Source: Bacteroidales bacterium (GTDB lineage: Bacteria; Bacteroidota; Bacteroidia; Bacteroidales; UBA932). Taken from it: DNA of 54,264 nucleotides. The DNA lies in contig JAGAKR010000027.1 of NCBI GenBank assembly GCA_017625535.1, positions 1-54,264 of the forward strand, given 5' to 3'. Under the pieces are notes generated by a model. The model was given only the letters and a program-made list of their open reading frames with translations, searched no databases and was not told the DNA's origin. Position numbers and translations under genes: made by a program. Shown one piece after another: positions 1-54,264 of this stretch; the stretch's first letter is position 1; every line of letters starts with the position of its first letter.

Positions 1-1
1 C

Positions 2-424
2 ATAATTTTCATAGAATTGCGTAAATTCACCAAGGATTTGGATGATATTTCTCCCGACAATATGCAGGAAGTATTCATCCACTGCCTGAAAAACATGCAC
101 CGGCACAAAAAGCAGCCTGAAACACTCCAACAACCTATATGTAACAGGCTCTTTGAAGCGGCAAGGTTTGCAGCCATGAACAAACAGGAAAGACAAGCAT
201 ATATAAGCATGATGAACACAGAAAGAGATCTACGCAACCAACTGGACTACGCCTTATCTGAAGGACTGGCCAAAGGTATGGCGCAAGGTATGGCGCAAGG
301 AATGGCACAAGGCGAAGCAAATGCCAAGGCCGCTATTGCAAAGGCCATGAAAAATAAAGGCATAGACACTGCTACAATATCAGAATGCACCGGTATTCCA
401 ATTGAAGAAATTGGGAAACTTTAA
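2..424 (+). CDS. Rpn / PD-(D/E)XK nuclease-transposase family protein, C-terminal part
   Basis: The reading frame is already open at the window edge (frame starting at base 2, ..FIELRKFTKDLDD..), so the N-terminal nuclease domain lies outside and only about 140 C-terminal residues are visible. The FIEL-x-KF stretch, the following helical region (FEAARFAAMNKQER), a GMAQ-type Gly/Ala/Gln repeat and a final helix resembling a small HTH (TATISECTGIPIEEIGKL) are the usual tail of the Bacteroidetes Rpn/PD-(D/E)XK transposase family (PF12784-like). Family members are associated with RecA-independent recombination or are relics of mobile elements. The role here is inferred. A strong hairpin with a T tract follows the stop codon. 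Confidence is good for the family and low for any activity, because the catalytic part cannot be inspected. Confidence 0.72.
   Translation: MIFIELRKFTKDLDDISPDNMQEVFIHCLKNMHRHKKQPETLQQPICNRLFEAARFAAMNKQERQAYISMMNTERDLRNQLDYALSEGLAKGMAQGMAQGMAQGEANAKAAIAKAMKNKGIDTATISECTGIPIEEIGKL
275..310 (+). repeat. Three in-frame 12-bp tandem repeats (GMAQ coding)
   Basis: GGTATGGCGCAA occurs twice exactly, followed by a third copy with two changes (GGAATGGCACAA). Each unit encodes GMAQ inside the Rpn-family tail. The unit is a multiple of three, so slippage would change linker length without a frameshift. Confidence 0.85.
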
Positions 425-487
425 CTTCAACATTTATGGAGCTGGGCAAGATTTGATGACATTTTCTGCCAAGGCTTTACGGAATCA

Positions 488-536
488 ATACTCCGTCCGG
501 GAAATGATATATTTTCCCGAACGGAGTATCTTTTTT
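488..536 (+). terminator. Rho-independent terminator of the Rpn-family gene
   Basis: Arms 488-504 and 513-529 pair over 17 positions with one mismatch around an 8-nt loop, followed by C and T6. It lies 64 bp after the stop codon at 424. It is also the first of three related hairpins (see 488-626). Confidence 0.75.
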
Positions 537-626
537 GCACCAGTAGGTTCGGGGAAGAGGGTGTTTTCCCGAACAGAGTATCTTTTTTTTGCAGTTTGGT
601 TCGGGAAAATGGGTGGTTTCCCGAAC
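488..626. repeat. Three tandem hairpins sharing a TTTCCCGAAC arm
   Basis: Hairpin 1 is 488-529. Hairpin 2 is 547-556 paired with 565-574 (one G-T pair). Hairpin 3 is 599-608 paired perfectly with 617-626. All three right arms contain TTTCCCGAAC. Hairpins 1 and 2 also share the downstream stretch GAGTATC plus a T run of 6 to 8 and then GCA. The spacing is about 52 bp. The block fills the gap between the Rpn-family gene and the convergent beta-helix gene. No gene is seen in 425-675. Confidence 0.8.
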
Positions 627-675
627 ACTATCCTATTATCCTATGAAGTATATCAATATACAACCATATATCTGA

Positions 676-3648
676 TTACTGTACAATAAGCTTGTTCACT
701 ATTACCGCTTCATCAGATTTTACCGTTGAGTTGTTCGATGTGTTTGTAAATGTATACATAAACGTTTTGCCCTTTCCCAATGATTCAAATGATACTGCAT
801 TAATAGTTACCCCATCAGTCATATTTACCTCATTACCATTTAAATCCACTACACTTGGCGTTTCATCATATTTCCAACTCCAATCGGCATTTTCCTCAAA
901 CTTCCATGTACCTGCCGGCAAAAGGACAATTGTTCTAACACCACCATCACCCTTTTGTGAATCATTTACACAAGGAAATGAGATAGTCCTATAAGGATAC
1001 CATACGCCATCCTTTTTATACGAAATATTGAATACAGCACTTTCTCCAACCTGCAATCCTTTCTTTATAAGGGTAACATAATACAAATCATACCCCAGTG
1101 CCAAACAAATATATTTATCATCATATGTTATACTGTTGAGCTCATTGAATTGGATTTTGTGTATTTGGGACAAATTACTCAATGCCTCTTTATAACGGAA
1201 TATTTCATTAGAGTGCAAACTGCCACCTATAATTGTTCCCTGTGCATATTTTGTATCTCCGCAGACATAATCCTCCACCCAATACAGCTCGCTTGTTGGG
1301 ACATTGAACCCCTGCAACTGCATTTTTGAGACATTCGGCAAGACAAGTTTTGTACCAATACCATTTGCATAAATATCATCAGCTGCAAAAGATGCACTGT
1401 TCCCATATAACCCCAACGGCTTACCTTGGGCAATATCTAATGTAGAAAACGAGAGTGAAGTATTTTGCGCAAGATACACGCCACCTCCTACTCCTTTATT
1501 ATTTGAATCATTATCATAAGCTGTTGTCTGCGTATCCGGCATACCCGATGCAGTATTGCCTGTTATAAGGCCACCTGCATATGCCATACTTGTGGTTCCT
1601 TTACCGTCATTAAACAGATATGCTCCTCCGCCATTGGTTGCAGTATTATTGGTTAAAGTGGTACCTGTAGCAGTAAGATTTATATTTCCATGCACACAAA
1701 TTCCTCCTCCATACAAAGCCTTGTTTCCAACAAAGGTGCCTCCAGTAAAAGTTACAGCCTTTTGCCCTCCATCTTCTTCGTTTACCACATACAAACCTCC
1801 CCCATAAGTTTCCGCACTATTCTTTTGTATAAAGCTCTCATTACCGCTCACTGTTATAGTTCCATTTTTCAAACAGATTCCGCCTCCATTTGCAGCAGAA
1901 TTATTTGTAATATTTCCCATAGTCATAGAAATGGAACCACTTTCCAATGTTACTCCACCACCATTCCCTCCTGCTATATTGCCACTTATATGACCAGACG
2001 AAACAGTTAAACTTCCCTGCACAATAAAAACTCCGCCACCATTACCACCGGTATTGAAATCACCGGATGCAGCAATTCCACGTGCTGTATTTTCAGAAAT
2101 CATCACATTACCCCCAATAGTCATATTGCACACACCTACCTCTTGTGAAATACCACCTCCATGACCTGCAAAATTACCTCTAATCTGGGCTGTCCCTTGC
2201 AATTTCACAGTAGCTCCTTCTCCTCCATAAGCATTAACATTAATACCCCCACCATACCTCCTGGCATAATTGCCTGAAATGGTTCCTCCACCAAAAGTAA
2301 TTAATGAACTTTGCACATAAATGCCTCCTCCGTTACCGGTACCGCCATTCCCTATTGCGTGATTACCCGTAATACTGGCACTCCCTTCCACCTGTAAAGA
2401 AGAATTATAATAAGCCATAATTCCACCGCCCGAACCACCAATATTTCCACTTATCTCTCCTCCCGACATTGTAAACGAAGCCTTTTCAATAATTTTTGCC
2501 TCATCAGAGTAGTCATATTGATCATTACCATTGGAATCAAAATCAATATCCCTTCCTTCAATACAAATTCCACCACCCAATGCAGCATTTGATGCCATTA
2601 TCTCAGATAAAGAATAATCCGGCACTCCCTGCCATATAACAGGACTATTATTGGAAATTCCAGTAATAGGAACATTATTTGTTATATAACCGCCTGTCAT
2701 ACTCACAATACCTTTTGAGAAAACGCCACACCCTGTAGAACTGGCCTTGCAACCATCAACCACCGCATTTTCTGAGAGTACAAACCTGTTCCTGCCACCA
2801 ATAGTTGGATATGCAGCTGCATCTACATAAACTCCTCCACCTCTATGAGTTGCCAAGCAATTCTGAATCTTTGCACTACCGCTCATATTCAATCCTTTCC
2901 CCTCTTCAACATCTGAAACCGTTGTACCTCCTGCCAAAAAAACGCCACCACCTCTAAATGCATTGCAATTTGAAATAGTTCCGCCACTAAAATTGAATGT
3001 TCCACCAGCCTGCACATACACAGCCCCGCCATATTGTTTTATAAACTTCTGAGCCAATGTATTATTACTATAATGTTTGTCTATATCAAAACCACAATCT
3101 GTAATTGTTCCTCCAGTCATATTAACAGTACCGGTAGATGAGATAAAAATGGCCGGTCCAAAACTCTCAGACAAATCTGGTGGATTTAATGTTATACTCC
3201 TTTCAAAACCGGTAATAGTTCCAGACTCAAAGGTAAGGGTACCTTCTACCTCTATTGCACTTCTTGTGCTGTGCTTACCAACAAGTTGCCCAGTTCCTTT
3301 AACAGCTCCTCCAACAATAGTTTTACCATCCGCCACTTCCACATCCCAAATATACAAATGAGCCCCCGCCCTTACATCAAATAAAGGGTAGTCGGATCCC
3401 TTTAAAATCAGCTTATGACCATTCAAATTAAATACAGCTGTACCAGACAAAAGGATGAATGTATTTTCTATAGTAATATCACTCTCCAGTCTGTAACAAG
3501 TAACATTACTTAAAGAATAACCACTCCCATTAGCCCAACTGCTCGAGCTTAGCACATGTTCTTGCTGTATAGTTACCTGTCCATTAACTCTGGCCGCACC
3601 CAGTAATAAAAGACAGATTACTGCCACCATATATTTCAGACCTTTCAT
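676..3648 (-). CDS. Secreted right-handed beta-helix protein with GGG(I/V) repeats, last gene of the fimbrial operon
   Basis: This is a 990-residue protein. A Sec signal peptide (MKGLKYMVAVICLLLLGAARVNG) ends before QVTIQQ, with no lipobox Cys. Residues of roughly 60 to 780 are a long parallel beta-helix: alternating strands such as FNFSGGTISNC, with about 15 turns containing GGGI, GGGV or GGGL (RGGGVFL, GGGIYVQSS, GGGICLKNG and so on) and frequent SGN or TNN corners. The pattern resembles chlamydial polymorphic membrane proteins and other beta-helix adhesins. A separate C-terminal beta domain (about 830-990, YPYRTISFPC.., GTWKFEENADWSWKYD) follows. No type IX secretion C-terminal signal is evident. 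The gene is 24 bp downstream of the second fimbrillin gene, so it is probably co-transcribed. A role as a surface or fimbria-associated adhesin is inferred from location and fold. The substrate is unknown. The coding sequence is visibly more AT-rich than the division genes. Confidence 0.75.
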   Translation of the reverse strand: MKGLKYMVAVICLLLLGAARVNGQVTIQQEHVLSSSSWANGSGYSLSNVTCYRLESDITIENTFILLSGTAVFNLNGHKLILKGSDYPLFDVRAGAHLYIWDVEVADGKTIVGGAVKGTGQLVGKHSTRSAIEVEGTLTFESGTITGFERSITLNPPDLSESFGPAIFISSTGTVNMTGGTITDCGFDIDKHYSNNTLAQKFIKQYGGAVYVQAGGTFNFSGGTISNCNAFRGGGVFLAGGTTVSDVEEGKGLNMSGSAKIQNCLATHRGGGVYVDAAAYPTIGGRNRFVLSENAVVDGCKASSTGCGVFSKGIVSMTGGYITNNVPITGISNNSPVIWQGVPDYSLSEIMASNAALGGGICIEGRDIDFDSNGNDQYDYSDEAKIIEKASFTMSGGEISGNIGGSGGGIMAYYNSSLQVEGSASITGNHAIGNGGTGNGGGIYVQSSLITFGGGTISGNYARRYGGGINVNAYGGEGATVKLQGTAQIRGNFAGHGGGISQEVGVCNMTIGGNVMISENTARGIAASGDFNTGGNGGGVFIVQGSLTVSSGHISGNIAGGNGGGVTLESGSISMTMGNITNNSAANGGGICLKNGTITVSGNESFIQKNSAETYGGGLYVVNEEDGGQKAVTFTGGTFVGNKALYGGGICVHGNINLTATGTTLTNNTATNGGGAYLFNDGKGTTSMAYAGGLITGNTASGMPDTQTTAYDNDSNNKGVGGGVYLAQNTSLSFSTLDIAQGKPLGLYGNSASFAADDIYANGIGTKLVLPNVSKMQLQGFNVPTSELYWVEDYVCGDTKYAQGTIIGGSLHSNEIFRYKEALSNLSQIHKIQFNELNSITYDDKYICLALGYDLYYVTLIKKGLQVGESAVFNISYKKDGVWYPYRTISFPCVNDSQKGDGGVRTIVLLPAGTWKFEENADWSWKYDETPSVVDLNGNEVNMTDGVTINAVSFESLGKGKTFMYTFTNTSNNSTVKSDEAVIVNKLIVQ

Positions 3649-3672
3649 AAACTCAAAATTTACTCATTCTTC

Positions 3673-5211
3673 CTACTGCTTAACACCTTCCACAAACCAT
3701 CCCGAACTGCTATCCAGCCCCCATGGCCATGATACCTTCCCCAACTCACTGGCAATTACAGCCTGCACCATAACATTCAACTGCAATTTTGCATTTGCAA
3801 CAGGAGGAACCGCTGTTACAGTATAACTCTCAAACAAAGGTACAGCAGGCAATTGGCCTGGTGCCAACTGATATTTGTAATAATAAAATCCATCATCCTC
3901 ATTCAGTTTCCAATGCTCATTCCATCCGGCCCCATAAACAAACTCCCCATCTGTTTCTTTCCAATCTGCCACAATATACTCATCACTGCCACTCTCAAAT
4001 ATCCAGTATCCAATCACAGCAGACCTTATATAAGAATAAGCCAACCCTTTATTGGTCATCTTCAGATTATCCTTTACCGCCCCGTTCACATCATCTGTAA
4101 TATCAATATCCACCTCCTCTGGGATTGAAATAGAATAAACATATTTCTTGTCTGCCACCCACTCATCCGTAATATCTTTAATAGGTTTGGACAAAGTATA
4201 TTCAACCCCATCAACAGAAAAACACACCTCAAAAGCAGCATCCACAGGCAGTACTTGTGGCACTACCATAAATGTCTGCCCGGCTGTATTCAAATCATTC
4301 TCCTTAACCAGATATGTTCCTTCAGAACCATTTACCAAAACATTAAAATTCTGTTTGAATAATTTTTTCTCACTCTGTCCGCTCCATGTAAAAACAAGAA
4401 TATCATTCTCTTCCGCATCTTTTCCCTCAACAAAACTGCAGGAGCCGTTAGAATAAATACCATTTAGGGCAATATGTTTTATAACAACATTCTTGGGCAT
4501 AGTTCCCACCTTAAAACAAATGGCAGAAAAAGCATGATGAAAACCAAGAGCCACAGTACCTCCGTTTTTTGTTTTATTGGTAGCAATAGCATATACATAA
4601 TCCGGCAAAATTGTAGCATCATTCCCATCTGTAGCATCTACCGGCATAGAATACTCAAATGAGGCGGTCCACTTGGCATCCGAAAAAACAAAATTCCCGT
4701 CTGCAACCTTAGCCGACACAGGAGCATACGCCAAAAAATTAAGGGCATCCTCTGGCGGCCAATAACGGTTTGTAGATGCTGCATTAACCTGCACCTGATC
4801 ATCCGCAAAATAAACCGTTCCATCATTCAGCTTAGCAGAAACCCAAAACTCAGAAAGCACATTTCCGCTTCCCGACGGATCCACTATAGGGGCACCTTTT
4901 GTTCCTGCAGCAGAGCTGTCTGCCCCTGTAGTCCACTGCACAGAATTGTTTTGCTCAGAAACAGAAAGATAAATGGAATCCTCTCCAAAAGCACAAAAAA
5001 ACTGGGAACTGTTGCCACTGCCCACTGCAGAAGAGGCCACATCCGCACCCTTTGTAACAAAACCCTTATCCACAGCCACGCCAAATGCAATTTTATCGCT
5101 ATCCAGCAAAACCGGCTCCGGCTCCTCCATAACGCACGAAACCGCCATTACCGTTGCCACAGCAACCGCAACACAAGTCCTTACAACACCCCAATAATCT
5201 CTCTTTGCCAT
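3673..5211 (-). CDS. Fimbrillin-family (Mfa-like) lipoprotein, second copy
   Basis: This is a 512-residue fimbrillin-type protein. The signal peptide ends in a lipobox (AVSC, Cys26), as expected for type V pilins, which are exported as lipoproteins and then polymerised at the surface. Mfa-like family signatures are present: VTKGA near the mature N-terminus, NRYWPPEDALNFLAYAP, and FHHAFSAICFKVG. The C-terminal about 110 residues (YIRSAVIGYWIFESG.. to WFVEGVKQ) form an extra domain absent from the shorter neighbour, so this may be a tip or accessory subunit. That is inference. It lies 111 bp downstream of the first fimbrillin gene with a hairpin in the gap, and 24 bp before the beta-helix gene. 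Confidence 0.8.
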   Translation of the reverse strand: MAKRDYWGVVRTCVAVAVATVMAVSCVMEEPEPVLLDSDKIAFGVAVDKGFVTKGADVASSAVGSGNSSQFFCAFGEDSIYLSVSEQNNSVQWTTGADSSAAGTKGAPIVDPSGSGNVLSEFWVSAKLNDGTVYFADDQVQVNAASTNRYWPPEDALNFLAYAPVSAKVADGNFVFSDAKWTASFEYSMPVDATDGNDATILPDYVYAIATNKTKNGGTVALGFHHAFSAICFKVGTMPKNVVIKHIALNGIYSNGSCSFVEGKDAEENDILVFTWSGQSEKKLFKQNFNVLVNGSEGTYLVKENDLNTAGQTFMVVPQVLPVDAAFEVCFSVDGVEYTLSKPIKDITDEWVADKKYVYSISIPEEVDIDITDDVNGAVKDNLKMTNKGLAYSYIRSAVIGYWIFESGSDEYIVADWKETDGEFVYGAGWNEHWKLNEDDGFYYYKYQLAPGQLPAVPLFESYTVTAVPPVANAKLQLNVMVQAVIASELGKVSWPWGLDSSSGWFVEGVKQ

Positions 5212-5274
5212 TTTATCTCATTTAACTCTCAAATTTCCCATAACACCCACAAATTTCCCCACACAAAAATTAGT

Positions 5275-5306
5275 AACCGGAAGGGGACATTCAACCCCTC
5301 CCGGCT
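5275..5306 (-). terminator. Attenuator-like hairpin between the two fimbrillin genes
   Basis: Read on the minus strand, AGCCGGGAGGGG pairs with CCCCTTCCGGTT around an 8-nt loop, using wobble pairs, and is followed by TACTAATTTTTG. The T tract is short and interrupted, so partial termination is more likely than a full stop. This would give more first fimbrillin than downstream products. Confidence 0.55.
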
Positions 5307-5322
5307 GAAAAATCAGAGTATA

Positions 5323-6495
5323 TTACTCCATCTCAACATCTGAATTACCACCTGCAAATGCATCAAAATCATCCACAGTTACGGTATAACTGATGTCTGA
5401 TAATACAGGTTGTCCTTGATCTGTATAACCTCCATTACCATCTCCAAACACGAATGTATAGACATATTTCTTACCAGGCTTCCAAGTAGGAGGATTAAGA
5501 GCATCTCCAAGAGGCATATAAGCATAACCAGTATGTAATTGGGTACTGCTTGCATCATTATTGCAGATAGTACATTCTACCGCCAAATAAGCTCCATTGC
5601 TTGCTGTTCCCAAATTTGCATTGTTTTTATCCCAAGGACTATCCAATTCCTGCGGTAATAGAATCATACTATTTGCAAAATACGATGTATAATTCGTTGA
5701 TGGCTTTTGGTTGTGCGATTCTTTATATGTCAGAGGTTTCACATCATTAAGAGTTAATTCTACGTCTGTAAAGGCAACCTCATATTCTGCAACAGTTGCT
5801 TGTCCACTCCAAGTACCAGCATTAAGCTCAGCATCTGCAGTGTTATCTGTATGCTCAGTATTCTGTGAAGAAGTAGAAGCTAGAGGATATGTGAAAGTTC
5901 CGACACTTTTTACACCTCCTACTTTTACACCTGTAACAGTAACTTTAATGTTTTCATTCTCATTTTTAGCTCTAAACTCTATCAAAGAGAGTGCATGACG
6001 GAAATTCAAAGCTACAGAGCCATTGTTGTTAACACCTGCATTTACTGCATATAGCATATCCACTTGTTCACCAACTGTTCCATTAACAATATAACCAGTA
6101 ATGGTTGGAGCACCACTTGTTGTTTTATTAAATGTACCATTGGAACCATCTGGGCCATTTGCAATTGCGTAGAAATCCATAGTATTGTTTGCATCTACTG
6201 TAGGCCAATAACGGGTTGGTGTTCCATTCTTGTATGAAACAACTCCGGCATCTGAAACATTCATCTCGTCACCATTTATGTACAAGATTGGTCCTCCACC
6301 GCTCACTTTATAATCTGCATATACAGTAAAACCATCCATATAATTGTACGCACAGAAAATTTCTGCTGCCTTAGTAGCATTCTCTGCCACTACACTATAC
6401 TTGATTTCATCTTGGTTGAGTTGGACCACCTGGTCTTTTGAGCAAGACACCAATGCAGCAAAAGCCAATGCTGCAATAAGTAATGTTTTTTTCAT
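5323..6495 (-). CDS. Fimbrillin-family (Mfa/FimA-like) lipoprotein, probable major subunit
   Basis: This is a 390-residue protein with a lipoprotein signal peptide (MKKTLLIAALAFAALVSC, Cys18). Fimbrillin hallmarks are TKAAEIFCAYNYMDGFTVYADY near the mature N-terminus, TRYWPTVDANNTMDFYAIA, and FRHALSLIEFRAKNE, followed by a beta-rich C-terminal half ending DDFDAFAGGNSDVEME. Length and domain plan fit the shaft subunits of Bacteroidales type V pili, which are assembled at the outer surface by donor-strand exchange after proteolytic trimming (known for the family). It is the first fimbrillin after the DUF5119 gene, and a hairpin follows its stop codon. Both points suit a highly expressed major subunit, which is inference. 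Confidence 0.85.
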   Translation of the reverse strand: MKKTLLIAALAFAALVSCSKDQVVQLNQDEIKYSVVAENATKAAEIFCAYNYMDGFTVYADYKVSGGGPILYINGDEMNVSDAGVVSYKNGTPTRYWPTVDANNTMDFYAIANGPDGSNGTFNKTTSGAPTITGYIVNGTVGEQVDMLYAVNAGVNNNGSVALNFRHALSLIEFRAKNENENIKVTVTGVKVGGVKSVGTFTYPLASTSSQNTEHTDNTADAELNAGTWSGQATVAEYEVAFTDVELTLNDVKPLTYKESHNQKPSTNYTSYFANSMILLPQELDSPWDKNNANLGTASNGAYLAVECTICNNDASSTQLHTGYAYMPLGDALNPPTWKPGKKYVYTFVFGDGNGGYTDQGQPVLSDISYTVTVDDFDAFAGGNSDVEME

Positions 6496-6551
6496 AATCT
6501 TTAGTTTTAAATTAGTATTTAGTTGTGTATTATTTGTCTATTGTTTTATTG

Positions 6552-7562
6552 TTACATAAGTACATCTTCAAATACCTCCTCAAAGTCATCTACCGTAAGT
6601 TCCCAGTCGCTGTCATTTCCATCTATTGATACCGGCAAATCCAACCCGTCAATTATTATATGTACCCTACGTTTGTTGGGAGCATTATGTATTTGTTCTG
6701 TCACATTAAATTTTTCGCTTCCTTCGCCAAAGTATAGTTTGTCTCCATTTTTCATCCATACATACAACAGCATCTTGTGAGGGGCTGTATTCTGAGTGTG
6801 GTGCCCGAATGTAAAGAACTCTCCGGTAATCCTGCAGCTGTCCCGCTCTATATTGGCCTCCAATGGGAGGGTTACACAGTTGGTAAACAGCTCTTCGGAG
6901 GCGAGCGTCATTCCTCCTGCCATTCCGCTTAAGGATGCACACATCTGAGTGGCCTTATCCAAGTTCTGCACATTGCGTATCTCGTATGAGTAATGGCACA
7001 TCAGTTCGTGGGGATATAGGGTAATTACATATTCCTCGCTCTCTACTTGCTGTTGGGTTTTATTCTCATTGTATGGGATACAGGTGTAGCATATCCCGGC
7101 ATCTGTTATCTCCACATCCAGGGAGGTACAGCCCCATAACATATCGGGAGTAATAACAACTTTTTCTTCATCTGTACCTGAAGCTCTTGGTACTCCTGCC
7201 GAACTGCCCAGTACAGGTTCCAGGATGTTTCCTTCTCTGGTATAAGCCCTGTGTTTCTCAAATGAGCCATTTGCAAAGAGGATTGCTTCTGTATCGTTAT
7301 TGTACGTGAGCACGTGGTATTTGCCTACATTCAATTGTATGTTTCCTCCTTGTGTTCCTTTAAAATCCATTCGGCGGGGATCTCCTCCATCTACCGGATA
7401 AAAGAACACACACATTCCTTGCGGATTGGCATCAGGAGCATTCTGCCAGTTGAATTCTACTTTTAGTTTCACTTCGTGCGGGTGGTGCAGGCAGAAATCC
7501 TTGTGGGCACACGAGACCAAGAGAAAGGCCATCAATGCCAAAAAGATGCATATTTTCCTCAT
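6552..7562 (-). CDS. DUF5119-type fimbrial accessory lipoprotein
   Basis: This is a 336-residue lipoprotein (MRKICIFLALMAFLLVSC, Cys18). The N-terminal region (CLHHPHEVKLKVEFNW, VFFYPVDGGDPRRMDF, NVGKYHVLTYNNDTEAILFAN) is typical of the DUF5119/FimB-Mfa2-like accessory proteins found beside fimbrillins in Bacteroides-type loci. These are thought to anchor or regulate the fimbria. The function is inferred from family and position. The start codon overlaps the stop of the upstream DUF3575 gene by 4 bp, indicating translational coupling. Confidence 0.78.
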   Translation of the reverse strand: MRKICIFLALMAFLLVSCAHKDFCLHHPHEVKLKVEFNWQNAPDANPQGMCVFFYPVDGGDPRRMDFKGTQGGNIQLNVGKYHVLTYNNDTEAILFANGSFEKHRAYTREGNILEPVLGSSAGVPRASGTDEEKVVITPDMLWGCTSLDVEITDAGICYTCIPYNENKTQQQVESEEYVITLYPHELMCHYSYEIRNVQNLDKATQMCASLSGMAGGMTLASEELFTNCVTLPLEANIERDSCRITGEFFTFGHHTQNTAPHKMLLYVWMKNGDKLYFGEGSEKFNVTEQIHNAPNKRRVHIIIDGLDLPVSIDGNDSDWELTVDDFEEVFEDVLM

Positions 7563-8848
7563 CTGGCACCTCCTTTACCCTTGTTCACATTCCCGTAACC
7601 CAGCAGCCAAACCAATGAAATTTCGGCCTTGGTAGGGCCGAACCAGTGCCTCTGCTTGGTTACCTGCCATACATAACAGTCATCAACAGGGAGATACTCG
7701 TGGTATTTGCCACCCATATATCCCAATCCAATGGTAAAATCCAAATTCAATCTCTTCCCGACGGGTTTTGAATAGCCATACTCCACACCCCCGGCATAGT
7801 TGGCCTTGTCCCATAGGGTTCCACCCGGCTGGCCGCCCATATAACCCCTGCCGCCTGTCTCAAAGTCATAGGTGAACATCTGTCCGTAAACTCCCAGATG
7901 ATGCCCGGTTAGGGGTTTCTCCTTGGCTGCCCTGCCGAACCATTTCCTGAAACCAATTTCCCCGCCGTAGATTCTCCAGTACCAGTGCTTCATATCGTGT
8001 TTCCACCAGGCATATTCCCAGTTGCCGGTAACGGACCAGTTGTTGCCCAGATAGAACTCCACCCCTATATTTGGTACTGCCACAACATCGTAAAGCAGAT
8101 TGCTCTTAATTGCCATATAGAACGGGTTGCGGGATTCCTCCTCCTTGATTGGAGGGAATGTATAGGCATAATTTATCGGGATATAAGGATATGAAAGGGC
8201 CGGGATTGGCTCTGCCTCCTCCTTCTTCACCTCAAGTTTCACTGCCTCCAGTTTCTCCCACTCTATGGCTATTACAAGGTTGAAACTCCTGAGTACAGGG
8301 AAGAATTTGCTGTACATATAACGCCAAGGCTCTCCGTTCCTCAAGTACACCAGGCGTAGTTTTCTTGTTTCTACAAGTTTGCCTTGGGCGTTGGTTACAG
8401 TTTCAGGGGAGTTGTCTATAATGGCAAGCGCCTCTTCTTTGTACGGCATATTTGGGTCTGCTTCAACCATACGGCGCAGTTCTGCCCAATTGATGCCCCT
8501 GGAATCCTCAACTATCACAGAATCAGGGAGAGCAATATAACTCTTCAGCACATCACGCATCCTGCGGGCCCTGTATTTTGAAAGTCGCTGGTTGAATACC
8601 CACGAACCTTCCGGCGAACAGCCTGCTACAATATGTATCTTGGAAATGCGGTTGAATATCTTGTCTGAATGGAATTTCTGGAAACGCTCCACAAATGCCT
8701 GCAGCCTCTCTCCGTTACCCTTGTACTGGGGCATCCACGTAGAATAGCCCTGGCGGAAATATACCTCCAGAGTGTCTGTATGCTGCGGTTGTGCCTGCAG
8801 CAACTCAAAGGCCATAACGGCCAGGAATATAAGGATTGCTTTCTTCAA
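7559..8848 (-). CDS. OmpA-like / DUF3575 outer-membrane protein, first gene of the fimbrial operon
   Basis: This is a 429-residue protein using a TTG start at 8848, which gives a clean signal peptide (KKAILIFLAVMAFELLQAQ). A longer frame reaching 8914 is unlikely because it runs through the promoter. The mature N-terminal half has an OmpA-like peptidoglycan-binding fold (HIVAGCSPEGSWVFNQRLSKYRARRMRDVL). The C-terminal half is a DUF3575 beta-barrel-like domain (MAIKSNLLYDVVAVPNIGVEFYLG, WSVTGNWEYAWW). This architecture regularly heads fimbrial operons in Bacteroidales, upstream of DUF5119 and fimbrillin genes. It is presumed to seat the fimbria in the outer membrane (inference). It is divergent from efp. 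Confidence 0.8.
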   Translation of the reverse strand: MKKAILIFLAVMAFELLQAQPQHTDTLEVYFRQGYSTWMPQYKGNGERLQAFVERFQKFHSDKIFNRISKIHIVAGCSPEGSWVFNQRLSKYRARRMRDVLKSYIALPDSVIVEDSRGINWAELRRMVEADPNMPYKEEALAIIDNSPETVTNAQGKLVETRKLRLVYLRNGEPWRYMYSKFFPVLRSFNLVIAIEWEKLEAVKLEVKKEEAEPIPALSYPYIPINYAYTFPPIKEEESRNPFYMAIKSNLLYDVVAVPNIGVEFYLGNNWSVTGNWEYAWWKHDMKHWYWRIYGGEIGFRKWFGRAAKEKPLTGHHLGVYGQMFTYDFETGGRGYMGGQPGGTLWDKANYAGGVEYGYSKPVGKRLNLDFTIGLGYMGGKYHEYLPVDDCYVWQVTKQRHWFGPTKAEISLVWLLGYGNVNKGKGGAR

Positions 8849-8884
8849 AGCCGTGATGTCTTTAGGTGTCAGGGAAACGGACAG

Positions 8885-8914
8885 CAAAGATAATAAAGTT
8901 TTTATCTTACACAA
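8885..8914 (-). promoter_or_regulatory. Bacteroidetes-type promoter of the fimbrial operon
   Basis: On the minus strand a TTG (8914-8912) is separated by exactly 19 bp from TATCTTTG (8892-8885), matching the TTTG-N19-TAnnTTTG consensus. Initiation would fall near 8878, about 30 bp before the chosen TTG start codon. Confidence 0.75.
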
Positions 8915-8985
8915 CTATTGCTATTTTGTATATTTTTAATAAGGAGTCCCGTTCCAGGCAAACCTTTCTGTTTGGAATGTGAATT

Positions 8986-9015
8986 TTTGTAAATCATAAA
9001 GTTGTACTATATTTG
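8986..9015 (+). promoter_or_regulatory. Bacteroidetes-type promoter of efp
   Basis: TTTG at 8986-8989, 18 bp, then TATATTTG at 9008-9015. The efp ATG is 40 bp downstream. It is divergent from the fimbrial promoter, with about 70 bp between the two -33 elements. Confidence 0.75.
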
Positions 9016-9055
9016 CACCACTTTTACAGAAAACAATCATTTAGAGAAAATTTAT

Positions 9056-9622
9056 ATGGCAACTACTGCAGATTTTAAGAACGGTTTGTTCTTCAACTAC
9101 AATGGCAAACCTTGTCAGTTGATTTATTTCCAACACGTAAAACCAGGCAAGGGTCCTGCTTTTGTAAAAACCAAATTCAGAAACCTTGAGAACGGTAAAA
9201 TCCTTGAGAACACTTTCAGTGCAGGTGAGAAGATTGAGATCATTACTGTAGAGAGAAGACCTTACCAGTTCCTTTACAAAGATGAGACAGGCTACAACTT
9301 TATGCACAATGAGACTTTTGAGCAGATTCACCTTGAGGAGGATTTTGTAGACAATGCAGACCTTATGAAAGAGGGCCAGTATGTAGAGATGATGTTCCTT
9401 GCAGATGAGGAGAGATGCCTTACTTGCGAACTTCCTCAGTTTGTTGAACTTGAGGTTACCTACACAGAGCCTGCAGTTAAAGGTGATACCGCTTCTACAA
9501 ATGCACAGAAAGAGTGTACTCTTGAGACAGGTGCAAGAATCATGGTTCCTTTGTTCATCAACCAGGGTGAGAAAATCCGCGTAAAAGTTGAGGACAGAAG
9601 TTACGGTGAGCGTGTAAGGTAA
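9056..9622 (+). CDS. efp: Translation elongation factor P
   Basis: This 188-residue protein has the three EF-P domains: an N-terminal KOW-like domain (TADFKNGLFFNYNGKPCQL) and two OB-fold domains ending in the conserved TGARIMVPLFINQGEKIRVKV..DRSYGERVR region. The loop VKPGKGPAF carries the tip lysine (Lys32), where other EF-Ps are modified. EF-P relieves ribosome stalling at polyproline. The ATG at 9056 was chosen because the upstream in-frame extension overlaps the promoter and has no family similarity. It is followed by a terminator. Confidence 0.97.
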   Translation: MATTADFKNGLFFNYNGKPCQLIYFQHVKPGKGPAFVKTKFRNLENGKILENTFSAGEKIEIITVERRPYQFLYKDETGYNFMHNETFEQIHLEEDFVDNADLMKEGQYVEMMFLADEERCLTCELPQFVELEVTYTEPAVKGDTASTNAQKECTLETGARIMVPLFINQGEKIRVKVEDRSYGERVR

Positions 9623-9652
9623 TTTTGTAAAGAAATTATTCCTAACTTTATA

Positions 9653-9680
9653 GCCGTTTCCGCAAGGGAGCGGCTTTTTT
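9653..9680 (+). terminator. Terminator after efp
   Basis: GCCGTTTCC (9653-9661) pairs with GGGAGCGGC (9666-9674) around GCAA, with two wobble pairs, followed by T6. No separate promoter is apparent between it and the next gene at 9710. Confidence 0.85.
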
Positions 9681-9709
9681 ATTGAAAAAACAACACAATA
9701 GATACAATT

Positions 9710-11137
9710 ATGAAAAAACTTCTTGCACTACTCGTTCTGGCCTTTGCAGCATATGCCTGCCAAGTGCCGCAGATTACAGATGAAACCATTGCAGATGCTA
9801 TTGCCAAGGGCAACTTCACCCAGGCGGAGCAGATGATAAAACTTAAAATTGCAACAGAGGAACTCACCCCTGCACAGGTATGGGACCTTGATGCAAAAAT
9901 CCAGACAATGCACCGCATCCGCAAGGATTTCTCAAAAGATGACACCACAGTCCTTGCATACATAAAGAATGTTATTCCCGATGTAACTCCAGAGCAGATT
10001 GCCCACTGGGAGAGCACCGGAGCCCTTGAGTGCATGATGATAGACGGCGTAAAGAAATACTTCCGCAATGCCCCAAGAAACCTCTTCAGAATAGACAAGG
10101 AGGCCCAGGCACATTGGGATGTGAACGGAAGACAGTCTGATGAACTTGACATTTTCCTTGCAGACTATATCCCTTCAGTTGTGGCAACAGGGGCAAAAGG
10201 CAAGATTGAGAACTTTGGCAAGCCAAAGAAATTCAAAATCAACTACTCAATTACAGTAAAACCCAATGAGGTGCCTGCAGGTGAGATGATCCGCGTTTGG
10301 CTGCCTTACCCAAGGGAGTTCAACCGCAGCAAAAATGTAAAACTCCTTTCAACCACCAACAAGAACTATATCATTTCTCCCGACGAATATGAGCACAAGA
10401 GCATATATATGGAGGCAGAAGCAATCAAAGACAGTGCAATCACCTTTGGATATGAACTGGAACTTGAGGTTGCAGATCATTGGTTCACCTTTGGCCCTGA
10501 GGATGTGAAACCATACGACACAGAGTCTGAACTCTACAAAGAATACACTGCAGAGCGCGAGACACACGTAATCTTCACTCCTGAGATAAAGAGACTTGCA
10601 GACAGCCTTACAGCAGGTGAGACCAACCCTTACAACAAGGCAAGGAAAATTTTTGACTATATCTGCAAAACATACCCTTGGGCAAGTGCACGCGAGTACT
10701 CAACACTTGAGAACATCCCTTCATATGTACTTGCAAACAACCACGGAGACTGCGGCCAGGTTGGACTTACATTCATTACAATGGCCCGCTACGTGGGAAT
10801 CCCTGCAAAATGGCAGAGCGGCTGGATGCTCCACCCTGGCGACATTAACCTGCACGACTGGGCTGAGGCATACTTCGAGGGCATAGGCTGGGTTCCTGTA
10901 GACCAGTCATTCGGACGCGTTCCTAACGACAACGATGCAGTATCACACTTCTACCTTGGCGGTATTGATGCATACAGATACTATGTGAACAGCGATTACT
11001 CAGGCAATTTCTTCCCCGCAAAGAACCACCTCCGCAGCGAGACAGTTGACTTCCAACGCGGAGAGGTTGAGTGGAGGGGCGAGAACCTCTACTTCGGCCG
11101 CTGGAGTTACAATATGGATGTTGAGTACCTTAATTAA
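9710..11137 (+). CDS. Transglutaminase-like lipoprotein
   Basis: This is a 475-residue exported protein with a lipoprotein signal peptide (MKKLLALLVLAFAAYAC, Cys17). After an N-terminal helical region (about 20-160) and a beta domain (about 170-260) comes a transglutaminase-like core with the Cys-His-Asp triad visible: Cys348 in HGDCGQVGLTF, His382 in NLHDWAEAYF and Asp398 in PVDQSFG. The family acts as cysteine proteases or amidases or is used as a scaffold. The substrate here is unknown. The gene lies between the efp terminator and a shared terminator at 11156-11182. Its promoter is not evident, so expression may depend on read-through from efp. Confidence 0.85.
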   Translation: MKKLLALLVLAFAAYACQVPQITDETIADAIAKGNFTQAEQMIKLKIATEELTPAQVWDLDAKIQTMHRIRKDFSKDDTTVLAYIKNVIPDVTPEQIAHWESTGALECMMIDGVKKYFRNAPRNLFRIDKEAQAHWDVNGRQSDELDIFLADYIPSVVATGAKGKIENFGKPKKFKINYSITVKPNEVPAGEMIRVWLPYPREFNRSKNVKLLSTTNKNYIISPDEYEHKSIYMEAEAIKDSAITFGYELELEVADHWFTFGPEDVKPYDTESELYKEYTAERETHVIFTPEIKRLADSLTAGETNPYNKARKIFDYICKTYPWASAREYSTLENIPSYVLANNHGDCGQVGLTFITMARYVGIPAKWQSGWMLHPGDINLHDWAEAYFEGIGWVPVDQSFGRVPNDNDAVSHFYLGGIDAYRYYVNSDYSGNFFPAKNHLRSETVDFQRGEVEWRGENLYFGRWSYNMDVEYLN

Positions 11138-11155
11138 TAAAGAGAGGATTAATGA

Positions 11156-11182
11156 AAAAGGGGCTGCAAAGCCCCTTTTTTT
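11156..11182. terminator. Bidirectional terminator between the transglutaminase gene and ispH
   Basis: GGGGCT (11160-11165), loop GCAA, AGCCCC (11170-11175), flanked by A5 on the left and T7 on the right, so it can act for both convergent genes. The T tract touches the ispH stop codon. Confidence 0.9.
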
Positions 11183-12047
11183 ATATCTGTTCCAGATGTT
11201 TTGCAACACCCTCCAACTGCCACTTGGGGGTTGAAGTTGCTCCGCATATCCCAACTGAGTCTCCGTCCTGGAACCACTGCGGGTCTATCTGGTTTCTGGT
11301 TTGGATATGATACGACCTTGGGTTAACAGACTTGCAGAGATCATACAGCACTTTTCCGTTGGAACTCTCCTTGCCGCTTATGAACACTATTACCGAGTGG
11401 CTTTCTGCAAATGCCACAAGATTGGTGTGCCTCTGGGCAACCTGGCGGCATATGGTATTATGAATCTGGAATTCCCCTACTGGTCCGCCACAGGCTACAA
11501 TACGTTCTTTTATAGCTTCACATATCTCTTCATACTCCTTAGGATCCTTGGTGGTCTGCGAGAATATGCATATGGGCTTGGTAAAATCTATCTTTTCAAG
11601 GCTCTGCACTCCGTCAACCACAATTGCATCCCCGTTCGCCTGCCCCACAAGTCCGTTCACCTCTGCATGGCCTATCTTTCCAAAAATTACAATCTGCCCG
11701 TTGTGGCTTGCATAAGTCTCCCTTATCCTGGCCTGCAGTTTGAGAACCACCGGACAGGTACAGTCTATAAGGGAAATGTTGTTTTCCCTTGCAATCTCAT
11801 ATGTGCGTGGAGGCTCCCCGTGTGCCCTTATGAGCACAGTGGTATCTGAGAGGTTCTTCATCTGCTCAAGGTCAATCACCTCCAGCCCTATTTTGTTGAG
11901 CCTGTCAAGTTCCGAGTTGTTGTGTACAATTGAGCCCAAAGAATAGAGGGTGGAACTCTCCTTAAGTTTCATCTCCGCTTTTTGTACGGCCCTGATCACA
12001 CCATAGCAGAATCCTGATTCTTCATCAATCTCTATTGTAAGACGCAT
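11181..12047 (-). CDS. ispH: 4-hydroxy-3-methylbut-2-enyl diphosphate reductase
   Basis: This 288-residue protein catalyses the last step of the MEP isoprenoid pathway, HMBPP to IPP and DMAPP, using a [4Fe-4S] cluster. The three cluster cysteines are Cys14 (GFCYGV), Cys98 (DCTCPVV) and Cys200 (NTICRQV). Substrate-binding His42 (IVHNN), His76 (RAHGEP) and the GHAEVNG histidine are present. The SQTT and ATSTP motifs are intact. The length is normal. It lies 13 bp after cmk and shares its transcript. Confidence 0.97.
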   Translation of the reverse strand: MRLTIEIDEESGFCYGVIRAVQKAEMKLKESSTLYSLGSIVHNNSELDRLNKIGLEVIDLEQMKNLSDTTVLIRAHGEPPRTYEIARENNISLIDCTCPVVLKLQARIRETYASHNGQIVIFGKIGHAEVNGLVGQANGDAIVVDGVQSLEKIDFTKPICIFSQTTKDPKEYEEICEAIKERIVACGGPVGEFQIHNTICRQVAQRHTNLVAFAESHSVIVFISGKESSNGKVLYDLCKSVNPRSYHIQTRNQIDPQWFQDGDSVGICGATSTPKWQLEGVAKHLEQI

Positions 12048-12060
12048 ATTCTCCTCCCCT

Positions 12061-12765
12061 TTATTTCATTTGAAGTCCAAAACGCTCCAGAAGTATCCTG
12101 TCCAGCCATACAAACTGCTCCGGAATACTCATATTGCTGTTGTCAAGCAGCACTGCGTCATCCGCTTTCCTCAGCGGTGATACGGCCCTGGTCTGGTCTA
12201 TATGGTCCCTCTCCTTAAGGTTCTTGAGCACATCATCAAAACTCTCCTTTCCCCCTGCATCCTGTATCTCCTTGAACCTTCTCTGTGCCCTCACCTCAAC
12301 TGCCGCTGTCATAAATATCTTAAGTTCCGCATTCGGGAATACAGATGTGCCTATGTCACGCCCGTCCATAACCACCCCTTTGTCCTCTCCAAACCTGCGG
12401 AGTATACGGTCTACATATTCCCTCACAAAAGGGAGTGCGGAGATTTTGCTCACCTTGTTGGAGATGTCAAGGGTCCTTATCTGTTTTTCCACGCAGGCAT
12501 TGTTGAGCCAGGTTGCTGATTTTCCGTCGGGACCAAGTTTGAAACCTATCCTGTTGGCCGGTAGGGTTTTCATAAGTCCTTCCTCATTTATTTTTCCTTT
12601 GTTGTCTATAAATCCGTTGGTGTATGCAAAATATGTTACCGCACGGTACATTGCACCGGTATCTACATAAACATATCCCAATCTTGCTGCAACCTGCTTT
12701 GCAAAACTGCTTTTGCCTGTAGATGAATGGCCGTCTATTGCTATAATAATTTTAGAATGTTCCAT
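12061..12765 (-). CDS. cmk: Cytidylate kinase
   Basis: This 234-residue (d)CMP kinase phosphorylates CMP or dCMP to the diphosphate in the cytoplasm. The P-loop is GHSSTGKSS near the N-terminus. VDTGAMYRAVT and MDGRDIGTSVFPNAELKIFMTA are the CMP-binding and cytidylate-kinase signatures. The ATG at 12765 is chosen because it begins right before the conserved beta-strand (KIIIAIDG). An upstream in-frame extension overlaps the promoter zone. It is co-transcribed with ispH and divergent from the Ppx/GppA gene. Confidence 0.96.
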   Translation of the reverse strand: MEHSKIIIAIDGHSSTGKSSFAKQVAARLGYVYVDTGAMYRAVTYFAYTNGFIDNKGKINEEGLMKTLPANRIGFKLGPDGKSATWLNNACVEKQIRTLDISNKVSKISALPFVREYVDRILRRFGEDKGVVMDGRDIGTSVFPNAELKIFMTAAVEVRAQRRFKEIQDAGGKESFDDVLKNLKERDHIDQTRAVSPLRKADDAVLLDNSNMSIPEQFVWLDRILLERFGLQMK

Positions 12766-12770
12766 AGGGG

Positions 12771-12778
12771 CAAAAATA
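12771..12778 (-). promoter_or_regulatory. -7 element of the cmk-ispH promoter
   Basis: TATTTTTG on the minus strand fits TAnnTTTG and ends 5 bp from the cmk ATG, so the transcript would be nearly leaderless. No good -33 TTTG is seen. Treat as a candidate. Confidence 0.4.
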
Positions 12779-12789
12779 GGTAAAAAACT

Positions 12790-12797
12790 TATCTTTG
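12790..12797 (+). promoter_or_regulatory. -7 element of the Ppx/GppA-regulator promoter
   Basis: TATCTTTG, a perfect TAnnTTTG, lies 22 bp before the ATG at 12820. The -33 region is not convincing. It is back to back with the cmk element. Confidence 0.5.
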
Positions 12798-12819
12798 TAA
12801 TAATAAACTTCAACAACAT

Positions 12820-13779
12820 ATGAGAGCAGCGGTTCTGGATTTGGGCACAAATGTGTTCAATATGATTCTTGGAGAGTTTACCCCGCAGGGTGAATGCAGG
12901 ATAATCAAAGAGTATAAATGTGCGGCAAAACTTGGGGCAGGCGGGCTCTCCAACGGGCTTATTGCGCTGGTGGCCTTTGATACTGCAACAGCGGCACTTG
13001 AGAAGATAATGGGGGCAATCCAGGAGGCCGGAGGAGCGGATATGATTGTGCCGTATGCAACCTCTGCGGTGCGTGATGCCGCAAATGGCCTGGAATTTGC
13101 TGAACAGATGAACTCAAGGTTCGGGTTCAGGATACGGATTATCCCGGGCGAGAGGGAGGCCGAACTCATTTTCAAGGGAATAATGCAGAGCGTGCAGGGG
13201 TTGCGTGGCGCAGACGGAAAGTTCAGCAGCGGAGAAAATGCCCTTATGCTGGATATTGGAGGGGGAAGCAATGAGTTCATAATAACAGACGGGGCAGAAA
13301 TTTTATGGAAAAGGAGTTTCCCGATAGGTATGGCCCGTATGAGGGAGAAGTTCAACTACCCGGAACCCATATCTGCCAAGGTGATTGAAGAATTTGAGAA
13401 GTTCAATGACGGTGTGCTGCAAGAGTTGTGGAAGCAGGTGGAAAAATACAGGCCAGCCATATTCATAGGTTCTTCCGGCTCATTCGATACCTTCAAGGAC
13501 CTCATTTTCAACTGCGGATATGCCGAACTCCCTTCAATTGAACTGAAGATGGAGGATCTGGCAAAATTGAATGATGTGCTGGTTGCATCCGTTGCAAGCG
13601 AAAGGCTGCAGATGCCGGGGATGTCGCAGATAAGGGTAGATTACATAGTGCTGGCATCTGTTTTTACACAATTCATCCTGCACAAAGTGCAGCCAAAGAT
13701 TGTTTACCAGTCTTCCTATTCACTTAAAGAGGGTGGACTGAAAGAGGAATTTGAAAAATATTTAAAGGAGAGGATATGA
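12820..13779 (+). CDS. Ppx/GppA-family phosphatase (short form)
   Basis: This 319-residue protein of the actin/hsp70-like ASKHA fold begins with the phosphate-binding AVLDLGTNVFNMIL motif. It also has ATSAVRDAANG, the IPGEREAELIFKGI catalytic segment and the second phosphate loop LMLDIGGGSNEFII. It lacks the C-terminal HD-like domain of long enterobacterial enzymes, as is common for the short Bacteroidetes forms. Members hydrolyse polyphosphate and/or pppGpp; which one applies here cannot be decided. Its stop overlaps the start of the response regulator by 4 bp, so the two are translationally coupled. Confidence 0.88.
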   Translation: MRAAVLDLGTNVFNMILGEFTPQGECRIIKEYKCAAKLGAGGLSNGLIALVAFDTATAALEKIMGAIQEAGGADMIVPYATSAVRDAANGLEFAEQMNSRFGFRIRIIPGEREAELIFKGIMQSVQGLRGADGKFSSGENALMLDIGGGSNEFIITDGAEILWKRSFPIGMARMREKFNYPEPISAKVIEEFEKFNDGVLQELWKQVEKYRPAIFIGSSGSFDTFKDLIFNCGYAELPSIELKMEDLAKLNDVLVASVASERLQMPGMSQIRVDYIVLASVFTQFILHKVQPKIVYQSSYSLKEGGLKEEFEKYLKERI

Positions 13780-14948
13780 AAATACTTATTGTAGATGATG
13801 AGAAAAGCATCCGTTTTGCACTTAAGGACATCATAGAGTTTGAAGGGCACGAGGTTGCATTGGCGGCAGACGGAAAGGAGGGGTTGGAGATGGCTCTTGC
13901 CACCAATTATGACGTAATTTTCTCAGACATAAAGATGCCGGGGATGGATGGTGTTGAACTGCTTGAGAAACTTATGGAGAACGGGGTTGATGCCGCAGTT
14001 GTAATGATATCCGGCCACGGTTCTATAGATACCGCAGTGGATTGCATAAAGAAAGGTGCATTTGACTTTATACAGAAGCCGTTGGACCTTAACCGCATAC
14101 TCATTACCCTTAAGAATGCCACAGACAAGACCTCTCTGGTAAAGGAGACAAAAATCCTCAAGAAGAAGGTTGAGAAGGTTGCAGGCATTCCTCAGATTGT
14201 AGGGGAATCCCCTGCCATAGTAAGGATAAAGGAGATGATAGAGAGGGTTGCGGCAACAGATGCAAGGGTGCTGGTTACCGGTTCAAACGGTACCGGAAAA
14301 GAACTTGTGGCAAGATGGCTGCACGAGAAGAGCAACCGCAAGAGCATGCCTTTTGTAGAGGTGAACTGCGCTGCCATCCCGGGTGAACTTATAGAGAGCG
14401 AACTGTTCGGACACGTTAAAGGCTCTTTTACCGGAGCGGTAAAGGACCATAAGGGTAAATTTGAGCAGGCCGACGGCGGTACCCTTTTCCTTGATGAGAT
14501 TGGAGATATGAGCCTCAGCGCACAGGCCAAGGTGCTCAGGGTGCTTCAGGAGAACAAGTTGAGCAGGGTTGGAAGCGACAAGGACATAAATGTAAAGGTG
14601 CGCGTTGTTGCTGCCACCAACAAGAACCTGCTGGATGAGATAGCAAAAGGGAACTTCAGGGAAGACCTTTACCACAGGTTGAGCGTAATTGTAATCCACG
14701 TCCCTTCACTTGCCGAGCGCAAAGAGGACATTCCGCTGCTTGTAGACCACTTCATAAAACAGATAAGCAATGAAACCGGAATGCCTGCCCGCAGCATAGA
14801 ACCTGCAGCCATAGAGGAATTGCAGAAACACGCCTGGACCGGAAACATCCGCGAGTTGCGCAACGTTACAGAGCGCCTGCTTATCCTGGGCAACCAGACC
14901 ATAACAAAAGAAGATGTGCAGATGTACGCATCTCCGTTATTCAGATAA
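13776..14948 (+). CDS. NtrC-type response regulator with AAA+ domain but no DNA-binding domain
   Basis: This is a 390-residue protein. An N-terminal receiver has the acidic pair Asp7/Asp8, phosphoacceptor Asp51 (FSDIKMPG), Ser79 and Lys101. A central sigma54-activator AAA+ domain follows: Walker A GSNGTGKE at 169-176, GSFTGA at 216-221 (a Ser variant of the sigma54-contacting GAFTGA loop), Walker B TLFLDEIGD at 236-244, and a C-terminal lid with WTGNIRELRNVTERL. The protein stops about 15 residues after the lid (DVQMYASPLFR). The Fis-type helix-turn-helix seen in most NtrC relatives is missing, and a terminator follows at once, so this does not look like a frameshift. Known parallels are the DNA-binding-less FlgR (Helicobacter) and the chlamydial NtrC homologue. 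No partner histidine kinase lies in the window. Confidence 0.9.
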   Translation: MKILIVDDEKSIRFALKDIIEFEGHEVALAADGKEGLEMALATNYDVIFSDIKMPGMDGVELLEKLMENGVDAAVVMISGHGSIDTAVDCIKKGAFDFIQKPLDLNRILITLKNATDKTSLVKETKILKKKVEKVAGIPQIVGESPAIVRIKEMIERVAATDARVLVTGSNGTGKELVARWLHEKSNRKSMPFVEVNCAAIPGELIESELFGHVKGSFTGAVKDHKGKFEQADGGTLFLDEIGDMSLSAQAKVLRVLQENKLSRVGSDKDINVKVRVVAATNKNLLDEIAKGNFREDLYHRLSVIVIHVPSLAERKEDIPLLVDHFIKQISNETGMPARSIEPAAIEELQKHAWTGNIRELRNVTERLLILGNQTITKEDVQMYASPLFR

Positions 14949-14977
14949 AAAAAGGGACCGTCAAGGTCCCCTTTTTT
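14947..14977. terminator. Bidirectional terminator between the response regulator and the cyclophilin operon
   Basis: GGGACC (14954-14959), loop GTCAA, GGTCCC (14965-14970), with A7 before and C plus T6 after. It serves both convergent transcripts. Confidence 0.9.
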
Positions 14978-14978
14978 A

Positions 14979-15722
14979 TTATAGCAGTTCCATTGTCATT
15001 GTAATGTCTTCTTTAGGTCTGTCGCCACGGGCAGTGGCGCAGTTCTGGATTTTTTCCACCACATCAAGCCCCTCTATAACCTCTCCAAAAACAGTATACT
15101 GGTTATCCAGATGAGGTGTACCTCCAATTGTGCTGTAGGCCTCCTTCTGCTCAGGTGTGAATTTAAATCCGCCTTTCTCTTTAACAGTAGCCTTGGTAAG
15201 GGCAATCAGTTCATCCTGCAGAGCCATAAGGCCGGCCTGGTCCCTGTTGCGGCGCAAATCCATAATCTGGGCCTTCCTCTCAGCGGCAAGTGCATTGAAC
15301 ACCTCCTGCTCCACCATCATATTCATCTGTTTCTCCATCTGTCCCAATTTGCCCCCTGCATAAACATCACCCCACACAATGTAGAACTGGCTTCCCGACG
15401 AATTTCTCTGAGGGTTCACCTCATCACCCTGCCTTGCAGCGGCAAGGGCCCCCCTCTTGTGGAACAACTGCGGATAAACAATCTCTGCAGGAACAGTATA
15501 CCCGGGACCGCCTGTGCCAAGAGACTTCCCTGCAGGAGCCCCTTTTGAATCGGGATCTCCTCCCTGAATCATAAAGTCCTTTATAACCCTGTGGAAAAGG
15601 GTGCCGTTATAGTATCCCTCCTTTACAAGTTTTATGAAATTGTCCCTGTGCTGTGGGGTTTCATCATAAAGTTTCACTTTAATATCACCAAGTGTGGTTT
15701 TTATCAAAACTGTTGTACTCAT
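14979..15722 (-). CDS. Cyclophilin-type peptidyl-prolyl isomerase with a central insertion
   Basis: This is a 247-residue protein without a signal peptide, so it is probably cytoplasmic. Cyclophilin active-site residues are present: Arg45 in LFHRVI, Phe50 and Gln53 in FMIQGGD, SGSQFYI, and PHLDNQYTVFGEV near the end. Between SQFYIVWG and the last motif sits an insertion of about 80 residues that is highly charged and Met/Gln/Glu rich (LGQMEKQMNMMVEQEVFNALAAERKA..), predicted helical, and not part of the minimal fold. It is the last gene of the dnaX-lptB-carboxypeptidase operon, with a 16-bp gap. Confidence 0.9.
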   Translation of the reverse strand: MSTTVLIKTTLGDIKVKLYDETPQHRDNFIKLVKEGYYNGTLFHRVIKDFMIQGGDPDSKGAPAGKSLGTGGPGYTVPAEIVYPQLFHKRGALAAARQGDEVNPQRNSSGSQFYIVWGDVYAGGKLGQMEKQMNMMVEQEVFNALAAERKAQIMDLRRNRDQAGLMALQDELIALTKATVKEKGGFKFTPEQKEAYSTIGGTPHLDNQYTVFGEVIEGLDVVEKIQNCATARGDRPKEDITMTMELL

Positions 15723-15738
15723 CTCAAATTATATTTTT

Positions 15739-16743
15739 CTACAAGAACTTCAAATCCACTCCATCTTCCCTTACTGAAAGGCTCACCTCCCTCCCCAGAT
15801 AGATTGCATAGTTTGGGCGGCTGTGACCCGATGGGAAACCGAATACCACCGGCACATCCAGTTCATCGGTATATCTCTTTATCAGTTCCTGAGGGGTAAT
15901 GTTCCAAGGATCTTCATCATCCCTGATTCTTGTCATATTGCCTACCAGAACAGCTTTTGCCTTGCCGAGTTTGCCCGATTTCTTCAATTGCTGCATCATT
16001 CCATCCACCGCATTCATATTCTCCCCAACCTCTTCAATGAACAGAATTGTATTGTCATCAACCAGGAGGTTGTATGATGTACCCTCCGCTATGGAGATGA
16101 GTGTCATATTGCCACCAACAATCTTGCCTGTAACCTCCCCCAATTTATTGTATGGATGGGGATTTATATGGTATCCCTCCAGTCTGCCGAACAATGCATC
16201 GCTTACTGTTATTGCCGCAGAATCCGGGCGCCTTGTCATCCAATAGGAGTTGAGCATAGCAGCGTGTACAGACTCCATCCCCGCCCTCTGGAGCGCAAGG
16301 TGTAGCGTGGTTACATCACTGTACCCCACTATCCATTTGGGATGTTTTCTAATCTCGTCAAAATCCAGGTAATCCATTGTACGTATGGCGCCATACCCCC
16401 CGCGGTAAAAGACAATTGCCTTTACATTGTCATCTTTTACCATATCCATAAACTCCTGAGCCCTCTGCTGGTCAGTAACATTGAATGGAGGGTAGTCCAG
16501 TTTGAACAGATGCTCACCCAACTTTACATTCACACCCCAGGATCTTACTATATCAATAAGTGAATCGGCCTCACTTCTCCTCTCTGCAACCGGAGAAGAG
16601 AGCAGCATTATTCCAACAGTATCACCAGGCTGCAGATAAGCAGGCCTTGCCGGCAATGCGGTTGTCTTAACAGAATCCGTTCCACAGGATACCGCCACAG
16701 CAGCCACAAACAGAACTGCCAGAATATTTCTAATCTTTTTCAT
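15739..16743 (-). CDS. LD-carboxypeptidase-type lipoprotein (peptidase family S66)
   Basis: This is a 334-residue exported protein. With the ATG at 16743 it has a lipobox signal peptide (..FVAAVAVSC, Cys20), and this start lies 1 bp after the lptB stop. S66 features are GDTVGIMLLSSPV, the nucleophile Ser in VGYSDVTTLHLAL, the Glu in ILFIEEVGE, and the His in GFPSGHSRPNYAIYLG, forming the Ser-Glu-His triad. LD-carboxypeptidases trim the terminal D-Ala from tetrapeptide stems during peptidoglycan recycling. Most are cytoplasmic, so a lipoprotein form implies action on the periplasmic side. The substrate is inferred. Confidence 0.85.
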   Translation of the reverse strand: MKKIRNILAVLFVAAVAVSCGTDSVKTTALPARPAYLQPGDTVGIMLLSSPVAERRSEADSLIDIVRSWGVNVKLGEHLFKLDYPPFNVTDQQRAQEFMDMVKDDNVKAIVFYRGGYGAIRTMDYLDFDEIRKHPKWIVGYSDVTTLHLALQRAGMESVHAAMLNSYWMTRRPDSAAITVSDALFGRLEGYHINPHPYNKLGEVTGKIVGGNMTLISIAEGTSYNLLVDDNTILFIEEVGENMNAVDGMMQQLKKSGKLGKAKAVLVGNMTRIRDDEDPWNITPQELIKRYTDELDVPVVFGFPSGHSRPNYAIYLGREVSLSVREDGVDLKFL

Positions 16744-16744
16744 A

Positions 16745-17503
16745 CTAGTATTCATCTTCATCTCTTTTACGCAATACCGCCTTCCTCAACTCAAAATTCT
16801 GACCCAGATACCTCTTCCTTACCTCAGGGTTGCTTGCCAGCTGCTCAGGTGTGCCGCTCTCAAGGATGCTGCCGTCATATAGCAGATAGGCCCTGTCTGT
16901 AATGGCAAGTGTCTCATGCACATTGTGGTCTGTAATTATAATGCCAATGTTCTTGGTCTTCAATTTTGCAATGATATGCTGGATATCCTCCACAGCAATA
17001 GGGTCCACACCGGCAAAAGGCTCATCCAGAAGGATGAATTTCGGGTCAACCGCCAATGCCCTGGCAATCTCACACCTTCTCCTCTCTCCTCCCGACAACT
17101 GAATTCCGTAACTTTTCCTCACCTTCTCAAGCCTGAACTCCTGGATGAGGCTCTCAAGCCTCTCCTGCCTCTGCTCAGCGGTAAGGTCACTCAGTTCCAT
17201 CACCGACATTATATTGTCCTCAACACTCAGTTTCCTGAATACCGATGCCTCCTGAGCCAGATAACCCAATCCCTTCTGGGAACGTTTGTACATAGGGAGA
17301 TCAGTTATCTCCTCATCATCAAGGAAAATCTGGCCGCCGTTGGGCTTTATAAGGCCTGTAATCATATAGAAACTGGTTGTCTTTCCGGCTCCGTTGGGGC
17401 CCAGAAGACCTACAATCTCACCCTGCTGCACATCAAAGGAAACCCCTTTTACAACAGTCCTCTTACCATATATCTTAACCAGGTTTGTACAATATAAACG
17501 CAT
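16745..17503 (-). CDS. lptB: LPS export ABC transporter ATP-binding protein
   Basis: This is a 252-residue ABC ATPase. Walker A GPNGAGKTT spans 35-43, the Q-loop is in GYLAQEASVF, the signature is LSGGERRR, Walker B is FILLDEPFAGVDP, and the H-loop is ITDHNV. The LptB-type segments (YGKRTVVKGVSFDV, SVEDNI, DRAYLLYDGSILESGTPEQLASN, RYLGQNF) identify it as the motor of the Lpt complex, which moves lipopolysaccharide to the outer membrane. It lies 11 bp after dnaX. Confidence 0.95.
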   Translation of the reverse strand: MRLYCTNLVKIYGKRTVVKGVSFDVQQGEIVGLLGPNGAGKTTSFYMITGLIKPNGGQIFLDDEEITDLPMYKRSQKGLGYLAQEASVFRKLSVEDNIMSVMELSDLTAEQRQERLESLIQEFRLEKVRKSYGIQLSGGERRRCEIARALAVDPKFILLDEPFAGVDPIAVEDIQHIIAKLKTKNIGIIITDHNVHETLAITDRAYLLYDGSILESGTPEQLASNPEVRKRYLGQNFELRKAVLRKRDEDEY

Positions 17504-17514
17504 ATCTGTATATT

Positions 17515-19350
17515 CTACTTAATGTCCAAATCCAAATCTTTGCTCAATGCCACCAGTTCCGGGTTGTTCCTGTAAAGGAACTCCGCCTTCTCGTGAGGCA
17601 TATAAAGTTTCTTCTCCTGCTGCACCACCTTTGCCACCTCCACAACAATCCTAACCTCACCGTTCTTCAGTTCCCTCTGCAGGAATCCTATGAGTTGCGG
17701 CAAAGAGTTCTTCTCTATCCAACTCTGCTGCGCACTGTTCCCCACATTGAACACTACGGTAACATTATCCTCTTTCAACACAGGCTGTGTCTGCCTTATT
17801 GCAGTTGCCAGCCTTGGGTATTGTGTCTGTGCATCGGCCATCCTTATCCAGGCCGAATCCAGTTTCTCCTGGGTTACAGGCTCAACAGCCACCACAAGTT
17901 CCTTCTCTGCAGCCTTTGGGGCATTCTGTGACTTCTTAATTATATCCTTTATTGAAAGTCCTCCCTGTACAGCCTTTACAGGAGCCTCCTTTGCAGCAGG
18001 AGCAGGTTTCTGTTCCTGTTGCGGTGCCGCCTCCACTGCCGGTTTCTGTACCATTCCTGCTGCAGTTTCCGGAGCGGGTCCTTTTGCGGGCTCCACTGCA
18101 GGTTGTACCGCCGGTTCCTGAACCTTGGCAACCGCAGGAGCCGGAATCTCAGCAGATGCCTTGGCTGCCAGAGCCGCATGCGCCGCCACTGTATCAGGGG
18201 TCTTTTCCTGCACAACCCTTGCCGGCTGCACACTCTGCTGCACCTGCGGTGCCTCCTGTGCATTCAACTGGGCAAGTTTCACAAGCAAAAACTCTACCAG
18301 CAGACGCTGGTTGCTGCTCAACTTGTATTCACTCTCACATTTTGTGGTATTCCCCAGCGCCTCATAAAGGAACTTTACGGAACAACTGCCGCTCTGTTGC
18401 CTGTACCTTTCCGCCACTGCAGGAGCCATCTCAAGCAGTTTGAGTGTGGATGCATCCTTGCATACCAGAAGATTCCTCAGATGGTTTCCAAGCCCTGTTA
18501 TAAAGTAGAGGGCATTGAACCCCTTTGAAAGTATCTCATCAAAAAGGAGCAGGGATTTTGAGAAATTCCCTGCAAGGGAACTCTCTATGATATTGAAATA
18601 ATACTCGTAATCCAGGACATTCAGGTTCCTGATAACCGCACTGTACTCTATCTCCTTGCCGCAGAAGGCCACACATTGGTCAAACAGGGTAAGGGCATCG
18701 CGCATTGCTCCGTCTGCCTTACCGGCAATCACGTGCAGGGAATCCTGGTCTATGGCTATCCCCTCCTTTTTTGCAATGGAGGAGAGGTTCTTCACTATGT
18801 CCTCTATGGAGATGCGGTTGAAATCGTATGTCTGGCAACGGCTTAGGATTGTAGGAAGTATCTTGTGCTTCTCTGTAGTGGCAAGGATGAAGATTGCGTG
18901 TGCAGGCGGCTCCTCAAGCGTCTTGAGGAAGGCGTTGAAGGCTGCCGATGAAAGCATATGCACCTCATCAATGATATATACACTGTACTTGCCAATCTGC
19001 GGTGGAATCATCACCTTCTCTGTAAGGAGCCTTATGTCATCTACAGAGTTGTTTGATGCCGCATCAAGTTCGTGGATGCAATAGGAACGCCCTTGTGCAA
19101 AAGAGATGCACGATTCGCACTCTCCACAAGGTTCAAGGTCTGCACCCGGGTTCATACAATTTATTGTCTTGGCAAAAATCCTTGCAGTGGAGGTCTTTCC
19201 AACTCCGCGCGGGCCACAGAACAGATATGCATGTGCAAGCTGCCCCCTCTTTATGGAATTTTTGAGGGTTATTGCAATGCTGTCCTGTCCTACAAGGCCC
19301 AGAAAGTTGTTTGGCCTGTATTTGCGTGCCGATACTATAAATTTCTCCAT
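17515..19350 (-). CDS. dnaX: DNA polymerase III subunits gamma/tau
   Basis: This 611-residue clamp-loader ATPase has Walker A GPRGVGKTS, a four-Cys zinc module (CMNPGADLEPCGECESC), the DExH-type box IIDEVHMLS, the SRC arginine-finger region (LSRCQTYDF) and a DnaX C-terminal lid. From about 380 to 475 runs a Pro/Ala/Gln/Val-rich linker, then a tau-like C-terminal domain (about 490-611). No A-rich slippery heptamer was seen near the linker, so the gamma/tau frameshift of E. coli is not supported here. It is first in a four-gene operon and divergent from the M16 peptidase gene. Confidence 0.96.
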   Translation of the reverse strand: MEKFIVSARKYRPNNFLGLVGQDSIAITLKNSIKRGQLAHAYLFCGPRGVGKTSTARIFAKTINCMNPGADLEPCGECESCISFAQGRSYCIHELDAASNNSVDDIRLLTEKVMIPPQIGKYSVYIIDEVHMLSSAAFNAFLKTLEEPPAHAIFILATTEKHKILPTILSRCQTYDFNRISIEDIVKNLSSIAKKEGIAIDQDSLHVIAGKADGAMRDALTLFDQCVAFCGKEIEYSAVIRNLNVLDYEYYFNIIESSLAGNFSKSLLLFDEILSKGFNALYFITGLGNHLRNLLVCKDASTLKLLEMAPAVAERYRQQSGSCSVKFLYEALGNTTKCESEYKLSSNQRLLVEFLLVKLAQLNAQEAPQVQQSVQPARVVQEKTPDTVAAHAALAAKASAEIPAPAVAKVQEPAVQPAVEPAKGPAPETAAGMVQKPAVEAAPQQEQKPAPAAKEAPVKAVQGGLSIKDIIKKSQNAPKAAEKELVVAVEPVTQEKLDSAWIRMADAQTQYPRLATAIRQTQPVLKEDNVTVVFNVGNSAQQSWIEKNSLPQLIGFLQRELKNGEVRIVVEVAKVVQQEKKLYMPHEKAEFLYRNNPELVALSKDLDLDIK

Positions 19351-19356
19351 ATTCTA

Positions 19357-19364
19357 CAAAAGTA
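19357..19364 (-). promoter_or_regulatory. Candidate -7 element for dnaX
   Basis: TACTTTTG on the minus strand fits TAnnTTTG but ends 6 bp from the dnaX ATG, so the message would be almost leaderless. No clear -33 element is seen. Confidence 0.35.
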
Positions 19365-19376
19365 ACTATTTTCTTC

Positions 19377-19384
19377 TAATTTTG
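19377..19384 (+). promoter_or_regulatory. Candidate -7 element for the M16 peptidase gene
   Basis: TAATTTTG fits TAnnTTTG and lies 18 bp before the ATG at 19403. The -33 element is not obvious. Confidence 0.4.
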
Positions 19385-19402
19385 CAGAGTTTTTTAAGAG
19401 CA

Positions 19403-20662
19403 ATGGAGACACAGAAAAAAGATATACTCAAATTCTCATTCAAGCGTTCCGCATCGCCTGTGGCGTATTGTGCGCTCTCTGCAAAATGCGGCACAAGGAA
19501 TGAAGATCCAAAGTTCAACGGTCTTGCCCATTTCACTGAGCATATGTTCTTTAAGGGAACTGCCACAAGAAAGGCCAATGCCATAAACAATGTGCTTGAA
19601 AGGGTTGGCGGGGAACTTAATGCATATACCACAAAAGAGGAGACAGTACTGCATTCAACACTCCTTAAGGAGGATCTTCCCAAAGCCATAGACCTCCTTA
19701 TGGAACTGGCTTTTAGTTCAACTTTCCCCCAGAAGGAACTGGAGAAGGAGAGGGATGTGATAATTGAGGAGATTATATCATACAAGGATATGCCGGCAGA
19801 TGCCATCTATGAGCATTTTGAGCAGCTTCTTTTTGAAGGGCATCCGCTCCAGATGCAGATCCTTGGAGAGAAAAAGAGTCTTGCAAAGATAGATTCCGGC
19901 ATAATGAAGGATTACAACACCCTCCACTTCACCCCATCCAATATGGCTTTCACAATTGTGGCCGACTGGGACGAGGGGAAGGCAGCCTCCCTTGTGAAAA
20001 AATCTGCCCGCAAATACCTTGGCAGGGAAGTGGATCTGGAGATTGTGCAGGAGGGGGATATGGAGAGGCCGGATATGGAGCATTGCTATCGGGAAGAATG
20101 GGGAAAGAAACCTCTCTTCCATAAGACTATTGCCAAAAGGTCCCACCAGGCCCACTGCATTGTGGGTGCCGAGGCATATAACCTGTATGACCCCAGAAGG
20201 ATTGCCCTCTCCATCCTTACGAACATTTTGGGAGGGCCTGCTTCCGGATCGAGGCTGAATATGGCCCTGAGGGAGAGGAACGGGCTGGTTTACAGTGTGG
20301 AGGCTGTTTACACACCGTATGCAGATACGGGCATCTTCAGCATATATTTCGGGTGCGACAAGGAGGATGTTGAAAAATGTCTGGCGCTCATAAAAAAAGA
20401 ACTGGACAGGATTGTTTCTGCAGAACTCACCCCTTCTACACTAAAGGCAGCAAAGAAACAACTTATAGGGCAACTCTCCATAGCTCAGGACAATGCCGAG
20501 GCACAATGTCTCTCTATGGGGAAATCCCTTATGGTATATGGGAAGATAAGCAATTTTGAACAGATGAGGAGCAGAATTGAATCCATAACCCCCGCCCACC
20601 TGCTGGAGGTTGCAAAGGAGGTCCTCTGCTGGGAGAGGATGAATACACTCATTTATAATTAG
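19403..20662 (+). CDS. M16-family zinc metallopeptidase
   Basis: This is a 419-residue protein. The inverted zinc motif HxxEH is HFTEH (His43, Glu46, His47), with the downstream glutamate supplied by ELEKERDVIIEEI. The second half is the catalytically inactive M16 C-terminal domain with the RERNGLVYSVEA signature. Length fits the single-chain processing-peptidase-like bacterial type. No signal peptide is visible, so it is probably cytoplasmic; the substrate is unknown. The start at 19403 follows a TAATTTTG box. A longer in-frame extension back to 19106 is rejected because it lies within dnaX. It is 6 bp from the O-methyltransferase gene. Confidence 0.93.
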   Translation: METQKKDILKFSFKRSASPVAYCALSAKCGTRNEDPKFNGLAHFTEHMFFKGTATRKANAINNVLERVGGELNAYTTKEETVLHSTLLKEDLPKAIDLLMELAFSSTFPQKELEKERDVIIEEIISYKDMPADAIYEHFEQLLFEGHPLQMQILGEKKSLAKIDSGIMKDYNTLHFTPSNMAFTIVADWDEGKAASLVKKSARKYLGREVDLEIVQEGDMERPDMEHCYREEWGKKPLFHKTIAKRSHQAHCIVGAEAYNLYDPRRIALSILTNILGGPASGSRLNMALRERNGLVYSVEAVYTPYADTGIFSIYFGCDKEDVEKCLALIKKELDRIVSAELTPSTLKAAKKQLIGQLSIAQDNAEAQCLSMGKSLMVYGKISNFEQMRSRIESITPAHLLEVAKEVLCWERMNTLIYN

Positions 20663-20668
20663 TCACTT

Positions 20669-21304
20669 ATGGAACTGGACAAATACCTTCTGGAATACTC
20701 ACAGGAACAGGACCTTGTACTGCAATGGCTGCAGAAGCAGACCAATCTGAGGACCAACCACGCCCGTATGTTGTGCGGACCGGTTGAAGGGAAACTTATG
20801 GAATTCATTTCCAGAATGATAAAGCCCAAAAACATATTGGAGATAGGGGCATTTACAGGATATTCTGCAATCTGCCTTGCAAGGGGACTTGATGAGGGGG
20901 GAAGGGTTGACTCCCTTGAGTTGAATGATGAACTTGAAGACCTTATCCTGCAGGCCCACGAAAAGGCCGGTCTGGCAGATAAGATCACACTCCACATAGG
21001 TGATGCCAAGGAGACCCTCAAGAGGCTCAAAGAAGAGGGAAAAATGTACGACCTTGTATTCATAGATGCCAACAAGAGGGAGTATCCAACCTATTATGCA
21101 CAGGTTATGGAACTCGTGCGCCCCGGCGGCTGGATTCTGGCAGACAATGTCCTCTGGGACGGCAAGGTTTACCAGGACAATGTGCCCCAGGATGCCCAGA
21201 CACAAGGGATATTCAAATTCAATGAAATTGTGAGGAATGACCCTGCGGTGGAGAATGTAATCATTCCCCTCCGCGACGGCATGAACCTTATCCGCAAAAA
21301 ATAA
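20669..21304 (+). CDS. SAM-dependent O-methyltransferase (catechol/caffeoyl-CoA type)
   Basis: This is a 211-residue class I methyltransferase. Motif I is ILEIGAFTGYSAICLA. An acidic ribose-binding segment (VDSLELNDE) follows, then the metal-binding region DLVFIDANKREYPTYY, RPGGWILADNVLWDG and the terminal PLRDGMNLIRK typical of the YrrM/COMT-like family. The acceptor substrate is unknown. It is co-transcribed with the M16 peptidase gene. No terminator hairpin directly follows the stop; the structured element begins about 145 bp downstream. Confidence 0.92.
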   Translation: MELDKYLLEYSQEQDLVLQWLQKQTNLRTNHARMLCGPVEGKLMEFISRMIKPKNILEIGAFTGYSAICLARGLDEGGRVDSLELNDELEDLILQAHEKAGLADKITLHIGDAKETLKRLKEEGKMYDLVFIDANKREYPTYYAQVMELVRPGGWILADNVLWDGKVYQDNVPQDAQTQGIFKFNEIVRNDPAVENVIIPLRDGMNLIRKK

Positions 21305-21446
21305 AAACCCGGAACACTTTGCCCCAACAGCAAAAGATTTCCCAGGATTCCCGAACAACCCCCTTAAAACAACATCCCGTCCGGAAAAACGTCCGGATCT
21401 TCATTCAACCTGTCAGGCATATTCCATTCCCGAAACAAAAAGGGGT
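21305..21446. other. Non-coding stretch before the structured element
   Basis: No gene is supported. Two copies of CGTCCGGA (21378-21385 and 21390-21397), each containing the palindrome TCCGGA, are the only local pattern noted. Confidence 0.5.
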
Positions 21447-21620
21447 CAGGTTCAGACCTGGAACCTGGCTGGAAATCTATTGCATCTTGGCCTGGCTGAG
21501 GAACTCGACAGCTGCGCTGTCTCAGACAAGCCTCAGCCTGCCGGCCCATCTGCAATGATTTCTTACGCCGTCCCAGGATTCACCTGCCCCCATTTGTTTC
21601 TGCCATTGCATATGCCAGAT
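21447..21620 (+). repeat. Structured repeat, copy 1 (hairpin A and conserved 3' flank)
   Basis: Hairpin P1 is CAGGTTC (21447-21453) with GAACCTG (21461-21467). Hairpin A spans 21479-21556: ATTGCA/TGCAAT at the base, then TGGCC/GGCCA, GGCTGAGG (21494-21501)/CCTCAGCC (21531-21538), and apical GACAGC-TGC-GCTGTC (21507-21521). An asymmetric internal loop, AACTC opposite TCAGACAAG, separates the upper stems. The 3' flank (CTTACGCCGTCCCAGGATTC at 21562-21581, and TTTCTGCCATTGCATATG at 21597-21614) is shared with the inverted copy at 54096-54264. No protein-coding potential is credible. Confidence 0.85.
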
Positions 21621-21629
21621 AATTATTAT

Positions 21630-21838
21630 GTACTCCCGCAAGTAATGGTAAGGAAAATCATGCCATCTCTGTTGCGCAGCGGCGTAGGCAATCCGTAGTA
21701 AGAGGCCTTAAGTTTCCGTCTGTTTGAGACAACGAAGTTGTCGAGTCAGGAAACAAGGCCTCTTACTGCGGGTTTGGTAGCCATAGCGGAGCACTCTGAG
21801 ATGGCCTGATTATTCCTGAGAATGGATTGCGGGAGTAC
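21630..21838 (-). repeat. Long imperfect palindrome (hairpin C) of the structured repeat
   Basis: This is a 209-nt palindrome. Outer arms GTACTCCCGCAA (21630-21641) and TTGCGGGAGTAC (21827-21838) pair perfectly. GCCATCTC (21662-21669) pairs with GAGATGGC (21798-21805). AGTAAGAGGCCTT (21697-21709) pairs perfectly with 21755-21767. GTTTCC (21712-21717) pairs with GGAAAC (21749-21754). The tip is GACAAC-GAA-GTTGTC (21728-21742). On the minus strand the internal loop under the tip reads ACTC opposite TCAAACAG, as in hairpins A, B and D. It ends 6 bp before the M23 stop codon, so it may also act as a transcription barrier for that gene. Confidence 0.85.
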
Positions 21839-21844
21839 GTGTCC

Positions 21845-23095
21845 CTACTGCAGAATCTGCATATACTCCTGAACGTATGACGCAATGGACAGGCTGTCCA
21901 TCTGGTATCTGTATTGCTGCATCTGAGCCTCAAAATCAGGCATCTTATCTTTGGAAACAGGCTCAACGCTCGGGCTCTCCATCTTAAGCGGATCAATAGG
22001 CTTTCCGTTCTTGTACACCCTGAAATCCAGATGAGGGCCGGTAGAAAGGCCTGTACTTCCCACATAACCTATAAGCTGTCCCCTGGATACACGTGTACCT
22101 ACAGATATCCCCTTGGCATAACCCCTCAGATGCATATATGAGGTTACATAATTCCCGGGATGCTTTATCTTTATGGTGTTGCCTCCGCCTCCTGCCCATC
22201 CTCTGTGGGTAACCACACCGTCGCCGAGTGCAACAACTGGTGTTCCGCTTGGGGCAGCATAATCCACACCTGTATGCGGCCTCACAATTTTAAGTACAGG
22301 ATGTTTGCGTGCATATGTAAAACGGGAACTTATACGGGTAAAATTGAGAGGTGCCTTAAGGAATGCCTTCTTGAGGCTTTCACCCTTTTCATTCCAGAAA
22401 GTGCTGCTGTTCTTCTCACCTGCATCAAACCTCACTGCATTGTAAACCTTGCCGGCGTGGGTGAACTCCGCATAATAAATCTTTCCAAGTCCCATAAACT
22501 CACCGTTATGGGTAAGCTCATCATACATTGCCACAAACGAATCACCTGCCTGCAGCCCAAAAAAGTCTATGGTACAATCATATATGTCTGAAAGTTTTAG
22601 GGCCATCATAACCGGCACACCTGCCTTCTGAACATCATTCCACAAAGAAGTGCTTATGGTAACCTCAGCCTTCTTCCTTAACGGAACCACCTCTTTCTCA
22701 TATATCCTTGCATACAATGAATCCTTCAAAGAAATAACCGCATAACTCAGATTGTCCAGTTCATAAACAAAGAAAGCCGCCTGCCCCAGAGAATCCTTCT
22801 CCCTCAACACTTCATATGAATTCCCAAGCTTTATCTTCTTCACGTCAAACACCCCTTCAGATGCCTTCAGTATCTTCTGCACCTGATTGGCCCCAACACC
22901 AAAATCTTCCATTATTGAGCCAAAGAAATCCCCCCTGCGCACCTCCCCCGGCTCCACATCATATTTTTCTATCTCCAGACCATACTTCAGCACAGGCTCC
23001 TCACAGGCAGCCCCAACGGGTTGAATCTCCTTATCTCCTCTACCAGAGCAACTTAAAGCAACAAAAGCCAAAACAGACAGTACAAAAAATCTCAT
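21845..23095 (-). CDS. M23-family metallopeptidase lipoprotein
   Basis: With the ATG at 23095 this is a 416-residue lipoprotein (MRFFVLSVLAFVALSC, Cys16). An N-terminal region (about 40-110, KYDVEPGEVRRGDFFGSIMEDFGV..) resembles the LysM/OapA-like domain of large M23 proteins, and a beta domain follows. The C-terminal M23 (LytM) domain has HTGVDYAAPSGTPVVALGDGVV, GGNTIKIKHPGNYVTSYMHL and GPHLDFRV. The usual HLH motif is HLD here, so the third zinc ligand is Asp or the site is altered. A murein endopeptidase or division-associated role is inferred. It is divergent from mraZ. Confidence 0.88.
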   Translation of the reverse strand: MRFFVLSVLAFVALSCSGRGDKEIQPVGAACEEPVLKYGLEIEKYDVEPGEVRRGDFFGSIMEDFGVGANQVQKILKASEGVFDVKKIKLGNSYEVLREKDSLGQAAFFVYELDNLSYAVISLKDSLYARIYEKEVVPLRKKAEVTISTSLWNDVQKAGVPVMMALKLSDIYDCTIDFFGLQAGDSFVAMYDELTHNGEFMGLGKIYYAEFTHAGKVYNAVRFDAGEKNSSTFWNEKGESLKKAFLKAPLNFTRISSRFTYARKHPVLKIVRPHTGVDYAAPSGTPVVALGDGVVTHRGWAGGGGNTIKIKHPGNYVTSYMHLRGYAKGISVGTRVSRGQLIGYVGSTGLSTGPHLDFRVYKNGKPIDPLKMESPSVEPVSKDKMPDFEAQMQQYRYQMDSLSIASYVQEYMQILQ

Positions 23096-23118
23096 AACAA
23101 AAATGTTTTCCAATTCAA

Positions 23119-23157
23119 GGGAAGAGGTACCAGGTTTCTCTTCCCGATGTAAAGATA
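23119..23157 (-). promoter_or_regulatory. Candidate promoter and leader hairpin of the M23 gene
   Basis: On the minus strand TATCTTTA (23157-23150) matches seven of the eight positions scored against TAnnTTTG. Just downstream, GGGAAGAG (23145-23138) pairs perfectly over 8 bp with CTCTTCCC (23126-23119), placing a hairpin in the 5' leader 23 nt before the ATG. Confidence 0.4.
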
Positions 23158-23187
23158 AACCTCATTTTTCAATTGTTGATAAGTTTG

Positions 23188-23222
23188 TGGAAAAAAGTGG
23201 AAGAATTTGGAAGAAAATGGAA
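23188..23222 (+). promoter_or_regulatory. MraZ operator: four TGGAA boxes at 10-bp spacing
   Basis: TGGAA begins at 23188, 23198, 23208 and 23218, an exact 10-bp period (unit nTGGAAnAAn). Known MraZ proteins bind direct repeats with a 10-bp period (TGGGN with 5-nt spacers in E. coli) upstream of their own operon. The array lies directly upstream of the -7 box at 23233, so bound MraZ would cover the promoter. The assignment is inference from architecture and position. Confidence 0.75.
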
Positions 23223-23232
23223 AAAGAATGTA

Positions 23233-23240
23233 TATTTTTG
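23233..23240 (+). promoter_or_regulatory. -7 element of the dcw operon promoter
   Basis: TATTTTTG fits TAnnTTTG and lies 34 bp before the mraZ ATG. The nearest TTTG (23206-23209) is 23 bp away, which is longer than consensus and sits inside the TGGAA array. Confidence 0.6.
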
Positions 23241-23274
23241 CATCAACCGACACTCCATAAAAGAGAAAGAGACA

Positions 23275-23721
23275 ATGGCAAAATTCATAGGTGAATACAG
23301 CGTTAAAATAGACGACAAAGGGAGAATGATCTTTCCTTCTGCCTTCAAGTCTGTATTCTCACCTGATGAGAAGATGGCTCTGGTTGTAAAGAAGGACCTT
23401 TTTGAAAACTGTCTGGAGATGTACACATACAGCCAGTGGGAGATAGAGTCCAATGAGGTAAAGCAGAGACTCAACTTCTTCAAGAAAGAACACGCCAATT
23501 TCTGGAGGGAATATATGAGAGACCGTGCGGTTGTGGAACCCGATGAGAAACTTGGCAGAATTACCATTCCAAAAAAGATTCTTGAGAGCATTGGTGCAGA
23601 GAAGGAGATGATATTTGTAGGTAATGACCACAAGATTGAGATCTGGGCCAAAGAGTTGTACAACAAGAAGCAGATGGAGTCTGAAGACTTTATTGCACTT
23701 GCCCAAAGCATTTTGGGATAG
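23275..23721 (+). CDS. mraZ: Transcriptional regulator MraZ
   Basis: This 148-residue protein has two SpoVT/AbrB-type swapped-hairpin domains, visible as IDDKGRMIFPSAFK and DEKLGRITIPKKIL, the duplicated motif typical of MraZ. It forms ring-shaped oligomers and represses the division and cell-wall operon in other bacteria. The ATG at 23275 is chosen because the family begins MxxFxGEYxVKxDxKGR. Upstream in-frame codons run through the operator. It is the first gene of a 13-gene operon, and the TGGAA array directly upstream fits autoregulation. Confidence 0.96.
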   Translation: MAKFIGEYSVKIDDKGRMIFPSAFKSVFSPDEKMALVVKKDLFENCLEMYTYSQWEIESNEVKQRLNFFKKEHANFWREYMRDRAVVEPDEKLGRITIPKKILESIGAEKEMIFVGNDHKIEIWAKELYNKKQMESEDFIALAQSILG

Positions 23722-23745
23722 TCCCCATTTTTAACACCTTGCAAG

Positions 23746-24657
23746 ATGTCTGAATACCACATTCCGGTACTGCTCAATGAGAGCGTATCAGCCCTCAACA
23801 TAGAGGAAAACAGAGACGGCATATTTGTAGATGCAACCTTTGGAGGAGGGGGGCACAGCCGTGAGATTCTGGCAAGGCTGGGCAAAAAAGGGAAACTCAT
23901 AGCATTTGACAGGGACAGCGATGCCATACAGAATGCTCCCGACGACAAGAGGCTCATCCTCATCCACAACAACTTCAGGTTTGTGCAGAATTTCATGAGG
24001 ACACTGGGATATCTGGGAAAAGTGGACGGCATATTGGGAGACCTGGGAGTTTCATCACACCAGTTCGATACCGGAGAGAGGGGGTTCTCCTTCAGATTTG
24101 ATGCCCCGCTGGATATGAGGATGAACCAGTTGGCCCCACAAAGCGCGGCAGATGTGGTGAACGGGTACTCGCAGGAAGATCTTACAAGAATATTCAAGAT
24201 ATACGGGGAACTTGACAAACCCTGGAAGGCGGCGGAACTCATATGCAAGGCAAGGGAAAACGCCCCGATAGAGACAACGGGAGATTTGAGCAGGGCGGTT
24301 GAAAAACTCTACAACAACTTTACAGAACACAAGTTCCTTGCAAAACTCTATCAGGCCTTGAGGATAGAGGTGAATATGGAGATGCGGGCATTGGAGGATT
24401 TTCTTCAGGGGGCACGCAACTCACTCAGGCCGGGAGGCAGGCTTTCAATAATAACCTACCACTCACTGGAAGACAGGATGGTGAAGAATTTTATGAAAGC
24501 CGGGAACATACAGGGAGAAACAGAGAAGGACTTCTACGGAAAAAGCCTCTCCCCTTTTGAACTTGTAAACAGGAAGCCTATCCTTCCTCCCGACGGAGAG
24601 ATAGCCTCCAACACCAGGAGCAGAAGTGCAAAACTGAGGGTTGCACAGCTCCTTTAA
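23746..24657 (+). CDS. rsmH: 16S rRNA (cytosine(1402)-N4)-methyltransferase
   Basis: This 303-residue SAM methyltransferase has the conserved start HIPVLLNESVSAL, SAM-binding FVDATFGGGGHS, GILGDLGVSSHQFD, RGFSFRFDAPLDMRM and the C-terminal SLEDRMVKNFM region. It methylates C1402 of 16S rRNA. It is 24 bp after mraZ, its standard position in the cluster. Confidence 0.97.
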   Translation: MSEYHIPVLLNESVSALNIEENRDGIFVDATFGGGGHSREILARLGKKGKLIAFDRDSDAIQNAPDDKRLILIHNNFRFVQNFMRTLGYLGKVDGILGDLGVSSHQFDTGERGFSFRFDAPLDMRMNQLAPQSAADVVNGYSQEDLTRIFKIYGELDKPWKAAELICKARENAPIETTGDLSRAVEKLYNNFTEHKFLAKLYQALRIEVNMEMRALEDFLQGARNSLRPGGRLSIITYHSLEDRMVKNFMKAGNIQGETEKDFYGKSLSPFELVNRKPILPPDGEIASNTRSRSAKLRVAQLL

Positions 24658-24703
24658 AAAAGCAGACAGAGCACTGGACATAAAATTTTTAAGTTAAACA
24701 AAG

Positions 24704-25051
24704 ATGGAGAACGGGCAGAGTGAACGCAAATTCAGTTTTGCAAGTGACATATTGGGAGGCCAGATCCTTTCCAGGAGCAAGGTGAACCAATATTTCATTC
24801 TGTATCTCTTTGCCCTCATCCTCATCTTCATCAGCATCAACCTTGGAGTTGAGAAGACCCAGCTCACAATGAGGAGGAACCAGAGGGAACTCAAGAACCT
24901 TAAGGCAGACTACACCGCCAAGGCGGCAAGGCTCCAGTACCTGAGCAAGAGGAACGAGGTTGAACAGAGGCTCATCACACAGGATTCAAAGCTAAAGAGG
25001 CCGCAGGATCCTGCAAAAGCGGTAAAACTTGTAGAACGTTATAAACAATAG
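24704..25051 (+). CDS. ftsL: FtsL-like cell division protein
   Basis: This is a 115-residue bitopic protein: a short cytoplasmic N-terminus, one membrane segment (about 30-48, FILYLFALILIFISINLGV), then a periplasmic coiled coil (about 55-100, rich in Arg, Lys, Leu and Glu). This is the Bacteroidetes FtsL-like family, which is recognised mainly by position and topology. It should join FtsQ (and a DivIC/FtsB partner encoded elsewhere) to recruit FtsW and FtsI. It is 2 bp upstream of ftsI. Confidence 0.9.
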   Translation: MENGQSERKFSFASDILGGQILSRSKVNQYFILYLFALILIFISINLGVEKTQLTMRRNQRELKNLKADYTAKAARLQYLSKRNEVEQRLITQDSKLKRPQDPAKAVKLVERYKQ

Positions 25052-25053
25052 AG

Positions 25054-27174
25054 ATGATAAACGGCATATTCAAAAAAATGGCCTTCATTTACAGGTTCAT
25101 CTTTATCCCTATTGCGCTCGCCGTTATAGGGAGAGTTGTTTATATACAGTTCATCAATCCCACAGAAACCACAGACGTTGACATAGCCTACAGGGAGGAG
25201 ACAATAGAGGCAATAAGGGGCGATATACTTGCCCGGGACGGCCGTCCCCTTGCCACATCTGTGCCGTACTACCAGGTGAGGATGGATTTTGTTGTACCCA
25301 ACGAAGATACCTTCAAAAAGTATGTGGATGACCTCAGCCGTTCGCTTGCAGATTTCTTCAAGAACAAGAGCGCAAAGCAGTATCAGAAGGAACTGGAGCA
25401 GGCCAGGGCCAAGGGAAACAGATACAAGGCACTTGGAAACAGGCTTGTGGATTATACAGAACTTGCCCAGATTAAGAAATTCCCCATTCTCCGACTTGGA
25501 GCCAACAGGGGAGGAATAATTGTTGAGCAGAAATATAAAAGGAACAACCCTTACGGCAGGCTTGCCTACAGGACAATAGGTTTCATAAACACAGAGGGTG
25601 TAGGTGTAGGAATTGAGGGGAGCTGCGACTACTACCTGAAAGGGACACCGGGGAAACAGACCATACAGAAGATGCTTGGCGGCGAGTGGAAACCTGTAAC
25701 AGGAGTTGAGGGCATAGCTCCCAAAGACGGATACGACATACAGACAACCATAGATATTGAGATTCAGGAGGCAGCGGAGAAGGCCCTCAGGGAGCAGTTG
25801 GCAAAAGGTATGAACATAGAGGGTGGAACTGCAATAGTTATGGAGGTTGCCACAGGAGCCATAAGGGCAATTGCCAATATGAAGAAGATGGGCAACGGCT
25901 ACGACGAGTCGTACAACTACGCTATTGGCGATGCCACAGAGCCAGGTTCTGTATTCAAACTTATGACCCTTGTATCACTTCTGGAAGACGGACACGTTAC
26001 CCTTGAAGATCCTATAGACGGAAGTGGCGGAAAATGGAGTTACGGAGGCCACACATACTCAGACACACACGATTACGGCATGATGGATGTGAAGATGGCC
26101 CTTGCAAAATCATCAAACGTGGCATTTGCAAAATTGGCGGTTGCCAATTATGAAGGGAATGAGCAGAGATATGTAGACCGCCTCAACAGTATGAAGGTTG
26201 GAGAGAGGTTCAACCTGGACATCCAGGGAGAGGCAAGATCTGCAATTTATGGCCCGGGAGATGCAATGTGGAGCAGATCCAGCCTTTCATCTATGGCCAT
26301 AGGTTACTCAACCCTCCTCACCCCGCTGCACACCCTCACATTCTACAACGCAATTGCAAATGACGGCAAAATGATGAAGCCGTATTTCATAGAGAACTAC
26401 CAGGAGAACGGTGTGGTTGTGAAAGAGTTCGGGCCACAGGAGATAAGCGGGTCAATCTGTTCAAAAGAGACAGCCAAAGAGGCAAGGAGGGCATTGAGAT
26501 ATGTTGTGGAGGTTGGTACCGGCAAATTCATGAACAAGGCAAAATACCCTATAGCGGGAAAGACAGGAACTTCCAGAATAGCATACGGTGGAAAACAGGG
26601 ATACGAGAAAAACGGATACAGGAGATACCAAGCATCTTTCGCTGGCTTCTATCCTTCAGACAACCCCAAATACTCCGCCATTGTAGTGCTCTATTCAGGT
26701 GACACACGCGGAAACTTTTACGGAGGAAGTTGGGCCGGTCCGGTATTCAAGGAGATTGCAGACCACATCTACTCCACCAGCAGTGACTGGACACCCGTAT
26801 TGGATGGCAAAGGGGCAAAAAAGAACAATCCTTCAATAAAGACAGGAAGGATGGATGCCCAGAACAAGGTATTGGCAGAACTTGGGGTTGAATATACCAA
26901 AAAAGGGATAAGCGGGAACAATTCGTCGGGATGGGCATCATTCAGCAAAGACACTGCCGGAAGGCTCATTGCAAGGAATTACTCTACAGACAATGATTCT
27001 CTTGTGAATGTGGTGGATATGGGGCTCAAGGATGCCATCTACCTCCTGGAGAACAATGGATATAAAGTGAACTTTACAGGATACGGAAAAGTGGTGGAAC
27101 AGTCTCCCAAAGCGGGCTCAAGACTTGAAAAGAACTCAGTTGTAAACTTAAAATTGGAGTCAGATGGAAATTAG
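25054..27174 (+). CDS. ftsI: Division-specific penicillin-binding protein 3 (transpeptidase) with PASTA domain
   Basis: This is a 706-residue class B PBP. It has one N-terminal membrane anchor (about 10-30), a pedestal domain beginning IEAIRGDILARDGRPLATS, and a transpeptidase domain with SxxK at Ser299-Lys302 (PGSVFK), SxN at 353-355 (SSN) and KTG at 503-505. A C-terminal PASTA repeat (about 645-702, VVDMGLKDAIYLLENNGYKV..VVEQSPKAGSRL) is usual in Bacteroidetes but absent in E. coli FtsI. It crosslinks septal peptidoglycan with FtsW. Its last 11 bp overlap murE. Confidence 0.96.
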   Translation: MINGIFKKMAFIYRFIFIPIALAVIGRVVYIQFINPTETTDVDIAYREETIEAIRGDILARDGRPLATSVPYYQVRMDFVVPNEDTFKKYVDDLSRSLADFFKNKSAKQYQKELEQARAKGNRYKALGNRLVDYTELAQIKKFPILRLGANRGGIIVEQKYKRNNPYGRLAYRTIGFINTEGVGVGIEGSCDYYLKGTPGKQTIQKMLGGEWKPVTGVEGIAPKDGYDIQTTIDIEIQEAAEKALREQLAKGMNIEGGTAIVMEVATGAIRAIANMKKMGNGYDESYNYAIGDATEPGSVFKLMTLVSLLEDGHVTLEDPIDGSGGKWSYGGHTYSDTHDYGMMDVKMALAKSSNVAFAKLAVANYEGNEQRYVDRLNSMKVGERFNLDIQGEARSAIYGPGDAMWSRSSLSSMAIGYSTLLTPLHTLTFYNAIANDGKMMKPYFIENYQENGVVVKEFGPQEISGSICSKETAKEARRALRYVVEVGTGKFMNKAKYPIAGKTGTSRIAYGGKQGYEKNGYRRYQASFAGFYPSDNPKYSAIVVLYSGDTRGNFYGGSWAGPVFKEIADHIYSTSSDWTPVLDGKGAKKNNPSIKTGRMDAQNKVLAELGVEYTKKGISGNNSSGWASFSKDTAGRLIARNYSTDNDSLVNVVDMGLKDAIYLLENNGYKVNFTGYGKVVEQSPKAGSRLEKNSVVNLKLESDGN

Positions 27175-28627
27175 CGTACTGTTTGAAGGTGTTGATTTTA
27201 TAGGGTCACTTCCAAAAGGGGATGTGAAGGAGGCATATTGCGATTCACGCCAGTGTACCGCAGGCTCCCTTTTTGTTGCTGTAAGGGGCGCTGAAGCAGA
27301 CGGCCACACATTCATTGGAAAGGCCATTGAGAAAGGTGCAGCATACATTGTATGTGAGGAGATTCCTGCAGAATGTGCCAATGCAGAAGGGGTACAGTTC
27401 ATCCTTGTAAAGGAGAGCAGGAAGGCTGTTGCCCGCATAGCGGCCAATTTCCACAACAACCCTTCAAAGAAACTGAGAGTTGTGGCTGTAACCGGAACCA
27501 ACGGAAAAACCTCCATTGCAACACTGCTCTACAACCTGTTCACAAAACTTGGTTACAGTTGCGGTCTGCTCTCTACAATAGCAAATTATGTTGGTGAAAA
27601 GAGATATGAGGCGGTAAATACAACTCCGGGACCTATGGAATTGAATGCCCTACTTGCACAGATGTGCAGTGAAGGGTGCGAATTCTGCTTTATGGAGGCA
27701 AGTTCACACGCCATAGACCAGCAGAGGATTGAGGGGATTGAATTTGCCGGAGCAATTTTCACAAACCTTACCCACGACCACCTGGATTACCACAAGACTT
27801 TTGCAAATTACCTTGCCTGCAAGAAGAAATTGTTTGATACCCTTCCTGCAACCGCATTTGCCCTCACAAATACAGATGACCGCAACGGCGAAGTTATGGT
27901 ACAGAATACCAGGGCACAGGTAAGCACCTATTCTTGCCGCAACTGGGCAGACTTTAAAGTAAAAATTCTGGAGAAGACTATAGAGGGGATGCTCCTGAAC
28001 ATAAACGGCAAAGAGGTATGGTGCAGGTTCATAGGGGTACACAATGCCGCAAACCTTACAGCCGTTTACGGTGCGGCAATGCTCCTTGGAGGCAAAGAGG
28101 AGGAGATAATAACAGCAATGAGCACCCTTACCTCGGTTGCCGGAAGGCTGGAATATTTCAAGGGGGAAGATGAGATAATTGCAGCAGTGGATTATGCCCA
28201 CACCCCTGATGCGCTGGAAAATGTACTGAAGACACTCAAGGATCTTGAGCCTTGCGGAGACCTTATCTGCGTATTCGGTTGCGGAGGAAACAGGGACAAG
28301 ACAAAACGCCCCGAAATGGGCGCAATAGCGGCCAAATACTCCAACAGGGTAATAGTGACATCAGACAACCCAAGGTTTGAAGACCCCAATGATATAATTG
28401 CAGACATAAAGGCCGGAATGGACATAAAGGGGAGGGCAAAATCCCTTTTTATTCCCGACAGAACAGAAGCCATCCACACTGCAATCCTCACAGCAAAACC
28501 CGGCTCAATAATACTTGTGGCTGGAAAAGGACACGAAGACTACCAGATAATAAACGGTGTGAAGCACCATTTGGACGATAAGGAAATAATAAAAGAGGCT
28601 TTCCAGATGCAGAGGGAGGCCAGATGA
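27164..28627 (+). CDS. murE: UDP-MurNAc-tripeptide synthetase (meso-DAP adding)
   Basis: This 487-residue Mur ligase adds the third amino acid to UDP-MurNAc-L-Ala-D-Glu. The ATP loop TGTNGKTS has Lys115. The carbamoylated-lysine region, ASSHAIDQQRIEGI and the C-terminal domain are present. The specificity motif DNPR (401-404) marks a meso-diaminopimelate enzyme; lysine enzymes differ there. The start overlaps ftsI by 11 bp. The length is normal. Confidence 0.97.
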   Translation: MEISVLFEGVDFIGSLPKGDVKEAYCDSRQCTAGSLFVAVRGAEADGHTFIGKAIEKGAAYIVCEEIPAECANAEGVQFILVKESRKAVARIAANFHNNPSKKLRVVAVTGTNGKTSIATLLYNLFTKLGYSCGLLSTIANYVGEKRYEAVNTTPGPMELNALLAQMCSEGCEFCFMEASSHAIDQQRIEGIEFAGAIFTNLTHDHLDYHKTFANYLACKKKLFDTLPATAFALTNTDDRNGEVMVQNTRAQVSTYSCRNWADFKVKILEKTIEGMLLNINGKEVWCRFIGVHNAANLTAVYGAAMLLGGKEEEIITAMSTLTSVAGRLEYFKGEDEIIAAVDYAHTPDALENVLKTLKDLEPCGDLICVFGCGGNRDKTKRPEMGAIAAKYSNRVIVTSDNPRFEDPNDIIADIKAGMDIKGRAKSLFIPDRTEAIHTAILTAKPGSIILVAGKGHEDYQIINGVKHHLDDKEIIKEAFQMQREAR

Positions 28628-28649
28628 CAAATAAGAGGAGAAAGAAATA

Positions 28650-29840
28650 ATGTTATACCATCTGTTTGACTATTTGAGCAAATCCGGAGTGGATTTTCCG
28701 GGCATAGGACTGATGCAGTACATCTCGTTCAGGGCACTCCTTGCCCTGATGACAGCATTGCTTGTAGCGCTGTATGCAGGTCCAAGGATCATAAGGAAAC
28801 TGAGGATGAAGCAGATTGGCGAAGACATAAGGGACCTGGGACTTGAGGGGCAGATGCAGAAGAAGGGCACCCCTACTATGGGTGGAATAATAATAATCCT
28901 CTCCATCCTCATACCGGCGCTGCTGTTCGGCAACCTCACCAACCTGTATGTTCAGCTGCTGATTGTATCAGCAATATGGTTGGGACTCATTGGATTCCTG
29001 GATGATTCAATAAAGGTATTCAAGAAGAACAAGGACGGCCTCAGCGGAAAATACAAGATTATAGGACAGGTTACACTTGGCCTTGTTGTGGGGATTGCAC
29101 TCTGTTTCGGCAACCAGGCAGACCTCAACAGCACACTTACAACAATACCGTTCATTAAAGACAACCAGTTCGATTACGCCTGGCTGAGTCCGTTTGGAGG
29201 GGAATTCGGGGAAATCCTCACCAGAATAATCTATGTGGTTGTAATAATTTTTGTAATTACAGCCGTATCAAACGGTTCAAACCTCACAGACGGTATGGAC
29301 GGCCTTGCAACCGGTGTATCTGCCTTCATTGGAATAACCATTGCTATTCTGGCATATTTGTCGGGAAACACAATATATGCCTCTTATCTGGACATAATGT
29401 ATATTCCTCAGAGCGGTGAAGTTGTAATATTTATGTCTGCCTTCATAGGGGCACTTGTGGGGTTCCTGTGGTACAACACATTCCCTGCACAGGTGTTTAT
29501 GGGCGATACCGGAAGCCTTGCATTGGGCGGAGTGATTGCAGTTGCCGCAATTATTCTAAAAAAGGAGCTCCTGATTCCGGTAATGTGCGGAATCTTCTTT
29601 GTGGAGAGCCTGTCTGTAATTATGCAGAGATATTATTTTAAATACACCAAGAAGAAATATGGCGAGGGAAGGAGGATATTCAAGATGAGTCCCCTGCACC
29701 ACCATTTCCAGAAAGAGGGGATTCCGGCATTGATACAGTCTCCGCAGAAGGCGCTGCCTGAGGCCAAGATTGTGGTAAGATTCTGGATTATAACCATTTT
29801 GCTTTGCGCAATAACAATAATAACACTAAAAATACGATAG
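28650..29840 (+). CDS. mraY: Phospho-MurNAc-pentapeptide translocase
   Basis: This is a 396-residue polytopic enzyme with about ten membrane segments. It transfers phospho-MurNAc-pentapeptide to undecaprenyl phosphate to give lipid I. Diagnostic cytoplasmic motifs are KKGTPTMGG, the Asp pair in [47 protein letters not shown] and [12 protein letters not shown]. It lies 22 bp after murE. murF does not lie between them, as is usual for Bacteroidetes clusters. Confidence 0.97.
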
Positions 29841-29842
29841 TT

Positions 29843-31183
29843 ATGGAGAGAGTTGTTGTTCTTGGAGGTGGAGAGAGCGGCGTAGGTTCCGCTGTACTGG
29901 CAAAAGTGAAGGGTTTTGACGTTTTCCTGAGTGACAGCGGCAAAATAAAGGACGATGCCAAGGCCACCCTTGCCAAATGGGAAATTGAGTACGAGGAGGG
30001 TGGACACACAATGGAAAAGATACTCAATGCCAATGAGGTTGTAAAAAGCCCTGGTATTCCCGACAACGTTCCGCTTATAGTTGCAATAAGGGAGAAGGGG
30101 ATTGGAATAATCTCCGAGATTGAATTTGCAGGGAGGTACGATACTGCAAAGAAGATATGCATAACAGGAAGCAACGGAAAGACAACAACAACTTCACTGA
30201 TATACTTTATGCTCAAGAATGCAGGGCTGAATGTAGGCCTGGCAGGGAATATAGGTCAGAGTTACGCATACCAGGTGGCAACCTGCAATTATGACTACTA
30301 TGTGCTTGAACTCAGCAGTTTCCAGTTGGACGGGATGTATGACTTCAAGGCAGACATTGCCATTCTTATGAACATAACCCCAGACCACCTGGACCGCTAC
30401 GACTTCAAGATGCAGAACTATGTGAACTCAAAGTTCCGCATTACCCGCAATATGAAGGAGGAGGACTGCTTCATCTTCTGCGAGGATGATCCGGTAACCA
30501 TAGGACAGTTGGAGCAGATTGTAAGCAGGGCAAAAATGCTTCCTTTCACACAGAAGAACAGCACCCCAAAAGAAAACGGTGCCTGGGTTGGGGATGAGAA
30601 AATGTATGTGGGGATGAACGGTGATGTTGACTACATCTACCTTAAAGAACTTGCGCTGCAGGGGAAACACAACGTATATAACTCTATGGCGGCGGCAATT
30701 GCAGCAAAGGCCATAAAGATAGACAAGAAGGTGATAAGGGAGAGCCTTATGACATTCAAGGGGGTTGAGCACAGGATGGAGAAGGTGCTCAAGATAAAGA
30801 ATGTGCTTTACATAAACGACTCAAAGGCAACCAATGTGGATTCTGCCTGGTACGCACTAGACAGTATGACAACTCCGGTTGTATGGATTGCAGGGGGCAA
30901 GGACAAGGGAAATGATTATGGGCCTCTGTTCAATCTTGTGAAAGAGAAGGTGAGGGTTCTAATCTGTATGGGCGTTGACAACACAAAACTGCACAGGGAT
31001 TTTGAAGACAAGGTTGATATGATTTTTGATGTCCTCTCTGCCAAAGAGGCTGTACAGAAGGCGTACGAGGTTGCATTGCCTGGGGAGACCGTACTCCTGT
31101 CACCTTGCTGTGCAAGTTTCGACCTTTTCAAGAGTTATGAAGACAGGGGCAGGCAGTTCAAGGATGCTGTACGTGCACTGTAA
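29843..31183 (+). CDS. murD: UDP-MurNAc-L-Ala D-glutamate ligase
   Basis: This is a 446-residue Mur ligase. An N-terminal nucleotide-binding loop VVLGGGESGVGSAVLA, ATP loop ITGSNGKTTT, LELSSFQLDG, NITPDHLDRY, HNVYNSMAAAIAAKAI and LYINDSKATNVDSAWYAL are all present. The ATG at 29843, 2 bp after the mraY stop, is chosen over an upstream in-frame start that would lie within mraY and add an Asn-rich tail with no family match. Confidence 0.97.
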   Translation: MERVVVLGGGESGVGSAVLAKVKGFDVFLSDSGKIKDDAKATLAKWEIEYEEGGHTMEKILNANEVVKSPGIPDNVPLIVAIREKGIGIISEIEFAGRYDTAKKICITGSNGKTTTTSLIYFMLKNAGLNVGLAGNIGQSYAYQVATCNYDYYVLELSSFQLDGMYDFKADIAILMNITPDHLDRYDFKMQNYVNSKFRITRNMKEEDCFIFCEDDPVTIGQLEQIVSRAKMLPFTQKNSTPKENGAWVGDEKMYVGMNGDVDYIYLKELALQGKHNVYNSMAAAIAAKAIKIDKKVIRESLMTFKGVEHRMEKVLKIKNVLYINDSKATNVDSAWYALDSMTTPVVWIAGGKDKGNDYGPLFNLVKEKVRVLICMGVDNTKLHRDFEDKVDMIFDVLSAKEAVQKAYEVALPGETVLLSPCCASFDLFKSYEDRGRQFKDAVRAL

Positions 31184-31215
31184 AAATTGATAATTTATCG
31201 GGAAGAAGACAAGAG

Positions 31216-32493
31216 ATGGAAAAAAGGGGTTCTATACTCAGCAGACTGAGCGGAGATAAGGTAATTTGGATAGTGGTATTCCTGCTGTCCCTCATCTCCA
31301 TTGCCCTCATCTACTCTTCCAGCAGTTCATTGGCATATAAGGAGAAGACCACAAATTTTGCATTCCTCATTAAGCAGATACAGTTTGTGGTTATGGGACT
31401 TGTGGCCCTTTACATATGCTACAGGATACCTTTGGGATGGTACCGGTTCCTGGCCTACCCGGCATTGGGGCTGAGCATATTGCTGCTGGCCCTCACCCCC
31501 ATAATAGGCGAGGAGATTAACGGTGCCAAGAGGTGGATAAACCTGGGATTCATAACCTTCCAGCCTACAGAGATGGCCAAGATTGCAATTGTGCTCTATC
31601 TGGCCAGGGCTTTGGAGGTGTACAGGTTGGAGACATTCAAGGAGTTCCTAATAAAAATAATAATCCCGATAGGCATTACCTGTGTCCTGATCCTCATAGG
31701 AAGTGTATCAGCAGCATTGTTTGTTGGGATGATAAGCCTGCTGATGCTTGTGATTGCGGGGGTAAAATGGAACTATATATTCAAGGCGGGTGGAATTGCA
31801 GTATGTGCACTGCTGGTAATCATACTGCTGCATATGGCAGGATTGAAACTCTTCTCCAGACTTGATACCGCATTAAGCAGACTCATAAGGTTCGGTTCAA
31901 ACTCGGAGATTACAGAGGAACTCACCCCTGAGGAGAAACAGAAGGAGGCAGACAAAACATACCAGGCAGATATGGCAAAGGTGGCCATTTCTTCTGTAGG
32001 CATACTGGGAAAAGGTCCGGGCAAGAGTACACAGCGCTACTTCCTCCCCCACCCTTACTCAGACTATATCTATACAATAATAATTGAGGAATATGGTCTG
32101 GCAGGAGGCACATTTGTACTTATGCTCTATCTGTGGTTCCTCTTCCGGTGTGTAATCCTGGCCAAGAACTGCACAAAAGTGTTCAGTGCACTTACGGTTG
32201 CAGGGCTGGGGCTGCTGATTACGGTACAGGCAACACTGCACATACTGGTAAATGTGGGTTATCTGCCGGTAACCGGACATACCCTCCCGTTGCTGAGTCT
32301 TGGAGGTACATCGCTGGTAATTCTCAGTTGCGCATTTGGCATAATACTCTCTGTGAGCCGTACAATAGACATATCCTCACAGAAGAAGATGAAGCCGGCA
32401 GTTGCAGCCGCAGACGGTGGGGAAATTGCCACACCAGCAAAAGAAGATGAAGTTGAACACGAAATAATGGGCCCCAACGGGGAATTCAAATAA
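31216..32493 (+). CDS. ftsW: Septal peptidoglycan glycosyltransferase FtsW (SEDS family)
   Basis: This is a 425-residue SEDS protein with about ten membrane segments. Family motifs are YSSSSSLAY, GAKRWINLGFITFQPTEMAKIAIVLYLA and, in the second half, LLSLGGTSLVILSCAFGIILSVSR. A charged loop (about 230-255, SEITEELTPEEKQKEADKTY) precedes GKGPGKSTQRYFLPHPYSDYIYTIIIEEYGL. It polymerises lipid II at the septum together with FtsI. A hydrophilic C-terminal tail (about 390-425) is acidic. Confidence 0.96.
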   Translation: MEKRGSILSRLSGDKVIWIVVFLLSLISIALIYSSSSSLAYKEKTTNFAFLIKQIQFVVMGLVALYICYRIPLGWYRFLAYPALGLSILLLALTPIIGEEINGAKRWINLGFITFQPTEMAKIAIVLYLARALEVYRLETFKEFLIKIIIPIGITCVLILIGSVSAALFVGMISLLMLVIAGVKWNYIFKAGGIAVCALLVIILLHMAGLKLFSRLDTALSRLIRFGSNSEITEELTPEEKQKEADKTYQADMAKVAISSVGILGKGPGKSTQRYFLPHPYSDYIYTIIIEEYGLAGGTFVLMLYLWFLFRCVILAKNCTKVFSALTVAGLGLLITVQATLHILVNVGYLPVTGHTLPLLSLGGTSLVILSCAFGIILSVSRTIDISSQKKMKPAVAAADGGEIATPAKEDEVEHEIMGPNGEFK

Positions 32494-32499
32494 ACTTGT

Positions 32500-33633
32500 A
32501 TGAAAAAGGAACTGAAGGTGATAATAAGCGGAGGAGGTACAGGGGGACACATTTTCCCTGCAATTTCCATTGCCAATGCCATAAAGGAGGCAAGGCCTGA
32601 TGCACATATACTGTTTGTAGGGGCCAAAGGGAAGATGGAGATGGAGAAGGTACCTGCTGCAGGATATGAGATTATAGGTATACCGGCAAGAGGTTTGAAG
32701 AGGCCACTATACTCCCCTTCCAACATCTCAGTTGCACTGGACTACCTCAAATGCCAGTCCCTTGCCAAGAAGATTATAAAGGATTTCAGGCCCAACCTTA
32801 TAGTTGGCGTTGGCGGATATGCCAGTGCAGCCATAGTGAGTATGGGTGCAAAGATGGGCATACCGGTGCTGTTGCAGGAGCAGAACTCCTTTGCAGGGCT
32901 TGTAAACAGGAAGAACGGCAAGAATGCAGACAAAATCTGTGTTGCATATGACGGAATGGAGAGGTTCTTCCCTGCAGAAAAGATACTGAACACAGGCAAC
33001 CCAATAAGGAAAGATATAGAGAAGGCCACCCCACAGCAGAAAGCGGAAGGATACAGGTTCTACAATCTGTCTCCTTGCAAAAAGACAATTTTTGTAGTTG
33101 GAGGAAGCCTTGGGTGCCGCACATTGAACGAGTGCATGAAAAAGGCTGTCTCACAGGGAAACCTGTTCAAGGATGAGGCTGAAGGGGGGAAAGGATACCA
33201 GGTGATATGGCAGTGCGGTAAGATTTACAAGGATGAGATTGCAAAGTTTATGGAGGGGAGGGATGAAAAGAATGTATACTGGTCTGATTTCATCCAGAGG
33301 ATGGATCTGGCATATGCAGCGGCAGATGTTGTTGTAAGCCGTGCTGGTGCGGGCACAATATCTGAACTTTGCGTGGCAGGCAAATGTACCATATTTGTAC
33401 CGTCACCTGTTGTTGCAGAAGACCACCAGACCCATAACGCAATGGCTCTTGTAAACAAGGGGGCCGCCCTGCTGGTGAAGGATTCCGATGCAATTGATGA
33501 ACTTATACCTTGTGTGGAGAGTCTGCTTGCAGACAGCGGCAGAATTGGGGGGTATGAGGAGAACATACTTAAACTGGCAAAGAAGAATGCCGCTGCAGAT
33601 ATTGCGGCAGAATGTTTGAAACTTGCAGAATAG
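32500..33633 (+). CDS. murG: UDP-GlcNAc: lipid I GlcNAc transferase
   Basis: This is a 377-residue GT28 glycosyltransferase with the glycine-rich loop IISGGGTGGHIFPAISIANA, VGVGGYASA, LLQEQNSFAGLVNR, the second-domain GGSLGCRTLNE and the donor-binding stretch SRAGAGTISELCVAGK. It makes lipid II on the cytoplasmic face. It lies 6 bp after ftsW. Confidence 0.97.
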   Translation: MKKELKVIISGGGTGGHIFPAISIANAIKEARPDAHILFVGAKGKMEMEKVPAAGYEIIGIPARGLKRPLYSPSNISVALDYLKCQSLAKKIIKDFRPNLIVGVGGYASAAIVSMGAKMGIPVLLQEQNSFAGLVNRKNGKNADKICVAYDGMERFFPAEKILNTGNPIRKDIEKATPQQKAEGYRFYNLSPCKKTIFVVGGSLGCRTLNECMKKAVSQGNLFKDEAEGGKGYQVIWQCGKIYKDEIAKFMEGRDEKNVYWSDFIQRMDLAYAAADVVVSRAGAGTISELCVAGKCTIFVPSPVVAEDHQTHNAMALVNKGAALLVKDSDAIDELIPCVESLLADSGRIGGYEENILKLAKKNAAADIAAECLKLAE

Positions 33634-33637
33634 AGCA

Positions 33638-35026
33638 ATGAAGAATGTATATTTCATAGGAATAGGCGGTATAGGAATGAGCGCAATAGCCCGTTACTAC
33701 AACCACGCAGGGTACAATGTAAGCGGATACGACAGAACCCCAAGCAAACTCACAGCCAAACTGGAGGAGGAAGGGATTTCTATCCACTATACAAGTGACA
33801 TTTCATATGTTCCTTCAGATGTGGAGGAGACTCTTGTAATCTACACCCCTGCAATTCCGGCAGATATGGAGGAGCTTGTTTACGTAAAGGAGAAAGGCTA
33901 CAGGCTTATAAAACGCTCAAGGGCACTTGGAGAGATAGCATCCGGGCAGAAATGCCTGGGCGTAGCCGGCACACACGGAAAAACCTCTACCAGCACTATG
34001 CTGGCCCACCTGTTCACACATTCCGGTACAGGGTGTTCTGCATTCTTGGGAGGCATCTCCAAAAACTACCACAGCAACCTGCTCCTTAGCAGGAATCCTG
34101 TGCTGGTTGCGGAAGCAGACGAGTTTGACCGGTCGTTCCTGCAGCTCTTCCCGGATGTGGCGGTGATAACCTCTACAGATGCAGACCATCTTGATATCTA
34201 CGGCAATGCTTCCACAATGAGGGAGGCCTTTGCGGAGTTTGCATCACAGATTAAGGAGAACGGTGCCCTCATACTAAAAAAAGGTGTTGAAGTTGCCCTT
34301 GATAATGTAAAGGCAAAAGTATACAGCTACTCATATTCAGAAACTGCAGACTTCTGCCCTGCAAACCTGCAGTTGCAGGAGGGTGGCTATTTTACATTCA
34401 ATCTGGTTTATCCTGCATACCGTACCATATACGGCAAAGAGGTTGCCGCAGGTACAATTGAGGGATGCACAGTAGGGATACCCGGTTGGGTAAATGTGGA
34501 GAACGGTATTGCCGCTGCAGCGGCAGCCCTCATAGGGGGAATTGAACCTGAAAAGGTAAAGGATGCCCTTGCAGCATTCCAGGGTGTTGAGAGGAGGTTT
34601 GACATACACTTGAACACACCCCAGATTGCATATATAGATGACTACGCACATCATCCGAACGAGATAAGCTCCGCAATAAGTTCTATAAGAAACATATTTC
34701 CGGGAAGAAAACTTACAGCTGTGTTCCAGCCTCATCTGTATACCCGTACAAGGGATTTTGCAAAAGAGTTTGCACAGAGCCTGAGCCTGGTGGATGAACT
34801 TGTACTGCTTGACATATACCCTGCAAGGGAACTCCCAATTGAGGGGGTTACCTCACAGATTATTTTTGATGATGTAACTGTCGGGAAGAAGGTACTCCTT
34901 AAAAAGGATGAGGCACTGGGGTATCTGGAGGGGTGCAGCATTGATATTCTTGCAACTTTTGGTGCCGGGGATATTGACAGGCTTATTGTGCCAATAAAGG
35001 AGATGCTTGAAAAAAGGATAGGATAA
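33638..35026 (+). CDS. murC: UDP-MurNAc L-alanine ligase
   Basis: This is a 462-residue Mur ligase. It begins MKNVYFIGIGGIGMSAIARYY, with ATP loop VAGTHGKTSTSTM, EADEFDRSFL, STDADHLDIYG and YIDDYAHHPNEI. The start at 33638 lies 4 bp after the murG stop; an in-frame start 15 bp earlier would overlap murG and precedes the conserved beginning. The stop and the ftsQ start share TAATG. Confidence 0.97.
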   Translation: MKNVYFIGIGGIGMSAIARYYNHAGYNVSGYDRTPSKLTAKLEEEGISIHYTSDISYVPSDVEETLVIYTPAIPADMEELVYVKEKGYRLIKRSRALGEIASGQKCLGVAGTHGKTSTSTMLAHLFTHSGTGCSAFLGGISKNYHSNLLLSRNPVLVAEADEFDRSFLQLFPDVAVITSTDADHLDIYGNASTMREAFAEFASQIKENGALILKKGVEVALDNVKAKVYSYSYSETADFCPANLQLQEGGYFTFNLVYPAYRTIYGKEVAAGTIEGCTVGIPGWVNVENGIAAAAAALIGGIEPEKVKDALAAFQGVERRFDIHLNTPQIAYIDDYAHHPNEISSAISSIRNIFPGRKLTAVFQPHLYTRTRDFAKEFAQSLSLVDELVLLDIYPARELPIEGVTSQIIFDDVTVGKKVLLKKDEALGYLEGCSIDILATFGAGDIDRLIVPIKEMLEKRIG

Positions 35027-35835
35027 TGTTCAAAAAGATCCTCATATGGTTTGTGGCGGCTGCTTCGCTGGCGGCAATGGGTGCATATTTCTTTTTTGCC
35101 CAGATGCTTTACAGCAAAGGGATGCCTACGCAGGTTTGTAGGGAGGTTAATGTAACCTTGCTCGACAGCCTGCAGAACCGTTTTGTTGGGAAGGATGAAG
35201 TTATAGGAATTATGGATGGCTTTATGGGACAGAATGTAGGGAAGAGTGTGGAGGAGATTGACCTGCATATTGCAGAGCAGCTGCTCAACCAGAGGAGTGC
35301 CATAAAGGAATCACAGGTGAGCGTTACCCGTTCCGGGGAGTTGAGGGTGGAGATAACCCAGCGCAAGCCTGTTCTGAGGATACAGACAGAGAACGGCGGG
35401 TTTTATGTAGATGAAACCGAGTATATATTCCCGCTGGTTTCCACATTCACCTCTTATGTACCGGTGGTAAGCGGACACATTCCGCTGGCCATAAATCCGG
35501 AGCACAGGGGGCTTGCAACTGATGACCACGGAAACTGGATGGAGCGGATAATGGAACTGGGCAACTTTATGAGCAGCGACCCGTTCTGGAATGCACAGAT
35601 TGAGCAGATTTATGTAGACAGCCACGGAGATATAATACTCTCTCCAAGGGTTGGGGACCACAAGATAATTTTTGGGGACTTGAAGGATATAGAGACCAAA
35701 TTCAACAAACTGTACACATTCTACAAGAATATTGTGCCGGCAGAGGGGTGGGAGAAGTACAGTTCAATAAACCTCAAGTACAAAGACCAGATAGTTTGCA
35801 AATTAAAAAAGAAAAACAATAAAAAATCTCTTTGA
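35026..35835 (+). CDS. ftsQ: Cell division protein FtsQ
   Basis: This is a 269-residue bitopic protein: one membrane segment (about 5-26), a divergent POTRA-like domain (about 30-105, NVTLLDSLQNRFVGKDEVIG.. to VEITQRKPVLRIQ) and a periplasmic FtsQ beta domain (FYVDETEYIFPLVSTFTSYVPVVSGHI, YVDSHGDIILSPRVGDHKIIFG). The C-terminus is very basic. It links FtsL with the Z-ring assembly. The family is weakly conserved in sequence, but position between murC and ftsA makes the call firm. Confidence 0.93.
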   Translation: MFKKILIWFVAAASLAAMGAYFFFAQMLYSKGMPTQVCREVNVTLLDSLQNRFVGKDEVIGIMDGFMGQNVGKSVEEIDLHIAEQLLNQRSAIKESQVSVTRSGELRVEITQRKPVLRIQTENGGFYVDETEYIFPLVSTFTSYVPVVSGHIPLAINPEHRGLATDDHGNWMERIMELGNFMSSDPFWNAQIEQIYVDSHGDIILSPRVGDHKIIFGDLKDIETKFNKLYTFYKNIVPAEGWEKYSSINLKYKDQIVCKLKKKNNKKSL

Positions 35836-35838
35836 GTT

Positions 35839-37176
35839 ATGAGAAATCTGATAGCAGCCATTGACTTGGGAACCACCAAGGTTGTGTGTCTTGTAGGGGA
35901 AAAGACCGCAGCAGGAATAAAGATAATTGCCTTGAGCGAGGCACCTTCAAAAGGTGTGAGCAGGGGCGAAGTTGTAAACATCCAGTCTGTGCTGGATTCC
36001 ATGATGCCTACAATACAGAATGTGGAGAATGCAATTGGGGAGAAGATAAATGAGGTATTTGTGGGAATTGCCGGCCAGAACATAAGGTGTGAGCAGGGTA
36101 CAGACCAGACCATAAGGCAGAACCCTGATGAACTCATTACAACAGAAGAGATAGAGGGTATTACAAGGAAGATGTACGGCACTTTCTGCCAGGGCGGCGA
36201 AGAGGTGCTGCATGCCATTCCGCAGTCATACATTGTGGATGACCATATTGGCATTACAGAGCCTGTTGGTATGCCCGGCAAACAGATATACTCAAACTTC
36301 AAGCTGTTCATAGGGAGGAAGACATCCGCACAGTTCAGCCACAATGTGATTGACCGTGCAAATCTCAAACTGAGGGAACTGGTTCTTGAGCCTCTTGCCT
36401 CTGCAAAGGCTGTATTGGGAGAGGATGAAATGGAGATTGGTGTTGCAATGCTTGATATAGGAGGCGGCACCTCAGACCTTCTCATAATTCAGGACAACAT
36501 AATAAGACATACCGCCGTAATTCCTTTTGGCGGAAACTGCATTACAGAAGATGTAAAGCAAGGCTGCGGCGTATCTTCAAAAATTGCAGAACAGCTCAAG
36601 ACAGACCACGGCTCTTGTATGAGTTCTCTTGCCCAGGAGAACAAGAGGGTTGTGATCCCAGGTGTAGGCGGCAGGGAGAACAAGGAGATTTCACTAAAAC
36701 ACATTGCCTGCATAATTGAGGCAAGGGTTGAAGAGATTCTGGAGGCAGCACTCTATGAGATTGAGAAATCTGGGTACAAGAACAAGATAAAGGCCGGCCT
36801 GGTAATTACCGGAGGCACTTCTCAGCTTGCAAACATAAGGCAGCTGGCCAATATAGTTACAGGACTTGAGACAAGGCTTGCATATCCTGGAAGGGAGTTC
36901 TGCGATACAGATGCGCAGGTATGCAAACCGTCACTCTCAACTGCAGTAGGACTTGTCCTTACAGGATTTGAGAGGATGGAGCGCCAGGGCGTGAGGTTCA
37001 ACACCACCACCCCTATCAACTACAGGAAGGAGGAAGAAGAGGCTGTAACTGTAGAGGCTGCACCACAGGCAAGGGAAGAGGTGAAGGAGACAAAGAAGAA
37101 GGGGGGCGGATTCTCATTCAGCAAGTTCTTCAACCAGTTCAAAGATGACAATATGTTCACCGATAACGAGGCATAA
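35839..37176 (+). CDS. ftsA: Cell division protein FtsA
   Basis: This is a 445-residue actin-like protein. Phosphate loop AAIDLGTTKVVCLVGE, the SHS2/1C insertion (about 85-165), phosphate 2 loop MLDIGGGTSDLLII, adenosine motif LVITGGTSQLANI and a long Lys/Gly-rich C-terminal linker ending in an amphipathic stretch (FSFSKFFNQFKDDNMF, about 424-439) that should anchor it to the inner membrane. It tethers FtsZ and lies 2 bp before ftsZ. Confidence 0.97.
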   Translation: MRNLIAAIDLGTTKVVCLVGEKTAAGIKIIALSEAPSKGVSRGEVVNIQSVLDSMMPTIQNVENAIGEKINEVFVGIAGQNIRCEQGTDQTIRQNPDELITTEEIEGITRKMYGTFCQGGEEVLHAIPQSYIVDDHIGITEPVGMPGKQIYSNFKLFIGRKTSAQFSHNVIDRANLKLRELVLEPLASAKAVLGEDEMEIGVAMLDIGGGTSDLLIIQDNIIRHTAVIPFGGNCITEDVKQGCGVSSKIAEQLKTDHGSCMSSLAQENKRVVIPGVGGRENKEISLKHIACIIEARVEEILEAALYEIEKSGYKNKIKAGLVITGGTSQLANIRQLANIVTGLETRLAYPGREFCDTDAQVCKPSLSTAVGLVLTGFERMERQGVRFNTTTPINYRKEEEEAVTVEAAPQAREEVKETKKKGGGFSFSKFFNQFKDDNMFTDNEA

Positions 37177-37178
37177 TT

Positions 37179-38600
37179 ATGGAAGATATCATTGTACCTG
37201 ATGGCTGGGATATGAGCCAGAGCATCATTAAAGTTATAGGTGTTGGAGGAGGCGGCTGCAACGCAGTGTCCGAGATGTTCCGCCAGGGGATAAAGGATGT
37301 GGAATTTATGGTGTGCAACACAGATATCCAGTCCCTCAAGATAAGCCAGGTACCTGAAACCCTGAGGCTTGGAAGTGACCTTACAAGAGGTCTAGGAGCA
37401 GGATGCGATCCGGAAAAAGGACGCAAGGCTGCAACCGAATCTATAGATGACATCCGCAAATCCCTGCAGGGAAATACCGAGATGGTGTTCATTACTGCCG
37501 GAATGGGCGGCGGTACAGGAACCGGAGCGGCCCCTGTAATTGCACAGGTTGCCAAGGAGTTGGGAAAACTTACTGTGGCGGTTGTAACCCTCCCGTTCAG
37601 GGATGAGGGTCCGGATTTCATAAAACGTGCAATCCTGGGTATAAGGGAACTGAGGAAATATGTTGACAGCCTCCTTATAATTGATAACCAGAAACTGTAC
37701 AAGGTATTCGGAGACCTTACCATTTTTGATGCCTTCCCTCGTGCAAACGAGGTGTTGAGCACAGCGGTAAGGAGTATTGCTGACATCATCAACCGCCCGG
37801 GTTTCATAAACGTGGATTTTGCGGATGTAAGGATGGTGATGAACAACAGCGGTATGGCGATTATGGGTATGGGTGAGGCTGAAGGCCCCGACAGGGCAAT
37901 TGATGCCGTACAGAAAGCCCTTGAATCACCTCTTTTGAATGATTGCGACCTTACCACTGCAAAAGGTGTGCTTGTAAATATCACATCCAGCAAGGAGGAC
38001 GGAGGCCTTACAATGGCTGAACTATCCCAGATTATGGATCAGGTACGCAGCTATACCGGAGGCTCTGCCAACAAGTTCAAGAGGGGTGTGGTTTATGACC
38101 CTTCAATAGGCAAGAAGATAAGCGTTACCATTGTGGCTACAGGTTTTGAGGTGAACAACCTTCCTCAGATAAACGAAGATGAGGATTCAGATGCAATCCT
38201 GATTGGCACAAGCGGCATATATGATACTGTAAAGAGTGCTCCTAAAGAGAACGGCAATACAATAATCATAAACAGGATTGAGCCAGAGGAGGAGCCTGAG
38301 CCTGCAGCATACAGCAGGCAGAGGGAGGAGAAGCCTGCCCGCAATTATGTGGAGGAGACGCCTCAGATGGAGCAGTATGTAAGGCCTCAGGGCAAACCTG
38401 CCCTTATCCTGGATCCCGACGAGGACATTACAGAAAAGGAGAGGATACCTGCATATATGAGGAGGGGGAAGAAACTCTCCGGAATCATTACAGACCAGGA
38501 CAATGCACCTGTACAGACAGGGGGAAGGATGACACTTGGCCAGGAAGACGGCACCCAACAGTTAAGCAGCAACTCATACCTTCACCAGACCCAGGATTAG
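37179..38600 (+). CDS. ftsZ: Cell division GTPase FtsZ
   Basis: This is a 473-residue tubulin homologue. The tubulin signature GGGTGTG spans 110-116. IKVIGVGGGGCNAV, the T7 loop region NVDFADVRMVM and VTIVATGFE are present. After about residue 325 comes a variable linker. The partner-binding motif ERIPAYMRRG sits about 50 residues before the end, and the protein finishes SSNSYLHQTQD; having both elements is typical of Bacteroidetes FtsZ. It is the last gene of the operon. No terminator hairpin is visible before the gltX promoter. Confidence 0.97.
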   Translation: MEDIIVPDGWDMSQSIIKVIGVGGGGCNAVSEMFRQGIKDVEFMVCNTDIQSLKISQVPETLRLGSDLTRGLGAGCDPEKGRKAATESIDDIRKSLQGNTEMVFITAGMGGGTGTGAAPVIAQVAKELGKLTVAVVTLPFRDEGPDFIKRAILGIRELRKYVDSLLIIDNQKLYKVFGDLTIFDAFPRANEVLSTAVRSIADIINRPGFINVDFADVRMVMNNSGMAIMGMGEAEGPDRAIDAVQKALESPLLNDCDLTTAKGVLVNITSSKEDGGLTMAELSQIMDQVRSYTGGSANKFKRGVVYDPSIGKKISVTIVATGFEVNNLPQINEDEDSDAILIGTSGIYDTVKSAPKENGNTIIINRIEPEEEPEPAAYSRQREEKPARNYVEETPQMEQYVRPQGKPALILDPDEDITEKERIPAYMRRGKKLSGIITDQDNAPVQTGGRMTLGQEDGTQQLSSNSYLHQTQD

Positions 38601-38630
38601 TTGCCCCTCAATAAAAAATTATTAAGTTTG
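38601..38630 (+). promoter_or_regulatory. Bacteroidetes-type promoter of gltX
   Basis: TTG at 38601-38603 directly after the ftsZ stop, exactly 19 bp, then TAAGTTTG at 38623-38630. The gltX ATG is 24 bp further on. Confidence 0.75.
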
Positions 38631-38654
38631 CACTCAAATAAAAAGGAAAACACT

Positions 38655-40253
38655 ATGAGTGAGAGAAAAAGAAGAGTAAGATTTGCCCCAAGCCCTACAG
38701 GTCCGCTCCATATGGGCGGCGTAAGGACCGCATTATATAACTACCTATATGCAAAACAGGCAGGAGGAGATTTCATTATCCGCATAGAGGATACAGACTC
38801 ACAAAGATTTGTACCCGGAGCAGAAAAATACATAATAGATTCATTGAACTGGTGCGGCATTATTCCCGACGAGGGTGTGGATGCCCAGGGCAATGTGGTT
38901 GAAACCCCAAGCGAAAGGCATCCTCATGCCCCATACAGGCAGTCGCAGAGAAAGCCTATCTACAGGGGGTATGCAGAGCAGCTGATTGCCAACGGATATG
39001 CATACTACGCATTTGATACAGCAGAGGAACTTGATGCCCGCAGAAAAGAGGCTGAGGCCAACAAGCAGACCTTCATCTACAACTACCAGACCCGCAAGGA
39101 GCTTAAGAACTCCCTCACATTGCCTGAGGATGAGGTGAAGAGGCTCATTGAGACCACAACCAACTGGACAATCCGCTTCAAGAACCCAGAGAATGAGATT
39201 GTAAAGATGGACGACCTTATCCGCGGACATATAGAGGTAAATACCAACACCATAGATGACAAAGTGCTTTGGAAGAGGGCTGATGAACTTCCAACCTACC
39301 ACCTTGCCAACATTGTGGACGACCACCTTATGGAGATTACAGAGGTTATCCGCGGCGAGGAGTGGCTCCCTTCCCTCCCACTCCACTATATGCTTTACAA
39401 GGCTTTCGGCTGGACCGATACCCAACCACGTTTTGCACACCTTTCTTTGCTTCTCAAGCCTGACGGCAAAGGGAAGTTGAGCAAGAGGGACGGAGACCGT
39501 CTTGGTTTCCCTGTATTCCCGCTCAGATGGGTGAATCCTGAGGGTGAGGTAAGCCGCGGCTACAGAGAGGACGGCTACTATCCGCAGGCTTTCGTAAACC
39601 TGCTTGCCCTCCTTGGCTGGAATCCTGGTACAGAGCAGGAGCTCTTTACAATGGATGAACTTGTACAGGCATTCTCACTGGAGAGGGTGATAAAATCGGG
39701 AGCAAGGTTCAATGCAGACAAGGCAAAATGGTTCAACCAGGAGTACCTGAGGAAACAGACAGATGCACAACTGGCTGAGCAGTTCATCCCTATTCTTGCA
39801 GAGAAAGGTGTTGACACATCAAAATATCCTTTTGCATTTGTAGAACAGCTTTGCGGCCTCATTAAAGAGAGGGCCCATTTTGTGGCTGATTTCTGGGATA
39901 TCTGCAGTTACTTCTTCATTGCCCCAACCTCATACGCAGAGAATGATGTGAAGAAGTTCTGTACACCTGAAACTATGGAGATAATAAAGAAGGTGAAGGA
40001 ATTCATCGGGAATATGGAGATAAAGGAGTTTGCAACTGCAGGTGACACTTCCAAGGCAGAGTGTGTACAGGCCATTGAAGAGAAACTTACAGGCTACATT
40101 AAGGAGAATGAGTGGAAGATGGGTGCAGTTATGAATACCCTACGTCTCTTCTTTGTAGGCCAGGCCAAAGGTCTTGGAATTGCAGACATCATCTACTTTG
40201 TAGGAAAAGAGGAAGCTTTACGCAGAATTAATGCAGGAGAAAATGCAGTATAG
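38655..40253 (+). CDS. gltX: Glutamyl-tRNA synthetase
   Basis: This is a 532-residue class I aminoacyl-tRNA synthetase. The HIGH-type motif appears in FAPSPTGPLHMGGVRTALYN and the KMSKS-type motif as GKLSKRDGDR. The glutamate-specific RIEDTDSQRF and VIRGEEWLPSLPLHYMLYKAF segments and a helical anticodon-binding C-terminus are present. The ATG at 38655 is used; an upstream in-frame TTG at 38601 is part of the promoter. It overlaps the next gene by 11 bp. Confidence 0.97.
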   Translation: MSERKRRVRFAPSPTGPLHMGGVRTALYNYLYAKQAGGDFIIRIEDTDSQRFVPGAEKYIIDSLNWCGIIPDEGVDAQGNVVETPSERHPHAPYRQSQRKPIYRGYAEQLIANGYAYYAFDTAEELDARRKEAEANKQTFIYNYQTRKELKNSLTLPEDEVKRLIETTTNWTIRFKNPENEIVKMDDLIRGHIEVNTNTIDDKVLWKRADELPTYHLANIVDDHLMEITEVIRGEEWLPSLPLHYMLYKAFGWTDTQPRFAHLSLLLKPDGKGKLSKRDGDRLGFPVFPLRWVNPEGEVSRGYREDGYYPQAFVNLLALLGWNPGTEQELFTMDELVQAFSLERVIKSGARFNADKAKWFNQEYLRKQTDAQLAEQFIPILAEKGVDTSKYPFAFVEQLCGLIKERAHFVADFWDICSYFFIAPTSYAENDVKKFCTPETMEIIKKVKEFIGNMEIKEFATAGDTSKAECVQAIEEKLTGYIKENEWKMGAVMNTLRLFFVGQAKGLGIADIIYFVGKEEALRRINAGENAV

Positions 40254-42165
40254 ATTTAACATTTACAGAAATGTTGCAACAAGCAGAAAGCCATTGTTTA
40301 TGGCTCTCTGCTTTGTTTTTTTGGGGTGCATGATGGCATCCTGCGGCAACAGGGGCTGGAAGCCCAACGGGAAAGTGGCAGATGAGACATTCTCATTTGC
40401 CTGGATATCCGACAACCACCTGGGATCATACGCATACGCGGAAGATGACCTCAGACAGGCCATTGAGGATATAAACTCAATAGACTCTCTGGAGTTTGTG
40501 ATACTTACAGGTGACCTTACAGAATTTGGAGTTACATCCGAGTTTGCCCTCCTTAAGCAGATGATGGATTCCCTCAACAAGCCATACTATATGGTGGACG
40601 GCAACCACGATGTGAACTGGAGCGAGAACGGCACCACCACTTTTGAAAATTACTTCAAGGGGAATGCCCCGCGTTTCTGTTTTGATGCGCACGGCATCCG
40701 CTTCATTGGATGCGGCAGCGGCCCTATGCTGAGGATGGGGGCACCGCATATCCCACGTGAGGAGATAAACTGGCTTAAGGAGACCCTTGCTTCCACACAT
40801 AAAGACCAGCCTGTGGTATTTGTAAACCACTTCCCGCAGTTTGAGGAGATTGCCAACAGTTATGAGGTTACCAATATCCTCAAAAAATACAATGTGCAGT
40901 ATATTCTCAGCGGCCATTTCCACGTCAATTCCACAAAAGAGTACAATGGCCTTACAAGTGTGCTGGGACGCTCGCTGCTGCGCCGTACAGACCCTATAGG
41001 AGGTTACAACATTGTTACCCTTACAGCAGACTCAATGTATGTGGCGGAACGCACCATCAAAGGGGAAACCCACTCTGTATGGTTCAGGGGAGGTCTTCAG
41101 GAACAATATGTTCCAAAAGGGGATGAGATTGAAATTTCTTATGCCATAAATGAGGAATACCCTCAGGTTAAGGAGGCCTGGAGGATTTCAGAGGTTTCAG
41201 ACATAGCATCCCAGGCATCAATAGAGGGCAACTTCTATGTTTACACCACAACAGGGGGCAAAACAGTGGCTCTGGATGCCTCTGCCGGAGAAAAAATATG
41301 GGAGTTCCAGAGCGGGAACAAAATCTTCTCTGCGCCGTTCATAACAGATAAAATGGTGTATGTTTCCTCTACAGACGGCAACATTTATGCACTGGACCGC
41401 CTCAGCGGCTCAAAGGTATGGGAATATGACGCCGGTTATCCGGTTGTGGCCTCTCCCCTGGTTATAGGGGATACCCTGTATGTGGGCTCCTCAAATGAGA
41501 AGTTCCACGCGGTGGATGCTTCGCTGGGAAGAGGAATTTGGGTTTCTGAAGGGTTCCCGGGATACATGGAATCCCGCCCTTGCGCAGATGGGAAACATAT
41601 CTACACCGGAGGCTGGGAAGGAAGATTCTGGGCTATTGAGAAGCTGTCGGGAAGAAAAGTGTGGGAACACAATATTGGCAAAGGGAGGTACTTCTCCCCT
41701 GGTGCCTGCTGGCCTGTAATTGCAGAAGGAAAGATTTTTGTACAAAGTTCAGACAAGGTGCTGAGGGGCTATACTCCCGACGGTGCTGTAATTTGGGAGA
41801 ATACTTCAGCCCAGGGAAGGGAGTCAATGGGACTCTCTGCAGACGGGAAAACCCTCTATGTAAAAGGGACTACAGATACATTCACGGCATTTGACCTCAC
41901 AAAAGAGGGGTATCCTGTAAAATGGGAGACAAAGATGCCTTATGAGTACAATTTCATCCCTACCGCACCTGCAGAGATACCGGGTAAAGGTGTGGTTCTG
42001 GCTGCAGACACTTTTGGTACAGTATGTGCAGTAGGATCAGAGGGAGAGGGGCTGCAGTGGCAGTACAAAATCTCCAACTGTGCTGTAACCTCGTTCTGCG
42101 CAACTCCTGACGGAGGTGCAATTGCAATGACTATGGACGGTAAAATTGTTAAACTTGTATTTTGA
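40243..42165 (+). CDS. Metallophosphoesterase fused to a PQQ-type beta-propeller, lipoprotein
   Basis: This is a 640-residue exported protein with a lipobox after an extended N-terminus (..FLGCMMASC, Cys34). Domain 1 (about 45-275) is calcineurin-like: SDNHLG, TGDLTEFG, DGNHDVNW, VNHFPQ and SGHFHVNS supply the metal ligands. After a linker, domain 2 (about 330-640) has seven or so beta-propeller blades of the PQQ/PQQ-like type (GGKTVALDASAGEKIWEFQSG, DGNIYALDRLSGSKVWEYDAG). Start at 40243 follows AGGAGA; an alternative ATG is 12 bp upstream. It is coupled to gltX and 1 bp from the thioredoxin gene. The substrate is unknown. Confidence 0.88.
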   Translation: MQYRFNIYRNVATSRKPLFMALCFVFLGCMMASCGNRGWKPNGKVADETFSFAWISDNHLGSYAYAEDDLRQAIEDINSIDSLEFVILTGDLTEFGVTSEFALLKQMMDSLNKPYYMVDGNHDVNWSENGTTTFENYFKGNAPRFCFDAHGIRFIGCGSGPMLRMGAPHIPREEINWLKETLASTHKDQPVVFVNHFPQFEEIANSYEVTNILKKYNVQYILSGHFHVNSTKEYNGLTSVLGRSLLRRTDPIGGYNIVTLTADSMYVAERTIKGETHSVWFRGGLQEQYVPKGDEIEISYAINEEYPQVKEAWRISEVSDIASQASIEGNFYVYTTTGGKTVALDASAGEKIWEFQSGNKIFSAPFITDKMVYVSSTDGNIYALDRLSGSKVWEYDAGYPVVASPLVIGDTLYVGSSNEKFHAVDASLGRGIWVSEGFPGYMESRPCADGKHIYTGGWEGRFWAIEKLSGRKVWEHNIGKGRYFSPGACWPVIAEGKIFVQSSDKVLRGYTPDGAVIWENTSAQGRESMGLSADGKTLYVKGTTDTFTAFDLTKEGYPVKWETKMPYEYNFIPTAPAEIPGKGVVLAADTFGTVCAVGSEGEGLQWQYKISNCAVTSFCATPDGGAIAMTMDGKIVKLVF

Positions 42166-42166
42166 T

Positions 42167-42583
42167 ATGAAAAGATTTCTGTTTCTGGCTGCGGCACTGC
42201 TTATTGCCGCATCAACTTTTGCCCAAGGGATAAAATGGGAAGATGGGACACTTATGCAGGCTTTGAAAAAAGCCAAGGAGAGCGGCAAGGAACTTGTATT
42301 CCTGGATTGCTACGCCACCTGGTGCGGTCCCTGCAAGTATATGGCAAACTCTGTATTCACAACAAAAGAGGCAGGTGATTACTTCAACAAGAAGTTTGTG
42401 AACATAAAGATAGATATGGAGAAAGGGGAAGGTATTGGCCTTGCCAGGGAATTCCGCATTCAGGGATATCCTACATTCATAATCCTCAACTCCAACGGCA
42501 AAGAGATAGGCCGTATAGTGGGCGGGGCACCTATAAAGGATTTTATTAAGAGGGTGGATGCCATCCTTGCCTCTGAAGAATAA
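42167..42583 (+). CDS. Periplasmic thioredoxin-fold protein
   Basis: This is a 138-residue protein with a signal peptide (MKRFLFLAAALLIAASTFAQ) and a thioredoxin domain whose active site is WCGPC (Cys53, Cys56), followed by GYPTFIILNSNGKEIGRIVGG with the cis-proline. It belongs to the thioredoxin_7/DUF255-like periplasmic group and probably reduces exported disulfides; the electron donor is unknown. It is translationally adjacent to the phosphoesterase gene. The convergent TonB-like gene ends 10 bp away with no terminator between. Confidence 0.9.
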   Translation: MKRFLFLAAALLIAASTFAQGIKWEDGTLMQALKKAKESGKELVFLDCYATWCGPCKYMANSVFTTKEAGDYFNKKFVNIKIDMEKGEGIGLAREFRIQGYPTFIILNSNGKEIGRIVGGAPIKDFIKRVDAILASEE

Positions 42584-42593
42584 GGAGGGTTGT

Positions 42594-43319
42594 CTACTGG
42601 GCAATGAACCTGTAGACAATCTCCCCTATCTGCTTTTCTGCGGCAGATGATGAGGCCCTGAAACGGCTTCTCTTTGCCGCTGCAACAGCAGAACGGACAA
42701 GACACTCATCAGAAGATGAGACACTCTCTATAACAGCGGCAGAAACTACATATCCCTTTCTGTTTACCGCTATCTGCACACTTACATCACCGCCTCCCTG
42801 GCATTTATATGCCGGTACGGGGAGTGAAAGGGCTTTCCTCCCGTCAAGGGAGTATGAAATTACTGAAGGGCCTTTGTACTGCGGGGCATTGCTATCGGGA
42901 AGATTGTCCTGCGATGCCTGCGCCGCATCATCCGCCCCCTGCTCCCTTAGTGCAGCTGCCCTTGAGGCATCCAGTTTGCGCTGCAGTTCCCTTGCTTCAT
43001 CATAGACCTGGTTTGGGTTCTTGAAACGGTCATCCTTCAGGGCCTGGCTGCTGCGGTCCACTGCCACATTCCTGTATGCACTTGAAGATGCTTTTCCGCT
43101 TAGCAGGTCTTCCAGTTCCTTGCTGGCCTGGGCCTTGAGTTCTTCCTGTTTCTCAATCCTCTCTATCTCCTCCAGTTTGGAAAAGTCCAATACAAAAGAA
43201 GTCTCCTCACTGGCAACTCTTTGTATTGCAGTGAGGAGGCATATTATTATAACCACCAGATGAAATATAACGGTGGTGTAGAATCCGGCTTTTTTCTCTT
43301 TTGAATCCAGAAAACCCAT
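42594..43319 (-). CDS. TonB-like single-span protein
   Basis: This is a 241-residue protein with a short cytoplasmic N-terminus, one membrane segment (about 13-33, TTVIFHLVVIIICLLTAIQ), a charged helical region rich in Glu, Lys, Ala and Arg (about 45-130), and a C-terminal domain resembling TonB (GGGDVSVQIAVNRKGYVVSAAVIESVSSSDECLVRSAVAAAKRSRF). The linker lacks the long Pro-Glu/Pro-Lys runs of classical TonB. The ATG at 43319 follows GGGAG; an in-frame TTG precedes it. It lies 18 bp downstream of asnS. It may work with an ExbB/ExbD pair, such as the one at 48.4-50.7 kb, but this is inference. Confidence 0.7.
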   Translation of the reverse strand: MGFLDSKEKKAGFYTTVIFHLVVIIICLLTAIQRVASEETSFVLDFSKLEEIERIEKQEELKAQASKELEDLLSGKASSSAYRNVAVDRSSQALKDDRFKNPNQVYDEARELQRKLDASRAAALREQGADDAAQASQDNLPDSNAPQYKGPSVISYSLDGRKALSLPVPAYKCQGGGDVSVQIAVNRKGYVVSAAVIESVSSSDECLVRSAVAAAKRSRFRASSSAAEKQIGEIVYRFIAQ

Positions 43320-43337
43320 CAAGACTCCCTTTATCTC

Positions 43338-44732
43338 TTAGAATTCAGCAGATTTAGGGGTTCTTGGGAACGGAATCACGTCCCTGATGTTCTGCATACC
43401 GGTTACAAACAGCAAGAGTCTCTCAAATCCAAGGCCGAAACCGCTATGAGGCGCAGTACCAAAACGGCGTGTATCCATATACCACCACAAGTTGGTTGTA
43501 TCCATATTCAACTCGGCAATACGGGCACTCAACTTCTCAAAACTCTCCTCCCTCTGTGAACCGCCAATAATCTCACCAATTTTAGGGAACAGCACATCCA
43601 TAGCCCTTACAGTCTTGCCATCCTCATTCTGTTTCATATAGAATGCCTTATTGTCTTTTGGATAGTCTGTAAGGATTACAGGTTTCTTGAAGTGTTTCTC
43701 TACAAGGTATCTCTCGTGCTCACTCTGCAAGTCTATACCCCAGGCAACAGGGAACTCAAACTTCTGGCCGCTCTTAAGGAGAATATCTACACCCTCTGTA
43801 TAGGTAAGCCTTACAAACTCTGTAGAGATAACACTCTCCAGACGGCTGATAAGTTCCTTGTCAACCATATCATTGAGGAACTTGAGGTCATCCATACAGT
43901 TCTCAAGTGCATATTTCACACAATATTTGATGAAATCCTCTGCAAGATCCATATTGTCCTCAATCTCATAGAATGCCATCTCAGGCTCAATCATCCAGAA
44001 CTCTGCAAGGTGTCTTGGAGTGTTTGAATTCTCTGCACGGAAAGTAGGTCCAAAAGTGTATATCTGGCCAAGAGCCATTGCACCAAGCTCGCCCTCCAGC
44101 TGTCCGCTCACGGTAAGGGCAGTCTGCCTTCCAAAGAAATCATTTGAAAAATCAACTGCACCGTCCTCAGTTTTAGGGATATTGTTCAGGTCCATTGTTG
44201 TAACCTGGAACATTGCACCGGCACCCTCGCAGTCACTTGCTGTAATCAGCGGTGTATGCAGATAGAAGAATCCTCTGTCGTTGAAGTATTTGTGGATTGC
44301 GAATGCCATTGCATGCCTTATCCTCAATACTGCTCCGAAAGTGTTTGTACGTGGTCTCAAGTGGGCAATCTCCCTCAGGAACTCCATACTGTGGCCTTTC
44401 TTCTGCAAAGGATAACTCTCCACATCAGCTGTGCCGTAAACCTCTATCTCCTTTGCCTGTATCTCTACACTCTGGCCCTTGCCCATAGACTCCACCAAAT
44501 CTCCTTTAACTGCAATGCAGGCACCTGTAGTGATGCTCTTCATCAATTCCTCAGAAAAATTGGCGGCATCACATACCACCTGTATATTATTGATTGTGGA
44601 ACCGTCATTCAATGCAATGAAAGCCACATTTTTGTTTCCTCTCTTTGTCCTCACCCAACCTTTGGCCAACACCTCAACACCAGGTGTCTCGCAGAGCAAT
44701 TGGGCCACTCTCTTTCTTTTTATCTCACTCAT
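43338..44732 (-). CDS. asnS: Asparaginyl-tRNA synthetase
   Basis: This is a 464-residue class IIb synthetase. An N-terminal OB fold ([21 protein letters not shown]), motif 2 region ([24 protein letters not shown]) and motif 3 ([29 protein letters not shown]) are intact. AsnRS-type features (SQREES, DTRRFGT) separate it from AspRS. The length is typical. A TAACTTTG box lies upstream. The TonB-like gene follows on the same strand. Confidence 0.96.
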
Positions 44733-44758
44733 TTCTGAATATTTTTATAATAGAACAG

Positions 44759-44766
44759 CAAAGTTA
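44759..44766 (-). promoter_or_regulatory. -7 element of asnS
   Basis: TAACTTTG on the minus strand fits TAnnTTTG and ends 26 bp before the asnS ATG. The -33 element is unclear. Confidence 0.5.
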
Positions 44767-44770
44767 AGAA

Positions 44771-45460
44771 TTATTTTACATACTTCTTTAAGGCATTGGC
44801 CCAAATCTTATAAGCCGCCTTGTTTATATGCAGTCCGTCCTTTGTAAAACGTCCGTCCATATGCAAAGAACCCGGTCCCTTGAAGTAGTCATACAGGTAA
44901 ATGTACTTGAGGTCATACTTGCGTGCCATCTTCTTCAACCCCTTGTTCACACGGCGTATGGTCATTGTCTTATCCTGCTTGTTCATTGTCTTGTAGATGC
45001 ACTTCTCAAAATTGTAAGGCAACAGGGACTGTATGTACAAAGTTGTATTCGGGCATTTCTCCACAATCTCTGCAACAACCTTCTCTATATCCACAAGCAC
45101 GCTGTCCGATGTTATCTGGTGGCTTATGTCATTCACACCCACAAGAAGGAAAATCTTCTTGGGATTTCCGGGCAGAATCTGGTGCAGCCTGTCATAAATG
45201 CCGGGTGCATCATCCCCCACAATACCTCTGTTCACAACTGAAATCCCGTCAGGAAGCCACTCTGCAAAAAGGGTCTCCCAATCGCCCCCCTCTGTAAGGC
45301 TGTCTCCCAACATTACAATATCATTGGGATTGATGGGCCTCTCCTGCTCAAACTGGGCAGTACGCTTGTAATAATGGTCACTGTATTTCTTTTTCCCCTG
45401 TGCAAATGCACTTGTAGCCATAATGGCGAATGAAAGTGTCAAAACAAACAATTTTTTCAT
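44771..45460 (-). CDS. Secreted SGNH/GDSL hydrolase
   Basis: This is a 229-residue exported protein (signal peptide MKKLFVLTLSFAIMATSAFAQ). SGNH blocks are GDSLTEGGDW with nucleophile Ser54, the Gly in NRGIVGDDAPG, LVGVNDISH with the Asn, and DGLHINKAAYKIWA with the Asp-His pair. Relatives deacetylate sugars, act as sialate or acyl esterases or hydrolyse lysophospholipids; the substrate cannot be told here. It is the last gene of a three-gene exported-hydrolase operon, 28 bp after the glycoside-hydrolase-like gene. Confidence 0.9.
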   Translation of the reverse strand: MKKLFVLTLSFAIMATSAFAQGKKKYSDHYYKRTAQFEQERPINPNDIVMLGDSLTEGGDWETLFAEWLPDGISVVNRGIVGDDAPGIYDRLHQILPGNPKKIFLLVGVNDISHQITSDSVLVDIEKVVAEIVEKCPNTTLYIQSLLPYNFEKCIYKTMNKQDKTMTIRRVNKGLKKMARKYDLKYIYLYDYFKGPGSLHMDGRFTKDGLHINKAAYKIWANALKKYVK

Positions 45461-45488
45461 ATCAATTCATCTTTTTTCTTCCCGACAA

Positions 45489-47078
45489 TTAAAAACCTAC
45501 AGCAGCAGACCCTTTACTCTCGTTCCAGCACCTGTCAACAACTGTAACAACATATTTGCCACCCTCTGCATGGGCAGGATTTGCTGCAACATCAAACTCA
45601 GCATCAGGCACCAGTTTGATAAGGCAATCCTTGTTCTCCTTGTCTGCATCTACCCCTGCAGGGAAATAGTATACTGCATAGAACAAAGCCTTCTGCATAG
45701 GATCCTGCTCATCTTTTGGATTCTGGCTCCATACGAGTTTTCCATTCTCAGCCTTCAACCCCTTCACCGCCGCAGGTGCTGTGCTGTCAAGCCAGCTGTA
45801 TGCAGGTATAAGGGCTGGATTCTTCTGATATGTTGTTCTCATGCTCTCCTGTACACCGGCCTGGTTTCTTACAAGGCTCCAAGCAGGCCACCATACATTG
45901 CCGTATACATTAGGAAGCTCCCTTACCAGTTTCATCTTGGCTGCAGTCTGATTGATCTCAGGATTGTCAAGATCCGGTTTCCTGAACGAAGATATGCTTT
46001 GTCCAATGTAGAGGTGTCCCCTCTTCCAGGTGTCGTTCCACCAATGGATGAGAGTTTCATAATCTGCCAATCTGTGGCCAATCTCCCAATACAGCTGAGG
46101 TACATAATAATCAATGATTCCCCTCTCTGCCCAGCCCGGCACATCGGCAAACAGCTGGTCATAATTCGACAGGCCGTTTGTATTGCTTCCAGAACTGTCG
46201 GGAGTATCCTTTTTGTTCCTGTGGATGCCGAATGGACTTATACCAAACCTTACCCAAGGTTTTGAGGCTTTTATTGTATCATTCAACTCTTTTATGAGCA
46301 GTTCAACATTGTGTCTGCGCCAATCTCCAAGAACCTGTTTGCGGCTCTGCTGATACTGTGCCTGTCCAAGAGAGTCCTGTGCATCCTTGTTACCCTCAAC
46401 AACAAACCCCTGCTGCGTTGCATATTTCTCAAATGCAAGTGTATCGTTGAACTCAACACCTGTAATTGGATAAGGATAGAAGTAATCATCAAAATGGACC
46501 GCCTCTATATCATAACGGTTTACTATATCTGCAATTGCCTTAACTGTAAGTTCCCTTGAAAGCGGTTCTGCTGGGTTGAAATACAACTGCTTGCCGTGTT
46601 TTACAAAAATTTCCGGATGTTTGAAGTACACGTGGTCTGCACAAAGTGTATCACTCTCAAGAAGTGTAACCCTGTAAGGATTGCACCAGGCGTGGAACTC
46701 CATACCCCTTTTGTGGCTCTCATCAATCATAAACTGCATAGGATCCCACTCCTCTGCCGGAGCAACTCCCTGAGTTCCGCTCAAATATCTGCTCCAAGGC
46801 TCCACCTCAGATTTGTAGAATGCATCAGCACACGGCCTTACCTGGAAAATCACGGCATTGCATCCCGATGTCTGCATAGAGTCCAGCACCTCCACAAACA
46901 TATCCTGCACCTGCTGACGGGTCATATCCTTAATCTGTGTATTGCCTACAATATGTATCCAGCCTCCACGGAACTCCCTTCCCTGGATACTCTGTTCATT
47001 TGCACTGCATCCCTGCATTGCCAACGCAAACTGAAGGGAAAGTGCAGCTATAGTAATTAAAGTAAAAAATCTCTTCAT
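45489..47078 (-). CDS. GHL10/YngK-type glycoside-hydrolase-like lipoprotein
   Basis: This is a 529-residue exported lipoprotein (signal peptide ending AMQGC, Cys24). The catalytic-type TIM barrel has FRGGWIHIVGN, NAVIFQVRPCADAFYKSEVEPWSRYLSGTQG, GMEFHAWCNPYRV, AVHFDDYFYPYP and WVRFGISPFGIHRN, all standard for the DUF187/GHL10 family. A C-terminal fibronectin-like region (about 425-529) follows. Some family members act on peptidoglycan-like or other glycans, so envelope glycan cleavage is possible but not shown. It lies 12 bp after the alkaline phosphatase gene. Confidence 0.88.
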   Translation of the reverse strand: MKRFFTLITIAALSLQFALAMQGCSANEQSIQGREFRGGWIHIVGNTQIKDMTRQQVQDMFVEVLDSMQTSGCNAVIFQVRPCADAFYKSEVEPWSRYLSGTQGVAPAEEWDPMQFMIDESHKRGMEFHAWCNPYRVTLLESDTLCADHVYFKHPEIFVKHGKQLYFNPAEPLSRELTVKAIADIVNRYDIEAVHFDDYFYPYPITGVEFNDTLAFEKYATQQGFVVEGNKDAQDSLGQAQYQQSRKQVLGDWRRHNVELLIKELNDTIKASKPWVRFGISPFGIHRNKKDTPDSSGSNTNGLSNYDQLFADVPGWAERGIIDYYVPQLYWEIGHRLADYETLIHWWNDTWKRGHLYIGQSISSFRKPDLDNPEINQTAAKMKLVRELPNVYGNVWWPAWSLVRNQAGVQESMRTTYQKNPALIPAYSWLDSTAPAAVKGLKAENGKLVWSQNPKDEQDPMQKALFYAVYYFPAGVDADKENKDCLIKLVPDAEFDVAANPAHAEGGKYVVTVVDRCWNESKGSAAVGF

Positions 47079-47090
47079 GGAAAAGCCGTT

Positions 47091-48317
47091 TTAGAATTGT
47101 ACACCCATTGCCTTGCAGATCTTCTTAGGAATATCTGTATTGTCCTGTCTTCCTGCAAACAGACCGCTCTGTGCCCCTACTGCAAATACAGGAACTGCAC
47201 CGCCGGTATGAGAAGTTGTTGTCCAGCCTATCTTTGCAACTACAGAGAGTGAATCTGCTGATATATCCTGCATATAGTTTGAAACATCTGTACCCACACT
47301 TGCAGCCTTCTTGCCGTCATTTACAACAGAAAGGTCATACACATAACCTTTGCCGCGGCCCAGTGTAACACCACCTGTCTCATGGTCTGCTGTAACAACT
47401 ATAAGTGTCTCTTCCGGATGCTGCAGATAGAAATTGTATGCAACCTGTATAGCCTGGTCAAAATCCAAAGTCTCCAGAATTGTACCCTGAAGATCATTTG
47501 AATGGGCTGCCCAGTCTATTTTGCCACCCTCTACCATAAGGAAGAATCCTTTCTCATTGTTAAGGAAATCAATTGCAGCCTCAACAACCTGAGGAAGTTC
47601 AAGGTCACCCTCTACCCTCTCGGCAACATATGGAAGGTCATTATTCTTCTTGTCCCCTTTCTGGAACAGTATCATCTTCTCTGCACCGGCTTTCTTTGCC
47701 TCGTACTCATCTGTACCATATGCGAATTCATATCCTGCCTCAGATGCTATGTCATAAAGTGATTTCTCTTTCTCTTTAGGGTTCTGCACACCATAGAATC
47801 CGCCGCCGCCAAAGAACTCGAAACCGCTCTGCGGCAACTGCTCTGCAATGGCATAATAATCGCTTCTCGCGGCTGAATTTGCATAGAATGATGCAGGAGT
47901 TGCATGGTCTATTGTTACCGATGTTGTAATTCCAACAGGGAACCCTGCATTGTGTATTTTATAAGAAATGGCAGTAAGTTCTGCTGAATCAGGTGTAACA
48001 CCCAACATGCCGTTGTTTGTCTTGGCACCTGTAGCCAATGCAGTACCTGCAGCAGAAGAACAGGTTATATATCTGTTGGCAGAATAACTTGTAGCCATAC
48101 CCATCACAGGGAACTGGCTGAAGCAAAGCGGATTGTTGCCAATCTTGCCCTCTTTGGTTGCAAGATAACCTTCCGCTAGTGAGATGTGGGAAAATCCCAT
48201 ACCGTCACCTATAAAATAAAAAACATATTTGGCTTTCTTTTCTTCGTTTGAACAGCAAGATGCCAGAACTGAGATACAGATTGCAAAAAGCAACACAAAA
48301 CCCAAATGCTTTCTCAT
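47091..48317 (-). CDS. Alkaline phosphatase-family lipoprotein
   Basis: This is a 408-residue lipoprotein with the ATG at 48317 (..SVLASC, Cys21). Metal ligands and active site are YFIGDGMGFSH, ITCSSAAGTALATGAKT with the nucleophile Ser, TIDHATPASFYAN, MVEGGKIDWAAHSND, VTADHETGGV and TTSHTGGAVPVFAVG. The fold and length match the PhoA-type periplasmic phosphatases. Phosphate release from monoesters is the likely role. No Pho-box-like site was recognised. It is first in the operon with the two other hydrolases. Confidence 0.93.
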   Translation of the reverse strand: MRKHLGFVLLFAICISVLASCCSNEEKKAKYVFYFIGDGMGFSHISLAEGYLATKEGKIGNNPLCFSQFPVMGMATSYSANRYITCSSAAGTALATGAKTNNGMLGVTPDSAELTAISYKIHNAGFPVGITTSVTIDHATPASFYANSAARSDYYAIAEQLPQSGFEFFGGGGFYGVQNPKEKEKSLYDIASEAGYEFAYGTDEYEAKKAGAEKMILFQKGDKKNNDLPYVAERVEGDLELPQVVEAAIDFLNNEKGFFLMVEGGKIDWAAHSNDLQGTILETLDFDQAIQVAYNFYLQHPEETLIVVTADHETGGVTLGRGKGYVYDLSVVNDGKKAASVGTDVSNYMQDISADSLSVVAKIGWTTTSHTGGAVPVFAVGAQSGLFAGRQDNTDIPKKICKAMGVQF

Positions 48318-48338
48318 ACTTAGTAATTTTAATGGAGA

Positions 48339-48346
48339 CAAATATA
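48339..48346 (-). promoter_or_regulatory. -7 element of the alkaline phosphatase operon
   Basis: TATATTTG on the minus strand, a perfect TAnnTTTG, ends 21 bp before the ATG at 48317. No good TTTG is found at 19 bp. Confidence 0.5.
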
Positions 48347-48371
48347 ATAAAAATAGGAACTACTTTATAAC

Positions 48372-48400
48372 AAAAAAAGGGCGGCATCAGCCACCCTTTT
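48372..48400 (-). terminator. Terminator of the exbB-exbD operon
   Basis: On the minus strand GGGTGGC, loop TGAT, GCCGCCC (48396-48379) pairs with one mismatch and is followed by T7. It lies 29 bp after the last exbD stop. Confidence 0.85.
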
Positions 48401-48424
48401 CTTGCTATATTCAATCTCTAATGA

Positions 48425-48898
48425 TTAGCGTACCTGGTCAACAGTTCTTGCCGAGTACATAATCTTTAGAGCAGAACAACGTCTGAGCTCTTGTTTTACA
48501 TCACTGATGATACCCATACGAACGTTCTCGTCTGCTTTGATAACAGTTGTCATGAACTGACGGTCACCCTCACTCATAGCCTCACGCTCTACAGCAATGA
48601 AGTCACGGATATCTGAAACGTTTCTGAAAGAATCGTTCAGCTGGATACGTGCGTCAGTACCATATTCAGCCTGTTTGTCCTTTACTGGTGTACCTATATT
48701 AATGTATGAAGCCAAGTCCTTGCGCTCCAATTTTGCTGTCTCTGATGCCTCCGGTAATTTTACCATTACCAACTTGTCTGTCTCCCTCATAGTTGTTGAA
48801 ACCATAAAGAAGAAGATAAGCATGAACACAATGTCGGAGGTAGATGACATAGAGAAGCTTGCTAGCTGTCTCTTTCCTTTTTTACCAAATTTAGCCAT
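48425..48898 (-). CDS. exbD: ExbD/TolR-type proton-channel subunit (distal)
   Basis: This is a 157-residue protein with one N-terminal membrane helix. The proton-carrying Asp22 is in STSDIVFMLIFFFMVSTT. The periplasmic domain follows (NIGTPVKDKQAEYGTDARIQL.., TTVIKADENVRMGIISDVKQELR). It partners ExbB to use the proton gradient for outer-membrane transport through TonB-type proteins. It is the last gene of the operon, 16 bp after its paralogue, with a terminator downstream. Confidence 0.9.
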   Translation of the reverse strand: MAKFGKKGKRQLASFSMSSTSDIVFMLIFFFMVSTTMRETDKLVMVKLPEASETAKLERKDLASYINIGTPVKDKQAEYGTDARIQLNDSFRNVSDIRDFIAVEREAMSEGDRQFMTTVIKADENVRMGIISDVKQELRRCSALKIMYSARTVDQVR

Positions 48899-48914
48899 TT
48901 TTATATCCTCCTAA

Positions 48915-49493
48915 TTATCTTTTCTTAGAAACATCTTTAGGCTCTGCCTCTGAGATTGACTGAGGAACAGCCTCTCTTACGATCTTCTGCTTCTCCTCAT
49001 CCAAATCTGCATATTTAGAACCGAAATTAACCATTGCAAAGTCGTCACGGATCTCGTTGAAGGCTTTTACGATCTCATTCTGAACTCGTAGGTAAGCGCT
49101 GTAACTTGTACCGCGGTCATTCTGCAAAGAAACAACACCTTTTGAAACTGCATACTGGCCAAATCCCTCAATATCCTTCATCTCTTTCTCTGGAAGAGAC
49201 TCGCTATTTGCTGGGTTTACAATGAACTCTTTGATCTGATCCTTAACCTGTGTAATGTCCATAGGAACACCACCGGCAAGAATTCTGTCCTGAGCATTGA
49301 TCCTAACAACTACGATATTTCTACGATTCACCTTGATATCCTGCTGTTTCTGATTCTCATCCGGCATAGGAGGCAGACGTCTCTGGATACCCTTGTCCAC
49401 ATCCATAGTTGTTGACACCAGGAAGAAGATAAGCAACAGGAAGGCGATATCGGCACTCGAAGTCGTATTCAACGATGGAGTTGATTTTGCCAT
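48915..49493 (-). CDS. exbD: ExbD/TolR-type proton-channel subunit (proximal)
   Basis: This is a 192-residue paralogue of the neighbouring subunit. The membrane Asp15 is in SSADIAFLLLIFFLVSTTMD. The periplasmic part is longer and ends in a charged tail (SISEAEPKDVSKKR). Two different ExbD subunits beside one ExbB is the standard Bacteroidetes arrangement. It lies between the four-span protein gene and the second exbD. Confidence 0.9.
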   Translation of the reverse strand: MAKSTPSLNTTSSADIAFLLLIFFLVSTTMDVDKGIQRRLPPMPDENQKQQDIKVNRRNIVVVRINAQDRILAGGVPMDITQVKDQIKEFIVNPANSESLPEKEMKDIEGFGQYAVSKGVVSLQNDRGTSYSAYLRVQNEIVKAFNEIRDDFAMVNFGSKYADLDEEKQKIVREAVPQSISEAEPKDVSKKR

Positions 49494-49514
49494 ATCTAAA
49501 TCTCTTTACGGTTA

Positions 49515-49925
49515 TTATTTACTGAACATATTTTTTAGGCTACCTACGATAATTGCAACAAAAGCAATAGCGATCAAAAGACCAGCTGCCATAACAGCAC
49601 CGTCGGTAAATTTCAAATCTGAAGCAGAAGGCTCAACGCTGGTTGTAACACCCTCGAGTGCTGCATCGCTTGAGAACAATACTGCTACTAATATTACTAC
49701 TGCAAAGATGCCATATGCAAACAATGTAGATTTTTTAATCTTCTTACCGTCTCTGAAGAAAAGAGGAAGAACAATCATACATACCAATGCAATTCCTATC
49801 AAGGCATATGCCCAATTAAGGATTGTTGACACCATTGACTCTGGAGTACCCATTGCATAGAAAGCAATGATAAGCACTGCAGAAACAGCTAGTAGTAAAT
49901 ATGACAAATATTTTACTAGTTTCAT
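49515..49925 (-). CDS. Small four-span membrane protein in the Exb operon
   Basis: This is a 136-residue protein with four predicted membrane helices (about 5-27, 37-56, 66-84 and 108-130) joined by short loops; the third loop is periplasmic or cytoplasmic Ser/Thr/Glu-rich (SSDAALEGVTTSVEPSASDLKF). No catalytic motif is visible. Similar small proteins sit between exbB and exbD in other Bacteroidetes. The function is unknown, but the location implies an accessory role in the proton-channel complex. Confidence 0.75.
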   Translation of the reverse strand: MKLVKYLSYLLLAVSAVLIIAFYAMGTPESMVSTILNWAYALIGIALVCMIVLPLFFRDGKKIKKSTLFAYGIFAVVILVAVLFSSDAALEGVTTSVEPSASDLKFTDGAVMAAGLLIAIAFVAIIVGSLKNMFSK

Positions 49926-49936
49926 GTTATATCAAA

Positions 49937-50686
49937 TTATTTTTTTGCTTTTACTAAAATGTCGATCAATGATACTGAAGCGTCCTCCATTGTGATAACA
50001 AGGCTCTCAACTTTTGAAGTGATATAGTTGAAGAATACCTGAAGGATAAGAGCTACGATCAAACCGGCAACTGTAGTAATCAACGCAACTTTGATACCTG
50101 AAGCTACAACGATAGGTGAAATGTCACCAGCAGCCTGGATAGCATCAAATGCACCGATCATACCGATAACTGTACCCAAGAAACCGAGGTTTGGAGACAT
50201 TGCGATGAACAATGACAACCAAGTAAGACCAGTCTCAAGCTGAGCAGCCTGAACGCCACCGTAAGATACAACTGATTTCTCTACAGCCTCAAGACCCTGA
50301 TCCATTCTGCTAAGACCCTGATAGAAAATAGAAGCTACCGGACCACGAGTGTTACGGCAAACCTCAAGAGCAGCCTCAACGCCACCGTTGTTAAGTGCAT
50401 CCTCTACTTTAGCAATAAGTTTTGAAGTGTTGGTAGTTGAAAGTGAAAGATAAATGATTCTCTCAATAGCAACTGCAAGACCAAGGATAAGACAGAGAAG
50501 TACTGCAGCCATAAAGCCTACACCACCATCAATGAATTTAGCTTTGATCTGCTGGTAAACTGGTGCATCAGAAGCAGCACCTGCTAGAAGCTCCTGAGCT
50601 GCAGCGTCGTTAGTCTGAGCAACTGCATCATTAGCAGCTATAGCGATAAAGCCGATAACTGCCAAAAACATGAAAAATTTTTTCAT
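49937..50686 (-). CDS. exbB: ExbB/TolQ/MotA-type proton channel
   Basis: This is a 249-residue protein. An N-terminal cleavable-looking signal (MKKFFMFLAVIGFIAIAANDAVAQ) is followed by three membrane helices: about 50-75 (GFMAAVLLCLILGLAVAIERII), and the pair at about 155-180 and 200-222 in the MotA_ExbB core (WLSLFIAMSPNLGFLGTVIGMIGAF, GIKVALITTVAGLIVALILQVFFNY). It forms the pentameric channel around ExbD. It is the first gene of the operon and separated from ansA by a 118-bp gap with a candidate promoter. Confidence 0.93.
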   Translation of the reverse strand: MKKFFMFLAVIGFIAIAANDAVAQTNDAAAQELLAGAASDAPVYQQIKAKFIDGGVGFMAAVLLCLILGLAVAIERIIYLSLSTTNTSKLIAKVEDALNNGGVEAALEVCRNTRGPVASIFYQGLSRMDQGLEAVEKSVVSYGGVQAAQLETGLTWLSLFIAMSPNLGFLGTVIGMIGAFDAIQAAGDISPIVVASGIKVALITTVAGLIVALILQVFFNYITSKVESLVITMEDASVSLIDILVKAKK

Positions 50687-50743
50687 AATTTTTTTAGAAA
50701 ATTTTTAATTAAACAATGTATTTAAATAGTTATAGTTGTGTTT

Positions 50744-50774
50744 GCACTATAAATTTCCGCGCAATTTAAACAAA
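50744..50774 (-). promoter_or_regulatory. Candidate promoter of the exbB operon
   Basis: TTTG (50774-50771), exactly 19 bp, then TATAGTGC (50751-50744). The spacing is perfect, but the -7 element departs from TAnnTTTG. The leader would be about 50 nt. Confidence 0.4.
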
Positions 50775-50804
50775 ATTTTCCAATCGAATGCAATTAAATT
50801 ACAC

Positions 50805-51836
50805 TTAAATTGATATTTCACCTCTTAAATTACTCTGCAACAACTCTTTAACTTTATCACTTGAATTACTCTGTCCCAGTGCAAAGAACATTTTTGTAAC
50901 TGCAGCCTCAGTGGTGCTGTCAAAGCCGCTTATAACCCCCTCCTGTTTGAGCGCCACACCTGTAGCATACGCATCCATATCCACCTTTCCTGCGTGGCAT
51001 TGGGTTACATTCAGCACAACAAGCCCTCTGTGCACGGCATCCTTTATCCTCTCCACAAACCAATCCGCAGTAGGGGCATTGCCGGAACCGAATGTCTCCA
51101 GCACAACACCCCTCAACCCTTCCATATTTAGTATGGCATCAATCACCTCCGGGGTTATTCCCGGGAAAATCTTGAGTATGGCAACATTGGTATCCAGATT
51201 CTGGAATACGCGTAACGGTGCATCCCAATCCTGCGGATACCTTATGAGAGACCTGTCGTATTTTATATGTATGCCCACATCTGCCAGAACCGGACAATTT
51301 GCTGAGCGGAATGCCCTGAAGTTCTCCGCATTGTATTTTGTTGTACGGTTCCCCCTATACAACTGGCTCTCAAAATAGATGCACACCTCCGGAACCATAG
51401 GGCGCCCGTCAGGCCCTGCTGCAGAAGCAATCTCTATGGATGAAATGAGGTTCTCCTTGCCGTCTGTACGGAGCATTCCTATTGGGAGCTGGCTTCCTGT
51501 AAGGACAACAGGTTTTGCAAGATTCTCAAACATGAAACTGAGTGCCGATGCAGTAAATGACATCGTATCCGTTCCGTGGAGTATCACAAATCCGTCATAT
51601 TTTTCATAGTTCTCCTTTATAAGGGATGTGAGCCTTATCCAGAAGTCAGGCTGCACATCTGACGAATCTATCAGGGGATCAAAAGAGTATGTATCTATCT
51701 TGCATCCGAATTTCCTCAGTTCAGGCACCTCCTCAAGAATCTGGTTGAAGTTGAAAGGTTTCAGGGCCAATGTATCCGGGTCCTGTTTCATTCCAATGGT
51801 GCCGCCTGTGTATACAAGCAGAATGGTTCTGTGCAT
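50805..51836 (-). CDS. ansA: L-asparaginase, type I (cytoplasmic)
   Basis: This is a 343-residue protein without a signal peptide. Catalytic threonines are in LVYTGGTIGM and ILHGTDTMSFTASALSFM. PVVLTGSQLPIG, LRGVVLETFGSGNAPT and NVTQCHAG are family blocks of the type I enzymes. It hydrolyses asparagine to aspartate and ammonia. It is last in dprA-tatD-ansA, 17 bp after tatD. Confidence 0.93.
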   Translation of the reverse strand: MHRTILLVYTGGTIGMKQDPDTLALKPFNFNQILEEVPELRKFGCKIDTYSFDPLIDSSDVQPDFWIRLTSLIKENYEKYDGFVILHGTDTMSFTASALSFMFENLAKPVVLTGSQLPIGMLRTDGKENLISSIEIASAAGPDGRPMVPEVCIYFESQLYRGNRTTKYNAENFRAFRSANCPVLADVGIHIKYDRSLIRYPQDWDAPLRVFQNLDTNVAILKIFPGITPEVIDAILNMEGLRGVVLETFGSGNAPTADWFVERIKDAVHRGLVVLNVTQCHAGKVDMDAYATGVALKQEGVISGFDSTTEAAVTKMFFALGQSNSSDKVKELLQSNLRGEISI

Positions 51837-51853
51837 ATTTGTCTACTTTTTAT

Positions 51854-52624
51854 TTATAGTCCGAACATTTTTTTTGCATTTGCAGTGGTTATACTGGCAA
51901 CCTCCTCAAGGGTGCACCCCTTTATCTGCGATATTTTCTCTGCAATATATACCAGATAACTGCTCTCGTTCCTCTTCCCCCTGAAAGGTACCGGTGTAAG
52001 GTACGGGCTGTCTGTCTCCAGTACAATCTTCTCCAGAGGTATCCTCTCTAGAGTTTTTGCAACACCGGCATTCTTGTATGTTGCCACCCCTCCTATACCA
52101 ACCATAAAATCACCGTATCCGCATATCCTGGAATATGTCTCCCAACTTCCGCTAAAAGCGTGGAACACTCCTCGCGGAACCTCTCCCCCAAGGGAATCAA
52201 GCACCTGGAAAATATCATCCGTAGCCTCCCTTGCGTGTATTATTACTGGAAGGCCTTTCCTGTATGCCAGTTTCAACTGCTGTGCAAAAACCTCTTTCTG
52301 CTGCGATATGAACTCTTTGCTCCAATAGCCGTCCATCCCTATCTCCCCTATTGCAACATAATTGTTTCTTTCAACCTCTTCCAGAACAAAATCCAGTTCC
52401 TCCCTCCAGTTCTCCGCTACAGATGTAGGATGAAGTCCTATCGCCTGCACCGCAAAATCCCCGCATTTCTCCGCTGCATTCCTCTGTCTCTCAAATGTGG
52501 TTGAATCAATTGCCGGGAAGATACACCTCACCACCCCGTTACCTTTTATCCTTGCAACCGTCTCATCAAAATCCCCGTCAAATGCCTCATCATAAAGATG
52601 GGCATGGGTATCTATAAACTCCAT
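51854..52624 (-). CDS. tatD: TatD-family metal-dependent hydrolase (DNase)
   Basis: This is a 256-residue TIM-barrel amidohydrolase-like enzyme. Metal ligands are FIDTHAHLYD, AIGEIGMDGYW, LPVIIHAREATDD, GVFHAFSG and VLETDSPYLTPVPFRGKRN. Known members show 3'-5' exonuclease activity on DNA or RNA. The ATG at 52624, overlapping the dprA stop by one base (TGATG) and spaced 5 bp from GAGG, is preferred; an ATG 3 bp upstream is possible. Confidence 0.94.
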   Translation of the reverse strand: MEFIDTHAHLYDEAFDGDFDETVARIKGNGVVRCIFPAIDSTTFERQRNAAEKCGDFAVQAIGLHPTSVAENWREELDFVLEEVERNNYVAIGEIGMDGYWSKEFISQQKEVFAQQLKLAYRKGLPVIIHAREATDDIFQVLDSLGGEVPRGVFHAFSGSWETYSRICGYGDFMVGIGGVATYKNAGVAKTLERIPLEKIVLETDSPYLTPVPFRGKRNESSYLVYIAEKISQIKGCTLEEVASITTANAKKMFGL

Positions 52625-53718
52625 CATTTCCTCAAATAATAGTCTGTATTGTTCTTTACCGCAATCTTTCCCTCCAGTTCCAACTCAAGGAGCAATATGG
52701 AGAGGGTATCCCAATCCAACCCTGTTGCAGTGCACAACTGCTCTACAGATAGCGGCCTATCAGACTTTAAAGATAGCAATATTTTCTCCTTGTTGCCCAC
52801 TTGGTATGAAAATAATTGGGGCTGGAATGAACTGTCGGGAAGAAAAGTTTCACTCCATCCCAGAGCTGAGGGAATTGCTGAGGGGGAATTGTATATTGCG
52901 GCAACATTTTTTGCTATGAGATAATTGCATCCGAACGAGTTCGGATCAGTAACCCTCCCCGGTACTGCAAAAATATCCCTGTTGTAGCTGCAGGCATACT
53001 CTGCAGTAATCATTGCTCCTCCCTTCACCCTGCTCTCCACCACTACAAGCCCCTGGGTTATGGATGCTATTATCCTGTTCCGCTTTATGAAGTTCAACCT
53101 TACTGGCTGTTCCCCACGGGGAAATTCAGTGAGTATCCCACCTTGTCTAACCATAGCCGCCGCAATGTCGCGGTGCCGGGACGGATAAACCATATCCATC
53201 CCATTTGGAAGTACTGCAACTGTCTCCAGTCCGGCCTCAAGGGCAGCCTTGTGGGAGGCTATATCAATCCCATATGCCAGCCCGCTCACAACAAGAGGTT
53301 TATAACTGTGCAGATCCGAAACAATTCTGGAGCACATCTCTTTTCCGTATGTGGAGGCAAGCCGGGTCCCAACCATAGAGATGCTGTACAGGGCATTGAG
53401 GTCTGCTGTACCCTTGTAAAAGAGCATTGCCGGGGCATCCTCAACCTCCATAAGGAGCTTCGGGTATCCCTCATCCCCATAAAACAGCAGTTCCACACCT
53501 TTCTCCCTGCACCATTCCACCTCCTGTTGCGCCCACTCCAGATTCTCCCCGCTGAACGCCTCCTCCAGAAGGGGCCTCACCTTCTCCATATCTGCACTCT
53601 CCATATTATCCAACACACCCTGTGCCGATCCATAAACCTCCAGCAATCTGTTGCACTTCCCGCTCCTGTAAAGGAAAGCCTTTGCCAGCGCACACCTCAA
53701 AACAATTTCATCACCCAT
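52624..53718 (-). CDS. dprA: DNA-processing protein DprA (Smf)
   Basis: This is a 364-residue protein with an N-terminal SAM/HhH-like region (about 1-70), a Rossmann-like DprA core (about 85-285: MVGTRLASTYGKEMC, VSGLAYGIDIASHKAALEAG, VLPNGMDMVYPSRHRDI, RNRIIASITQGLVVVESRVKGGAMITAEYA, FAVPGRVTDPNSFGCNYLI) and a C-terminal winged-helix domain (about 305-364). It loads RecA on incoming single-stranded DNA in transformation. A strong GGAGG precedes the ATG by 5 bp. It is the first gene of its operon, and its upstream region is the non-coding structured stretch. Confidence 0.95.
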   Translation of the reverse strand: MGDEIVLRCALAKAFLYRSGKCNRLLEVYGSAQGVLDNMESADMEKVRPLLEEAFSGENLEWAQQEVEWCREKGVELLFYGDEGYPKLLMEVEDAPAMLFYKGTADLNALYSISMVGTRLASTYGKEMCSRIVSDLHSYKPLVVSGLAYGIDIASHKAALEAGLETVAVLPNGMDMVYPSRHRDIAAAMVRQGGILTEFPRGEQPVRLNFIKRNRIIASITQGLVVVESRVKGGAMITAEYACSYNRDIFAVPGRVTDPNSFGCNYLIAKNVAAIYNSPSAIPSALGWSETFLPDSSFQPQLFSYQVGNKEKILLSLKSDRPLSVEQLCTATGLDWDTLSILLLELELEGKIAVKNNTDYYLRK

Positions 53719-53821
53719 TTTTCCTCCAAAAATGCACTCTTTCTTCCCGACAAATCTTCAAAAAAAGCAAAACCCACCTTACAGCCCCTATAATTTCTTT
53801 TTTTAGAACATTTTATCCTGC

Positions 53822-53861
53822 ACCCTTGACTCAGGGTATAACATAGTCCCTCGCTCAGGGA
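53822..53861. repeat. Two mini-hairpins carrying CTCAGGG
   Basis: ACCCT-TGACTC-AGGGT (53822-53837) and TCCCT-CGCTC-AGGGA (53847-53861). A third CTCAGGG follows at 53874-53880 inside hairpin D. Confidence 0.6.
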
Positions 53862-53862
53862 G

Positions 53863-53997
53863 TGATGAGGCTGCTCAGGGATAAAATTCATCTTGACGGC
53901 GAACTCCTCCTTTTAGTCCTCTTGCAGAGGCCTAACGTCGTCAGACAGGCGCCGTCACAAGACAATGAATTTTATGCCCTCACTTACCGCCTCATCA
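53863..53997 (+). repeat. Long imperfect palindrome (hairpin D) of the structured repeat
   Basis: Arms TGATGAGGC (53863-53871) and GCCTCATCA (53989-53997) pair perfectly. ATAAAATTCAT (53881-53891) pairs with ATGAATTTTAT (53965-53975). GACGGCG (53895-53901) pairs with CGCCGTC (53950-53956). The tip is TTAG-T-CCTCT-TGC-AGAGG-C-CTAA. AACTC (53902-53906) faces TCAGACAGG (53941-53949), the same asymmetric loop as in hairpins A, B and C. Confidence 0.8.
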
Positions 53998-54095
53998 TCC
54001 ATTCCCTCGGGCCAATGTTTCCCCCACATCAAGTATGCAGTCAAGATGTCAGATTCAAGTATTTAAAGTATTATGGATTCAGATTTACAGCATGA

Positions 54096-54264
54096 ATCCG
54101 GTATATGCAATGGCAGAAATATAGGTGCTATGTGAATCCTGGAACGGCGTAAGCAATCATTGCAGATGAGCCTGCAGGCTCAGGCCTGTTTGAGCCAACT
54201 TCAGTTGGCGAGTTCCTGAGCCAGGCTCAGATGCAATAGATTGCAAGCCTGGTGGAAGGCTGAA
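54096..54264 (-). repeat. Structured repeat, copy 2 (hairpin B and conserved flank), inverted
   Basis: Homologous, in reverse complement, to 21451-21620. Hairpin B spans 54159-54237: ATTGCA/TGCAAT, TGAGCCT (54167-54173)/AGGCTCA (54223-54229), GGCTCAGG (54177-54184)/CCTGAGCC (54215-54222), and apical GCCAAC-TTCA-GTTGGC (54194-54209). On the minus strand the internal loop is AACTC facing TCAAACAGG. Outer hairpin AGCCT/AGGCT is at 54246-54261. The flank CTTACGCCGTTCCAGGATTC (minus strand) matches copy 1 with one change. The element may continue past the window end. Confidence 0.85.

Follow-up and report, generated by a model that had tools for sequence, protein, structure and literature searches.

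Integron attC sites keep their structure more than their sequence, work as one strand of DNA in folded form and carry bulged bases. REP, BIME and REPIN elements are described as dispersed intergenic palindromes that occur in inverted pairs with variable spacers, as homo- or heterodimers, and REPs are given a length of 20–40 bp (PMC3733652). For Bacteroidetes, one account of TnpA-REP subclass 2.6 (RAYT group 5) reports 'atypical secondary structures' with copies elsewhere and, as characterised there, no consensus GT[AG]G (PMC6006769).

The window, i.e., the whole analysed stretch of 54,264 nucleotides, is contig 22 of a 2.18-Mb, 31-contig genome, whose relatives in the named collections were Bacteroidales MAGs. 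It contains copies of a structured repeat, family A. Like REP/BIME/REPIN elements with their TnpA-REP (RAYT) enzymes, family A is dispersed, intergenic and found in inverted dimers; unlike REPs, it is about 200–250 nt long, has several covarying helices and no Y1 gene beside it, and reaches 1–15 matches per A-bearing genome. As for the REP GTAG/CGTC tag, many copies of A carry GGCGTAGGC or GGCGTAAGC on the minus strand, where these letters adjoin helix P3 and do not stand at the base of the outer stem (by eye). Subclass 2.6 belongs to the same phylum and shares atypical structures with dispersed copies, but its structures border the gene and are described as weaker in that account, whereas A was not beside any Y1 gene examined. 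The resemblance to attC would lie in the general features named above, and no cassette array was noticed. Structured RNAs in Rfam 15 likewise combine covarying helices with conserved loops, but no family was reached by A at the gathering threshold, and a permissive search gave two chance-level hits only. No description of the family was found among the results listed by searches of one open-access library.

Family A is dispersed, conserves its fold more than its sequence, is absent from three orthologous intervals in relatives, and stands mostly in inverted pairs in the window genome. Together with a second family, B, it is tentatively interpreted, at just under an even chance, as a large REP-like non-autonomous mobile element whose active form would be one DNA strand in a folded state and which may be moved by a Y1/HUH enzyme.

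The coordinates of the features are collected in the table. The two copies from which the sequence-only reading started were recovered where it had placed them (w1 against 54096–54253 on the minus strand, 82% identity, E 2e-38), and its count of two was one too low, as w3, the inverted partner of w1, had been overlooked. Copy w2 lacks the outer 5' arm because the contig end falls inside it. The arms of w3 are GTACTCCCGCAA/TTGCGGGAGTAC (by eye), and the letters of its P3/P4 are replaced by AGTAAGAGGCC/GGCCTCTTACT, a clear compensatory example.

Coordinates of family A copies, their parts and associated features (window positions, unless a locus label beginning with L is given)
Feature	Position	Strand	Remarks
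Family A copy w1	21447-21620	+	128.6 bits; model core 21452-21585
w1 outer arms	paired as far as about 21412 and 21620	+	by eye
w1 helix P3	21472-21477/21557-21562 + 21479-21484/21551-21556	+	bulged T 21478
w1 helix P4	21489-21492/21543-21546	+	
w1 helix P5	21494-21501/21531-21538	+	
w1 tip hairpin P6	21507-21512/21516-21521	+	triloop TGC on plus, GCA on minus
w1 conserved internal loop	AACTC 21502-21506, TCAGACA 21522-21528	+	minus strand TGTCTGA..GAGTT
w1 conserved 3' segment TTACGCCGTCCCAGGATTCAC	21563-21583	+	by eye
Family A copy w3	21630-21838	-	model core 21665-21809; 54.3 bits, E 1.5e-11
Family A copy w2	54264-54096	-	149.9 bits; 5' arm cut
O-methyltransferase gene (PF01596), left flank	20669-21304	+	points at pair w1/w3
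M23 peptidase gene (PF01551), right flank	21845-23113	-	points at pair w1/w3
DprA-type gene (PF02481) adjoining B copy	52624-53718	-	same reading direction as B
Long hairpin of family B (w2 partner)	53848-54067	-	
Family B copy	L085 2500-2720		
Family C	L092 2041-2112; L220 328-394		also L225 and L226
Palindrome D around Y1-like gene	L023 1300-1600 and 2640-2870		
TTCCCGACA	incl. 28452, 45479, 53744	+	8 places in all
TTCCCGACA	incl. 29359, 52833	-	

Within the outer arms (P1) of family A lie a putative small hairpin (P2) and a long one, which is built from P3 (containing a bulged T), P4, P5, the internal loop AACTC/TCARACA and the tip P6; a 3' segment, TTACGCC..CAGGA, is well conserved. P2 is ambiguous, an invariant GGC being pairable with either an upstream or a downstream GCC. 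Full model matches cover 132–159 nt without the arms. Two copies gave fold z values of −4.10 and −4.16, with 0/200 and 1/200 shuffles folding as well. The P5 (GGCTGAGG/CCTCAGCC versus GGCTCAGG/CCTGAGCC) and P6 (GACAGC/GCTGTC versus GCCAAC/GTTGGC) examples of compensatory change given by the sequence-only reading are literally present. For P4 of copy 1, the GGCC/GGCC pairing stood, but the arms are TGGCC and GGCCCA and the outer T is unpaired. That loops are better conserved than stems applied to P4–P6 and the outer arms, which are the most variable parts, and not to much of P3, which is also highly conserved.

Covariation was assessed on two alignments. In the sequence-only alignment A1 (27 of the 58 A matches), 93% of the cells were paired and 17 of 34 pairs showed two-sided change, and pairing fell to 28–41% when the partners were slid. 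P6 scored low there because the register of short-tip P6 was one column off. Alignment A2 (52 matches from 48 loci, 48 distinct model-aligned rows) corrects this register but is itself fitted to the structure; it had 94.5% paired cells, two-sided change in 27/34 pairs, and 216 two-sided cells as opposed to 59.7 in shuffles. The covariation score was reached by none of 500 column shuffles. One of five measures, that of further pair types, was not above shuffles on A1 (471/500 as high) and was above them on the larger alignment (3/500 as high). Under a home-made, R-scape-like tree-based null (40 simulations, 36 copies), nine column pairs were significant at E ≤ 0.05, all nine inside the predicted structure of 40 pairs. 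RNAalifold alone returned much the same P3–P5 (28 pairs, 13 two-sided), with no P6 and no proposed P2. Thus, with many copies and significant covariation confined to the structure, the proposal that a structure rather than a sequence is selected or replicated was supported.

The outer arms differ between copies and subfamilies, yet pair within a copy: in 35 copies, own arms paired at a mean of −29.7 kcal/mol and arms of different copies at −16.0, and the own partner was the best of all in 13/35. The 36 copies of the strand and tree tests were left after dropping eight partial, duplicate or contig-end copies, and one more was dropped for the arm test. Such long self-complementary arms would also suit ordinary DDE-type MITEs that are moved as double-stranded DNA and keep their pairing by quasi-palindrome template switching instead of selection. 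The P4–P6 hairpin was wholly lost in two copies, G022:C55:4984-5052 (L073) and G012:C85:8925-8996 (L071), which is consistent with replication slippage between flanking CATCTG repeats and would fit MITEs as well. Against them speak the differences of the arms between subfamilies, the conserved unpaired loops, which template switching alone leaves unexplained, and the failure to recognise, by eye, a transposase or any other recurrent protein beside copies among the 25 ORF clusters listed; these were mostly flanking genes common to orthologous loci, or frames through repeats. A MITE origin is considered very unlikely.

A covariance model built from 27 copies gave 15 matches in the window genome and, counting some partial ones, 58 in the genus, spread over 10 of the 39 genomes searched, far more than the two copies first noticed. 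With stricter filters, A was found among 295 genomes of the order in the window's genome only, and it is confined to one genus, a group of gut Bacteroidales, as far as searched. A 23-base pattern was found in 30 stretches of a genome-contig collection, all of them Bacteroidales MAGs (isolates RGIG399, RGIG4631, RGIG7222, RGIG9123, SIG149 and SIG161), where a first, over-long pattern had given no matches; two patterns gave none in viral contigs. Similar copies form genome-specific clusters. By flanking-gene identity, the A-bearing genomes look nearest to the window genome, and the presence of A may therefore simply follow a clade. Four contigs of the window genome (the window contig, 12, 14 and 27) have an end that falls inside an A copy or no more than two bases from one, so A copies account for these assembly breaks.

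Beyond what the sequence-only reading had proposed, A is a dispersed insertion and usually one half of an inverted pair in the window genome. It was absent from three orthologous intervals in relatives. Between the matched gene ends, the window locus has 60 bases in G009 versus about 587 here, the C8 locus 69 in G022 versus about 737, and the C13b/c locus 35 in G024 versus 481. The empty C8 interval of G022 holds an apparent single bidirectional terminator, and several A copies adjoin terminator-like hairpins (by eye). At the window locus, G022 carries a copy of B together with another hairpin, C. Other relatives were uninformative because the two genes were unmatched as neighbours there, and for the C13a locus, the two genes were not found side by side in any relative. 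The three empty sites are too diverged for element ends, a footprint or a target-site duplication to be read. Both flanking ORFs were called at 38 of 58 A or B loci, of which 29 were convergent, nine co-directional (6 + 3) and none divergent; the longest-ORF call behind these orientations is crude, C16 being scored as co-directional and a locus with the same right flank as convergent. The flank table comprised 44 of the 58 A matches.

The motif TTCCCGACA occurs eight times in the window (0.21 expected; eight reached by 0/100 shuffles) and recurs in many other loci, in a few cases directly after a stop codon. It was rejected as an insertion target: TCCCGACA was found ≤300 bases upstream in only 14/55 loci, and the motif is present at an empty site. 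It is possibly an uptake, chi-like or 3'-UTR motif.

The 15 A matches of the window genome lie at 12 loci. At nine of the ten with a readable 3' side, a second long hairpin followed A (three AA, five AB and one AC pair), and at the tenth, C12c, short tandem hairpins did. All three AA pairs run plus then minus, with members from different branches of the tree. Two loci with one common flank carry the element pair in opposite orientations with respect to it. Identity is sometimes lower between copies at loci with a common flank than between copies of one genome (C16 versus G024_C65b 63%, C16 versus C8 in the same genome 92%), and replacement, conversion or re-insertion can be the reason; as a counter-case, G007_C44 and G024_C62, with both flanks common, were 97% alike.

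Family B hairpins are likewise large and structured, about 200–250 nt with arms, and have conserved loops of their own; the family had 33 matches in five of the 39 genomes, all five A-bearing. Direct sequence homology between A and B was considered and dropped, as only the loop motif TGTYTGA..GAGTT was found in common (by eye). The family C hairpin (ATTCGACGGTTGCRAGTTATT..AATGACG..GGAGACT) adjoins A in the window genome and B in G022. At L061 (G009:C26), another long palindrome, GAGGGAGATGATTGTGGAGG..CCTCCACAATCATCTCCCTC, lies 3' of A.

Mismatches within the helices were strand-asymmetric. On the plus strand, A had 37 A.C cells versus 13 G.T in 48 distinct rows, or about 16 versus 5 as independent events by an approximate hand count that includes misaligned rows. 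B had 84 G.T versus 2 A.C (24 of the 33 B matches), 43 of the 84 falling in two columns where G.T is almost constant, and the B structure was taken from a predictor that accepts G-U. The A minus strand was more stable than the plus strand in 36/36 copies (mean gap 14.8 versus 9.5 kcal/mol in shuffles), and B plus more stable than B minus in 24/24 (13.9 versus 11.8). Since shuffles alone give 9.5 of 14.8 and 11.8 of 13.9 kcal/mol, composition explains most of the gap, and the p values of 6.6e-5 and 0.012 are overstated because the copies are related. The preferred folding strand, as predicted, is probably minus for A, opposite to that of the sequence-only reading, and plus for B; the shared loop motif lies on exactly these strands in both families (by eye).

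This asymmetry in mismatches and stability, the latter exceeding that of shuffles, and the conserved internal loops would also be expected if A and B were structured non-coding RNAs, either own genes or 3' UTR domains, transcribed from A-minus and B-plus, with dispersal secondary. This is judged unlikely, as the A–B spacer is not conserved (by eye), A occurs in one genus as far as searched with genome-specific clusters of similar copies, and the tips carry loops known to be stable in DNA. The same asymmetry would suit a SINE-like, retro-mobile structured RNA copied by a trans-acting reverse transcriptase, which is regarded as highly improbable.

GNA and GNNA loops form extraordinarily stable DNA mini-hairpins (PMC4686876). 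On the preferred strand, the tip loop was GNA in 8 of 13 short-tip A copies (8/17 with four near-identical TTCA copies included), N taking three values; the others were TTCA (three), AAA and TCT, and a small loop is lacking in long-tip copies. In RNA, loops of the GNA and GNNA types stand out less. For B, 18/24 tips were GNA, with N taking all four values, and one was GTTA; the rest were TCA, AGA and TTGA. The GNA tips are a hint, not proof, of single-stranded DNA rather than RNA.

The window genome has two Y1_Tnp-like genes, one above and one below the Pfam cut-off; the best NCBIfam match of each is a REP-associated tyrosine transposase, far below the cut-off. The contig 18 gene (327 aa) lies between direct repeats of D, a long imperfect palindrome. 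This layout is RAYT-like and serves as a precedent within the genome, although its repeat is unusually long and is not A; D was found at three places in the window genome and in 0/38 other genomes. No A matches were found in 27 stretches around Y1_Tnp that covered 25 of 62 Y1 matches (incomplete genomes), among them all ten in A-bearing genomes. A simple association of A with Y1 (PF01797) was not supported, as Y1_Tnp was present in 6/10 A-bearing versus 21/29 A-free genomes. No Y1 was detected in four A-bearing genomes, among them G005 (90% complete), which has 11 A matches. With no A near the Y1 genes examined and Y1 presence not tracking A, a mobilising enzyme is proposed by analogy only.

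In the preferred reading of mobile elements acting as single-stranded DNA, the active form would be one folded strand, A minus or B plus, exposed e.g. during replication. A trans-acting HUH/Y1 enzyme of the TnpA-REP/RAYT type might bind the conserved loops and cut and join near the arms, and selection for folding, perhaps with arm-to-arm template copying, could keep the two sides of each stem in step. It is possible, if doubtful, that A, B and perhaps C and D form an undescribed superfamily of long multi-helix single-strand folds, which would insert between convergent genes as inverted pairs of unlike members and be recognised in trans via conserved loops, with the fold, and not a terminal sequence, as the transposition substrate.

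In our judgement, it is unusual for a dispersed bacterial repeat to show significant covariation of its structure. The pairs, deletions and empty sites of family A make the mechanism testable, and its copies provide a natural and still evolving data set on the way in which a protein may read a single strand in folded form.
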